Source of the DNA: Vibrio sp.
GTDB taxonomy: Bacteria > Pseudomonadota > Gammaproteobacteria > Enterobacterales > Vibrionaceae
Direction of reading: 5' to 3'
Assembly: GCA_028131545.1 (NCBI GenBank)
Contig: JAOICL010000001.1
Location: forward strand, 116,901 to 180,900
DNA: 64,000 nt
Numbering within the stretch: the stretch's first letter is position 1; each line of letters opens with the position of its first letter. Below are positions 1 through 64,000 of this stretch, piece after piece. Made by a program: the position numbers and the translations under genes. The notes beneath the pieces are model-generated. The model had not been told where the DNA came from, searched no databases, and was given only the letters and a program-made list of their open reading frames with translations.

Positions 1-35
1 ATTACACAACAGATTGGATTAAATAACCGATTTAA

Positions 36-368
36 TTACCCTGCTCTAGGAGCAAACATAATAATGGCCATACCGAATAATGCGACTGACACACCGACAA
101 TATCCCATAGTGTTGGACGAATACCATCAACAGCCCACAACCAAAGAATGGCAACAAAGATATATACCCCACCATAGGCAGCATACACTCTTCCTGCCGC
201 CTCTGGATGCAAGGAAAGTAACCAAGCAAATAAGGCTAAAAACAAGGCTCCAGGTAACAGAAGCCATATTGATTTATCTTCTTTTAACCAAAGATAAGGT
301 AAATAACACCCTAGTATTTCGGCAACAGCGGTAATAAAAAACAACCCAATTGTTTTGAACTCCAACAA
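36..368 (-). CDS. YnfA/UPF0060 family small membrane protein
   Basis: 110 aa, four hydrophobic segments; [34 protein letters not shown] matches the YnfA family. Confidence 0.9.
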
Positions 369-644
369 TACAATACCCTCGTTTGTTTACGTTTCTTGAC
401 TGTTATTGACAAACTAGTATGCCAATAGACGACTCTATAATACCAATTTGGGTCATTGTTCAATGAAACCATGCTTGATCGTAGTCTATATCTTACGAAC
501 ATTGACTTCTATTTTAGTTTTTCAGAGGACATGAAAGCAAAGCACATAAAAGCAAGCTCGCTATCTCTTATCTGCAACTTGCCTTCATTTCGGTATATAA
601 TATCAAAGTTAGACTGTGTCGAATTAACTTGATTGTGTTGATGA

Positions 645-1445
<801 letters not shown>

Positions 1446-1463
1446 TTATCTTAGGACAATTCC

Positions 1464-2435
1464 ATGTTTGATTTCGGTCAGTTTTATTCTCTTATAGCTC
1501 AAGATACACGTCTACAGCATTGGCTTAACACGCTACCTAATCAGCTAACTGAATGGCAAAACACTCCTCATGGTGATTTTCCTCGCTGGTTACGAGCATT
1601 AAAAAAAATCTCAGATGAGAAGCCGAATTCAATTGATATAAAATCTTCCGTTACCATTAAAAATGCCACACCACTAAGTGTGGGTGAAAAAAACAAGTTA
1701 GAGAATTTGTTAAAAACCTTCCACCCTTGGCGTAAAGGCCCTTATCACATTCATGATATCCACATTGATACTGAATGGCGCAGTGATTGGAAATGGGATC
1801 GCTTACTCCCGCACATATCACCCCTCAAAAATCGTTCTATTTTAGATGTCGGTTGTGGTAATGGTTACCATATGTGGCGAATGTTAGGTGAAGAAGCACG
1901 CTTATGTGTCGGTATTGACCCATCACATCTTTTTTTAATTCAATTTGAAGCCATTAGAAAACTTATGGGGAATGATCAACGCGTTCATTTACTGCCTTTA
2001 GGTATTGAACAACTCCCCAAACTGAATGCATTCGATACTGTCTTTAGTATGGGAGTTCTCTATCATAGACGCTCACCTCTCGATCATTTAGAACAATTAA
2101 AGAACCAATTAATTTCTGGAGGTGAACTCGTTTTAGAAACATTGGTGATTGAAGGTGATGAAAATGCCGTTCTTGTCCCAACCAGTCGATACGCGCAAAT
2201 GCGTAATGTGTACTTCTTCCCTTCCGCTAAAGCTCTTAAGGCTTGGTTAGAATTAACTGGCTTTATTAATGTAAGAATTGTTGATGAAAACACTACCACC
2301 TTAGGGGAACAACGCTCAACTGAATGGATGACACACAATTCTTTACCTGACTATATTAATCCTGATAACCCAAAAGAAACGGTTGAAGGATACCCAGCTC
2401 CAAGACGTGCCATCTTAATTGCGAACAAGCCGTAG
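1464..2435 (+). CDS. cmoB: tRNA U34 carboxymethyltransferase CmoB
   Basis: 323 aa; [28 protein letters not shown] and [17 protein letters not shown] are CmoB hallmarks. Confidence 0.97.
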
Positions 2436-2465
2436 TCGTTGATTTTATAAAAAGAAAAAATATCT

Positions 2466-2510
2466 AAAAACCTAAATGATTGATTTTTTCGACAAATTAT
2501 TTAGGTTTTT
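2466..2510 (+). terminator. putative intrinsic terminator after cmoB
   Basis: Inverted repeat AAAAACCTAAAT ... ATTTAGGTTTTT (12 bp), right arm ends in T-run. Confidence 0.55.
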
Positions 2511-2663
2511 ATTACAAAATTGTCGAAGCCTTTACAATTTTACACCTTTTCCTCATAACAATTGACATTCCTATTAAATTTCCACTATTAAAAAGTTTAT
2601 AATTGCCCTCTAAAGAATACATTCACTCCTGCTGTTTTATGGAGGTTATTTACCGAGGTTATT

Positions 2664-3470
2664 ATGATTTTACGCTATTCCATTCTTGCACTCGCAATCA
2701 CGACTGTAGTCGGTTGCACCAATATCAACTCAGAGCAATATCATCAAGAAACGCTACAGGCTATTTCACAATCTGAAGATAATATTTCTCAAAAAATTGG
2801 GTCAATTGAAGAAAGATTAGATAACCAAGACTCCTACATAAACTCTTTAGAGCAGGACATATTTCAGCTACAAAGCCGTTTAGAAAATTTTGAACAAGAA
2901 ACGGCTAAAAAACTATCCAATATCCATCGTTTGAATGCCGCAAAACAATCGGTAGAGCAAGACGTACTCAAGAAAGAAGAAAACCCAGCAATTGCCCCTG
3001 TTGTGCTTCCTTACACTCAGACTGGTGAAGCTGTACTTGGTGAACTTGAAACGATCAACATTCAACACGTTGATAATGCATTAATTGCTCGTATCGACAC
3101 TGGTGCTTCAACCTCCTCTTTAAATGCAAAGAATATTGAGTTTTTTGAACGCAATGGCGCTGACTGGGTTCGTTTTGATTTAGTCGATACTTCAGATCAA
3201 ATCAAAGTAATTAAAACATTAGAAGAACCAATTGTGCGTATGGCGAATGTTAAGCAAGCCAATTCAAAAGACGTGACAAAGCGACCTATCGTTGAATTAT
3301 GGGTAAAGGTAGGTGATATAAGAGAAAAATCTGAATTTTCTCTGGCAGATCGCTCACATATGAACCATCCTGTACTACTAGGAAGAGAGTTTATTCGTGA
3401 TATCGCGATTGTCGATGTCAGTAAACAATTTGTATTCAGTCAAGAAGATACACAACAAACAGTAAGGTAA
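2664..3470 (+). CDS. retropepsin-like aspartic protease / 'ATP-dependent zinc protease' family lipoprotein
   Basis: N-terminal lipobox-like VVGC, coiled-coil region, then ALIARIDTGASTSSL (DTGA motif) and HPVLLGREFI; first gene of a tight 3-gene operon. Confidence 0.85.
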   Translation: MILRYSILALAITTVVGCTNINSEQYHQETLQAISQSEDNISQKIGSIEERLDNQDSYINSLEQDIFQLQSRLENFEQETAKKLSNIHRLNAAKQSVEQDVLKKEENPAIAPVVLPYTQTGEAVLGELETINIQHVDNALIARIDTGASTSSLNAKNIEFFERNGADWVRFDLVDTSDQIKVIKTLEEPIVRMANVKQANSKDVTKRPIVELWVKVGDIREKSEFSLADRSHMNHPVLLGREFIRDIAIVDVSKQFVFSQEDTQQTVR

Positions 3471-3473
3471 TTT

Positions 3474-4979
3474 ATGTCCTCTAAAGTTCCCTTTTACCTA
3501 TCTGTCCTACTTTTAATTGTTATCGGGACAGGTTTAACGATCCAAAAACACTATGACTACGGTGTTCCATTTACGCCTGGTGAAACCAGGCAGGTATGGG
3601 ATGTTGAAGCTCGTGTTGAATTTGAAGCTAAAGGGGAACCTGCAAGTATTTCTTTAGCCTCACCCAGTACGCAATCAGGTTTTACACTGGTCGATGAATC
3701 AGCTTCATCGCCTGGTTATGGTATTTCCTATGTCGGTACTGGTGAACAACGCCGTACGGAATGGTCGATTCGCACAGCAACAGGTCCGCAAACTCTTTAC
3801 TATAAAACGCGTTTTCTCGTGGATCCTAATGCTAAATCGACTCCAGTCCCACCCAATGACGAAATTTACCCACCAACTTTTGCTGGCCCAGTTGAAGCCG
3901 CTGTCAATGATATTATCGACAGTGCAAACAAGACCTCATCGGACAATCATTCATTCGCTCGTGAACTGATCAAGATACTAAATGACCCTGATAGTCAAAA
4001 CGCTGCACTTATCCTGGATAAAATGGAACCAGTCAATGCTGTTGACCAAATGCTGGCTTATTCTGGTATTCATGCGAAAATTGTTGGTGTTATTAAATTA
4101 GAAGATGGACGCCGTCGCCGTGCGATCTCTAAAATGAACCAAGTATGGAATGGCGATCAGTGGGTTCTATTTAACCCTAAAAATGTTCGCCAACAATTTG
4201 AAGATAATCTACTGGTTTGGGATGAATCGAATATTTCATTACTGGATGTGGTTGGCGGTAATAACAGCCAAGTCACGTTTTCAATGATTGTTCAAGAAGT
4301 GTCTCCCCAGCAAGCTTCTAATAGCAAAGCAGAAGCGGATCAACTGTTAAACTTCTCTATTCATAGCCTGCCTCTTGAAGAGCAAGCCATGTTTAAAACC
4401 ATCATGTTGGTTCCAATCGGTGCGTTTATTGTTGTATTCCTACGTATTTTAATTGGTTTAAAAACTTCTGGTACCTTCATGCCAGTACTGATTGCTTTAT
4501 CGTTCGTGCAAACTCAACTGGTTACCGGTATTGTTGGTTTCCTATTAATTGTCGGCACAGGCTTAGTGATTCGTAGTTATTTATCCAAACTGAATTTGCT
4601 TTTAGTCGCCCGAATATCGGCCGTTATTATCGCCGTTGTTATGATTATTGCCCTCTTTACCGTCGTCGCATTTAAAGTGGGTTTAACTGAAGGTCTCTCT
4701 ATTACTCTATTCCCTATGATTATCCTATCTTGGACAATCGAGCGTATGTCGATTCTATGGGAAGAAGAAGGTGCTAAAGAAGTATTCTTACAAGGTGGTG
4801 GTTCACTATTAACCTCTGTCTTAGTTTACCTTGCAATGACCAATACCTATATTCAACACTTAACATTTAACTTTATCGGTATCCAGCTGGTTATCTTAGC
4901 TGTAATTTTATTACTTGGTACATATACAGGTTACCGCCTAACAGAATTACGCCGCTTTAAACCACTAGCGGAGGATTAA
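3474..4979 (+). CDS. inactive transglutaminase fused to 7 transmembrane helices
   Basis: N-terminal TM, transglutaminase-like periplasmic region, C-terminal multi-TM block (FKTIMLVPIGAFIVVFLRILIGLKTSGTFMPVLIALSF). Confidence 0.85.
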   Translation: MSSKVPFYLSVLLLIVIGTGLTIQKHYDYGVPFTPGETRQVWDVEARVEFEAKGEPASISLASPSTQSGFTLVDESASSPGYGISYVGTGEQRRTEWSIRTATGPQTLYYKTRFLVDPNAKSTPVPPNDEIYPPTFAGPVEAAVNDIIDSANKTSSDNHSFARELIKILNDPDSQNAALILDKMEPVNAVDQMLAYSGIHAKIVGVIKLEDGRRRRAISKMNQVWNGDQWVLFNPKNVRQQFEDNLLVWDESNISLLDVVGGNNSQVTFSMIVQEVSPQQASNSKAEADQLLNFSIHSLPLEEQAMFKTIMLVPIGAFIVVFLRILIGLKTSGTFMPVLIALSFVQTQLVTGIVGFLLIVGTGLVIRSYLSKLNLLLVARISAVIIAVVMIIALFTVVAFKVGLTEGLSITLFPMIILSWTIERMSILWEEEGAKEVFLQGGGSLLTSVLVYLAMTNTYIQHLTFNFIGIQLVILAVILLLGTYTGYRLTELRRFKPLAED

Positions 4980-4982
4980 TTC

Positions 4983-5975
4983 ATGTTTGGTTTCCTAAAA
5001 GACTATACGTCTCCAAGTCGATTAAAAGCTAAAGGTATTATGGGAATGAACCAACGAAATCATTCCTATATCAGCCGATATAATGATCGTACTAAATACC
5101 CTTTGGTTGATGATAAGTTAAAAACAAAGATTATCGCTCAAGCTGCAGGCGCTGAAACGCCAAAGCTAATCGGTGTAATCAAAAACCAAGCTGATGTGAA
5201 GTCGATTCATCAAATGGTAAAAGATTGGCCTGGTTTTGTTATAAAGCCAGCTCAAGGCAGTGGCGGTAAAGGCATTCTAGTCATTACATCCCATAAAGAT
5301 GGAACTTATACCAAACCTTCTGGTTCGACCATTGCAAAATACGATGTAGAGCGCCATATCAGTAATGCTCTTGCTGGCTTGTTTTCCTTAGGGGGTAAGC
5401 CAGACGTTGCCGTGATTGAGAACCTAATAAAGTTTGATGATTGCTTTAACGATTTCAGCTTTGAAGGTGTACCTGATGTCCGTATTATTGTCTTTAAGGG
5501 ATACCCTATTATGGCGATGATGCGATGTTCAACATCGGCATCTGATGGTAAAGCGAACTTACACCAAGGTGCTGTTGGTGTTGGGATATGTATTGCTACA
5601 GGTCGAGCTGTTCGCGCTGTTCAATTTGATAAACCTGTCACTCATCATCCTGATACTGGTGCTGATTTATCAAAGTTGGTTGTACCGCATTGGAACAAAC
5701 TGTTAACTCTCGCTGCTACTGCATGGGAAATGACAGGTTTAGGTTATATGGGAACCGATATGGTGTTAGACCGCGATGAAGGCCCAATGGTTTTAGAGCT
5801 AAATGCTCGCCCGGGTCTAGCGATCCAAACTGCCAATGGTGAAGGCCTTCTGCCACGCTTACAGCACATTGAAAGTTTAGGGTTACCCATTATGTACCCT
5901 AGGCCTGAAGAGCGTGTTGCCTATTCTGCAAAGCATTTTGGTATCTTTGCGAAGGAAACCCCTCCTGCTGAATAA
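4983..5975 (+). CDS. alpha-L-glutamate ligase-like protein (RimK-type ATP-grasp)
   Basis: GFVIKPAQGSGGKGILVI ATP-grasp signature; LELNARPGLAIQTAN; 3-nt gap from the 7TM gene. Confidence 0.9.
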   Translation: MFGFLKDYTSPSRLKAKGIMGMNQRNHSYISRYNDRTKYPLVDDKLKTKIIAQAAGAETPKLIGVIKNQADVKSIHQMVKDWPGFVIKPAQGSGGKGILVITSHKDGTYTKPSGSTIAKYDVERHISNALAGLFSLGGKPDVAVIENLIKFDDCFNDFSFEGVPDVRIIVFKGYPIMAMMRCSTSASDGKANLHQGAVGVGICIATGRAVRAVQFDKPVTHHPDTGADLSKLVVPHWNKLLTLAATAWEMTGLGYMGTDMVLDRDEGPMVLELNARPGLAIQTANGEGLLPRLQHIESLGLPIMYPRPEERVAYSAKHFGIFAKETPPAE

Positions 5976-5992
5976 CCCTAATGCAATTTGTT

Positions 5993-6020
5993 AAAAAGCT
6001 CTATTTAATAGAGCTTTTTT
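5993..6020 (+). terminator. intrinsic terminator of the protease/7TM/ATP-grasp operon
   Basis: AAAAAGCTCTAT-TTA-ATAGAGCTTTTTT hairpin plus T tract. Confidence 0.85.
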
Positions 6021-6122
6021 CATTTTCGTATAGGGATTATTTATCCAGATGAATCGTATGAAATTATTCTTAGCGTATACAGGTCTAGTTAAATAAGATA
6101 CCTATCCTAACTGGAGTTCATT

Positions 6123-6581
6123 ATGAAGCTGCTACGCTCATTATTTTGTGGGCCCATAATATTTATTACCCTCATATTTTCTTTTTCTACTTTTGCTAAT
6201 GAACCTGTTTACACGTCATTTTATTCCAATAATGGCCTAAGTGGATACGATACCGTTGCTTACTTTGAACTCGGAAAACCCACAAAGGGGAAATCAGATT
6301 ATCAAAGTTACTATAACGGCGCTAATTGGCTATTTTCATCAAAAAAGCATTTAGAACTATTTGAGCAGGATCCTGAAAAGTATCTTCCACAATATGGCGG
6401 ATATTGCGCATGGGGTGTCGCTCATGGCTATTTGGTCTCTTCTGACCCTACACAATGGCGTATCGTTAACGGCAAGCTATATACGAATTATAATCGCTCT
6501 GTCGCTAATTCCTGGAAACGAGACAGTAAAAATCAAATTATCCAAGGGGATATTAATTGGCCTAATTTGATTCTTAATTAA
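6123..6581 (+). CDS. YHS domain-containing secreted protein
   Basis: Signal peptide; LSGYDTVAYFELGKPTKG...YGGYCAWGVAHGYLV YHS signature. Confidence 0.85.
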   Translation: MKLLRSLFCGPIIFITLIFSFSTFANEPVYTSFYSNNGLSGYDTVAYFELGKPTKGKSDYQSYYNGANWLFSSKKHLELFEQDPEKYLPQYGGYCAWGVAHGYLVSSDPTQWRIVNGKLYTNYNRSVANSWKRDSKNQIIQGDINWPNLILN

Positions 6582-6707
6582 AATCGAACTAATAACACCT
6601 AATGAGCAATATTTTTTGAATGTCATGAAATAAAACCGAACACAAAAATGGCTTTTATTGCCTATACTTAGCATGGTTTCATATCATAAAGGTAAGGTTT
6701 ACATACA

Positions 6708-7307
6708 ATGATTACAATACGAAATTACTTTTTACTCATCATCTCAGTACTTTTCATTTCCTTTAATGCGCTCGCAAAAGACGATGTAGAAATGAAGAAG
6801 GTATCGGCTCAAGAATACGCTGATACGATCACACAATTTAAAGGCATAAAAGCGACTAAGCCCTTTTTCAACGATGCCTATGGATTTGCTATTTTCCCAA
6901 CCATAGGTAAAGGTGGTATTGGTATAGGCGGAGCGTACGGTGAAGGCCGCGTGTATCGTGGTCAAACCCATGTTGGTGATACCACCATGGCTCAAGTCAG
7001 TATCGGATTACAGCTTGGTGGTCAAGCATTCAGTGAAGTCATCTTCTTTGAAGATGAAAAAGCCTATACCAGTTTCACCAGTGGTAATTTTGAATTTGGT
7101 GCTCAAGCATCGGCCATTGCCGTCACTGCAGGAGCGAATGCAAGTGCAGGTACAACCGGTGTCAATTCAGGAGCAGGTAAAAACAATAAAGGGACTAAAT
7201 ATGTCTCGGGTATGGTGATCTTTGTAATGGAAAAAGGCGGTTTGATGTATGAAGCGGCACTTCAAGGGCAAAAGTTTACCTTTGAAGGAAATGAATACTA
7301 CGATTAA
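6708..7307 (+). CDS. SYLF/YSC84-type lipid-binding domain secreted protein
   Basis: Signal peptide; FFNDAYGFAIFPTIGKGGIGIGGAYGEGRVYRGQTHVGDTTMAQVSIGLQLGGQAFSEVIFF matches SYLF. Confidence 0.88.
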   Translation: MITIRNYFLLIISVLFISFNALAKDDVEMKKVSAQEYADTITQFKGIKATKPFFNDAYGFAIFPTIGKGGIGIGGAYGEGRVYRGQTHVGDTTMAQVSIGLQLGGQAFSEVIFFEDEKAYTSFTSGNFEFGAQASAIAVTAGANASAGTTGVNSGAGKNNKGTKYVSGMVIFVMEKGGLMYEAALQGQKFTFEGNEYYD

Positions 7308-7325
7308 TATCAGCTCAAAACGCCG

Positions 7326-7487
7326 CTAATTTATGGGATCACACTTCATTATTACCGGCGTTTCCTTACTGATATATCCGTTGGAAGTACCTTCATCATA
7401 AAAATGGAGTAATATCGCAGGCGATTTTAATCGAGCACAATGTTGACTAGGACGTTGACGAATATAATAGACACCATTAGTCCGCAT
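7326..7487 (-). CDS. possible 53-aa small protein translationally coupled to the DUF4870 gene
   Basis: ATG at 7487 overlaps the end of the upstream DUF4870 CDS (stop at 7477); no recognised family. Confidence 0.3.
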   Translation of the reverse strand: MRTNGVYYIRQRPSQHCARLKSPAILLHFYDEGTSNGYISKETPVIMKCDPIN

Positions 7488-7824
7488 AACCTTTATCCGA
7501 GGTGACCCTAGCAATCCCTTTTACAATTCGATATATCGACCAAATCCATACTGCGAATAGAATGAGATACCCAATAGCCACTGCAAGCAATAATACGCCA
7601 ATCAAGCTCCATCCAATTGACCACCAAAAGACATAGGATATATTTTGATAATGGTCATAATATGATGTGCCTACGGCTTCACTTTTTTTCGCCATGGCCC
7701 AAATTACACCTATAAGCCAAAATATCCCGGTGAAGAAACCGAGCCCCATCAAAATATAAGCAATTAACGCATTATTTTTTGCTATTCTTTCTTGAGAAGC
7801 GTTCCCTTGATAGCCCTTCAACAT
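7477..7824 (-). CDS. DUF4870-like small membrane protein
   Basis: Repeated TM pattern, NNALIAYILMGLGFFTGIFWLIGVIWAMAKK... and HYQNISYVFWWSIGW. Confidence 0.7.
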   Translation of the reverse strand: MLKGYQGNASQERIAKNNALIAYILMGLGFFTGIFWLIGVIWAMAKKSEAVGTSYYDHYQNISYVFWWSIGWSLIGVLLLAVAIGYLILFAVWIWSIYRIVKGIARVTSDKGYAD

Positions 7825-7853
7825 ATTATCATCCTATCTTCTACTGTAATCTA

Positions 7854-8102
7854 CTAGTTATCAAAGCTCACTGATGTAAAATGCGGATTATTAATACTGA
7901 CAATTAACATTTTAATCATCTCTAACGGAATCACATTCTCTTGCTGATTCTGTAATAATTGTAAGCATTCATCTTTCATTTGATTTTTGACCGTATCAAT
8001 AGCTATCCCTTCAAGAACACTCCCATCTTTGAGTACTAAACGTACTGGATACTGGAACATACAAACAATTTCTATATGGTCATATTGAGAACAAGTTAGC
8101 AT
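7854..8102 (-). CDS. rof: Rho-binding antiterminator Rof family protein (ORF to 8141; start likely MLTCSQYDHIEI at 8102)
   Basis: CSQYDHIEIVCMFQYPVRLVLKDGSVLEGIAIDT resembles Rof (CDDYDNLELAC...). Confidence 0.75.
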   Translation of the reverse strand: MLTCSQYDHIEIVCMFQYPVRLVLKDGSVLEGIAIDTVKNQMKDECLQLLQNQQENVIPLEMIKMLIVSINNPHFTSVSFDN

Positions 8103-8215
8103 TATCACCTCCATGTGACAGATTACAGTCATACATAACAACTAGAACGTACATTGTGAACCTATTCGTGTGATTGGCTAATGTTTCTACTGACCTTTTG
8201 GACGCCCTTCTCTTT

Positions 8216-8803
8216 TTATTCTTTTAAGACCATATCGATACACATAACAGCTGCAAGGATTAACTTACGTATCGGATCCTCTGCTGAAACGGATTCTGCA
8301 ATTTCCAGTACATAATTATCCGCACTGGTGATCATTTCACGGCCTAGGCCAGCCCACTTCTTAGTAACACGCGCAATCTCCTGTTCGTTCCGTTTAAATC
8401 GAAAATCCCAGCCAATCCAGTTACCTTCTAACTGACATAACTCATTCCCATCTCGATCCTGAACATCAAACTTTCCACCAATAGAGAAAAGCTTCTGTGA
8501 AAAACGCCCTATCAGCTCATTGTTTTCATCTCTCACTTCAACATCAGATAAGAAGAGGGAAATACCACGCTGTACACGTACAATACGCTGATCATTTGGC
8601 GTGCGAATCTGTACATCAAAAGGGGTATGACGCTTATAATCCGTAAAGCGCAGCATTTTAGTGATAAAACCCAGTACGGGTTCACGGCACTCCATGATGA
8701 TCTGCCCAGTTGATGGATCATAAATATCATAGTTATTCGCCGCTTTAAATAAGCCAACATGTTCTTTAATTAAATAAACATTAAGATCGGTAATAGCGTC
8801 CAT
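8216..8803 (-). CDS. phospholipid scramblase / LURP-one-related family protein
   Basis: YDIYDPSTGQIIMECRE..., VQRGISLFLSDVEVRDENNELIGRFSQK..., FDVQDRDGNELCQLEGNWIGWDFRFK. Confidence 0.75.
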   Translation of the reverse strand: MDAITDLNVYLIKEHVGLFKAANNYDIYDPSTGQIIMECREPVLGFITKMLRFTDYKRHTPFDVQIRTPNDQRIVRVQRGISLFLSDVEVRDENNELIGRFSQKLFSIGGKFDVQDRDGNELCQLEGNWIGWDFRFKRNEQEIARVTKKWAGLGREMITSADNYVLEIAESVSAEDPIRKLILAAVMCIDMVLKE

Positions 8804-8849
8804 GCAATTGTCCTTTTGTATCGTTTTTCAGCGTCTTGAGTAAGATTAA

Positions 8850-9098
8850 TTAGGTAAAGGTTCTAATATAAAGTGCTTCTACTTTATCTCTAGCCCATTC
8901 TGTTTTGCGTAAAAATTTAAGCGATGATTTTATCGATGGATTACTTCCAAAACAATTCACTCTTATCTCATCATAGAGCGCATCCCAGCCATAATGTTCG
9001 ACTAATTGCGTCAAGATTTTTTCAAGTGTCAGCCCATGTAATGGATTATTTTGTTGTTGAGTCATATTCATTTGCCTATTTCTGTTTTTTACTATCAT
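8850..9098 (-). CDS. VF530/DUF2132 family protein
   Basis: [62 protein letters not shown]. Confidence 0.9.
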
Positions 9099-9185
9099 AC
9101 AGGATTTTGATTTTTTATCTTCTGATTGCTCTTAATGCGATTTGCTGCGACACTTAACACTACCATTTCTACTTATTGGATATTT

Positions 9186-9425
9186 ATGAAACTTTTAGTT
9201 CGTAACCTTGCTCGCAGTACTTCAGAGCAAGAACTTCGTGTGCTTTTCTCTGCTATTGGCGATGTCAAAGAATGTAATTTAGTACTCGATCAAGAAACGG
9301 GTATCTCAAAGGGATTCGCATTCATTGAAATGCCAAATATTGATGAAGCTAAAAAAGCCATACAAGAATTAAATATGGCGTTAATCGCAAGTAACAAAAT
9401 AAGAGTAAAAATAGCGAATAGCTAA
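9186..9425 (+). CDS. single-RRM RNA-binding protein (ORF opens at 9126; start likely MKLLVRNL at 9186)
   Basis: RNP2 KLLVRNLA and RNP1 KGFAFIEM motifs of an RRM. Confidence 0.88.
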   Translation: MKLLVRNLARSTSEQELRVLFSAIGDVKECNLVLDQETGISKGFAFIEMPNIDEAKKAIQELNMALIASNKIRVKIANS

Positions 9426-9478
9426 GACATTCACTCTCAATGAGTTCATTGATCATTGAACTCATAAAGCCATACAAA

Positions 9479-9508
9479 AAAGCCACCTACGTTTATCTAG
9501 GTGGCTTT
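9479..9508. terminator. bidirectional intrinsic terminator between RRM gene and mukB
   Basis: AAAGCCACCTA ... TAGGTGGCTTT, between convergent genes. Confidence 0.8.
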
Positions 9509-9548
9509 ACTTATTTATAAATTAAATAACTAACTCATGTTTACGGCA

Positions 9549-12500
9549 CTATGAGTTCACTTCTTCCAGTAACTCTGCTTGTGTTTTAGCGACTTTTTCT
9601 TGAGCAAACCCTTTTAAACCCACGACATGAACATGCTCATGATCTTTAAAGACTTTACGGACTAGTTTATAAGTCGTGCCTTTTTCAGGGCTAATATTTT
9701 CTGGTGCCGCAATCAGTAATTGCATGTCTAAACGATCACACAACTCAAACAACGTTGAAATAGATTTCGCATCAAGTCGTGCTGCTTCATCTAAGAATAA
9801 CAAACGGCACGGTAAAATATCTTTACTACGCAATCGTTTAGATTCTTCTTCCCAGCTTTGAATCACCATTAACAAAATTGATTGTCCAGTACCTATCGCT
9901 TCACCAGTCGATAATGCACCTGATTCCGCCTGCAACCACCCATCTGAGCCACGATTAACTTCAACACTTAGCTCAAGGTAATTACGGTAATCAAGCAGCT
10001 CCTCACCAAAAATTTGTGGCGAGCGTTGACCTAATTCAACATGAGGGTTCACACGTTGGAATAATTTAGTCATTGCTTCAGAGAACGTAATATTTGAGTT
10101 CTCAAATAAATCTTTGTATTGCTCACTATGTTGAACTAGAGAATCCAGTAGTTGTTGGTGTGTTTCGCGAATACCTGAATTCAATCTAACACCCTTCACT
10201 TGTCCAAAAACTACACTTGAAAGCCCTTGGTTCAGCATACGAATACGGTTGTGCTCACGTTGAATGGTCTTCTTGATGATACTAGCAACAGAATCAAAAC
10301 TGATCGTCAAACGTTGTTCACGTGACGTCAACTCTTCCGCTAGTCGAGCAAGCTCAACCTCCATTTCTTCGATCGCTTCAACTGGGTCATCCGTTCTTAT
10401 AATATCTTGGCGAATACGTTCACGTAAGTGTTGGTATACCGCTATATAGAATAAGACTTTACGCTCTGGGTACGCTGTGTCTTCGGATTTACGCAAAGCA
10501 TCGCGTAAATCATCATTATCAGCGACCGCTATACGCAATGCACCTAATGATTTATCTGACATTGAACGAAGCTCTTCCGCTGACATGTAAGCTAATTCTC
10601 GCTTCATTAAACGTCGCTCAACATCATGCTGACGTGCTAAACGCATGACTGAACACCAGCCAGCTTTAGCGGCTACAATGAAAACACGTAATTCTGCGTA
10701 TTCCTTTTGCAACTTTTTAATTCGCTTAATCAGCCCTTTTAATTCCAGCTCTGTCGATGTCGTACTACGTTCTAATTCCGATTTTTTGCTACGTGCATGC
10801 TGTAATTTTTCATTCAGCTCGTCTTTACGTAGCATTGCGCGTTCAAGGGCTTCATCGTCGGCTTGAACACCAAATTCAGACAATTCTTGCTTAAACTCGT
10901 GTACTGTTTCTAACTTAGCTTGATGTGAACTTTTTAAAGCTGCTAGAACCTGGTTATATTGTTGTACCTGACTTTGTGTTTGCTTATAAGTCTGGCGTTT
11001 CGTTGTACGAGCCAACTCTGCTAGTTCTAGTTTTGCTTTTAATTGCTCACTAAGATCACTACTCTTCTCTAATAAAGACAATGAATCCGCATAGGCAAAG
11101 TGCTGACGACGTTCAATGACATCTTCAACAGCAAACAAAGTCACCTTGATTTTCTTTAACCCTTGATCAAGCAGTTGATAATGCTGTTCAATTTCTTCAA
11201 ACTTTTCAGGATCTATATTTAATGCCGTCACGATTGGCGCTAATTTATCTAAATTACGCTGATGCGACTGTAAATACATTTTCGCTTTTTGGCTGATGTT
11301 AAGGTGCGCTTTCGCTTTATCCAACTCATCTTCTAAGCCGTTCACACTGATCAGATCGATATGAGTGATCATACTTTCAAGTGACTTAATTGCCTCTCGA
11401 CTGCGTTGATGCTGATCTTTTAACTGTTGATCTTTATTCGTAAGATCAGACTGCTGACGCTGATTAGCTTGTAATTGTTGTCGTAGATTATCGATCTTCT
11501 GCTCTGGATCATCAATAAATGCGATCTGAATGTGCTCTGAAACAAATTGATTGAATTGATCAAACAAACGAATCAGCTTTTGTGCATCAAATGCCGCTTT
11601 TGCATGATTTTCTATTACGTCATCACGTTCACTACGCAATACATCTAAGCGTTGTTCACGAGCTGCACGTCCAAATAATGGTGTCTTTGGAAAGCGCGAG
11701 TAACGCATTTGTCGATCGTTAACTCTTACACAAACCGCACCTTCAAATTCATCGACATTGAACGAGCTATCATCGAAAGCGTCAATATCACCTTCGATAA
11801 GATAAAGATCTTCAGGGCAATCATCTAGCTCTACAAGCTTTTCTTCAATATCTGCGAGATTTGAAACCACAATTGAATGACGAGCAGGACCGTACATTGC
11901 ACTGAAATAAGGAGCATCGCTGACAGTAATATCATCATAGATCTCAGATAATAAAACCCCACCTAATGAATCAGCCAGGCTCTTTAGACGTGGGTCATTA
12001 GAACCACCAGGTGAAGCCAGTCGCTCAATTTCACTATCAAGCTGTGTTTTACGTTCTGCAAGTTTATCTTTTAATGATGACTGCTCTTTTTCTTGGCTTA
12101 AAGTCATCTGCATTTGCGTCATGACAGACGATTGATCGGGTAACGCTTCTTCTGTTTGAGATCGTAAATAATCAAGCGCTGTTTGGGCTTTCAGCCAAAG
12201 TGGTGCAATGCCTTCTTTTTCTGTTATCTTTGTTCGTAGATCCGATTCAGTACGTCGCAAATCACTGCGCTGTTCACGTATCGATTCAATATCTGTCTCA
12301 AGTGTGTCCAAAATAGCAGAATGCTTTTCATTTTCTTCTTCTGCCATTAATCGATTATCAATAGTGACATTATGTCCTTGCTGATAAGAGTCTATTTTTC
12401 TAACGAGCGCATTACGTCGAGTAACTTGGCTTTCTAATGTCTTAACTCGATCACGCCATTGCATTTCTGAAGAGGCATCTTGTTTCGCTTGGCGAGCATG

Positions 12501-14009
12501 TTCAATTTCTTCTTGTGCCTTTGAAGCCGCTTGCCCTCGCTCAACATTGGGTACAATCGAGCGAAGTAACTTCAATGCTTCTTCAAATTGTGCTTTGGTT
12601 GCTGAAGATACGTCCAATTGATGCTTTATTGATAGTAACTCATCGGTCGTTTCTGTTTCTTTTTTCTTTAACTTAGCTAAAGAATCTTGAGCTGTTTCAA
12701 CATTAAACGCATCATTTTGTAGTAGATCTTTCGCTTTATCTAATGCATGAACTGCTTGTTGGTACTGAAGTGCACGAGTTTGCTGAATATCCAATGCTTG
12801 TTGATAGTCAGCTAATTGAGATTTAATGCTATCAACTTCATCTTCTGCAAGCGTGGATTCTTGTTCAGCATAAAGCATTTGCTCCTGTGCTTCCTCCACG
12901 ACCATGAGCTGCTCTTCTAAACGTTCGTTAAGCTCTTCCAAGTCATCTTGATAACGTTCAATTTTTTCCTGATGACGAACGGCGGTTTGAACTAATTGGA
13001 AGTGGTCTGATGCGCCACGAAAATCTTGTTCGAGTGATTCTTCATTTTCAACGAGGAAAATAAGCTCCTCTTGAATGCGATTGAGATAATCATTTTGCTT
13101 GATTAAGGCATCTTTTGACGATAATAGCTCTGAACGAACGGACAGCATCGTCTCAATTTTGTTACGTCGTTGATTAGCATGACGCATATAATCAGCAGCA
13201 ACGTAATTGGTCGATTCAGTGATCAAGTGTTTAAACAAGTCACGATCTGATTGTGTATTTTTTATCGCTTCGAGCGTCATGCGATTTTCACGCATCGCCG
13301 ATTCCATATCTTGGAATGCTTTCTTTACGCCACCGTTTTCTGGAAGCAAATAATCTCGCAATGATCGGGTAATCGCGCTAGAAATACCACCATACAGAGA
13401 AGCTTCAATTAAGCGGTAAAACTTCGAACGGTCACTGCCATTACGTAGCTTCTTAGGAAGAACGCCATATTCAAACATAGCGGCGTGGTATTCTGATATT
13501 GAACTAAATGCTTTAAATTGTGCCGTTTCATATTGAGAAACGACCTCTTTAATTTCATTCAATTGGCGAACACGTGCACGACCATTATCAACCGTTTCAA
13601 TCATGATATCTGTCGGTTTTACATCGCTAGGTAAACCAATAACAACAAAAGGTTTGATATCCACTTTTTTATCGCGCCCAGCCACTTGTTGTAGCTTAAC
13701 GGCAAACAAAATTCGTTGGTTACGTGAGTTCACAACATCAAGTGAAGAGTAACATGCACCCGCTTGAAGCTTACCGTAGAGACCTTTATCTCTTGAAGAT
13801 TGACTGCTACCAGCTTCTGTTGTATTTCTGAAATGCAGTAAGGTCTGATCAGGGATCAATGATGTTATAAATGCAGCCATCGTTGTTGATTTGCCGGCAC
13901 CGTTACCACCTGATAATGTGGTAACTAATTCATCTATATCAAAGGTTCGAGCAAAAAAGCCATTCCAATTGACCATGGTTAGTGATTGATACTTACCTCT
14001 TTCAATCAT
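9549..14009 (-). CDS. mukB: chromosome partition protein MukB
   Basis: 1486 aa SMC-like; Walker [17 protein letters not shown], long coiled coils, C-terminal ABC motif; downstream of mukF/mukE. Confidence 0.98.
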
Positions 14010-14731
14010 ACTTGAGCCTCTTGTTCCATTTTATCTTCAACATCATCTTGTGTCTCATCCATCGACAGCAAAGAACCTTGTACTGGCTCTGGCGTATGTA
14101 CTACCGCTTCACCATCTCTAATTAAGCGCAATTGAGCTTCTCGCATATTATCATTGGTTCGGACATCTGCGCCAAAGCGGAATACCGACTCACTGATCAT
14201 AAATTTACCGGTTTCGCCGATATTAATTACCATACCTAAGCGACGCAAACGGCGTAGAGAGGCACGTACTTTTTCATACAGTTTTTCTCTATCTAAGCCA
14301 GATCCTGATGCACGGTTAGTGACCAATTTCATTAACTTACTTTCGTCCGACAAAGCAAGCAGTTCTTCATAAAGCTCTTCATTCGTGAAAATACCTTCAT
14401 GAGCTAAACGCTCCGGACTTAAGTAAAGGTAACAAAGTACCTTACCAACCAACATATCTAATTCTGATAAAACACTTCTTCGAATTAATGTGGTTGAGCG
14501 CGGGCGAAGATAGAAAAAGCCCTCAGGTGCTTTCACTAATTCAGTGTTATAACGATGATAAAAATCCGTTAATTCATTATGGAAGTCAGCTAATAAAGCA
14601 TAATTATCTAGATCATCTTGTGAAATATGACGCCCAGATCGTAATAATGAATCCAACTGTGGAAACAATGGATTTGCGATTGCTTTAACCAGATTATCTG
14701 GCATATATTCATTAATATTTGTCGATGACAT
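14006..14731 (-). CDS. mukE: chromosome partition protein MukE (ORF to 14836; start likely [27 protein letters not shown] at 14731)
   Basis: MukE sequence; overlaps mukB start by 4 nt (ATGA) and mukF 3' end. Confidence 0.95.
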
Positions 14732-16049
14732 TTGCTTGTACCTTTGCCCCAAATTCGTTAATACTTTTCCAATCCGGTTGTATTGCTTGGTAATCAGACT
14801 CTGAATAACCAAGCTTGACAGCTTGGTCAATGACAATTCTCGCTAAATCAAAATGATGTGTTCGCGGGTGCTCAGACAGATACTCTTTTAAAACAATACT
14901 TAAATCGATTGGGGTCCCATGTTCTTTGTTTATTGTCAGCATTTGGCTAATACGATCAGCAAGGTCGTCATTCACTTGCTGATAATCTTCAAATTCAAGT
15001 TCTTCTGGAATTTCACCCAACGCTTCTTGATCATTCAAAACTAAAGCATCATCTCTTAGATCCATTAATCGCTCATCATCAGCGTAAGTGAGATACCAAG
15101 GCATATCGAAATAGTCTTTTAAAGATTGACGGAGTCGAGTACTAAATGCACGGTTCTGATCCATATCGATGGCTGTTCGAATGAATTTATGAACATGTCG
15201 ATCATACCCAATCCATAAATCAATCGTTTGTTGTCCCCAGCTAATAATACGATCCAGTTTCATTTGAAGCATAAACAATGTTTCTTCAATGAATTCCAGC
15301 TCTGGCTGACCATAAGCAAGTTCTTGAATGTCTAGAATCTGAGTTTGTAAGCTATCACCGGCAGCTTGTAATGTATCTTGGAGTTCTTTTAATGTTTCAG
15401 AAGTCTCACCTAATAGCCGTTCACATTGATGAATCGCCTCTCGCCAATCTTGATTCAGCAGTTCAGCTACTTTTGTTTTAATCTGAGATTGCTGCTCATC
15501 CATCACTCGCTGGTTAAGATCGATTTGTTCAAAAATAGTGCCGACAGAATATTTTAATATTCCGTACACTTTTTTCTTCCAATAATCAGGATCACCTCCC
15601 TTTTCAGCGGCTTCCTTCGCTTTTCCTAATTCATCAGCCACCATAGAAAGCTGGATAGATAAACGTAGCTTGGAGAATTCACGATGGTGAAGATAGTAAT
15701 CAGAGATAGCCATACCGAGTGGTGATAACCGGTAGATCGTCACACCTTCAGTTAATTCACTGGTAAAACGGCTAATCAAACGCTGTGAAACCATATCATT
15801 GATGGCATTATTGGCTCTAAAGGCCGAAGAATCACCAGTCTCTTGAAAAAGATCCGACACAATTTTAAAGGCATCGTGTAATTCTAACTCTTCTATTTCT
15901 TGATCAAACTTTTCATTGCTTAAAGCAGCAATGGCAATAAGAAACGCTAATCGCTCACTTGATAAGTTGATAGAAAACTCATTTTTCTGGATCCAACCTG
16001 CCATTTCATCAATAGGCTGCTCACTGAATATTTGTGAAGTCCTATTCAT
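14712..16049 (-). CDS. mukF: chromosome partition protein MukF
   Basis: 445 aa, winged-helix N terminus; operon with mukE/mukB. Confidence 0.97.
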
Positions 16050-16835
16050 TTATTTTTCCTTCTTTTGTGCCCAGACATGAATATATCGACCTAATGAAAG
16101 GTAGGGTTCTTGTCTACACAACTGTTTTTCAAGTGTTACAAGGTCTTCCAACGTGTAATCACCAATATATTCACGATCACCAATGTAATCACTAAAACAA
16201 CGAATTCCTGATTTACCTTGTATTACGCCATGATTCTCAATAATCCATCGATAAACTTCTTCTGGGTATAATCCTTTATGGGGCTGTAACTTAAAACGTT
16301 TACGATGTGGCATACCATTTAGCACATGAGGAAGGTTACCACACACAACGTTCTTATAGACTAAGCCGTGCTGATTATAAAACATGATGGATATCATACC
16401 ACCCGGTTTCAAAAACGTCATTAGCTCTTCAAGTACCGCTCTTGGATCGACTAACCACTCCATAACAGCATGGAATAGAATCAAATCTACTTTCTGATTA
16501 AATTGGTGCTTTAAATTTTGTATGGAGCTATGAATAAATTCATATTGCTCTGATACATTATTTTGTTTGATCGTTTCTTCTGCGATCTGTAACATTTCAT
16601 GTGAGATATCACATAGTGTGATTCTATGCCCTAATTGCGCAAGCCGTTGAGAGACTTGTGCCAAACCGCCGCCCGCATCGAGCACATGTAAGGTTTGATC
16701 AGAGTGCTGATACTCATTCAATATGGTGTTAATATCTTCCCATACTATAACTTGTCGAATGTCACCTTTATCTGATCCATATATATTTTTTGCAAACTTT
16801 TTTGCGAGATCATCAAAATTGCGGTCTTGGTTCAC
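16050..16835 (-). CDS. cmoM: tRNA 5-carboxymethoxyuridine methyltransferase CmoM (formerly SmtA)
   Basis: VLDAGGGLAQVSQRLAQLGHRITLCDIS SAM motif; conserved position upstream of mukF. Confidence 0.93.
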   Translation of the reverse strand: MNQDRNFDDLAKKFAKNIYGSDKGDIRQVIVWEDINTILNEYQHSDQTLHVLDAGGGLAQVSQRLAQLGHRITLCDISHEMLQIAEETIKQNNVSEQYEFIHSSIQNLKHQFNQKVDLILFHAVMEWLVDPRAVLEELMTFLKPGGMISIMFYNQHGLVYKNVVCGNLPHVLNGMPHRKRFKLQPHKGLYPEEVYRWIIENHGVIQGKSGIRCFSDYIGDREYIGDYTLEDLVTLEKQLCRQEPYLSLGRYIHVWAQKKEK

Positions 16836-17023
16836 AGTCTTATCAATACATTTGAGGATAATGTTGTTATTTTCTCACAGCAGAGAAAGGATTAAAGGGT
16901 ATAGACACAATTCTGACATTTAAGTGCTCAAGTTTTATGCTTTTGTAGCCTAAATGTTTACAGGTGAACGTATTTAGAGACAAGCCGTCTTTAAATACAA
17001 CAATGTTCAAAGGCGAACTTTTA

Positions 17024-17791
17024 ATGTTTGAATTAAAAAAATTATTATCCGCTTTATTAATGCCATTACCCTTTTTCTTACTTCTTGGTATTGCTAGCTT
17101 ACTTCTAATCATGTTTACTCGACACCATAAAACAGGGTGTTTTGGGGCGCTTTTTGCTTTTATTGGTATCTTTTTCATCTCTTTTCAACCAATGTCGAGC
17201 AGTTTACTTTTCCCTCTAGAACGTCAACATAAAGGGTTTTCATTTACTGAACAAACCGTGGATTATGTCGTGGTGCTTGGCAATGGGCATATTGTAGATA
17301 GTGATATTCCCCCAACCTCTGAACTGACTCGTAATGGTTTAATGCGGTTAAACGAAGGCATCCGCATTCATAGATTATATCCAGGCAGTAAATTGATACT
17401 ATCTGGATATAACGGAGGCACAACTCAAAGTAATGCTCGAATGATGGCCAAGGTAGCCCTTGCTCTTGGAGTGAAAAAGTCCGATATTGTTTTACTTGAA
17501 AGCGCTAAAGATACTTGGGAAGAAGCGAGACAAACCGCCGCGTTTATTAAAGGCAGCCATTTGGTTCTTGTGACATCGGCAAGTCATATGGAACGTGCGT
17601 TAAATGAATTCCATTCTGTTGGCTTAAAGCCGATTCCAGCACCAACTAACTTTTTAGCCCACAAAGACATTCAACAAGCATGGACTAAATACACGCCTCA
17701 AGCTAAATACCTAGAGCAAACAGAACGTTATTGGCATGAAACGTTAGGCATTATCTGGCAACGTATTCGTAATATGGCTTCCAGTGATTAA
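17024..17791 (+). CDS. elyC: envelope biogenesis factor ElyC / YdcF-SanA (DUF218) family
   Basis: VDYVVVLGNGHIVDSDIPPTSELTRNGLMRLNEGIRIHR; likely start MFELKKLLSAL at 17024 (ORF from 16964); adjacent to the cmoM-muk cluster. Confidence 0.88.
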   Translation: MFELKKLLSALLMPLPFFLLLGIASLLLIMFTRHHKTGCFGALFAFIGIFFISFQPMSSSLLFPLERQHKGFSFTEQTVDYVVVLGNGHIVDSDIPPTSELTRNGLMRLNEGIRIHRLYPGSKLILSGYNGGTTQSNARMMAKVALALGVKKSDIVLLESAKDTWEEARQTAAFIKGSHLVLVTSASHMERALNEFHSVGLKPIPAPTNFLAHKDIQQAWTKYTPQAKYLEQTERYWHETLGIIWQRIRNMASSD

Positions 17792-17924
17792 TTATCCCAA
17801 CACGATAGTATTCAATTTACTCGCATCGATACAGTGAACATATAAAACGAGTACATTCGATTGTTCTCGTTGTTGAGGTCAGAAATTTAGGCCTAAAGTT
17901 GAAACAGAAAGCACATGAATATAT

Positions 17925-17944
17925 AATCGTTTGCGCAAACGATT
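17925..17944. promoter_or_regulatory. 20-bp perfect palindrome with two overlapping LacI-family AAnCGnTT cores; candidate PurR autoregulatory operator
   Basis: AATCGTTTGC|GCAAACGATT, 70 bp upstream of purR; cores AATCGTTT and AAACGATT. Confidence 0.7.
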
Positions 17945-17960
17945 TAATTCTATTATTTTT

Positions 17961-17991
17961 AAAAGCCGCATACTTAGCATGCGGCTTTTTT
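17961..17991 (+). terminator. intrinsic terminator between the palindrome and purR start codon
   Basis: AAAAGCCGCAT-ACTTAGC-ATGCGGCTTTTTT, 11-bp perfect stem plus T tract, about 24 nt before ATG at 18015. Confidence 0.8.
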
Positions 17992-18014
17992 AATTTATCT
18001 AAGGCATCATCACA

Positions 18015-19028
18015 ATGGCAACAATAAAAGACGTAGCAAAACATGCTGGAGTTTCAACGACAACGGTTTCACACGTAATCAACAAAACTCGCTTTGTCGC
18101 AGAAGCAACGCAAGAAAAAGTGTTAGCGGCTGTAAAGGCATTAAACTATGCTCCTAGTGCTGTCGCTCGCAGCCTAAAAAGTAACTCAACTAAAACCATT
18201 GGTATGTTAGTCACCCAATCAACCAATCCCTTCTATTCTGAAATTATCGATGGTGTTGAAAGTTATTGTTATCGACAAGGTTACACGTTAATGATGTGTA
18301 ATACGGGCGGATTATATGATAAACAAAAAGACTATATTCAAATGCTGGCGGAAAAACGCGTAGATGGCTTGCTGGTCTTATGCTCAAACTACACAGACGA
18401 ACTTGCTGAATTATTAAATGCCCATCCTGCTATCCCTAAAGTGATTCTAGATTGGAGCCGCGATAACCCTGATTCCGATAAAATCATTGATCACACTGAA
18501 GCTGGCGCCGCCTTAGCGGTACAGCACTTAATTGATAATGGGCATACCGACATCGGCTGCTTAACAGGGCCGCTAGATAAAACAATATGCCAAGAACGAT
18601 TAAATGGATTCAAACAAGCACTTCAAACTGCAGATTTGGAAGTCAATCCTAAATGGATATTAGAAGGTAATTTTGAGTGCGATACTGCGGTACTCGCGGC
18701 TGAAAAATTGAACACGATGTCCAAACGCCCTACAGCTGTTTTTTGCTTTAATGACACGATGGCTTTAGGGCTGATTAGTCGTCTGCAATTACGAGGAATT
18801 CGAGTACCTCAAGATATCTCGGTCATTGGTTACAATAACATTGAAAGCTCTGGTTACTTTTCTCCTCCCCTTACGACTATTCACCAACCAAAACGCCGCG
18901 TAGGCAAAAATGCGTTTGAATTGCTGCTAAAAAGAATTAACGGTAAACAACATCAGGTAAAAGAATTTGAGATGCAACCTGAAATTGTAGAGCGACATAG
19001 CGTGTTAAAGATAAATAAGTCAAACTAA
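18015..19028 (+). CDS. purR: HTH-type purine repressor PurR (LacI family)
   Basis: [55 protein letters not shown]. Confidence 0.96.
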
Positions 19029-19141
19029 GTACGCTTTATCTCTAATTTCTTAATCTTTTTCCTCGTCGAAATTTTTTTCTGATTTAGCCTGTCTGTATAA
19101 GTAACTCACTTTTAATTTTATTGACAGACAGGTTTATTACT

Positions 19142-19816
19142 ATGAATAAAAAAGCCATTATCGGTATTGCACTTATTGCTCTTGTGGCATTTCTTATCAT
19201 TAATTTTGGTCATCTCCTTACCCTTGATAATGCTAAAGCTCAACAAGCGGCTTTATCTAGCTACATAGAAGAAAACTTCTTGGTTTCCTTCATTGGTTTC
19301 TTTGTTGTTTATGTTGTTATTACTGCATTTTCAATTCCTGGTGCCGCTGTTGCAACACTCTTATCGGGTGCCCTCTTCGGGTTTTGGACAGGCTTAGTAC
19401 TCGCTTCATTTGCCAGTACTGCTGGTGCAACCATTGCTTTCCTTAGTAGTCGTTATCTACTTCGTGATTGGGTTCAAAATAAATTCGGTGACAAGCTATC
19501 TTCTTTCAACCAAGGAGTTGAAAAAGACGGGGCTTTCTATCTATTCTCATTGCGTTTAATTCCGGCTTTCCCATTTTTCTTAATCAACTTACTAATGGGG
19601 TTAACTCCCCTTTCAACGATGAAGTTCTATTTAGTGAGTCAAGTTGGTATGCTCGCTGGTACCGCTGTATTTGTGAATGCTGGTACACAGCTAGCTCAAA
19701 TCGATACGCTGTCTGGTATCCTGTCACCTGGCGTATTAGTTTCATTTGTTTTGCTTGGCATTTTCCCAATCGTAGTGAAATGGATAATGGCAAGAGTACG
19801 ACCAGCAACGGCATAA
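19142..19816 (+). CDS. TVP38/TMEM64 family membrane protein
   Basis: VAFSIPGAAVATLLSGALFGFW-type motif and FYLFSLRLIPAFPFFLINLLMGL; ORF upstream start at 19121 is TTG. Confidence 0.9.
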   Translation: MNKKAIIGIALIALVAFLIINFGHLLTLDNAKAQQAALSSYIEENFLVSFIGFFVVYVVITAFSIPGAAVATLLSGALFGFWTGLVLASFASTAGATIAFLSSRYLLRDWVQNKFGDKLSSFNQGVEKDGAFYLFSLRLIPAFPFFLINLLMGLTPLSTMKFYLVSQVGMLAGTAVFVNAGTQLAQIDTLSGILSPGVLVSFVLLGIFPIVVKWIMARVRPATA

Positions 19817-19817
19817 T

Positions 19818-20150
19818 ATGAAGTTATATATTGCGAATACCCCAACTGAAGCTCACATTATTTGTGAGCTACTGAAGAGTGAGAATATCGCTTGTGAAGT
19901 AAAGGGAGCTGACATGTTTGGCCTTCAAGGCGAAATCCCGATGGATGATAACTCAAGCCCTTATATTCAGCTTAATGATGTACATTTAGAACAACAAGCA
20001 CTAACTCTTATTACTCAATATCAGAGTGATAATTTAGAAAAGATAAATGTCACGATTAAAGGCTCTCATTGTCCCCATTGTAATGAAGAGGTAGACAGTA
20101 GTCTTTTACTTTGCTGGAACTGTTCCCAACCCTACCGACTCGTTGATTAG
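19818..20150 (+). CDS. DUF2007-type protein with C-terminal zinc ribbon
   Basis: KLYIANTPTEAHIICELLKSENIACEVKG...LQGEIP; CPHCNEE...CWNCSQP. Confidence 0.8.
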   Translation: MKLYIANTPTEAHIICELLKSENIACEVKGADMFGLQGEIPMDDNSSPYIQLNDVHLEQQALTLITQYQSDNLEKINVTIKGSHCPHCNEEVDSSLLLCWNCSQPYRLVD

Positions 20151-20164
20151 TTTGTTCTCCTCAT

Positions 20165-20196
20165 AAAAAATGGCGCGTTATTAAAACGCGCCATTT
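20165..20196. terminator. bidirectional intrinsic terminator (DUF2007 gene / glgA)
   Basis: AAAAAATGGCGCGTT-ATTA-AAACGCGCCATTTTT. Confidence 0.85.
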
Positions 20197-20224
20197 TTAT
20201 TAGACAATAATTTAGCAACTAAAA

Positions 20225-21676
20225 CTAAGCGTTCGAATACAATTCTTCGTATTCCACTGCCGCTTCATCCCAGCTAAAAATACGCTGCATACCGTTCATC
20301 TGTACTTGAGTAAAAAACTCTGGTTGCTGATGATACAATAACAATGCGCGTTGTAATGTCACTAACAGTTCAACGGGTTCAGGATCGATAAACGATAGAC
20401 CGGTTGCAGTCTCTGCATCTTCATCAATATCAGTAACCGTATCTTTAAGGCCACCTACAGATCGAACAATGGGTAATGTACCATAAGCCATACTGTATAA
20501 TTGATTTAACCCGCAAGGTTCAAATTCTGAAGGCATAATGAAGAAGTCAGAACCCGCTTCGACTAAGTGAGCTAATTTATTACTATAAGCTTCAACAAAA
20601 GCAAATTTATCAGGGAAATGTCCTGCTACCGAATGTAACTCTGCTGCAATCACTGGATCACCAGTACCCACGATAGTTACCTGAACATCATTTTTTAAAA
20701 AGCGCTCAAGGATAGGCAGTAAGTATTGAAGACCTTTCTGGCTGGTTAATCGACAAACCATACCAAACATTGAAACGGACTTTTCCGGTAAACCGACTTC
20801 AGCTTGTAAAGCGTGTTTATTTAACGCTTTACCTTGCTTCATACTATCAACAGTCGCAGTAAAATTAGCCGCTATATGAGGATCATTACTTGGATCCCAT
20901 GCTGAATAATCACAGCCATTGAGAATACCAACCAAATCAGCATCACGTGAGCGAAACTCTTCTGCCATACCGTGACTACCTAAATAGGTTTTTAGTTCTT
21001 CGGCATAGGTTGGGCTCACTGCATTAACTTTATCAGCACACAGAATACCGGCTTTCAGCATAGCAACATGGGTGTGGCTTAATTCAGCTTCAGGTACATG
21101 ACGAGACTGCATTTCCGGAAGAGTTTGCAATTCATCGTAACTGAACACACCTTTAAAAACAGCATTATGGATAGAGATAATGCTCTTCGTTTGTGCAAAG
21201 AAATCCGAAGTCGAGTATCTTTTCTTCAAAAGGTACGGGACAAAGCCAGTATGCCAATCATTAGCATGAACGATATCAGGTTGGAATCCTAGCTTAGGAA
21301 GCATATCTAAACATGCTGCACTGAAGAACGCATAACGCTCACCATTATCAGCATAAGCTTGATTATTTTCAGCGTACATTTCTGCACGTTCAAAATATTG
21401 AGAACAGCGAATACCATAAACAGGTACTGCGTTTACAGATAACTGAACAACTTGATAAGGCGTATGTGGCCAAGTATCTAACTGGGTCGATATAATAACT
21501 TTGGCTTCACCAATGTTATCAATCCCTGCATAAGCAGGGATTGATACACGAACATCATGGCCGAGTTTGATTAATGACTCAGGAAGGGCTTTCGCTACAT
21601 CAGCGAGGCCCCCACTTTTAATCAAACCTTCCATCTCTGAAGCAACAAAGAGGATTGAATGATGTTTAGTAGCCAA
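20225..21676 (-). CDS. glgA: glycogen synthase GlgA (ORF to 21721; likely TTG start near 21676)
   Basis: HHSILFVASEMEGLIKSGGLADVAKALPESL; overlaps end of glgC. Confidence 0.95.
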   Translation of the reverse strand: MATKHHSILFVASEMEGLIKSGGLADVAKALPESLIKLGHDVRVSIPAYAGIDNIGEAKVIISTQLDTWPHTPYQVVQLSVNAVPVYGIRCSQYFERAEMYAENNQAYADNGERYAFFSAACLDMLPKLGFQPDIVHANDWHTGFVPYLLKKRYSTSDFFAQTKSIISIHNAVFKGVFSYDELQTLPEMQSRHVPEAELSHTHVAMLKAGILCADKVNAVSPTYAEELKTYLGSHGMAEEFRSRDADLVGILNGCDYSAWDPSNDPHIAANFTATVDSMKQGKALNKHALQAEVGLPEKSVSMFGMVCRLTSQKGLQYLLPILERFLKNDVQVTIVGTGDPVIAAELHSVAGHFPDKFAFVEAYSNKLAHLVEAGSDFFIMPSEFEPCGLNQLYSMAYGTLPIVRSVGGLKDTVTDIDEDAETATGLSFIDPEPVELLVTLQRALLLYHQQPEFFTQVQMNGMQRIFSWDEAAVEYEELYSNA

Positions 21677-22883
21677 TGCGCGCTCCTTTAGAGATAACGA
21701 CAATGCCTTCATCAGAAACATGGTACAGTTTCTTATCTTCAGCGAGGTTTACACCAATTTGAGTACCAGGTGCAATATCAGCATCTTTATCGATGATAAC
21801 ACGACGTAATACACAGCCAGCGCCAACTTTTACATCACCAAGTAGAATAGATTCGCTAATGTCACATTCTGAAGCAATATTAGAACGGAAGCCTAGTACT
21901 GATTTTTTAATACGTGAATCACGAACGTAACTACCATTACACACTAAGCTGTCGATGATTTGTACTCGACCATTTTCAGAGTCTGTAAAGGTTGCTGGTG
22001 GTAACGGTGGGTAGTACGTATGTAGAGGCCACTTACGGTTATATAGAGAAAATGGTGCGTCTTTCTCTAATAAATCCATATGAGCTTCCCAGTACGCATC
22101 AATCGTACCAACATCACGCCAATATACTTCTTCTCTTTCACCAGTAATACGGTTTGTGCTGAAGTCATACACGTAAACATCACCACGTGGGTACATGCTA
22201 GGGATGATATCTTTGCCGAAGTCATGAGAAGAATCTTCTTTATCAGCATCTTCTGCTAGTTCTGCAAAAAGAGACTCTGCTTTAAACGCATAGTTACCCA
22301 TTGATACTAAAGCGTGCTCAGCATCGCCAGGAATACATTTTGGATTTTCTGGTTTCTCTTGGAAACCAATCATGCGGCCTTCTTCGTCTACTTCAATGAC
22401 ACCAAACTGAGATGCTTGGTCTAATGGCATACGAAGAGCTGAAACAGTAAGAGCTGCGTCTTTTTCTTTATGGAAATCAAGCATTTGCTGGATATCCATT
22501 TTGTAGATATGATCTGAACCAAAAATACAAACATGCTCAGGTTCTGCAAGTTGCATGAAGCTCATATTTTGGTAAATCGCATCCGCTGTACCTTCATACC
22601 AACGCTTACCTTTACGCATCTGTGCTGGAATCGGATCGATAAAGCTACCAGTAATACCACTGATGCTCCAACCCTTTTTCATATGCTGGTAAAGTGACTG
22701 AGATTTAAACTGAGTCAAAACGTACATCTGCATAATACCTGCGTTAGCAAAGTTATTTAATGCAAAATCGATAAGACGGTAGCTACCGCCGAAAGGTACT
22801 GCAGGTTTACTGCGAGATTCTGTTAGAGGTCTTAAACGAGAGCCTTCGCCACCCGCAAGGATCATTCCTAATACACCAGCCAT
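21666..22883 (-). CDS. glgC: glucose-1-phosphate adenylyltransferase GlgC
   Basis: MAGVLGMILAGGEGSRLRPLTESRSKPAVPFGGSYRLIDFALNNFANAG. Confidence 0.98.
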   Translation of the reverse strand: MAGVLGMILAGGEGSRLRPLTESRSKPAVPFGGSYRLIDFALNNFANAGIMQMYVLTQFKSQSLYQHMKKGWSISGITGSFIDPIPAQMRKGKRWYEGTADAIYQNMSFMQLAEPEHVCIFGSDHIYKMDIQQMLDFHKEKDAALTVSALRMPLDQASQFGVIEVDEEGRMIGFQEKPENPKCIPGDAEHALVSMGNYAFKAESLFAELAEDADKEDSSHDFGKDIIPSMYPRGDVYVYDFSTNRITGEREEVYWRDVGTIDAYWEAHMDLLEKDAPFSLYNRKWPLHTYYPPLPPATFTDSENGRVQIIDSLVCNGSYVRDSRIKKSVLGFRSNIASECDISESILLGDVKVGAGCVLRRVIIDKDADIAPGTQIGVNLAEDKKLYHVSDEGIVVISKGARIGY

Positions 22884-23188
22884 TTTATTTCTCCATTCCT
22901 TTAATTTTATTCCTTAAGATCAATGCAAGTTCCCTTTTGGGATGCATTGATCGTCAATTCAGGCACTCTTTAGGTATGAAATAATCACAGTTAATTCATT
23001 TGGTGCTTTATAGTTGCTATAGATTAATCCTATGACCTTTCTCAGTCAATCACTAATAGCATATATTTAGGAAATTAATAGTTTTTAATTAACAAAATTC
23101 ACATGGAATTTACAAAAAAAATTGACTAAAATCGCATAAATAGCATTCATAAATTATTTAATATTTATAAATCATGATTTTATATATA

Positions 23189-23219
23189 AAAAAAACCAGT
23201 CACTGTTTATGACTGGCTT
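23189..23219 (-). terminator. putative terminator of topA
   Basis: AAAAACCAGTCA-CTGTTTA-TGACTGGCTTTT (one mismatch), A-run on + strand = T-run on - strand. Confidence 0.65.
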
Positions 23220-23253
23220 TTGACACAACTTAGTTATGTTAGAAAATTATCTG

Positions 23254-25881
23254 CTACTTTTTTGGTTTTTTTCTTTTATCAGTCACTTCCCACTTTCCAT
23301 CAATGTATAACGCTGTCCATCCTGATGGTTTACCCGCTTCCTCAGTCCTAACATAATTTTCTTTTGTTTTACGACTGAATCGAACGACTGTAGGGCGACC
23401 ATCTGGATCCTGTGTTGGTGCATCCGTTAGGTACGTAAATTTAGGAGATAGTCTATCTTTAAATCGAACCAGCTCTTCCACTAGTGGAGCGCGTGTTTCT
23501 CTTGATTTAGGGAATGTACTGGCCGCCAAAAATAAGCCAGAAGCACCATCTCTTAGTACAAAGTATGCATCTGAATTTTCACATGGTAATTCTGGTAAAT
23601 GTACTGGATCTTCTTTTGGTGGAGCAACTTCACCATTCTTCAATATTTTACGAGTATTTTTACAATCCTCGTTGGTGCAATCCATGTATTTACCGAAACG
23701 ACCATTTTTCAAGACCATATCTGCGTCACATTTATCACACTCGACAACCGGCCCATCATACCCTTTTAGTTGGAACTCACCATGTTCAATAACATACCCT
23801 TCACAGTTAGGGTTATTACCGCATACATGAAGTTTGCGTTTATCATCAATAAGGTAAGGGTCCATTGCTGTTTCACAAATAGGACAACGCTTCTTGGCTC
23901 GTAAAGCCGCCGTTTCAATGTCCTCTTCTAAAACATTAATAATGCCTTCTTCATCACCAAGGTTGATAGTAGTTTTACACCGTTCCTTTGGTGGCAGAGC
24001 ATAGCCTGAACAGCCAAGGAAAACGCCTGTCGATGCCGTTCGGATTCCCATCTCACGATCACAAGTTGGGCACTTAATATCCGTGGAAACGATGTGATTG
24101 GGTCTCATTCCACCGTCAGACTCATCAAGCTCCGCATGACCTAATGCATCAGTAAAATCACCAAAGAAGCTATCTAACATTTGCTTCCAGTCACGTTGAC
24201 CTTCAGCAATTTGATCTAGCTTTTCTTCCATTCGAGCAGTGAAGTCATAGTTCATCAGATCTGTGAAACTATCACCTAAACGATCCGTGACGATTTCACC
24301 CATCTTTTCAGCATAAAAGCGACGCTGTTCTACTTTCACATAGCCACGATCTTGAATAGTCGAAATAATCGATGCGTAAGTAGACGGACGACCTATTCCT
24401 TTCTTCTCTAATTCTTTAACTAACGCAGCTTCTGTAAAGCGTGCAGGTGGCTTTGTAAAATGTTGCTTTGGATCCAATGCTTTTAATGCTAATTGATCAC
24501 CAACTTTAACGGCAGGTAAGATCTGATCTTCATTTTTTCCTAATGGTCTTTGGACACGAGTCCAACCATCAAACTTTAAAATTCGACCCTTAGCTTTCAG
24601 CGTATAATCTAACGCTTTAACACTGACTGTCGTTGAATCATATTTAGCTTGTGTCATCTGACAAGATACAAATTGCTTCCAAATTAAGTCATATAATTTG
24701 TGTGCATCTGCATCCATTCCATTTAAGCTGTCGGCTAATACTGCAACATCAGATGGGCGTATCGCTTCGTGCGCTTCCTGTGCCCCTTCTTTGCTACCAT
24801 ATTTAATGGGAGCATCAGGTAAGTAAGCATCACCATACTGTTCAGTGATGAAGTCTCGAGCGCTATCGACAGCTTCAGAACTTAAGTTAGTCGAATCCGT
24901 ACGCATATAAGTGATGTAGCCTGCTTCATACAATCTTTGAGCTAACATCATGGTTTTCTTAACGCCATAACCTAGACGAGTGCTCGATGCTTGCTGCAGC
25001 GTTGACGTGATATAAGGCGCTGATGGTTTACTGCTTGTTGGACGATCCTCTCGTTTACACACTTCAAATGAAGCATTTTCTAAATCAGAGATAGCGGCTT
25101 GAGTTTGCGCTTCGTTAACCGGTTTGAACGCTTCGCCTGATTTTTTAGCCACCTGTAAACGAAAATCGGTTTTATCACCCGTTTGCGTATTCGCATGTAA
25201 GTCCCAAAACTCTTCAGGAATAAACGCATTAATCAAACGTTCTCTTTCAACGAGAAGCTTTACTGCAACCGATTGAACTCGACCAGCTGAAAGCCCACGC
25301 GCTACTTTCTTCCACAGAAGTGGAGAGACCATGAATCCAACCACTCGATCCATAAATCGACGAGCCTGTTGAGCATTGACACCTGGGATGTTTAGCTCTC
25401 CAGGAGTTTCAAAAGCTTGTTGTATCGCATTTTTAGTTATTTCATTAAAAACAACACGCTTATAACGACTCTCATCACCACCAATAATTTCACGAAGATG
25501 CCACGCTATAGCCTCACCTTCTCTATCCAAATCGGTTGCAAGATAAACATGGTCTGCATCTTCAGCTAACTTTTGAAGCTCCGCAACCACCTTCTCTTTG
25601 CCTGGTAATATCTGATAATTAGCAGCCCAATCATGGTAGGGATCGATACCCATCTTTTTGATTAACGCTTTGCGATCTTTTTCTTTTTTGATACGAGCTT
25701 TTTCTTCTGGGCTTAACCCTTTGGTTGAAATAGCTGCGGCCTTCTGCCCACTGCTTTGACCAGCAGTAGGAAGATCTCTAACATGACCCACACTTGATTT
25801 AACAATAAAGTCTTTACCAAGATATTTATTGATTGTCTTCGCCTTCGCTGGCGATTCGACGATAACGAGAGATTTTCCCAT
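23254..25881 (-). CDS. topA: DNA topoisomerase I
   Basis: [39 protein letters not shown]-terminal zinc fingers. Confidence 0.98.
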
Positions 25882-26207
25882 AGCGAACCCATATACCTTA
25901 GGTGGCCTAGCCGTCTCAAACGACTAACTAGATTAAAACGTGATTACTTTTTACTATTGAGCGACTTTTTAATAACGTCAACCGTTTTTTGTTGAATATT
26001 CTGTATTTGCTCGACAAATCATCAAGAAGTACAAAATCATGAGTTATATTTGTGCTTCTAAACTAATATGACTGCATTTTTGAATCACTCTGAAAGCAAA
26101 GTCTATACGATATTTGTGCGGTGGAGATAAAATCACGGAAATAAATGACTGCCAATTCAATTATTAGCAGCCATGATTGTTCTCTTTTATAACAAAAGAC
26201 CTAACAA

Positions 26208-27488
26208 TTACTGACTTAAACCTTTCAATTTCTCAAAGTAATCAGGAAATGTTTTAGAGGTACATTTAGGGTCATTTATTGTTACAGGAGTATCGCTGAG
26301 CGCAACTAATGAAAAGCACATCGCCATACGATGATCATCGTAAGTATCAATGGCTGCATGGATCAGCTTATTCGGTGGTGTAATCGTAATATAATCTTCA
26401 CCTTCTTCCACTTCAGCACCTACTTTTCTTAATTCGGTTGCCATTGCTGATAGTCGGTCAGTTTCCTTTACACGCCAATTATATACGTTTCGAATCGACG
26501 TCACGCCATCAGCAAATAAAGCCGCGGTTGCAATCGTCATTGCTGCATCAGGAATATGGTTGAAGTCTAAATCGACCGCTTTCAATTCACCTTTACGAGA
26601 GATGATATAGTCATCACCCCATTCAATATGAGCTCCCATTTTTTCAATGGCATCAGCAAATTGAATATCACCTTGAATGCTTTTTTTACCGATCCCTGTC
26701 ACTTTAATTGAGCCACCTTTAATTGCAGCTGCTGCAAGGAAGTAGGAGGCCGAAGAAGCATCCCCTTCAACTAGAAAAGACCCTGGTGATTGATAAGTTT
26801 GCCCCGATTTAACATGAAACACTTGATAGTTATCATGTTCAACTGTCACGCCAAATTGAGACATAATATGTAAAGTAATATCAATATAAGGCTTAGAAAC
26901 TAATTCACCAATAATTTCAATGGTAATATCGCCTGCTGCTAGTGGCGCCGACATTAAAAACGCGGTTAAGAACTGGCTGGAGATAGAACCATCTATTTTT
27001 ACATGCCCCCCTTGAATACCTGAACCGGTAATTTTTAATGGTGGGTAATTGTCGTTTTCAAGGTATTCAATTTTTGCACCGGCTGTTTTTAATGCATCAA
27101 CCAAATGGCCAATTGGTCGTTCTTTCATTCGAGGTTCACCCGTTAGCACAAATTCCCCTTGCCCAAGACAAAGAGCGGCTGCTAGCGGTCGCATTGCTGT
27201 ACCTGCATTACCTAAAAATAATTCCACCGCTTCATTCAAGTGAAATGGACGCCCTAAGCCTTGTACTTCGCAGGTTGTTTTGTCGTCCGATAAGGAATAA
27301 GTTACACCTAAGGTAGTTAATGCATTGAGCATATGACGAATATCATCGCTATGAAGAAGGTTCGTTAATGTTGTTGTTCCTTCAGCGAGAGCTGCGAGTA
27401 AAAGCGCTCGATTCGATACACTTTTAGAGCCGGGTAAGTTGACCTCACCATCAACGCATTGAATTGGTTGTAACGTTAAAGTTTCCAT
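26208..27488 (-). CDS. aroA: 3-phosphoshikimate 1-carboxyvinyltransferase (EPSP synthase)
   Basis: [51 protein letters not shown]. Confidence 0.98.
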
Positions 27489-27563
27489 TTATGACTGCAT
27501 CCATTAAGTTAATATCATTTCAGACTATCTAAATTTGTCTATAAGTTCTAGAGCTAATCAGCT

Positions 27564-28019
27564 TTAATACGCAATATCCACACGGACACCATCATCAAAG
27601 TATAATATTCGTACATCACTGCCTCTTTCGAAGAGCATTGCTGGATCGACATCTTGAATAATATCGAGATAATTCCCATCATCTGTTTTGACTAATAGTT
27701 CGACTAATTCATGAGTTTCAATATATTGTTTTTTACCGGCTTGATGGCCAATGGCTGCGCCTGCGGCTGTTCCTGCGACTGTAGCAACAACTTTACCTGT
27801 CCCACCACCAAATTGGTGGCCAATTACTCCACCAGCAATCGCGCCTAAAAAAGGCTTCCAACCCGACGATTTTACTTGCCTAATTTCTGTTTGAGTGACA
27901 TAACGAACAGAATCAACCTGTCCATAGATCACTTTATTGACTGGTTTTGCTGTATTACGTTGATAATCGGCTAAAACCGTATTTGATATAAATAAGACAA
28001 AAATGAATAACCATTTCAT
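27564..28019 (-). CDS. glycine zipper 2TM domain-containing protein (start likely MKWLFIFV at 28019)
   Basis: Signal peptide; GAIAGGVIGHQFGGGTGKVVATVAGTAAGAAIGHQAG. Confidence 0.85.
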   Translation of the reverse strand: MKWLFIFVLFISNTVLADYQRNTAKPVNKVIYGQVDSVRYVTQTEIRQVKSSGWKPFLGAIAGGVIGHQFGGGTGKVVATVAGTAAGAAIGHQAGKKQYIETHELVELLVKTDDGNYLDIIQDVDPAMLFERGSDVRILYFDDGVRVDIAY

Positions 28020-28041
28020 AATACGTTCCTTAAGGTAAAAT

Positions 28042-28749
28042 ATGACCATTTATTTAACTGAACTTAGTCACGATACTGACTTTTTTCCAGATGAGAGTGA
28101 AGCTTTAACGGATCCTGATGGTTTAATTGCGATCGGAGGTGACCTATCTCCTACTCGTTTATTAAACGCCTATCGCAGAGGCATTTTTCCTTGGTATGGC
28201 CCTGGAGAACCTTTACTTTGGTGGTCTCCATCTGAACGAGGTGTTATTGACCCTACCGTATTCACACCGTCAAAAAGCTTACGAAAATTCCAACGTAAAC
28301 ATCAATATGCCATAACCATCAATAAATCAACACATCGTGTTATTGATCTGTGTGCAAGCTCTCGTACACAAGAAGATACTTGGATCCACCCTGAAATGAG
28401 GTTGGCTTATAAACAATTGTCTGACTTACACGATTGTCACTCTGTTGAGGTATGGAAGGACAATCATTTAGTTGGAGGGTTATATGGGCTTTCTATTGGG
28501 ACGATATTCTGCGGGGAGTCGATGTTCAGCTTGGAATCTAATGCATCAAAAATCGCTTTTTGGGCACTATGCGAGCACTTTAATCGTTACGGTGGCCAAC
28601 TGATCGACTGTCAAATGATGAACCCTCATCTTGAATCTTTAGGTGCTTTTCCTTTAGAAAGACCGTATTTTTTACAAAAATTACTATGCTATAAAGAGAA
28701 TATATTGTTAGAAAAATGCTTTGTAGAGCAAGAATTTCACTTTAAATAA
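28042..28749 (+). CDS. aat: leucyl/phenylalanyl-tRNA-protein transferase
   Basis: LIAIGGDLSPTRLLNAYRRGIFPWYGPGEPLLWWSPSERGVI. Confidence 0.97.
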   Translation: MTIYLTELSHDTDFFPDESEALTDPDGLIAIGGDLSPTRLLNAYRRGIFPWYGPGEPLLWWSPSERGVIDPTVFTPSKSLRKFQRKHQYAITINKSTHRVIDLCASSRTQEDTWIHPEMRLAYKQLSDLHDCHSVEVWKDNHLVGGLYGLSIGTIFCGESMFSLESNASKIAFWALCEHFNRYGGQLIDCQMMNPHLESLGAFPLERPYFLQKLLCYKENILLEKCFVEQEFHFK

Positions 28750-28837
28750 GGTTACCCGTTGTAAGTCTCCATAGATATATTACTTGTGACATGGAAGGCA
28801 TATATCGTCAAACAACATTATAAGATATGAATACGCT

Positions 28838-29533
28838 ATGAACGACACTCAGCAAATCAAAATTGGACTTACCTCGATTAATACATGCAGTTACTTGCCA
28901 GACAAAGACGAGCGAGTAGCAGTGATTATGGAAGACTCTCTACAATCGCCGGATGGGTATGATTTATTGATGGCTAATGGTTTTCGTCGTAGTGGCAATA
29001 TGATTTATCGACCAAGTTGCCCATCTTGTAATGCTTGCCAAGCAATCCGAGTCGCCATTAATGACTTCTCTCTATCAAAAAGCCAAAAACGCATCAAAAA
29101 TAAAGCCGCTCAATTAACGTGGCAATTTAAATCAGTATTAGATGAAGAATGGTTTACCCTGTATTCTCATTATATAGAAACGCAGCATCAAAATGGGTCG
29201 ATGTATCCGCCCAATAAAGACGAGTTTCTTAAGTTTATTCAGTGTGATTGGTTAACGACTCGTTTTTTACATGTGTATGATGAGCAAAAACTCATTGCTA
29301 TCGCCGTCACTGATATTTGTAAAACGAGTGAAAGTGCATTCTATACTTTTTATGATCCAACTTATCCTCTATCTTTAGGTAAAGCCTGTATTTTGTACCA
29401 AATAGAGTTTTGCAAGAATCAAGGTAAGCCTTGGCTCTATTTAGGCTATCAAATTGATGATTGCCCAGCAATGAACTACAAAGTTCAATTTCAACGACAT
29501 CAAAGACTAGCAAATCAATGCTGGCAAGGGTAG
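28838..29533 (+). CDS. bpt: aspartate/glutamate leucyltransferase Bpt (arginyl-transferase fold)
   Basis: CSYLPDKDERVAVI, NGFRRSGNMIYRPSCPSCNACQAIRV; next to aat. Confidence 0.93.
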   Translation: MNDTQQIKIGLTSINTCSYLPDKDERVAVIMEDSLQSPDGYDLLMANGFRRSGNMIYRPSCPSCNACQAIRVAINDFSLSKSQKRIKNKAAQLTWQFKSVLDEEWFTLYSHYIETQHQNGSMYPPNKDEFLKFIQCDWLTTRFLHVYDEQKLIAIAVTDICKTSESAFYTFYDPTYPLSLGKACILYQIEFCKNQGKPWLYLGYQIDDCPAMNYKVQFQRHQRLANQCWQG

Positions 29534-29574
29534 AATACCCCAAATTTTGTAATTAATTTTTATAGGCTCTATAA

Positions 29575-29817
<243 letters not shown>

Positions 29818-29836
29818 TCTTGATTAATGAACACTG

Positions 29837-29873
29837 AAACAAAAGCCAGAGCATTGCTCTGGCTTTTGTTTTT
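29837..29873. terminator. bidirectional intrinsic terminator infA/tdk
   Basis: AAACAAAAGCCAGAGCA-TT-GCTCTGGCTTTTGTTT. Confidence 0.9.
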
Positions 29874-29902
29874 ACAACTCACTAAAAATAGCGTCACATG
29901 CA

Positions 29903-30481
29903 CTAAACCCTTAGTGCGGCTTTATAATGCTGACGACATACCGAAACATACGACTCATTACCACCAATAGCGACCTGCTCTCCATCCTGTAATGCTTTGC
30001 CCGTTTCATCGGTTCGAATAACCATATTGGCTTTCCGTCCACAGTGACAGATTGTTTTCAGCTCAACTAGCTTATCAGCCCAAGACAGTAAATAGCGACT
30101 GCCTTCAAATAGCTCGCCAAGGAAGTCGGTTCTAAGTCCATAACATAATACTGGAATATTTAATTTATCGACGACTTCGGTTAATTGATACACTTGATCT
30201 TTAGATAGGAATTGAGATTCATCAACCAAGATACAATGAATTTTGGTATTGGTTAATTGCTCTTTAACATCGTCTAGTAAATTGGTATGACCATTAAAAA
30301 GACGGGCATCTTGTTGTAAACCAATACGTGACGTTACCTTACCTGTACCATAACGATCATCTAATGATGCGGTATATATCAGTGGCGTCATTCCTCTTTC
30401 TTGATAATTAAATGAAGATTGAAGTAACGTAGTCGATTTGCCTGCATTCATCGCAGAATAATAAAAATACATTTGTGCCAA
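29903..30481 (-). CDS. tdk: thymidine kinase
   Basis: [37 protein letters not shown]. Confidence 0.97.
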
Positions 30482-30556
30482 AACAACATTCCTTTATTTG
30501 ACATATGCTTATAGTAGATAGTCAGCCACCAAGACATTGATGGCTGAATTGACAGG

Positions 30557-31942
30557 CTATTTACGGCGCCATGTTGTTCCAGCAGAGCTATCTTCTAAGA
30601 CAACGCCTATTTCATTCAGCTTGTCGCGTGCTAAATCAGCGTTAGCCCAATCTTTAGCCGCTCGAGAATCGTTACGTAGTTTGATCAGTGCTTCAATTTC
30701 CGCCACTTCATCATCACTTTCATCTGCATTGCCTTTTAAGAAAGCATCAGGCTCTTGTCCTAAAATACCAATGACATCAGCCAATTCACGTAACTTAGCC
30801 GCGAGTGCACTAGCCGCATCGATATCTTCAGCTTTTAAACGATTAATTTCTCGTACCATATCGAACAATACGGAATACGCTTCTGGTGTATTAAAATCAT
30901 CACTCATCGCTTCTTTGAAGCGAGACGTATACTCTTCGGCCTCTGCAGCATTAACATTTAAATCTAAACCACGTAAAGCTGTATACATACGCTCTAACGC
31001 TGAGCGAGCTTGCTTAAGGTTATCTTCGCTATAATTCAATTGGCTGCGATAATGACCTGACATCAAAAAGTAGCGCACCGTTTCAGCATCATAATGACCT
31101 AGAACGTCGCGAATCGTAAAGAAATTACCTAAAGACTTAGACATCTTTTCACGATCAATCATAACCATACCACTGTGCATCCATGTATTGACATAGTCAG
31201 TACCATGAGCACAACGTGATTGAGCAATTTCATTTTCATGATGCGGAAATTGTAAATCAGAGCCACCACCATGAATATCAAAATGATCACCAAGAATCGA
31301 TGAATTCATTGCTGAACATTCAATATGCCAGCCTGGACGTCCATCCCCCCATGGAGATTGCCAGCTTGGCTCACCTGGCTTAGACATTTTCCATAAAACA
31401 AAATCTAATGGACTTTTCTTAGCATTGTCGATATCAACACGAGCACCTGCTTGAAGTTGATCTAGATCTTGCTTCGATAAAGCACCGTAATCTTTGAATT
31501 CACTCACCTCAAACATAACATCACCGTTAGAGGCAACGTAGGCAAAACCTTTTTCAATTAAGCGTTCGGTTAACACAATAATTTCTTGAATGTACTCTGT
31601 TGCCTTTGGCTCAATATCAGGACGCTTAATGTTTAATGCGTCAAAATCAGCGTACATTTCATTGATCATGCGAGTTGTCAGTTGATCACATGTTTCATTA
31701 TTTTCTGTCGCTCGTTTGATAATCTTGTCATCAATGTCGGTAATATTTCGAACGTAAGTTAAGTCATAACCTAAAAAACGCAAGTAACGAGTAACAACAT
31801 CAAATGAAACAAATGTTCGACCATGGCCTATATGACATAAATCATAGATAGTTACCCCACACACATACATGCCAATTTTATCGGCTTGAATGGGTTTAAA
31901 TTCCTCTTTTTGTCTTGTAAGCGTATTATAAATTTTTAACAT
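30557..31942 (-). CDS. cysS: cysteinyl-tRNA synthetase
   Basis: [33 protein letters not shown]. Confidence 0.98.
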
Positions 31943-32168
31943 AGTAGCTATCTAATTCTGGTGAGTGAGTCTTATAAGTACAGATTATAGCAATTCGCAT
32001 GCTTTCAAGTCACCTAAAGATGACATAATAACGATGACAAATTGGCCTTTTAAGTTAATTTTCTTACTTTATATTATTAGTTCATCGGTAACTGGTTTAT
32101 AAAAATCAACAAAGTGCTATAATATTGCGTTAAATTACTATTAATCATCGCATCAAAAGGATCACAAT

Positions 32169-32663
32169 ATGATTACACTTCACACTAACCATGGCGATAT
32201 CAAAATCCAACTTAACTTTGATAAAGCACCAAAAACAAGCGCAAACTTCTTAGCTTATGCGAGTGAAGGTTTTTATAATGGCACGATCTTCCACCGTATT
32301 ATCGATGGATTCATGGTCCAAGGTGGTGGTATGGAATCAGGTTTACGTGAAAAACCAACGAAAGCCCCTATTGATAATGAAGCTAACAATGGCCTAAGCA
32401 ATAAAGTAGGTACACTAGCAATGGCTCGTACAATGGACCCTCATTCTGCAAGCTCTCAATTCTTCATCAATGTAAACGACAATACTTTCTTAGATTTCCG
32501 TTCTGAAAGTATGGATGGCTGGGGCTACTGTGTTTTCGCTGAAGTTGTTGAAGGCATGGATATTGTTAATAAGATCAAAGGCGTAAGCACAGGTTCTATG
32601 GGTATGCACCAAGATGTACCTCTTGAAGAAGTGATTATCACCAACACAACTGTTGAAGAATAA
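32169..32663 (+). CDS. ppiB: peptidyl-prolyl cis-trans isomerase B
   Basis: cyclophilin motifs [34 protein letters not shown]. Confidence 0.96.
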
Positions 32664-32758
32664 TACGATTCCGTAAGTACTTATCGCGATTAGCTTACTC
32701 ATTACGGTAAAGCACGAATCCGATACCAGTACCTATTACGATTAACTGTATTCTATCG

Positions 32759-32782
32759 AAGCCCTTTATTATAAAGGGCTTT
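32759..32782 (+). terminator. intrinsic terminator-like hairpin between ppiB and lpxH
   Basis: AAGCCCTTTAT-TATAAAGGGCTTTATTTT. Confidence 0.7.
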
Positions 32783-32800
32783 ATTTTATGATATTGAGCT

Positions 32801-33529
32801 ATGACTACTTACTTCATTTCTGATTTACATCTTTCTCCATCTACCCATGAAATTACAACACACTTCATCAATTTCCTAAACAATGAAGCTAAACATGCTG
32901 ATGCTCTGTATATTCTGGGTGACCTATTCGAATTTTGGATTGGTGATGATGATAAAAGCCCATTTGCAGTTCAAATTCGCACCTCTTTAAAAGAACTCGT
33001 CAATCAAGGAATCCCTTGTTATTTTACTAAAGGTAATCGTGACTTCCTCGTAGGTGAAGCATTTGCTAAACAAACTGGAATGCATTTGCTCGGTGATGAA
33101 ACGGTTATTGATTTATATGGTCGAAAAGCCATCATTCTTCATGGTGATACACTTTGTACTAGAGATGTTGACTACCTTGCTTTTAGAGCTAAAGTACATC
33201 AGCCATGGCTGCAATGGTGCTTTAACCATTTACCCTATTCCATTCGCAAAAAAATAGTAGCTAAAGTTCAAGCGGGTGCCAAAGAAGGTAAGCAATATAA
33301 AGCCATGGATATTATGGATGTTACCGAAGATGAAGTGACGAAAGTAATGAATCATTATGATGTCGATTTAATGATTCATGGTCATACACATCGTCCTAAT
33401 GTGCATAAAATGGACAATGGTAAAACACGCATTGTCTTGGGTGATTGGTATCACCAAAGTTCTGTTTTATCATTCAGCGCCTCTGGGTATAAATTAACCA
33501 ATAACTCATTTCATGCGGAAGAACAATAA
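32801..33529 (+). CDS. lpxH: UDP-2,3-diacylglucosamine diphosphatase
   Basis: MTTYFISDLHLSPSTHEIT; LYILGDLFEFWIGDDD; GHTHRPNVH. Confidence 0.97.
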   Translation: MTTYFISDLHLSPSTHEITTHFINFLNNEAKHADALYILGDLFEFWIGDDDKSPFAVQIRTSLKELVNQGIPCYFTKGNRDFLVGEAFAKQTGMHLLGDETVIDLYGRKAIILHGDTLCTRDVDYLAFRAKVHQPWLQWCFNHLPYSIRKKIVAKVQAGAKEGKQYKAMDIMDVTEDEVTKVMNHYDVDLMIHGHTHRPNVHKMDNGKTRIVLGDWYHQSSVLSFSASGYKLTNNSFHAEEQ

Positions 33530-34027
33530 ATGACATCCTATGACCTCACTGCTTGTCCGTGCGGAAGCTCAAAAGCTTATACCGATTGCTGCAAGCTTGT
33601 ACATGAACACCATCAGCACGCCGTTTCTCCTGAAATGCTCATGCGTGCTCGCTATGCAGCGCATGTATTTAAATTAGTTAACTTTGTTATTCAGACATAC
33701 CATCCCAGCTGTCATGCTCAAAATGATGCTAAAGCTATCGCCGAGTCAGTACATTCAGACTGGATATCATTACATGTTCTTGAGGCAATGCCACCGAAAG
33801 GAAATGAGGGTTTTGTTACGTTCACAGCACATTTCGAACAAAATAATGAGTCATATCAGCTAACTGAACGCTCTCGTTTCATTAAAGAAGATGGACTCTG
33901 GTATTATATCGACGGTGAATTTCCTTCGGATCATGAGCCAAAGAAAGAGATGGATAAACATAAGATTGGAAGAAATGATCCCTGTATTTGCGGAAGTGGT
34001 AAAAAATTCAAAAAATGCTGCGCATAA
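33530..34027 (+). CDS. ychJ: YchJ family (UPF0225) SEC-C motif protein
   Basis: N-term CPCGSSKAYTDCC, MRARYAAHV, C-term GRNDPCICGSGKKFKKCC. Confidence 0.88.
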   Translation: MTSYDLTACPCGSSKAYTDCCKLVHEHHQHAVSPEMLMRARYAAHVFKLVNFVIQTYHPSCHAQNDAKAIAESVHSDWISLHVLEAMPPKGNEGFVTFTAHFEQNNESYQLTERSRFIKEDGLWYYIDGEFPSDHEPKKEMDKHKIGRNDPCICGSGKKFKKCCA

Positions 34028-34040
34028 AATATACGTCGAT

Positions 34041-34080
34041 TAAACATAAAAAAGCACCCAAAGGTGCTTTTTTATGTTTA
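34041..34080. terminator. strong bidirectional intrinsic terminator ychJ / TfoX-family gene
   Basis: 18-bp perfect inverted repeat TAAACATAAAAAAGCACC-CAAA-GGTGCTTTTTTATGTTTA. Confidence 0.92.
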
Positions 34081-34140
34081 TCAATCTAACTGAAGTACCA
34101 TTAAATACATCGACTCTAGTATTTGATGGTGTACTTTAGA

Positions 34141-34731
34141 TTATGCCGCTAATTCACAATTCGATAGCAACTCTTGCTTACGGGATTCTTGAATTAATTT
34201 CCAATGAATTCCATCTACTGCACCCGCAAATTTCCAAAGTAATTTGATGTCCACTTCACTACCGTAAGTATATTTCACTTTAGTGAAGACTTTTTCAGCC
34301 CCTAGAGCTAAGAAAGTATCTACATCTTGAATCCCTGATTTTTTCACCATGCGTTCAAGAGTCAATTGCATATTTGGTAAATCACGTAACCGTCTGCTGG
34401 CAGATGACTTCTGAAATTGCCTTTGTTTTACGGCTATTTCAATCGATAATGACACAAATTGACTCAATAACTCTCTATCTGAAAGATATAAGTTAGTTAC
34501 ATCATAGTAATTAACTGTTGCTGTTGTTTGTTTTTTTACATGTCGATATTTTTCACAACTGTGCTCAATTAACTGGGCGTCTAAATTATCGCCACCTCGA
34601 ATAAATAATCGGTCTCCGACAATTAAAGAGAACATCGCCTCATCTTGAAACAAACCGATACCACCAAACATTGAACGACGTTGAAATTCTCCGTGCTGGC
34701 TCATAAAATCCATGTATTGTTGCTCTGTCAT
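34141..34731 (-). CDS. TfoX/Sxy family competence-associated regulator (TfoX or TfoY paralog not resolved)
   Basis: FQRRSMFGGIGLFQDEAMFSLIV N-terminal and RRLRDLPNMQLTLERMVKKSGI C-terminal TfoX domains. Confidence 0.9.
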   Translation of the reverse strand: MTEQQYMDFMSQHGEFQRRSMFGGIGLFQDEAMFSLIVGDRLFIRGGDNLDAQLIEHSCEKYRHVKKQTTATVNYYDVTNLYLSDRELLSQFVSLSIEIAVKQRQFQKSSASRRLRDLPNMQLTLERMVKKSGIQDVDTFLALGAEKVFTKVKYTYGSEVDIKLLWKFAGAVDGIHWKLIQESRKQELLSNCELAA

Positions 34732-35119
34732 TTCCTTGATCCTCTATAATCATCCCCGATTATTGAACTAAATATATACAGAAGCAGTAAGCGTAAATTA
34801 ATAATTTCTAACCTAAATGCAATCTAACGTTGCTATGTCAATTATGATAGTTAATGAAAAAAAATAAGTCTGGGCTTATATCACACAATTAGTACCCCAT
34901 AGAGTTACAATGCGAGACACTTCACAAATACCCTCTCACTTAATATAAATAAGAGTATAATAATGGAGTATTTATAAATAACCTCCGCTTAAATTGAATA
35001 ATTAATCATCACTACGAGTCTTTTTTTATCATGATAATTAAGTGGAAGTGGATTTTATATATACAGCCTAATGGTTTAATTATACGATACTCTCTTTTCT
35101 ATGACGTTATACTCGCTTT

Positions 35120-36028
35120 ATGTACTTTGACTTACTCGCTATTTTTTTACCTCTCCTTTTGGGCTACTTTTTTAAATTTAAAAACAACAGCCCTAAGCTT
35201 AATACTATTAATAACATGACCGCCCGTATCATTTTCATCATCCTTGCCATTATGGGACTTAGCCTCGCTCAAATCTCAGGCTTAGAAGATCACCTATCAA
35301 GCATGCTAGGCTTAATCTCAACTTTCTACCTCGCTCTTCTCATTTTTAATGTACTCGGTTTACTACTCATTGAACGGTTATTTCCGTTATCAGCTCACAG
35401 AACTCAAGCGACACCCAATCTTCTTTTACTCGCCAAAGAATCAATTAACCTAATTGGAGTTGTTATTGTGGGTTTCCTCATCGGAAAAGTGATCGCTTTT
35501 GAAAAAGAAGTCGTAGATGTAGCGAGTGAATGGACTTTATACTTGTTATTATTCTTTATTGGTATTCAGCTCCGTAATAGCGGATTAACCCTGAAACAAA
35601 TTTTAGTGAATAAACAAGGTATGGTCATTGCCTTAGTCGTAATCTTTACCTCATTTATCGCTGGCGGTATCGTCAGTATCATTTTAGATATCAACCTTTA
35701 TCACGCATTAGCTATATCCTCTGGCTTTGGTTGGTACTCATTATCTGGTATATTAATTTCTGAATCATTGGGGCCTCTATTGGGTGGAGCATCATTTATT
35801 ATTGAATTATTGAGAGAGCTCACCGCTTTATTTTTAATTCCTCTTTTTATACAACGCATCCCTTCAACGAGTATTGGTTATGCTGGCGCAACTGCAATGG
35901 ATTTCACTCTCCCTATAATTCAATCTCAAGGTGGGGTAAAATGCATACCTGTTGCTATTGTTAGTGGCTTTATCTTAAGCTTACTCGTACCCGTATTCAT
36001 GTTATTCTTCCTATCAATAGCGCCATAA
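35120..36028 (+). CDS. lysO: lysine exporter LysO family (DUF340)
   Basis: ALAISSGFGWYSLSGILISESLGPLLGGASFIIELLRELTALFLIPLF; TATAMDFTLPIIQ-type motif. Confidence 0.85.
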   Translation: MYFDLLAIFLPLLLGYFFKFKNNSPKLNTINNMTARIIFIILAIMGLSLAQISGLEDHLSSMLGLISTFYLALLIFNVLGLLLIERLFPLSAHRTQATPNLLLLAKESINLIGVVIVGFLIGKVIAFEKEVVDVASEWTLYLLLFFIGIQLRNSGLTLKQILVNKQGMVIALVVIFTSFIAGGIVSIILDINLYHALAISSGFGWYSLSGILISESLGPLLGGASFIIELLRELTALFLIPLFIQRIPSTSIGYAGATAMDFTLPIIQSQGGVKCIPVAIVSGFILSLLVPVFMLFFLSIAP

Positions 36029-36045
36029 ACTTACTTTAAGGTTTA

Positions 36046-36567
36046 ATGATGAAAAAACTCTCAGTATTAGCGTGTTTCTTAATTCCTTTTTTTGCATCGG
36101 CAAATGAAGATACACAGCAATGCCAAATCAATAAATACAACCAATATATCGATACCTCTATTGTTTGGTATCAAGACTTGTCTGCGTTAACGTCAAAGCA
36201 ATACCCTGATCTAACTGAAGTCAGTCAATGGTTTTTAAAAGAACGTAAGAATCACTTTGATTTAAACCGAGAAGCGGTGGCTTATTATTTAAAAAATGAC
36301 CCAAGTAAAGTCGATACTGATAGAGATGTCGAATCGTGGTTAAAATTATCTCAAGAAGATATTAAAACACTCTCATCTCGAACCGATGTACTTGGCGAAA
36401 AAGCCAAATTAACCTTTGATGATCGTCAGTCCAAGCCACATGAGAAAAACTACGAACTACGAAGCGCCTTCGCTGAATTATTAAGTAACCCTAGCCATAT
36501 TCAACCTGCACTAGAAAAGTACAACGTATCAATGCAAAACGTTGATGCATTGAAGTGTAAAAAGTAA
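36046..36567 (+). CDS. hypothetical periplasmic/secreted protein
   Basis: Signal peptide KKLSVLACFLIPFFASANE; no domain recognised; tight spacing to lysO and panP. Confidence 0.75.
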   Translation: MMKKLSVLACFLIPFFASANEDTQQCQINKYNQYIDTSIVWYQDLSALTSKQYPDLTEVSQWFLKERKNHFDLNREAVAYYLKNDPSKVDTDRDVESWLKLSQEDIKTLSSRTDVLGEKAKLTFDDRQSKPHEKNYELRSAFAELLSNPSHIQPALEKYNVSMQNVDALKCKK

Positions 36568-36571
36568 AATT

Positions 36572-38215
36572 ATGTCTGTCGAAAATAAAACTGTTGAAAT
36601 TAGCTTCGAGTCTCTATTAAGGATCTTTACTGTTCCAGAGGCACCTGACTCTACACTTAGCCAAATAGAAACCCGTCTCTCTAAGAATTTAAATGCCTTT
36701 CTTCGTGACCATATTGTTGCCGAGGAAAAACCATTGCATGAATTAGAGCGATTATTTTCGACATCATACATCCCAGAATCCGCTAGCTTTGTCTCTGACC
36801 ATACCCAAGAGTTATTACAGAATCTCGTTGCACATTCTGTCCATACCTCTTCACCTAGCTTCATTGGGCACATGACATCGGCACTGCCTTATTTTTTGAT
36901 GCCTCTTTCAAAAATAATGATCGCCCTAAATCAAAACTTGGTCAAAATAGAAACCTCAAAAGCTTTTACGCCGCTAGAGCGTCAAGTACTGGGTATGCTT
37001 CATCACCTGATCTATGGGTATGATGACTCTTTTTACTCTCAACATATGCACAGTGCCTCCCATTCCCTTGGCGCATTTTGTTCTGGTGGCACGATTGCCA
37101 ATATTACCGCTCTATGGGTAGCACGGAACAATGCTCTAAATCGAGATTCAAATTTCGCCGGTGTGGGTGAGGAAGGTGTGTTTTCAGCTCTAATGCATTA
37201 TGGCTATAAAGGCATGGCGATACTATCTTCTGAACGTGGCCATTATTCCCTGAAAAAAGCAGCGAATGTTCTTGGCATTGGCCAAAAAGGAATCATTCAA
37301 GTTAAAACGGATAAAGATAATCGCCTTTGCCCTAATGATCTTTCACATACCATAGAAACCCTGAAAAACGACCGAATTTTACCGATTGCTGTTGTGGGCA
37401 TTGCTGGAACCACTGAAACTGGAAATATCGACCCATTAGACCAAATAGCCGACGTTTGTCAGCAACATAATGTGCACTTCCATGTAGATGCAGCTTGGGG
37501 AGGGGCAACCTTACTCTCTAATAAATATCGTCCATTATTGAAAGGAATCGAAAGAGCTGATTCTGTGACCATTGATGCACATAAGCAAATGTACATTCCA
37601 ATGGGAGCTGGCATGGTACTCTTCCGCTCTCCCAATGCGATGTCAACTATAGAACATCATGCTCAATATATATTACGTAAAGGTTCAAAGGACTTAGGAA
37701 GCTACAGTTTAGAAGGCTCTCGATCGGGTATTGCCATGTTATTATATTCTGCCTTTCATATTATTGGTCGTCCTGGGTATGAACTTTTAATCAATGAGAG
37801 TATTGAGAAAGCAAACCGGTTTGCAGGCTTAATTCAGAACTCAGAAAACTTTGAACTTATTTCAAAACCTGAACTTTGCTTATTAACTTATAGATATATC
37901 CCTGAGCGTGTTAAACACTGTTTACAGACAGCGTCCAAGGATCAGAGATTAGACATCAATAACTTACTGAATCGATTGACGATGTATATACAAAAAGTAC
38001 AACGTGAAAATGGAAAATCATTTGTCTCTAGGACGCAGTTAAACCCACTAGAATATCATTCTCAAGATACTATTGTCTTCCGTGTTGTGTTGGCGAACCC
38101 ATTGACTACAGATAAAGTGCTTCAATCTATTTTAGTTGAACAACAATCTATAGCTCAGCAAGGAAATAGTCCTATCCATGAATTAAATCAGTATATACAA
38201 GATATAAGTAATTAG
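36572..38215 (+). CDS. panP: PLP-dependent aspartate 1-decarboxylase PanP
   Basis: group II decarboxylase: HVDAAWGGATLLSNKYRPLLKGIERADSVTIDAHKQMYIPMGAGMVLF; ~547 aa typical of Vibrio PanP. Confidence 0.9.
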   Translation: MSVENKTVEISFESLLRIFTVPEAPDSTLSQIETRLSKNLNAFLRDHIVAEEKPLHELERLFSTSYIPESASFVSDHTQELLQNLVAHSVHTSSPSFIGHMTSALPYFLMPLSKIMIALNQNLVKIETSKAFTPLERQVLGMLHHLIYGYDDSFYSQHMHSASHSLGAFCSGGTIANITALWVARNNALNRDSNFAGVGEEGVFSALMHYGYKGMAILSSERGHYSLKKAANVLGIGQKGIIQVKTDKDNRLCPNDLSHTIETLKNDRILPIAVVGIAGTTETGNIDPLDQIADVCQQHNVHFHVDAAWGGATLLSNKYRPLLKGIERADSVTIDAHKQMYIPMGAGMVLFRSPNAMSTIEHHAQYILRKGSKDLGSYSLEGSRSGIAMLLYSAFHIIGRPGYELLINESIEKANRFAGLIQNSENFELISKPELCLLTYRYIPERVKHCLQTASKDQRLDINNLLNRLTMYIQKVQRENGKSFVSRTQLNPLEYHSQDTIVFRVVLANPLTTDKVLQSILVEQQSIAQQGNSPIHELNQYIQDISN

Positions 38216-38270
38216 ACGTTATCTTAACGATCCAATGTCCAACGGATTGATGCGTTTTATCAATCCATCG

Positions 38271-38310
38271 AACCTGCTTCAGGTTATTACCATTCTAAAG
38301 CAGGTTTTCT
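38271..38310 (+). terminator. putative terminator after panP
   Basis: AACCTGCTT ... AAGCAGGTTTT. Confidence 0.55.
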
Positions 38311-38418
38311 CTTCTTTACTTTTGAACTTTCGCCTACAATTTGATTATGCGTAAGCTCATACTTTTCTATGTTAGTTATCTTAACCTTGCGATATTTCAA
38401 CAACTTCCTATTTCATAA

Positions 38419-38433
38419 TGTAATAAAGTTACA
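38419..38433. promoter_or_regulatory. candidate HexR operator (autoregulatory)
   Basis: TGTAATAAAGTTACA palindrome (TGTAA..TTACA) ~80 bp upstream of hexR. Confidence 0.6.
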
Positions 38434-38511
38434 TATAATCGTTGTCTCTACGCTACTTCCACTTCCTTGCTTTGTGACTAGCTATTTTAAAATTATTATG
38501 TGTGGGTAAAT

Positions 38512-39366
38512 ATGAACATCATTGAGAAAGTTCAAAAAAATCTCGACCATTTCAGTAAATCTGAAAAGAAAGTTGCTGACGTTGTACTTACTTCACCTGA
38601 TCATGTTATCCACCTCAGTATCGCTGCTATGGCGAAGTTGGCTAATGTGAGCGAGCCAACCGTCAATCGATTTTGTCGACGCGTTAATACAAAAGGCTAT
38701 CCTGATTTTAAACTTCACTTAGCACAAAGCTTAGCGAACGGTACTTCCTATGTTAGTCGTATCGTTGAAGAGAATGATGACACCAATGTATTTAGTCATA
38801 AGATTATCGATTCTACTATCTCTAACTTAGAGTCTATAAAAGGCCAATTAGATACTCAGCAAATTAATAAAACTATTGATCTCTTGATACAAGCAAACCG
38901 TATCTCATTCTTTGGCCTTGGCGCTTCGTCAATTGTAGCTAAAGATGCGCAAAGTAAATTCATCCGATTCAATATCCCTGTCGTCTGTTTTGAAGACGTC
39001 TTGTTGCAACGCATGAGCTGTATTAATGCCCCTGATAGCGATGTTTTAGTCTTAATTTCAAATACAGGAAGGACTAAAAGCCAGGTAGAAATCGCGCATA
39101 TTGCTAGAGAAAATGGCACAACAGTCGTTGCCATTACCTCGAAAGGAACACCACTGGATAATGCCGCTGACCACTCAATACATTTAACCAGTACTGAAGA
39201 TACCGATATCTATATGCCAATGGCGAGTCGTATTGCTCAAATGACCATAATTGATATTTTAGCAACGGGCTTTACATTAAAGCGTGGCGCAGGCTTTAGG
39301 GAAAATTTAAAGAAGGTCAAAAACGTGTTGCAAAGTTCACGTTATGATAAACATTCTCAGTTTTAA
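38512..39366 (+). CDS. hexR: HexR, MurR/RpiR-family central carbon regulator
   Basis: MNIIEKVQKNLDHFSKSEKKVADVVLTSPDHVIHLSIAAMAKLANVSEPTVNRFCRR; SIS domain. Confidence 0.93.
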   Translation: MNIIEKVQKNLDHFSKSEKKVADVVLTSPDHVIHLSIAAMAKLANVSEPTVNRFCRRVNTKGYPDFKLHLAQSLANGTSYVSRIVEENDDTNVFSHKIIDSTISNLESIKGQLDTQQINKTIDLLIQANRISFFGLGASSIVAKDAQSKFIRFNIPVVCFEDVLLQRMSCINAPDSDVLVLISNTGRTKSQVEIAHIARENGTTVVAITSKGTPLDNAADHSIHLTSTEDTDIYMPMASRIAQMTIIDILATGFTLKRGAGFRENLKKVKNVLQSSRYDKHSQF

Positions 39367-39532
39367 AGATTATATTAATTGCTCACTATATATCCGATAG
39401 TTATTTCCTATCAGTATAATTGGTAAAAACGATCTTTATTTATCGAATTAAATCATGCATAGTTAACCTAATTCTATATAAAAGTTAATATTCGAAAGCT
39501 GATGCCTCATCAGCAACACTAGGAGAATAATT

Positions 39533-39796
39533 ATGTTTGTTGTTATTTTTGGCCGCCCAGCTTGCCCATTCTGTGTTCGTGCAAAAGAAGTTGCAGAAAC
39601 ACTTAAAGGAGATCGTGACGATTTTAACTATCGTTATGTTGATATTCATGCAGAAGGCATTTCAAAAGAAGATCTTGAAAAAACAGTCGGTAAACCTGTT
39701 AATACCGTACCACAAATCTTCATTGATCAAGACCATGTTGGTGGCTGTGATGAATTTGTTGCTTACGCAAAAGAGAATTTAGGTTTGTATTCGTAA
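39533..39796 (+). CDS. grxA: GrxA family glutaredoxin
   Basis: IFGRPACPFCVRAKEVAE; VNTVPQIFIDQDHVGGCDEF. Confidence 0.95.
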   Translation: MFVVIFGRPACPFCVRAKEVAETLKGDRDDFNYRYVDIHAEGISKEDLEKTVGKPVNTVPQIFIDQDHVGGCDEFVAYAKENLGLYS

Positions 39797-39810
39797 TCCG
39801 AATATAAAAC

Positions 39811-39849
39811 AAAAAAAGACCAAGCATTATGAATGCTTGGTCTTTTTTT
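39811..39849. terminator. bidirectional intrinsic terminator grxA/ndh
   Basis: AAAAAAAGACCAAGCATT-ATG-AATGCTTGGTCTTTTTTT, 18-bp stem. Confidence 0.92.
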
Positions 39850-39853
39850 TGAT

Positions 39854-41143
39854 TTAATGTAACTTCAAGGAAGGTCTCAGTACTCGATTAATGCGTCCCA
39901 TTAATAAAATTAACGCTGTTTTTAATGGCCCATGTAAGGCCATTTGATGCATCCTATATAATGAGATGTAGACGATTCTTGCCATTTTACCTTCTACCAT
40001 CATAGAGCCTTTGGTTAAATTCCCCATTAAGCTACCGACTGTAGAAAACTGGCTTAATGACACCAAAGAACCATGATCTTTATAAATATAAGGTTTAAGT
40101 GCGTTATTATTGATATAAGAAACAATATTGCTAAATGCACAGCTTGCCATTTGATGCGCTGATTGAGCTCGTGGAGGGACCACAGAACCATCCGGCTGAA
40201 CACAATAAGCTAAATCACCTATTACAAAAATATCATCATCGCGTGTCGTTTGTAGAGTCTCTTTAACCACTAACTGGTTAATTCTATTTGTTTCTAAACC
40301 TGCAATGTCTTTCATAAAATCAGGCGCTTTGATGCCAGCAGCCCATACCATGATTTTCGCACTGATTTTCTCACCACCTGCTGTCGTTAAACCATCTTTA
40401 TCAGCCTGCGTGATTCGTGTCATCGTATGGACTTGAACTCCTAATTTAGTGAGCTCTAAATGCGCAGCCGAAGAGATACGAGAAGGTAATGCCGGTAAAA
40501 TTCTCTCACCAGCTTCGATCAAATGAACATTAAGCTTTGATGAATCCAGATCTCCGAAACCATAATTATGCAATTCTGTAACCGCATTATGAAGCTCTGC
40601 CGACAATTCTACACCTGTTGCGCCAGCGCCAACAATAGCAATATCAACAGCACCTAATTCTGGGTTAGCATTCAAACGAAGAAACTCATCATTCATTTCT
40701 TGTCTAAATAAACTGGCTTGTTTTGGGCTATCTAGAAAAATACAGTGTTCATTTACACCCGCTGTATTAAAATCATTTGAAGTCGATCCAATGGCTAACA
40801 CTAAGATGTCGTACTGCACTTCGCGTCTAGGCACAAGCAAATCGCCACTATCATCACGAATTTCATCAATGATGATTTTCTTATTCGCACGATCAATATC
40901 TTTAAGGCTTCCAAGCTGAAAATCAAAACTATGGTTAGCAGCATGCGCTCGATAGCTTAATGCGTCGACACCTTCGTCCAAAGAACCAGTAGCAACTTCA
41001 TGCAATAGCGGCTTCCACAGGTGACTTGTATTTCTCTCTACAAGCGTGACATGTGCTCTTTCTTTACGTCCAAGCGTTCTTCCAAGCTTAGTGACTAACT
41101 CTAAGCCACCTGCACCACCACCAACGACAACAATTTTTTTCAC
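39854..41143 (-). CDS. ndh: NADH dehydrogenase type II (ORF to 41338; likely GTG start at 41143)
   Basis: [47 protein letters not shown]. Confidence 0.95.
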
Positions 41144-41249
41144 TTTAAAAGCCTTATTTATAAAGTTTGGTTTTATTATCTGATTATAAAGTTCTTTTCG
41201 ATGTGAGCAATCAAATGAAGAAAAGTTGATAATACTTTGACATTGATAC

Positions 41250-42155
41250 TCATAATCGAGCACGTAGCTCTTCTGAAAGTACGATGTAATCATCATTCTG
41301 GTATAAACCCGCTGCACATAAATACCATAGATACCCAATAAAATCGGTATACGGCCTCCATGCTAAAACATCATCAACAAACCCTTCCTGCGAATTGAGA
41401 TTCGCTGGTAGCTCGCTCTTTTCTGATTTATCCACATATTGACTCACTGTATCCCGCACATTAAGTGTTTCATATGAACACGCCATCGCAATATCAAATT
41501 GGGGATAAAAATACGCCGAGTACTCCCAATCAATGATTTTTATATCACCCGTAGCATCGATTAAATTGTGCATCCCCATATCGATATGGCAAAGCGTTCT
41601 ATGCTGGTTATTCATTTTCGGAAGTGAGCTGAACAGTGCCATTTGTTTTTTTAATTTTGAAGTGACCAGCTTTCTTGGAATCGATTGATAATATCTGTGT
41701 ATCAATCCGACATAATCAAATGCTAGCGACTTATCTGTCTTTAAAGACGGAATAGTAAATTGATGTAACGAATATAAGGCATCAACCACCACCTTTTGCC
41801 GCTGATGTTGAGGTAAATGAGTATCAAATGAGTGACCATTAAGCCACTCGACAAGTAACCCTTGATCATTTAGCCAAACAGCCTTTGGGGAAAGAGGAAA
41901 AGAATCGAGTAAAGATAAAATTTGGTACTCTCGTTTTCTTGATATACCAAACCCTTTTGATACCTCTGTAGTAGGACGCCACACCCAACTTGCATGGGTA
42001 CTATTGATCAACCAACATCGGTTGGTCAGCCCTCCTTCTAAAGATTGGACTGTTATAGGATGGCTGCTTATCGGCTGATGTTGAAAAAATTGCTCGCTTA
42101 ATAAAAAAAGAGACGCATCGAATCGACACGCCTCCTTCCAAGATAAGATCGTCAT
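41250..42155 (-). CDS. thiK: thiamine kinase-like phosphotransferase
   Basis: choline/aminoglycoside kinase motifs [26 protein letters not shown]; synteny lpoB-thiK-ndh. Confidence 0.75.
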
Positions 42156-42188
42156 ATTTTAATCATTTAAACGTTTTAATGACAATTC

Positions 42189-42797
42189 TTATAAACCTAA
42201 GAAACTTTTAGATTCTTTCTTACGAATCTCTGTTTCATCAGCCCACTCAATCAGGCCTGATTTTAAATCCATTAAACGCATCGTCATTTTGTAATAAACA
42301 TCTTTATCACTACCGTCAGATTTTACGATACTAGAAAGGTTACCATATAACATGTATTGTGCACCGACCATCTGACCAAATTGAATCGCTGTATTTTGAT
42401 TAACTAGCTCATCGTCGTTTTGGAAGTCCAGCTGTTTACGTACTGATTCAACTCTATCCATATCAACAAATCGGAATTTACCCGAATTCAACAATTTTGT
42501 ACTAATCGAGTCTGTCACCGATTCTGTATCAATATGCTCACTGGTTTTATTTTTGATACGCTCAACGAACACTATTGGTCGCTTATCCTTAGTTAAAGCT
42601 GCAACGGAGCCTGAATTCAGCATACTATCGACCATTTCACCGGCAATTTTTTGTAGGTCAGTCGATCCAAAGTCAACCGTCGTTGTCTCCACTTCTTGAG
42701 CATCACCGTACCCAACATTTTTAGAACAACCACCCAGTAAGACCGCTAAGCCTAATAAAGCAACAATACTTTTCTTCATCGGAATTTCCTTTATCAA
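42189..42797 (-). CDS. lpoB: penicillin-binding protein activator LpoB
   Basis: lipobox LLGGC; IVFVERIKNKTSEHIDTESVTDSISTKLLNSGKFRFVD. Confidence 0.92.
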   Translation of the reverse strand: MIKEIPMKKSIVALLGLAVLLGGCSKNVGYGDAQEVETTTVDFGSTDLQKIAGEMVDSMLNSGSVAALTKDKRPIVFVERIKNKTSEHIDTESVTDSISTKLLNSGKFRFVDMDRVESVRKQLDFQNDDELVNQNTAIQFGQMVGAQYMLYGNLSSIVKSDGSDKDVYYKMTMRLMDLKSGLIEWADETEIRKKESKSFLGL

Positions 42798-42860
42798 ATC
42801 TAATGTTTGGATCTATTTCATCTTTATCATTTATGCGCCATCAATATTGATGTCACTTAA

Positions 42861-43268
42861 TTAGTCTTCGGACAATCTAAATTGAACTCTAAATTCACGA
42901 CCTTCAGGGTGAATAGATACTTCTGAAACCGACAATGTTTCTAAGCCTCGAAGTACTGATAAACGCCAAGGTGAGTCCTTTTGATTAATTTCTAGTCCGT
43001 CATCGTCATACCAGGTAAAACGATGCTTTATATATAATGTGTCTTTTGTTAAGTTAATGACTCTAACAATCGCTTGAGCACGATCATTTTTATCTTTTGT
43101 TGCGATCTCTGTTATGTCTATTTTACCCTGAAGATCACTGCCATTAAACAGAACCTTTTGAATTTCACCGTCCACACTCACAACGGCATCAGAAGAACTA
43201 CATCCGACTGTAAACACAGCAACCATTAAACTCATTAGTGCCATTTTTATATTATGGGATATTTTCAC
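42861..43268 (-). CDS. ycfL: YcfL family lipoprotein
   Basis: lipobox FTVGC; AIVRVINLTKDTLYIKHRFTWYDDDGLEI; synteny. Confidence 0.85.
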   Translation of the reverse strand: MKISHNIKMALMSLMVAVFTVGCSSSDAVVSVDGEIQKVLFNGSDLQGKIDITEIATKDKNDRAQAIVRVINLTKDTLYIKHRFTWYDDDGLEINQKDSPWRLSVLRGLETLSVSEVSIHPEGREFRVQFRLSED

Positions 43269-44665
43269 TCTATTGCTCCTAACTGTTTATGCCAAACGAC
43301 CGCACCATCCCCTTGTCGCGAAGACCAAATTAGCACAGTATTTCCCGCTTTAGTATCAAAGGAGTACGTTTCGCTTCCCACATTAATGGTTTGTTTACCC
43401 GATTCGACAATCAAAGAGGAAGTATAAACTTGGCTCGGTAATGTGATCCAACTCCGTGTATCGGCATGCTCAGTCAATGTATTCCAAATATTTAAACCTA
43501 GATTCACAAAGTCATTTCCTGCTGATGCCGTTTCCCTTATTCTATCTTTGGCCCAAACTCGTAAGATTTGTCTTGTTGCAACGGATAAAATCTTTTCAGA
43601 AAGGTTATTTTTTGCCATTAAATTAACATCGGTAAGGTGATTGGGTTTAGAGAGTGATTCCCCATTCACCGTTAAAGAGGCATAACGGTTATGACCTTGT
43701 TCTTCATAAAAAGGAAGTGCAACACTATAAAGTGCTACTCCAGAGGGCGTATATAGAGGAATACTAAATTTGAGCTCTTGCATCGCCTGAACAATACCTT
43801 GCTCATCAATAAAGATAAGTCTCGTTTGATTTTTAGCTAATTCATCTCTTTGACCATAACGCTTAGTCAATTTAGCCAACGCATCACGCATTCCCAATTT
43901 ATCACCAACACGTAATGTCGCTTGAATAACCTCACGATTATTGGGTACTAATGCCAACGCTCGATTATAGTCAATCCACGCATCATTCAAACTATCGTTT
44001 GTTTCATATAACAAGCCCGAAAGGAATAATAAGTACGCATTTTGAACGGCTTGCAGTTTTTTACCAGCATTAGGGTATCTAGAAATAACATTACCGAGAT
44101 TGGGCTTGACCCCTTGAGCTTGCCTTTCTTCTTCAGCATCTTGTAGATCTTTCTCGCGTATTTTCTTTGCTTTTTCTTGTACTTGATTGGCTCGTCTCAT
44201 CTCAACGAGAGCACCCTCTAAATCATTTGATTTGAGGTAGTTAAGTCCGAGGTATAGATGTAAAAACCCGAGTTCATAATCAGGAGGTGAGTAATAGGTG
44301 AGATTATCGTTGGTTGCAAGTGCACTTAAACTGGTTGTCGTTTCAGATAAGGAGACGATGGCTTTATCTTGATAGGTTTTAACTGCTGAATCGGTCAATT
44401 TAAAATGTTTTTGGCTTTGTTCACCTTCTTGATTCAGAAGATAAACACGTCCTTTTTCCATATTGTCGAGAATATCACCTGCTACGTTATCTTCTGGAAG
44501 TTCGTTAACCGCATCTTCATAATCCCCGTACATGACTTCTTCATATAGCGCTTTCATTTGAGCAGTATAATGACTGAATAAGTTACCAGCACTGGTATTT
44601 GCACATCCAGTGATCGTCAAAGTAAAGATAATGCATGATGTTAACATCAACGAATTACGCTGCAA
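43265..44665 (-). CDS. COG3014 family lipoprotein
   Basis: lipobox TITGC; tetratricopeptide-like DYNRALALVPNNREVIQATL; overlaps ycfL start by 4 nt. Confidence 0.75.
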   Translation of the reverse strand: MQRNSLMLTSCIIFTLTITGCANTSAGNLFSHYTAQMKALYEEVMYGDYEDAVNELPEDNVAGDILDNMEKGRVYLLNQEGEQSQKHFKLTDSAVKTYQDKAIVSLSETTTSLSALATNDNLTYYSPPDYELGFLHLYLGLNYLKSNDLEGALVEMRRANQVQEKAKKIREKDLQDAEEERQAQGVKPNLGNVISRYPNAGKKLQAVQNAYLLFLSGLLYETNDSLNDAWIDYNRALALVPNNREVIQATLRVGDKLGMRDALAKLTKRYGQRDELAKNQTRLIFIDEQGIVQAMQELKFSIPLYTPSGVALYSVALPFYEEQGHNRYASLTVNGESLSKPNHLTDVNLMAKNNLSEKILSVATRQILRVWAKDRIRETASAGNDFVNLGLNIWNTLTEHADTRSWITLPSQVYTSSLIVESGKQTINVGSETYSFDTKAGNTVLIWSSRQGDGAVVWHKQLGAIE

Positions 44666-44779
44666 AAGATGCTCCTACTAAAATAAAATGAATACTATGA
44701 AGATATAGCACTTAATATAATAAGTGCCATACCTTCAGATCACGTTCTATCGGCAATATGGTCAGACTGCCGATAAATA

Positions 44780-45130
44780 TTAATTTAAAAGCATGGGTCC
44801 AAGCGGCTCGCCACCCACTAAATGCATATGAATATGATATACTTCTTGGCCACCATAATCGTTGCAATTAACAATTAAGCGATAGCCATTGTCAGCAATA
44901 CCCGCTTCTTTAGCCAATTTTTTGGCTACCGTAAACAAACGCCCTAATGCTAATTCATCTTCTTCCGTAACATCGTTAACCGTCGGTATCAGTTTATTGG
45001 GAATGATCAATATATGACTTGGAGCCCTTGGATTGATATCTTTAATTGCCGTGACTAAATCGTCTTGATACAAAATTTCGGAAGGGATTTCTCTACGAAT
45101 AATTTTACTAAATATTGTTTCTTCAGCCAT
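44780..45130 (-). CDS. hinT: HIT family purine nucleoside phosphoramidase HinT
   Basis: [31 protein letters not shown]. Confidence 0.95.
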
Positions 45131-45498
45131 GAAAACTCCAATGTTAACAATTCAAAAAACTATAAAAATAAATAACTACAAATCGACACGACAAAAAGCA
45201 TCTCATGGCATATTAAAACGGAAAAGCCATAACGTATGAAATTAACGATGCTTAATAACTTAAATATAAGTATGTGTTATCACTATGAAAACAGCAATGG
45301 AAATCACTATATAGTCTATGATTTTGTCGTTATTCACTCTAAGCATGTCAGTGAACGGTCAGTTCGTCATGTTTTTGCTATGTTTAGAGGAACTGCTATA
45401 CATATTGTGTGTCTAGTAAGAGAATAGCAAAACAATGACAAAGCCATGTACTCCTTTATTCTTCCCTTTTTATTGATCGCATGGCATAAGGATATAAT

Positions 45499-46680
45499 AT
45501 GACGTTTCACGTTGGGATCATTGATAATGATCCAATTCGGTTAATCACTCCACTGCTTGATAGCCGAACTCAAAGTGGGCACATTCTCTTTATTGGAGAT
45601 GAGACTCAACACACCTTATACCACCGCCTAGCAAAGGTCTTATCTAGCCGAGATATCACTTCTGAGTACTTTGAGATACCATCTGATTCAACAACAACCG
45701 GTCTAAAAAACGCCGTTAATCAATTAGCGATTGACCTTTGCAACCGAGGTGAAGAAGTTCAACTTAATGCAAGTTGCGGCGTAAGACACCGATTACTCAC
45801 TGTATATGAAATATTTCGTAGTCAAGAGTGGCCTATTTTCGTTGTAGAAGCGAATAGTGACAAGCTGTGCTGGCTTTACCCTAACGATGCTCCCGATCAT
45901 CAAGTTCAAGATAATATAACGATTAATGATTACCTCACCATTTTTGGCGCGCGAGGTGAGTTTAATCAAGTTGAATTACCCCCTATTTTAGATAAACAAC
46001 TATATGACCTAGGTCAACGCTGGGCGAGTAATGCATTAGAGTTAGGCCCTGGCTTAGCAACATTGAATTACCTCGCGACGACCTGTCGTAAAGAACAACG
46101 CCTAGATGTCGAGTTATCAGAAAAGCAGCAAGGTTACCGTGAATTAAATATGCTTCTGACAGATTTAGTCGACATTGGTATCGCCAAATATGATAATGGC
46201 ATTCTTACCTTTGCAAATGAAGAAGCCCGTCGATTTTCTAACGGTGAATGGCTCGAAACATTAGTACACAGTACTGTTCGACAAATTCAACAAGATTTAC
46301 CAACCATTCAGGATCGCTCACTTAACGTACAAGTGTATCGTAATATTGGCGAGAAAGAAGTTCGTAATGAGTTAGATGTTGCTACTGTCGTTAATAATAA
46401 ATTGCATATTATAGAATGTAAGACAAAGGGCATGCGTGATGATGGGGACGATACTTTATATAAACTGGAATCCCTTCGTGATTTGCTCGGTGGCCTACAA
46501 GCACGTGCAATGTTAGTGAGCTTTCGCCCACTACGCCATAATGATATTACTCGAGCTGCTGACCTTGGACTTGCGATTATCGGTCCAGATGAATTAAAAG
46601 ATCTGAAGTCTTACCTGACTATATGGTTTAAAGAGGCCGGTGGTGAAGAATCTACGCTTGATGATAATCTAGCGTGTTAA
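45499..46680 (+). CDS. DUF1887 family, Card1/Can2-like CARF + PD-(D/E)xK nuclease-fold protein
   Basis: N-terminal Rossmann/CARF-like LNASCGVRHRLLTVYEIFRSQEWPIFVVE; C-terminal NELDVATVVNNKLHIIECKTKG PD-(D/E)xK motif. Confidence 0.85.
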   Translation: MTFHVGIIDNDPIRLITPLLDSRTQSGHILFIGDETQHTLYHRLAKVLSSRDITSEYFEIPSDSTTTGLKNAVNQLAIDLCNRGEEVQLNASCGVRHRLLTVYEIFRSQEWPIFVVEANSDKLCWLYPNDAPDHQVQDNITINDYLTIFGARGEFNQVELPPILDKQLYDLGQRWASNALELGPGLATLNYLATTCRKEQRLDVELSEKQQGYRELNMLLTDLVDIGIAKYDNGILTFANEEARRFSNGEWLETLVHSTVRQIQQDLPTIQDRSLNVQVYRNIGEKEVRNELDVATVVNNKLHIIECKTKGMRDDGDDTLYKLESLRDLLGGLQARAMLVSFRPLRHNDITRAADLGLAIIGPDELKDLKSYLTIWFKEAGGEESTLDDNLAC

Positions 46681-46732
46681 TGAATCAGTAATCGATTCAT
46701 TAACACACAATCGTAGGGTGCGATATCGCACT

Positions 46733-47572
46733 CTACTTGTCATCTTCAGTAAAGGTTGATGGCAAATTCGCTTTCATGCCATCCCATATTAAAGCGCTAT
46801 CCAATCCATATTGACGAATAATCATGGGCAGCTGTTCTCGGTCACCACTTTGACAAGTATGGTAAAGCTCTTTGTAGAAAGCTAATGCTAACTGTTTCGC
46901 ATCATCATTCAAAAAGTAAACTCCCCCAACGCGACTATAAAGCTTTCTTAACCCATTAAACATTAAACCATAGATTTGATTTCCTGAATAAAAAGCCAAA
47001 CGCTGGAACAACATGTAATCATAGAAATTAAATGTTTGAGCAATATAAGACGCTTCCCTATCCATTTCTCGTTCAATCGTATGCTCTTTTAAGCCTTGTT
47101 TGATTTTATCAGAGTAAAGCGACCCATCCATAAACTCACTCCAAGATGGGGAAGATAGCAACAATTCACAGGATTGAATAACACGTTGCAAAACGTCTTC
47201 CGACTTTTCTTTATTCACTTTAAATGCATAGCGCATAAAAATAGGACTGATATTCGATCGAGCAGCCAATAAGTCATCAACTATCGAGGTCGCATTATCA
47301 ACATCTAATGTCATTAGAGTATCAAGGATATTTAATCCCGATGTCTCCATAAACTCATTTACCTTCGTTGGCTTACCATGCTGAATCGTTAACCAACCAT
47401 CGCGAGCCAATCTTTGAAGCACTTCACGTAACGTTGTTCGCGTCACACCAATCAGTTCTGACAGCTCACGCTCAGCAGGTAGAATAGAACCTGGGGAGAA
47501 CTTTCCAGTCCAGATGCTTTCGATGATGTATTTTTCAGCAAAATTTGCTGGGCTTTTCGCTTTGATAACCAT
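46733..47572 (-). CDS. fadR: fatty acid metabolism regulator FadR
   Basis: [68 protein letters not shown]; insertion typical of Vibrio FadR. Confidence 0.97.
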
Positions 47573-47931
47573 TTACATACAGGCCTAAAGTTGATTATTG
47601 CTAATAGTTTAAATCATGTTACTGATTCTTAAAACCCCAATATGTTAGCAAACTGATCCAATGAAACAAAACATTAACATTCAAGGCTTTCAGTAAATTT
47701 CCAATAGCTAAGCTTTATTTGTAGCAACTAGCAACCGTTAATGCTACGCAGTTCTCGTTTCTTCGCATCGAGAAATAAATATCTGACGTCTTCTCATGAC
47801 ACTACTATGACGTTGTAGTAAAGTAGCGCTAAATTTTTGTGTACATACCAGTAACCAAATATTCTTTTAACAAAAAAGATAATAATACTGAGTTATGTAT
47901 ATTTTATTCACTAAAAAATAAGAGTGTTCCC

Positions 47932-49515
47932 ATGTCTATGTCACTTGGAAGTGCAATATGCAAAAACTTTCTAGGGAAAGCGCCCGACTGGTATAAAGTA
48001 GCAATTGTAGCCTTTCTCATTATTAACCCAATCGTCTTCTTTTTAATTGACCCTTTTACTGCTGGTTGGTTGTTAGTCATAGAATTCATTTTTACCCTTG
48101 CTATGGCACTAAAGTGTTACCCCCTTCAACCCGGTGGTCTTCTTGCAATAGAAGCCGTTGCGATTGGAATGACGAGTGCCGAACAAGTTAAGCATGAATT
48201 AGTTGCCAATATAGAAGTGCTTCTACTGCTTGTCTTTATGGTGGCTGGCATTTACTTCATGAAGCAATTGCTTCTTTTTATCTTTACTAAGATTTTATTA
48301 GGTATTCGTTCTAAAGCCCTACTCTCTATTGCTTTCTGTTTTGCCGCTGCTTTTTTATCCGCTTTCTTAGATGCGCTAACCGTTATTGCCGTTGTTATTT
48401 CTGTTGCTGTCGGTTTCTATGCGATTTACCACAAAGTCGCTTCCGGCCAAGCGGGTAATAGCCATGACCATACTAAAGATGATGGCCTATGTGATTTAAC
48501 TCGTGAAGATTTAGAAGACTATCGTTCATTTTTACGTTCATTATTAATGCATGCTGGTGTTGGTACTGCTTTAGGTGGTGTGATGACGATGGTAGGTGAA
48601 CCACAAAACCTGATTATTGCCGATCAAGCTGGTTGGGGGTTTGGTGAGTTCATTATTCGCATGCTCCCTGTTACATTACCTGTATTCTTCTGCGGTCTAA
48701 TTACCGCTGGATTAGTAGAAAAACTAAAAATATGTGGCTATGGCGCTGAATTACCAGATAACGTTCGTAAAATCCTCGTCGATTTTGACAACAAAGCTCG
48801 TAAGAATCGTACAAAACAAGATGTTGCCAAATTGTATGTTCAAGGCGCGATCGCTGTTTGGCTTATTGCTGGACTTGCATTACACCTTGCAGCTGTGGGC
48901 CTTATTGGTTTATCGGTCATTATCTTAGCAACCTCATTTACTGGCATTATTGAAGAACATTCTTTAGGTAAAGCCTTTGAAGAAGCCTTACCGTTTACTT
49001 CACTACTTGCCGTGTTCTTCTCTATCGTTGCCGTCATTATTGACCAGCAGTTATTCAAACCTGTCATTGATGCTGTATTACACGTCGAAGATCGAAGCCT
49101 GCAACTGGTACTTTTCTACATCGCCAATGGTTTATTATCCATGGTTTCTGATAATGTATTTGTTGGTACCGTCTATATCAACGAAGTCAAAACAGCATTA
49201 GTAGAAGGCACAATCACTCGTGACCAATTCGACCTGTTGGCTGTTGCAATTAATACAGGAACAAACTTACCATCGGTAGCGACTCCGAATGGTCAAGCCG
49301 CATTCTTATTCTTATTGACATCGGCTTTAGCACCACTGATTCGCCTATCTTATGGCCAAATGGTTTGGATGGCACTGCCTTACACGATTGTATTAGCTAT
49401 CGTAGGTTTAATTGGTATTATCTATTTTGTAGAGCCTATGACGACCTACTTTTATGATATGGGGTGGATAAGCCACCATACAGGCGCTCTTGAAAGTACT
49501 ACAGGCCATCATTAA
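47932..49515 (+). CDS. nhaB: Na+/H+ antiporter NhaB (ORF from 47839; start ATG 47932)
   Basis: [28 protein letters not shown]; divergent from fadR. Confidence 0.96.
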
Positions 49516-49553
49516 ACAATCGTTGTTGAGAACTAACACACATTCTTAATGTC

Positions 49554-49581
49554 AAAAAGAAGCCTTATAAGGCTTCTTTTT
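49554..49581 (+). terminator. intrinsic terminator after nhaB
   Basis: 28-bp perfect palindrome AAAAAGAAGCCTTATAAGGCTTCTTTTT. Confidence 0.85.
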
Positions 49582-49641
49582 TTATTGGTACTACATTGTA
49601 ATTAATGACCTATTTTATATTCGTATGCTTCAGGAGGAAAT

Positions 49642-50151
49642 ATGCGTTCTTTATATCACTTTTCAACACAACGTATTGCTTGGATAATTCTCTTAATCTC
49701 AGCAATCGGCGTTGAAGTGTCTGGATTAATTTTTCAGCATATATTTAATCTCCAACCCTGCGTTATGTGTATTTATGAGCGAATCGCTTTTTTAGGTATT
49801 GTAGGAGGAGCTTTAGTCGGCTTAATACAGCCTCAAAAAGCCATTTTTCGTTGGTTAGGGTTATTCATTTGGTTGTTCAGTGCTATAAAAGGGAGTCAAC
49901 TTGCGCTAGAACACATCGATTATCAACTGAATCCCTCTCCTTTTGTTACCTGTGATCTCTTTGTTAATTTCCCAGAATGGCTACCATTAAATGACTGGGC
50001 CCCATGGATTTTTGAAGCATATGGTGATTGTTCTGAAATCGTATGGACATTAATGGGCTACACCATGCCACAATGGACTTTAGTCCTTTATGCTATCTAC
50101 ACCCTTATAGCTACCGTATTTATAGTCGGACAAATTAACACTAAAAAATAA
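49642..50151 (+). CDS. dsbB: disulfide bond formation protein DsbB
   Basis: LQPCVMCIYERIAFLGI (CxxC) and four TM helices. Confidence 0.95.
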   Translation: MRSLYHFSTQRIAWIILLISAIGVEVSGLIFQHIFNLQPCVMCIYERIAFLGIVGGALVGLIQPQKAIFRWLGLFIWLFSAIKGSQLALEHIDYQLNPSPFVTCDLFVNFPEWLPLNDWAPWIFEAYGDCSEIVWTLMGYTMPQWTLVLYAIYTLIATVFIVGQINTKK

Positions 50152-50203
50152 AATGTCATTCATTTGAATTAAAAACCCGTTCATATAGCATCATCGTTCA
50201 CAC

Positions 50204-50235
50204 AATAAAAAAGCGCCTTTCGGCGCTTTTTTATT
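50204..50235. terminator. bidirectional intrinsic terminator dsbB/ftsK
   Basis: AATAAAAAAGCGCC-TTTC-GGCGCTTTTTTATT. Confidence 0.92.
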
Positions 50236-50265
50236 TCATAATGAGTGATACCTTAATCGACCAAC

Positions 50266-53200
50266 TTAATTCATCATTCGATTCGGTGCAGGCGCTAATA
50301 CCTCCCTCGACCCATTATTACCTGCTGAGCTAACAATACCTTCGCTTTCCAATTCTTCAACAATTCTAGCTGCACGGTTATACCCGATTCTAAATCGCCT
50401 TTGTACGCTGGATATAGACACTTTTCTAGATTCGACGACAAATTCAACGACTTCATCAAAAAGTGCATCTTTATCACCAGCCGATTCACCTTCTTCGCCA
50501 GGTAGAAGTGCATCTTCTCCTTGTTCACCACTCGTGATATCAGAGATATAATTTGGCTTACCACGCGCTTTCCAGTTATTAACCACGGCATGAACATCAT
50601 CATCTGAAGCAAACGCACCATGAACTCGTGTGGTATGGTTTGAGCCAGGTGGTAAATACAACATATCTCCCATACCCAGCAATGACTCTGCACCACCTTG
50701 ATCCAAAATGGTTCGAGAATCGGTTTTAGTTGAAACAGTGAAAGCGACTCTCGTTGGAATATTGGCTTTAATCAAACCAGTAATCACATCTACCGATGGA
50801 CGCTGAGTCGCCAATACCAAATGCATACCAGCTGCACGTGCTTTTTGTGCTAGACGGGCAATTAACTCTTCTACTTTCTTACCCGCAGTCATCATTAAAT
50901 CCGCGAATTCATCAACAATGATGACAATATAAGGCAGTTTCTCAAGGTACGGTGCTTCCTCGTCCATACTGTCGCCTGGTTGCCATAACGGATCTTGTAT
51001 AGGATGACCTGCTTCAGCAGCCATTTTCAGTTTATCATTGAAGCCTTTAACATTACGAACCCCTAAAGCCGACATCAATTTATACCGACGCTCCATTTCG
51101 CCAACAGACCAACGTAATGCATTGGCCGCATCTTTCATGTCCGTCACAACCTCTGTCAACAAATGTGGAATCCCTTCATAAATTGATAATTCCAACATTT
51201 TAGGGTCAATCATAATAAAACGAACATCTTCTGGGCCCGATTTATACAACATACTAACAATCATGACGTTCACACCAACCGATTTACCAGAACCCGTGGT
51301 ACCGGCGACGAGCACGTGTGGCATTTTCGATAGGTCAGCAACCACTGCTTCACCAGCAATATCTTGTCCTAGAACAATAGTGGTGGGTGATGGTGATTGA
51401 TTAAAGGCTTCACTACTAATGACATCAGACAGATAAACGGTTTGCCTAGAGATATTGGGTAGTTCGATACCAATATAAGGTTTACCTGGAATGACTTCGA
51501 CTACACGAACAGCGGCAGTAGAAAGAGAGCGAGCAAGATCCATAGACAAACTGGATATACGGCTCGCTTTAACACCAGGAGCTAACTCTAATTCATAGCG
51601 CGTAATAACTGGCCCAGGAAAGATATCAACGACGCGAGCTTTGATCTTATAGTCAGCTAATTTCGCTTCAACTAACCGTGCCACCCCTTCCAATGAAGCT
51701 TTATCAATGAAATCTTCTCGCATTTCTGGGTGATACAGCAAATCTAAGGTAGGTAATGGTTCTTTAGGTTTAGGTAAAGTCACATCATCTCGAACAAGGA
51801 AAGGATTCATGCTTGCTTGTTCTTTTACTTGTGCAGCTTTCACTATCTCTTGAAAAGCCTGTACATCTTGATCACTCGATAAAAGGGTATCTTTTTCAAT
51901 CGATGTTTCGTCATTAATTATTTCAGTTATGGGTTCTTCCAATGAATCCATAATTTGAATAGGCTCATCAAGTATCACAGGCGCACGAGAGGCTAAGTCG
52001 CCTTCTTGATCATAAGTGGGGATCGGTTCTAAATCGATACTATTAGGTTGGAAATCACGCTCATCAGTAGAGTTGATTCCATTCGTGTTATCAACCTCTC
52101 TTATATTGTCGACCGTATTCGCACCATCCCATGTTGCAATATCATTAAAACGATCGATATCACCGATACTTGGATGAGAGATATCCTCTTCTATAACCGC
52201 AGTTTTCGGCAAAAATGAACCAATATCTTGATAAATATCTTCCGTTACAGTATGACGCTCTTCTTCATCAAGAGTAATCGTAGGGAAATCATCTATATCG
52301 GTTGTACTGTCTGCCATCCAAGGGGTTGTTGATGATTCAAATGATGGAGTGTCAACGCTGATATTGTCTGCCAACTCTGTCGTTTCAAGATGATTAGAAC
52401 GTTCAAGATCTTCAATCGTCATATCTTGAGGAAATGATAGCGTTGGTTCGATTATTCCGGTATTTTTAGACAATAGTGGGTCAAAATCATCTTCCTCATT
52501 TTCAATCGCCACTTTATTTTGTGGATGCTTTTTCGGCATGTGGATAGTAAATGAACGCTCAGAATTCTTCTCTATTGAGTCAAGGTCAATCTCTTGGCTT
52601 TCACTGTGGTTCAGTCCTGTTTTCTTAACATTATCGTTATCATTAATATTAAGGTCAAAGCTATCATCAACACTTTTCAGGCTAGGGATGTCAAAATGGT
52701 GCTCTTTCGATGCTAATACAGGCTGCACATCACTGCGTTGGTGCTGTGGAGTAGACTGTTTTTCTACTCTTCCTGTCGGAGCAACTTCTTTTTCCGTTGA
52801 TGCAGTATAAACGTGTTCAGTTGGCTTTTTCATCACCTTTTTTACTACCGAATTAGCGCTAGTTAATACATTTTCACCAATCCACTCGACTATTGACACC
52901 CAAGAGATGCCAGACAATAAAGTAAAGCCCGCTCCCCAAGTAAACATGAGCAATAACATTGTACCCAGGGTATTAAGGTAGGGAGTCAAGATATCAACCA
53001 TGACATCTCCAATCATCCCCCCTGATGAAAAATACCATAAGTCATCAAAACTTTGATTAGCGAGTCCACAGCTCGTGATAAGCAATAAACTCCCGCCTAA
53101 GACTTTAGTACCCACCAACATAAAATCGATACTATCTTGTCGTTTAATCGGATGAGCACGGTTATAAAGATAAAAGAGGAGTAAGCCAAGAGTGATAGCT

Positions 53201-53499
53201 GGAATGGAATAGGCCAATAAGCCAAGCCCAAAGAACAATGTATCTGCAATCCAAGCACCAATCGCGCCACCAGCGTTATGGATATCATTACCCCAGGCCG
53301 TTTGTGACCATGAAGGATCTGCGGGGTCGAAGGTAAAAAGAGCAACAGAGGTAAGAGAGGTAGCTAACAAAATAAAAATAACGCTGAGCTCTTTTAAACG
53401 CTGCGTCGCTGTCATAACTAAACGAGGAGGTGTCCCTGTTTTGATGGTGATTTCTAAATTGTTACTTTTCGATCCTGAATTTTTTAAACTATCAAACAT
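50266..53499 (-). CDS. ftsK: DNA translocase FtsK
   Basis: N-terminal 4TM, acidic linker, [22 protein letters not shown] motor, C-terminal gamma domain. Confidence 0.97.
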
Positions 53500-53657
53500 A
53501 TATAGCCATGTATCAATGGGTGAATGTGATATATAACGCCAATACTTCCTGTAAGGCTGTGGGGTATGCCCTATCTATGAATCTGTAGGGCATAGAGAAT
53601 ATTCTGCACTTAAATCTTATCAGAAATTCGGCACATTAGCTGCCTTTAAAACTGAAG

Positions 53658-54149
53658 TTACGCTGTTTTAACAGCAATGTGACTGCTTTGCTTTACTTCT
53701 TCCATAACAACATAAGTTCTTGTATCACTTACACCTGGTAAACTCAGTAAAGTATCACCTAATAAACGTCGGTAAGCACTCATATCCGATACGCGTGTTT
53801 TTAAAAGATAGTCAAAATCACCAGAGACTAAATGACACTCTTGAATATCATCAAGCTCTTGAACCGCTGTATTAAATTGCTCAAAGACGTCAGATGCACC
53901 GCGATTTAAAGTAATTTCTACGAAAACCAATAAGGAAGCACCTAATAGTTGCGGGTTTAACAATGCTGTATAACCCGTAATATAACCCTGCCTTTCTAAG
54001 CGTCGTACACGCTCTAGACAAGGAGTCGGCGATAAACCAACACGCTTTGATAACTCAACATTAGAAACTCGACCATCTTTTTGTAGCTCGTTTAAAATAT
54101 TTCTATCGATTTTATCCAAATCCTTAGAAGGTTTACTAGTATCTAGCAT
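53658..54149 (-). CDS. lrp: leucine-responsive regulatory protein Lrp
   Basis: DLDKIDRNILNELQKDGRVSNVELSKRVGLSPTPCLERVRRLERQGYITGYTALLNP. Confidence 0.96.
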   Translation of the reverse strand: MLDTSKPSKDLDKIDRNILNELQKDGRVSNVELSKRVGLSPTPCLERVRRLERQGYITGYTALLNPQLLGASLLVFVEITLNRGASDVFEQFNTAVQELDDIQECHLVSGDFDYLLKTRVSDMSAYRRLLGDTLLSLPGVSDTRTYVVMEEVKQSSHIAVKTA

Positions 54150-54305
54150 AAGTATTTCCTAATTGACCATTCAATAAAATAACATACTACATTTTTTTAA
54201 TATTTAGAGTCAAATGCTACAGAAAAAGGATTACAATTAGCATTAAAGACTGGATATAAATACAAATAACAAAACATAACCCTACAAAATACATCAGGAG
54301 ATAGT

Positions 54306-55421
54306 ATGATCATTGGCGTACCTAAAGAAATAAAGAATCATGAATATCGCGTTGGTATGACACCTTCAAGTGTTCGAGAGCTCATTTCTCATAAACACAC
54401 CGTGATTGTCGAAACAAATGCAGGCATTGGTATCGGTTTTACCGACCAAGACTATATTGATACTGGTGCAAGCATTAAAGCAACCGCTCAAGATGTATTT
54501 GCAGAAGCGGATATGATTGTAAAGGTGAAAGAGCCACAAGCGATTGAACGCGCAATGCTTCGCGATGATCAAATCCTCTTCACTTACTTACACCTTGCAC
54601 CTGATTTCCCTCAAACGGAAGATCTCATCAAGAGCCGTGCTGTGTGTATTGCTTACGAAACCGTAACTGATTACCTAGGTCGTTTGCCTCTACTTGCACC
54701 TATGTCTGAAGTTGCTGGCCGTATGTCCATTCAAGCTGGTGCACAAGCACTTGAAAAATCGAAAGGTGGCCAAGGTTTATTGATTTCTGGCGTTCCTGGT
54801 GTTGAGCCTGCAAAAGTGGTTGTTATTGGTGGTGGTGTTGTTGGTGCTAACGCAGCACGAATGGCTGTTGGCCTTCGTGCTGATGTCACTATCCTTGATC
54901 GTAACATCGACACATTACGTCGACTAGATGAAGAATTCCAAGGTAAAGCAAAAGTCGTTTATTCAACAGAAGAAGCGCTTGATCGTCACGTATCCAGTGC
55001 TGACCTTGTTATCGGTGCTGTACTGATCCCAGGAGCTGCAGCTCCTAAGTTAGTCACCAAAGAACACCTGAAGAAAATGAAGCCAGGCGCTGCTATCGTC
55101 GATGTAGCTATCGATCAAGGCGGATGTTTTGAAACATCAGTAGCAACGACTCATGCTGAACCAACATACATTGTTGAAGATATCGTTCACTACTGTGTTG
55201 CTAACATGCCAGGTGCTGTTGCACGTACGTCAACATTTGCGTTAAATAATGCAACATTACCGTATATTATTAAGCTAGCAAACCTTGGCTATAAAGAAGC
55301 ATTACTACAAGATGAAGGTTTATTAAATGGCCTAAACGTTATTCACGGTAAAGTGACTTGTAAAGAAGTAGCTGAAGTCTTTAACCTTGACTACGTTCCT
55401 GCAAAAGAAGCACTTAACTAG
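54306..55421 (+). CDS. ald: alanine dehydrogenase
   Basis: [43 protein letters not shown]. Confidence 0.97.
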
Positions 55422-55446
55422 TCTACTCTCTAATTAAGTCAGTTCG

Positions 55447-55487
55447 AAGCCTACTTACTACCCATTAACGGAAAAGAGTAGGCTTTT
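55447..55487 (+). terminator. putative terminator after ald
   Basis: AAGCCTACT ... AGTAGGCTTTTT. Confidence 0.6.
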
Positions 55488-55559
55488 TATTTATCCATAC
55501 AGAATCCGATTAGCTCCTCCTCTCCCCTATATTAGTCGTTGGTATTCCCTACTCTTGCC

Positions 55560-55604
55560 AAGTCGCTATTATTACTAAGTCACTATTATTGCTAAGTCAC
55601 TATG
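55560..55604. repeat. short tandem direct repeat, 17-nt unit, ~2.6 copies
   Basis: AAGTCGCTATTATTACT / AAGTCACTATTATTGCT / AAGTCACTAT. Confidence 0.85.
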
Positions 55605-55648
55605 AGCATGTTCTAATAAAGCCACCCTTATTTAAGATCCTCTATACC

Positions 55649-57067
55649 ATGGCAGAACATCAACCGACCTTCTTCTTCTTTGATTACGAAACTTGGGGAA
55701 TTAATCCCGCAAAGGATCGTCCATGCCAATTTGCAGGAGTCCGCACTGATGCTGATTTCAATGTAATAGGCGAACCTCTTGTTATTTATTGTAAGCCAAC
55801 CATTGACTCATTACCGTCACCAGAAGCGGCATTAGTCACAGGTATTACACCACAACTGGCGCTCACCCAGGGTCTACCAGAACCGGAATTCATCGCTAAG
55901 ATTCATAAAGAACTTTCAACACCCAATACGACTAACCTTGGCTATAATAGCATCCGATTCGATGACGAAGTCACACGGTACACTTTGTATCGTAACTTCT
56001 TTGAACCTTATTCATGGAGCTATCTAAATAAAAATTCTCGTTGGGATTTATTGGATGTTTTAAGGGCATGTCATGCATTAAGACCTGACGGTATTGAATG
56101 GCCTGAGAATGAAGAAGGCTTTACCAGCTTCAAACTAGAAAACTTATCTGTTGCAAATGGCATAGAGCATGAAAATGCACACGATGCGATGGCAGATGTT
56201 GTAGCAACCATCGAATTAGCGAAAAAAGTGAAATTAGCTCAACCAAAGCTTTTTGATTACTTTTATTCCATACGCAATAAAAATCAAGTAAAAGCATTAA
56301 TTGATATCACCAATATGACCCCATTAATGCATGTATCGGGCATGTTAGGTAAAGAGTGTCAATATACCAGTTGGATCGTACCGATTGCATGGCATCCAAA
56401 CAATAATAATGCGGTCATTATCGTCGATCTTGCCAAAGATCCTACACCATTATTCGACCTTTCTGCCGAAGAAATTAAGCAACGTCTGTATACAAAACGC
56501 AGCGAGCTACCAGAAGGCGCACTTCCCATTCCTTTAAAGCTCGTTCACATCAATAAGTGCCCTATTGTCGCTCCTGCTAAAACTTTAACAGCAGAGAATG
56601 CTGAACGCATCGGTATCAACAGAGCGCAGTGTTTACAAAATCTTGCAAAGATAAAATCTCATGTTGATCTAAGAGAAAAACTAACACAGGTCTATCAAGA
56701 AGAGCGCCGTTACTCAGATGATGTCAATGTAGACGAGAAGCTTTATTACGGATTCTTTAGCTACGCAGATAAAGAATCCATTGATCTTATTCGCCAAGCT
56801 CCGGTTGAAAACTTAATCGATTTAGATATTAAAGTATCCGACCCTCGAATTAAGCCGCTTTTATTTCAATATCGAGCTCGACATTATCCAGAAACATTAA
56901 CGGATATAGAAATGCAAAAATGGGTGACACATTGCCGTGATTACTTTGAAGCGAACTTAGAACATTACATGGCTAATTTAGATAACCTCGCTCATGAACA
57001 CGAACATGATAGTAAAAAGATACACATTTTAAAGAAAATATATCAATACGTACAATCAATAGCTTAA
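55649..57067 (+). CDS. sbcB: exodeoxyribonuclease I (ORF from 55589; start likely 55649)
   Basis: PTFFFFDYETWGINPAKDRPCQFAGVRTD; HDAMADVVATIELAK. Confidence 0.95.
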   Translation: MAEHQPTFFFFDYETWGINPAKDRPCQFAGVRTDADFNVIGEPLVIYCKPTIDSLPSPEAALVTGITPQLALTQGLPEPEFIAKIHKELSTPNTTNLGYNSIRFDDEVTRYTLYRNFFEPYSWSYLNKNSRWDLLDVLRACHALRPDGIEWPENEEGFTSFKLENLSVANGIEHENAHDAMADVVATIELAKKVKLAQPKLFDYFYSIRNKNQVKALIDITNMTPLMHVSGMLGKECQYTSWIVPIAWHPNNNNAVIIVDLAKDPTPLFDLSAEEIKQRLYTKRSELPEGALPIPLKLVHINKCPIVAPAKTLTAENAERIGINRAQCLQNLAKIKSHVDLREKLTQVYQEERRYSDDVNVDEKLYYGFFSYADKESIDLIRQAPVENLIDLDIKVSDPRIKPLLFQYRARHYPETLTDIEMQKWVTHCRDYFEANLEHYMANLDNLAHEHEHDSKKIHILKKIYQYVQSIA

Positions 57068-57194
57068 TTAAGTTATTTGGGTTTAAAGATCGAAGACTTA
57101 ATACTTTATTATGATTTGGTGACATTAATACAAACTTGATGTCGCCAAATAATCTACTATGGTAAATACAATATCAAATTTGTATGAGCATAGT

Positions 57195-58091
57195 ATGAAT
57201 AAGAATCTACACCCAGTACTTGATAGCTACCCAACTGAAATGCAAGTTGTCTTAAAGAAAATAGCCTACGATGATAATTTTTCGGCCGTAATTACAACGG
57301 AGCAATTTAAGCACTTGATGGACGTCGCACGCATGTCAGATTCTGAACTTAGAATTGCTCTTTTGCCGTTGGCTGCAGCGTATTCTCATGCGCCTATCTC
57401 CAAGTTTCATGTTGGAGCGATTGTACGTGGTGGCTCAGGTCATCTTTATTTTGGTGCTAATTTAGAAATCTTAAGTACCCAACTCGGTCAAACTGTTCAT
57501 GCTGAACAATCTGCTATTAGCAATGCTTGGGCCAATGGTGAAAGTAGCATTATTGATATCACTATCAGTGATAGCCCTTGTGGGCATTGTCGACAGTTCA
57601 TTAATGAAACCAGTACCGCACAAACATTAAAGATCCAACTCCCTGAGCGTCAAGAAGCATTGTTACGCGACTTTTTACCAGATGCATTTGGTCCTGAAAA
57701 CTTGGGGAGCGATCAACGTCTACTCGACCCTTTATCCCACAATCATTACTTTAATAGTGACGACCCAACAACCCAAATGGCCGTCAATGCGCTTAATTTC
57801 AGTTATGCTCCCTACAGTAAAGATCACAGTGGAGTCGCTATCTTATTAGATGATGGGACCTTTTGCCTTGGTGCTTATGCCGAAAATGCGGCATTCAACC
57901 CAAGCTTACCTCCGTTACAAATGGCTTTATGCCAAGTAAGATTAAAAGGCTATGGTTTTGATAGTATTAAAGAGGTTGCTCTTGTTGAGATGACTGATGG
58001 TACCGTCAGTCACTTAGCAGATACTCAATCTACCCTTGATGCTATTAATCCGGATACTCCTCTGACCTATGCAGCTCTTCCTACTCAATAA
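57195..58091 (+). CDS. cdd: cytidine deaminase (ORF from 57159)
   Basis: ALLPLAAAYSHAPISKFHVGAIVRGGSG; QTVHAEQSAISNAW; PCGHCRQF. Confidence 0.94.
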   Translation: MNKNLHPVLDSYPTEMQVVLKKIAYDDNFSAVITTEQFKHLMDVARMSDSELRIALLPLAAAYSHAPISKFHVGAIVRGGSGHLYFGANLEILSTQLGQTVHAEQSAISNAWANGESSIIDITISDSPCGHCRQFINETSTAQTLKIQLPERQEALLRDFLPDAFGPENLGSDQRLLDPLSHNHYFNSDDPTTQMAVNALNFSYAPYSKDHSGVAILLDDGTFCLGAYAENAAFNPSLPPLQMALCQVRLKGYGFDSIKEVALVEMTDGTVSHLADTQSTLDAINPDTPLTYAALPTQ

Positions 58092-58109
58092 CCTGTCAAA
58101 TAGTTAATT

Positions 58110-58715
58110 ATGCTTAATTATTCATTAGATGAATGGATACAATACGCCCTATTTTGGCTACAGCAACCAATAATATTCCGAATTATTTTAGGCATATTAT
58201 TGGTTTTTGCATATCGCCTAACGAAAAGAGTTTCTGACAAAACCATACACCAACTGGCCGTACGAAAAAATGTGAAATCGGCACGAATCAGTTTTATCCT
58301 GCATTTTTCGCATGCCATTATATTTTTAATTTATTTTTCAATATTCAGTGTCAGCACTGGCATTGGCTACGGCGACTTATCTCTACTCTTTTCTTCCATG
58401 TTTGCCATATTGGGTGTCGCATTATTTGCTCAATGGTCAATGTTAAGTAATGTCACCGCTAGTTTTCTAATCTTCTTTTTCTTTCCATATCGTGTGGGGA
58501 CACATATCAAGGTTGTGGACAAAGATGAAGATATATCTGGTGAAATTGTTGAAATACAAATGTTTTATGTACTAATAAAGCGAAAAGATGGGCACTTGAT
58601 TACTTATCCCAGTTCACTCCTATTGCAAAAATCCGTCATTCGACCACCTAATTCATCAACTCAACCCGATAGTATGACTTCGTCTAAAAAAAGATTATAC
58701 CGTCCTAAAAAGTGA
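58110..58715 (+). CDS. MscS-family mechanosensitive channel domain protein
   Basis: three TM segments followed by FFFFPYRVGTHIKVVDKDEDISGEIVEIQMFYVLIKRKDGHLITYPSSLLLQK. Confidence 0.8.
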   Translation: MLNYSLDEWIQYALFWLQQPIIFRIILGILLVFAYRLTKRVSDKTIHQLAVRKNVKSARISFILHFSHAIIFLIYFSIFSVSTGIGYGDLSLLFSSMFAILGVALFAQWSMLSNVTASFLIFFFFPYRVGTHIKVVDKDEDISGEIVEIQMFYVLIKRKDGHLITYPSSLLLQKSVIRPPNSSTQPDSMTSSKKRLYRPKK

Positions 58716-58811
58716 TCCTTAAACGAATGGTCGCCTACATAATAAGGACGGTATAAATCTCCATAAAGCTCAATCATACCTATGAATAAGATAATTTGGA
58801 TTCAATCAGCC

Positions 58812-59453
58812 TTAGAACCCTTCAATCAAGTACACTTTTTCACGAAAATAAGTCGCACTTTGCCCTTTTGGTGGGCGACTTGTATTCTCATCCGTATCGA
58901 TTAGCGTAATAGTATACCCATCATACAGTGAATGGACCTCACTCTCAGAAACAGAGAAAGGAGGCCCCTGCATCTCACCCTGAGGATATTCAAGAGTGAT
59001 CAGTAACATTCGCCCTCCTGGCTTTACCAGTCCTTTAAGGCGCTCTACATAAGTTTTACGCATATTTTCAGGCAAAGCAATTAATGCCGCTCGATCATAG
59101 ATTAAATCAACAGGCGCTAAAGGCGCGGTAAAATAGTCACCGGTAAAGATTTCTAACTCATCAAATTCATATTTATCATGTTGATCACTTAATGGATAAA
59201 CGAGAGGCGTATAGAAATTCTCAGCAAAAAAAGATCGCACCGCTATTTTACTGAGTTCAACCCCTTGAACTTTATGATGCTGTGTTGCTAACCAAATCAG
59301 ATCTTCACTTTTACCACATAATGGAACGAAAACAGCTTCATCGTGTTGAGGTTCTAATCTATCCCAAAAGCGTTTTAATGATGGATTCACATCTGTTAAG
59401 TGAAAACCCAGTTGATTTTTAGCCCATTTATTATGCCAAAACTCATGTTCCAT
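58812..59453 (-). CDS. tpm: thiopurine S-methyltransferase
   Basis: [54 protein letters not shown]. Confidence 0.95.
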
Positions 59454-59523
59454 CGTGATTCCTTTATACTGCTATATTAAATTAAAGAGTCGTCGCTTAA
59501 AAAATACGACGATCGTAAAAAGC

Positions 59524-59551
59524 AAACAAGCGACCATAAGGTCGCTTGTTT
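59524..59551 (-). terminator. intrinsic terminator after ihfA
   Basis: AAACAAGCGACC-ATAA-GGTCGCTTGTTT. Confidence 0.8.
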
Positions 59552-59575
59552 TATTATTCATATTCTCGGAAAAAG

Positions 59576-59869
59576 TTACTGCTTTTTCAAGCTTTCAACT
59601 CTTGATTTCAACTTTTGTCCTGGGCTAAATGTGACCACTCGACGAGCTGAAATAGGAATATCTTCACCAGTCTTTGGATTTCGACCCGGTCTTTCACTTT
59701 TATCTCTTAAATTGAAGTTGCCAAAGCCAGATAACTTAACTTGCTCGCCATTTTCCAATGCCTTGCGAACTTCTTCAAAGAACACTTCAACCGTTTCCTT
59801 GGCATCACGCTTATTGTACCCAAGCTTTTCAAACAAATGTTCAGCCAAATCGGCCTTTGTGAGCGCCAT
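59576..59869 (-). CDS. ihfA: integration host factor subunit alpha
   Basis: [81 protein letters not shown]. Confidence 0.98.
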
Positions 59870-60115
59870 AAACTTTCCTCAAGCTTAAATGAAACCATGC
59901 AATCATACAATTGCACCAATTAAAATTCTCTAATCAATCAACAAGATAGAGTTACGATATAAAAGAAGTGTATGACAGGGTTAACATTTTCGCCAATTAT
60001 TTTTCGTCAATTGATAAAAATTTTACATTTCAAGGGATTAGAAATCCATAAAAAGCGCTCATTTGCAATAATGTCTACAAAAGCAGCGACTTAATACATC
60101 ATAAACCATAGTTAT

Positions 60116-60147
60116 AAAAAAACCTCGCTTAACGCGAGGCTTTTTTC
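60116..60147 (-). terminator. putative terminator after pheT
   Basis: AAAAAACCTCGC-TTAA-CGCGAGGCTTTTTT hairpin. Confidence 0.7.
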
Positions 60148-60173
60148 AGTTGAGATTAAATTAAGTTAAATCC

Positions 60174-62561
60174 TTAATCTCGTAATGCGGCATCAAATTG
60201 CTCTGAAATATGAGCAACGATACTATCAACAGCGTTTGCAATATCCGCTTCTTCAAGTGTGCGTTCGATAGATTGAAGTGTCAGTGCAATCGCTAGACTC
60301 TTCTTACCTTCTTCAACGCCTTTGCCAGTATAAACATCAAACAACTGTGCATCTAACAAGAACTCGCCACCTTTCGCTAGACAAGCTTTAACGATGTCAC
60401 CTGATGCAGTGTCTTCATCGACAACAACCGCAATATCACGACGGTTTGATGGGAATTTAGAAATAGCTACAGCTTCAGGTATCACGCGCGTGTTGATTGC
60501 AGACCATTCCACTTCAAAGACGATAGTACGACCATTTAGGCCAAACTTACGCTCGAGTTCTGGATGGATAGTACCAATCACACCGACTTCTTTACCGTCT
60601 ACAATAATTGCAGCCGATTGACCAGGGTGAAGTGCAGGATGTTGAGTTGTAGCAAAAGAATACGCTTTCTCATTTGCCGTTAGCTCTAAAATCGCTTCTA
60701 AGTCACCTTTTAGATCAAAGAAATCAACCGTCTTTGATTCCATATCCCAATGCTCTTCAGTCGCGTTGCCTGCAATAATACCAGCAAGCATCGGCTCTTG
60801 ACGCATGCCATTTTCAGCAGCGTCACATGGGATAAAACGTAAGCCATATTCAAACAAACGAACACGTGGCTGTTGACGTTTTTGGTTATGTACGACGGTA
60901 TTTAATAAACCTTGGATAAGACCTAAACGCATCGCTGACATATCAGCAGAGATAGGGAAAGGTAATACTAATGGTTCAACACCCGGCACGATCAATTTTT
61001 GCTGTTCTGGTTCAACAAAGCTATAAGTAATCGCTTCGTGGTAACCACGATCAACAAGAAGGTCACGAACACGCTTAAGCGGTTGGTTAGCCTCTTTATG
61101 AACATTCATCGTTAACGCAGCTTCAGGCGCTTGATTAGGAATGTTATCGTAACCATAAATGCGGCCTACTTCTTCGATCAAATCTTGCTCAATTGCAATA
61201 TCAAAACGCCATGTCGGTGCAAGCGCTTTCCAGCCACCCTCGATAGACTCAACGGATAAACCTAGACGCTCTAGAATCTCAACAACATCTGTATCTGGAA
61301 TAACGTGGCCTAATAAGCTATCTAACTTAGAACGACGCAAGATAACCGTATTAGGTGTTGGCAACTGCTCTTCCGCTTCAGCAGAGATCACAGGAGCAAC
61401 GTCACCGCCACAGATCTCAACGAGAAGCTGTGTTGCACGTTCCATCGCGTTAACTTGTAATGCAAAGTCAACACCACGCTCAAAACGCATTGATGAATCC
61501 GTATGCAGACCATAATTACGAGCACGGCCACGAATATGATCTGGTGCGAAAAAAGCGCACTCAAGTAATACATCTTTAGTTTCTGATGTGACACCTGATG
61601 TTTCACCACCAAAAATCCCCGCAATTGCGAGAGCTTGATTATGATCGGCAACAACTAATGTATCCGTATTTAACTCAACATCATTGCCATCAAGTGTCGT
61701 TAACTTTTCGCCCTGCTCTGCTAAACGAACAACAATACCACCTTCGATTTTAGCCAAATCAAATGCGTGCATTGGTTGACCTTGCTCAAGTAGAACGTAG
61801 TTTGTAATATCAACAACAGGATCAATTGAACGAATACCGCAACGGCGTAACTTCTCTTGCATCCAAATCGGCGTATCGACTTGCACATTCACATTCTTAA
61901 CAATACGGCCAAGGTAACGTGGGCACGCGTCTTTTGCTTGAACATCAATCGCGATAATATCGGATAATGTTTCTTGAATCGCAGCAACGTCAGGGGAAGT
62001 CACATCGGTACGGTTCAATACACCCACTTCACGAGCTAAACCACGGATGCTAAAACAATCGGCACGGTTTGCCGTTAGATCGACATCAATCGTGACATCG
62101 TTCAGATCTAAAAATTCACGAAAATCTGTTCCAACCACAGAATCTTGAGGTAATTCTAAAATACCATCAGACTCAACATCAATACCTAGCTCAGTAAATG
62201 AACACAGCATGCCATGTGATGGCTGACCACGTAACTTCGCTTTCTTGATTTTAAAGTTACCCGGTAGCACAGCGCCAACGGTTGCAACCGCTACTTTTAT
62301 GCCTTGACGACAATTTGAAGCGCCACAAACAATATCGAGTAGCTCTTCTGCGCCCACATCAATTTTAGTTACACGTAATTTATCAGCATCTGGATGTTGA
62401 CCACATTCCACTACTTGACCAATTTTAACGCCAGTAAATTCACCCGCCACAGGAAGTACGTCATCCACTTCTAGGCCAGCCATTGTAATTTGGTGAGTCA
62501 GTTCATCAGTTGATACTGCTGGGTTTACCCACTCACGTAGCCATGATTCGCTAAATTTCAT
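60174..62561 (-). CDS. pheT: phenylalanyl-tRNA synthetase beta subunit
   Basis: [33 protein letters not shown]; 795 aa. Confidence 0.98.
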
Positions 62562-62579
62562 TGTGTTTAAACCTCTGGA

Positions 62580-63587
<1,008 letters not shown>

Positions 63588-63808
63588 TTATCCATGTCTC
63601 TTTACACATGCAAAAGAGATTTATCTCAATATTAGCGTTATATTAACGAATGACACTACGAATTCCAAACTGAAAAGGTAAGTTTATGTGTAGAAACTGC
63701 CACTTGTGATCATTTCTACGGCAGTTATCCCTTTCTTACTGGAACTTTATATTTTTCGGCGACTCTATACTCAGAGAACATGGCGTCATTGACACGACAA
63801 GGAACACA

Positions 63809-64000
63809 ATGAATACGGATAATCCGGTCACTATCACCCCAATATTACCTCAGCACAACAGCACAATTTGCCAAATTATTAAGCAAGTCGGAGCTGAATA
63901 CGGCGCCATTGGCGAAGGATTTGGCCCTTCCGACCCCGAAGTAGAAGCCATGAGCCAATACTATACCGCTGAGACAAATAGCTTATATCTTGTAGCATTA
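63809..64000 (+). CDS. GNAT-like N-acetyltransferase, truncated by the window edge
   Basis: ATG at 63809, open to 64000: MNTDNPVTITPILPQHNSTICQIIKQVGAEYGAIGEGFGPSDPEVEAMSQYYTAETNSLYLVAL. Confidence 0.7.
   Translation, partial: MNTDNPVTITPILPQHNSTICQIIKQVGAEYGAIGEGFGPSDPEVEAMSQYYTAETNSLYLVAL

What the first reader, a model, noticed from the sequence alone, without database searches (positions are those of the whole stretch)
45499..46680. Orphan Card1/Can2-like (DUF1887) CARF-nuclease with no CRISPR locus nearby
Directly visible: an N-terminal Rossmann/CARF-like half and a C-terminal PD-(D/E)xK core, E291-L-D293 ... E306-C-K308 (nt ~46369-46422). Established knowledge: DUF1887 proteins include V. 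cholerae VC1899 (structure known) and the type III CRISPR ancillary nucleases Card1/Can2, which are activated by cyclic tetra-adenylate. Here the gene is monocistronic between hinT and fadR, with no cas genes or repeats in the window. Inference: a chromosomally fixed, CRISPR-independent nucleotide-sensing nuclease whose ligand and role in a Vibrionaceae host are unclear; it could act in stress or anti-phage defence.
Basis: partly seen in the sequence, partly recalled or inferred. Interest (0 to 1): 0.75.

Follow-up and report, generated by a model that had tools for sequence, protein, structure and literature searches.

The report
Conserved Vibrio orphan CARF nuclease (VC1899)
This gene is the local copy of V. 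cholerae VC1899, a nuclease related to CRISPR-associated enzymes; nearly every Vibrionaceae species sampled keeps it at a non-CRISPR site with intact catalytic residues and an altered, invariant signal-binding pocket, so it looks like a working host enzyme with an unknown trigger, not a CRISPR relic.

Summary
It is the ortholog of VC1899 (PDB 1XMX; phmmer 3e-203; AF2 model TM 0.94-0.98). Its orphan status and altered pocket are already published: Zhu et al. 2021 (PMC7969007) found no DNase activity, only weak cA4-independent RNase, and suggested a degenerate relic.

What I add argues against degeneration. The gene is in 148 of 151 Vibrionaceae genomes, mostly beside fadR or udp. Only 10 of the 151 have type III RAMP genes, always on another contig. 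Median dN/dS is about 0.017. The four catalytic residues and pocket residues D9, D11, R14, S92, G94, R96, H97, E117 and D121 are identical in 136 of 136 distinct orthologs. CRISPR-linked relatives mostly carry S9/Q11/TGGTK instead.

Best reading: a host-domesticated, ligand-gated nuclease whose ligand is not cA4. Ligand and role are inferred, not shown. The gene is a new member of a known kind.

The parts
45499..46680 (+). VC1899-family orphan CARF-nuclease gene, 393 aa (coordinates include the stop codon)
   Evidence: AF2 model pLDDT 89.2, best PDB match 1XMX, then Can2 7BDV
45499..45942 (+). N-terminal CARF (Rossmann) domain, about residues 1-148, with the altered pocket D9-x-D11-P12-x-R14 (45523-45540), N90-A-S-C-G-V-R96-H97 (45766-45789), E117, D121
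   Evidence: pocket residues identical in 136/136 distinct Vibrionaceae orthologs, except A91 (134), C93 (135) and V95 (usually L); contrast with CRISPR-linked relatives
45943..46212 (+). Middle region, about residues 149-238 (linker plus helices), highly conserved in Vibrionaceae
   Evidence: 44% of columns at least 98% identical; helices in the model
46213..46638 (+). C-terminal PD-(D/E)xK nuclease domain, about residues 239-380; catalytic E291, D293, E306, K308
   Evidence: PF09002 7.6e-62; catalytic residues 136/136; median dN/dS 0.007
45443..45485 (+). Inverted repeat GCCATG (45443-45448) / CATGGC (45480-45485) around a 31-nt pyrimidine-rich loop, just before the ribosome-binding site AAGGA (45488-45492); candidate 5' UTR hairpin or operator
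   Evidence: many orthologs have complementary arms at this place, with different arm sequences between lineages; tentative: the window copy alone does not fold better than shuffles, z -0.84

Best explanation
The gene encodes the Vibrionaceae VC1899 ortholog: a CARF sensor fused to a PD-(D/E)xK nuclease, probably dimeric. Most likely an ancestral Can2-type effector left type III CRISPR before or early in the family's history, and its pocket was rebuilt: acidic D9, D11 and E117 replaced S9, Q11 and H117, R14 replaced P14, and S-C-G-L-R-H replaced T-G-G-T-K-x. It was then fixed as a host gene. The inferred mechanism is that a host-made small molecule other than cA4, most likely nucleotide-derived, binds across the CARF dimer and brings the two nuclease domains together to cut RNA and/or nick DNA during stress or infection. 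Shown here: orthology, fold, intact catalytic residues, invariant altered pocket, strong purifying selection, independence from type III loci. Published: no cA4 activation in vitro. Inferred: dimer gating in this protein, ligand class, substrate and role.
For: Near-universal: 148/151 Vibrionaceae genomes against 11 of about 359 other genomes of the order, those at 38% identity or less. Context conserved: at least one of fadR, udp, hinT or mcp beside it in 146 of 155 orthologs. Purifying selection: dN/dS median 0.017, CARF 0.025, nuclease 0.007 over 109 pairs. As conserved as its neighbours: window-to-Vibrio median identity 78%, against 72% FadR and 79% HinT. Catalytic and pocket residues invariant in 136/136; pocket sites more conserved than random CARF sites (p about 0.01). 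RAMPs in 10/151 genomes, CD-NTase (SMODS) hits in 16/151, mCpol not detected in this assembly, so type III and SMODS enzymes cannot be the general ligand source. CRISPR-linked relatives mostly keep S-x-Q and TGGTK. Vibrionaceae proteins form one clade, 100/100. No relative in phage records.
Against: No ligand or robust activity is known for VC1899: in vitro it had no DNase and very little RNase activity (PMC7969007), which a degenerate or purely binding protein would also give. Two members of the wider clade with acidic pocket residues (L182, L207) lie beside type III genes, so an acidic pocket does not by itself exclude a cyclic oligoadenylate. The published assays on VC1899 that I could read used cA4 only. 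The ligand class rests on CARF precedent alone.
Confidence: 0.6

Rival explanations
1. [quoted passage not shown] 2021).
For: Published lack of DNase and very weak, cA4-independent RNase activity, and loss of the cA4-contact residues (PMC7969007).
Against: A gene without function would not stay in 148/151 genomes with dN/dS about 0.017 and all catalytic and pocket residues unchanged in 136 orthologs.
Confidence: 0.06
2. Innate anti-phage effector: a core Vibrionaceae defence nuclease activated by a phage-induced nucleotide signal from a host enzyme.
For: All characterised relatives are defence effectors; PADLOC CARF-PDDEXK models match at 1e-138; one distant relative lies beside genes that look defence-related (L060; not tested).
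Against: Defence genes are usually patchy, mobile and fast-evolving; this one is near-universal, mostly at two sites, and as conserved as housekeeping neighbours. Known signal makers are patchy.
Confidence: 0.25
3. Facultative partner of type III systems: kept as a ready-made effector that responds to a cyclic oligoadenylate other than cA4 when a type III locus is acquired, as in this assembly.
For: The assembly has a type III-D-like locus; all 10 genomes with RAMPs also have VC1899; only cA4 is reported as tested.
Against: 138 of 148 genomes with the gene have no RAMP gene, too few for such strict conservation; in at least 3 of the 10 the type III contig carries its own CARF nuclease.
Confidence: 0.07

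Closest known systems
V. cholerae VC1899 (PDB 1XMX), founding DUF1887/CARF structure
   Same: Ortholog: 382 residues aligned without gaps, same catalytic residues, same altered pocket, same fadR-side locus in V. cholerae
   Different: A few pocket-side positions (N10 for Q10, V95 for L95, A118 for P118); an mcp gene lies between hinT and VC1899 in V. cholerae but not here
Can2 (S. thermosulfidooxidans, PDB 7BDV) and T. sulfidiphilus Can2
   Same: CARF plus PD-(D/E)xK fold, TM 0.77-0.85; E-x-D ... E-x-K core
   Different: Can2 binds cA4 through S/T/K/Y contacts and is type III-linked; in VC1899 these positions are D9, D34, R96, V115 (PMC7969007)
Card1 (T. succinifaciens, PDB 6WXX/6XL1)
   Same: Domain architecture and catalytic core
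   Different: About 20% identity; NITGGTK pocket; type III-linked (own knowledge)
CARF-PDDEXK nuclease of this assembly's own type III-D-like locus (contig C43:10406-11689)
   Same: Same architecture, same assembly
   Different: Canonical NATGGTK pocket, beside cas genes; too divergent to be found by BLAST with the orphan

Membership tests
DUF1887 / CARF-PD-(D/E)xK nuclease family (VC1899/Can2/Card1) | N-terminal CARF Rossmann domain plus C-terminal PD-(D/E)xK domain of the Card1 type | tested here: met
   PF09002 7.6e-62, PADLOC CARF4 model over residues 1-378, fold match to 1XMX and 7BDV. The CARF half scores below the Pfam PF23400 cut-off.
DUF1887 / CARF-PD-(D/E)xK nuclease family (VC1899/Can2/Card1) | Intact catalytic residues (E-x-D ... 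E-x-K) | tested here: met
   E291, D293, E306, K308 in 136/136 orthologs
VC1899 ortholog group | Full-length high identity, monophyly with Vibrionaceae copies, shared locus | tested here: met
   77% identity to 1XMX, clade support 100/100, shared fadR/hinT context with V. cholerae
Can2/Card1, type III CRISPR ancillary effectors | Encoded in or beside a type III locus | tested here: not met
   No array in the window; the assembly's RAMP/Cas10 hits are all on another contig; in the 10 RAMP-positive genomes the ortholog is on a different contig
Can2/Card1, type III CRISPR ancillary effectors | cA4-binding pocket residues (TGGTK and strand-1 S/Q) | tested here: not met
   SCGVRH, D9, D11, E117 instead; agrees with PMC7969007
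Can2/Card1, type III CRISPR ancillary effectors | cA4-stimulated DNA nicking / RNase activity | not testable with these tools
   Published for the ortholog VC1899: not met (PMC7969007)

The most novel reading that the evidence does not exclude
Vibrionaceae as a family run a host signalling pathway of their own, in which an unidentified, non-cA4 and probably nucleotide-type molecule activates a domesticated CRISPR-type CARF nuclease through a rebuilt acidic pocket (DxDPxR ... SCGLRH ... E): a CARF signalling axis that works without CRISPR.
Probability: 0.45. Interest if true: 0.8.

Novelty: new member of a known kind. Interest (0 to 1): 0.5.

Why it matters
CARF domains are known mainly as receivers of CRISPR-made cyclic oligoadenylates. 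A CARF nuclease that a bacterial family including V. cholerae keeps almost without exception, with an invariant but rebuilt pocket, suggests an unknown second messenger and a nuclease response outside CRISPR. It also changes the published view of VC1899 from degenerate relic to conserved enzyme, and names the residues for a direct test: what VC1899 binds has been an open question since its structure was released in 2004.

Tried and rejected
Degenerate pseudogene-like relic: rejected on dN/dS and invariance. Effector of the assembly's own type III locus: rejected as the general explanation. Phage or plasmid origin today: no phage hit; one weak Aeromonas plasmid hit, 28.5% over half the protein. 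CBASS/Panoptes-type signal maker as general source: SMODS in 16/151 genomes; mCpol only looked for in this incomplete assembly, not found. Known operators upstream (LexA, CRP, Fur, FNR, ArcA, PurR): no conserved match. Known RNA family in the 5' UTR: none; the only match is far below its gathering score. PF22335 as a Cas10 marker: unreliable in this family, since it gives weak hits in 120/151 genomes and rings in E. coli, probably through GGDEF cyclases, so RAMP PF03787 was used. Checking whether contig C43 truly belongs to this organism was inconclusive: GC 0.407 against 0.391, tetranucleotide r 0.83 against 0.93 within the window, and two flanking genes only about 50% identical to genus relatives. 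A look for VC1899 in the published Vibrionaceae core-genome paper (PMC3464603) found no mention in the main text.

Full report
Observation. The ORF at 45499-46680 (+) encodes 393 aa. Pfam finds the Card1 endonuclease domain at 7.6e-62 and only a sub-threshold Card1 CARF domain. PADLOC CARF-PDDEXK models match the whole length. The closest solved protein is V. cholerae VC1899, 1XMX, at 3.4e-203 without gaps over 382 residues; Can2 and Card1 follow at 1e-26 and 1e-6. An AF2 model (mean pLDDT 89.2) matches 1XMX at TM 0.94/0.98 and cA4-bound Can2 at 0.77/0.85. The window has no CRISPR-like array.

What was known. VC1899 is the founding DUF1887 structure. Zhu et al. 2021 (PMC7969007) noted that it is an orphan, found no DNase and very little RNase activity that cA4 did not regulate, showed that the cA4-contact residues are not conserved, and suggested a degenerate enzyme 'cast adrift' from CRISPR. 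Makarova et al. 2014 (PMC4012209) noted that each CARF family has genes not linked to CRISPR-Cas. So orphan status and altered pocket are not new.

Distribution. 148 of 151 Vibrionaceae genomes have the gene. Of the three without it, two are small genomes (2.1 and 2.6 Mb) and one is a 210-contig draft. Elsewhere in the order, 11 of about 359 genomes have a relative, at 38% identity or less; in the class sample 19 of 322 others, at 43% or less, with partial matches included. At least one of fadR, udp, hinT or mcp lies beside the gene in 146 of 155 sampled orthologs; V. cholerae (L125) has the hinT-mcp-VC1899-fadR arrangement. It is not a mobile-element gene in the records searched.

Not degenerate. 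Across 136 distinct orthologs the four catalytic residues are invariant, and so are D9, D11, P12, R14, N90, S92, G94, R96, H97, V115, E117 and D121. Nine CARF pocket positions listed in the Can2 paper are more conserved than random sets of CARF positions (mean 0.93 against 0.76, p about 0.01). Pairwise dN/dS (109 pairs with dS 0.15-1.0, not independent) has a median of 0.017, and 0.007 in the nuclease domain. Identity to other Vibrio (78% median) is as high as for HinT (79%) and higher than for FadR (72%) next door. This is the main new evidence, and it contradicts the relic view.

Relation to CRISPR. RAMP genes, a marker of type III systems, occur in 10 of 151 Vibrionaceae genomes, all of which also have VC1899, on other contigs. 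Of 22 full-length relatives outside the ortholog group, 14 lie within about 12 kb of RAMP genes; against 0 of 148 this gives Fisher p 3e-15, which ignores relatedness. Whether C43 was binned correctly is uncertain (the assembly is 73% complete). Either way it does not explain a gene that 138 RAMP-free genomes also keep.

Pocket switch. In an alignment of 42 proteins, nearly all CRISPR-linked members carry S/G9-x-Q11 and N-x-[TSN]-G-G-[TA]-K; the Vibrionaceae members carry D9-x-D11-P-x-R14, NASCG-x-R-H (K at 97 in the divergent L039) and E117 (D in L039). The Vibrionaceae form one clade (100/100). The wider clade with acidic pocket residues (96/87) holds mostly orphans but also two type III-linked members (L182, L207), so the pocket change does not map perfectly onto loss of CRISPR linkage. 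Some branches are long and their placement is unsure.

Mechanism. By analogy with Can1/Can2/Card1, ligand binding across the CARF dimer should bring the nuclease domains together. The ligand is unlikely to be cA4 and must be available in nearly all Vibrionaceae; SMODS-type CD-NTases (16/151) and type III systems (10/151) are too patchy. Ligand identity, substrate and role are inference.

Side finding. Many orthologs have an inverted repeat with a pyrimidine-rich loop just before the ribosome-binding site. Arm sequences differ between lineages but stay complementary: GGCTTGC/GCAAGCC in most Vibrio, GCCATG/CATGGC here, GATTACACAT/ATGTGTAATC and CTGATACC/GGTATCAG elsewhere. Among 129 distinct upstream regions 40% pass the threshold against 3% of shuffles; upstream regions of hinT, fadR and lpoB do not show it, but dsbB (77%) and cog3014 (25%) do. 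After thinning to 20 divergent representatives, 6 pass against a mean of 1.0 and a maximum of 5 in 200 shuffles. Two Vibrio copies fold better than shuffles; the window copy does not. It is a lead, not a result.

Verdict. The gene is an ordinary ortholog of a known protein, but that protein is more interesting than the literature suggests.

Noticed in passing
window 45443-45485: Inverted repeat with a pyrimidine-rich loop before the ribosome-binding site, with complementary but different arms in other lineages; candidate 5' UTR hairpin or operator.
   Followed up: partly
L052 and L053 (contig C43 of the same assembly, bases 1-40000): A type III-D-like CRISPR locus with two arrays (72-73 nt period), Cas1/Cas2/Cas6/Cas10/Csx10, two Csm6/NE0113-type proteins, a CARF nuclease, and a Zorya-like MotB-type gene close by (ZorB model 4e-16).
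   Followed up: partly
L052 6611-9364: 917-aa TPR-containing protein near the C43 type III locus, with a 38% identical frame at 4036; possible unrecognised effector.
   Followed up: no
L061 6163-7329 and L062 6235-7422: VC1899-like orphan nucleases beside a murA-like gene in two genomes of another family without RAMP genes; may be a second domesticated lineage.
   Followed up: partly
L064 6821-7957: A second, 36% identical VC1899-like copy on the second contig of a Vibrionaceae genome (G015) that has no RAMP gene.
   Followed up: partly
L060 4749-13622: Orphan VC1899-like gene next to a conjugation coupling-protein-like gene and two large proteins that look like defence genes; judged from the sequences only.
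   Followed up: no
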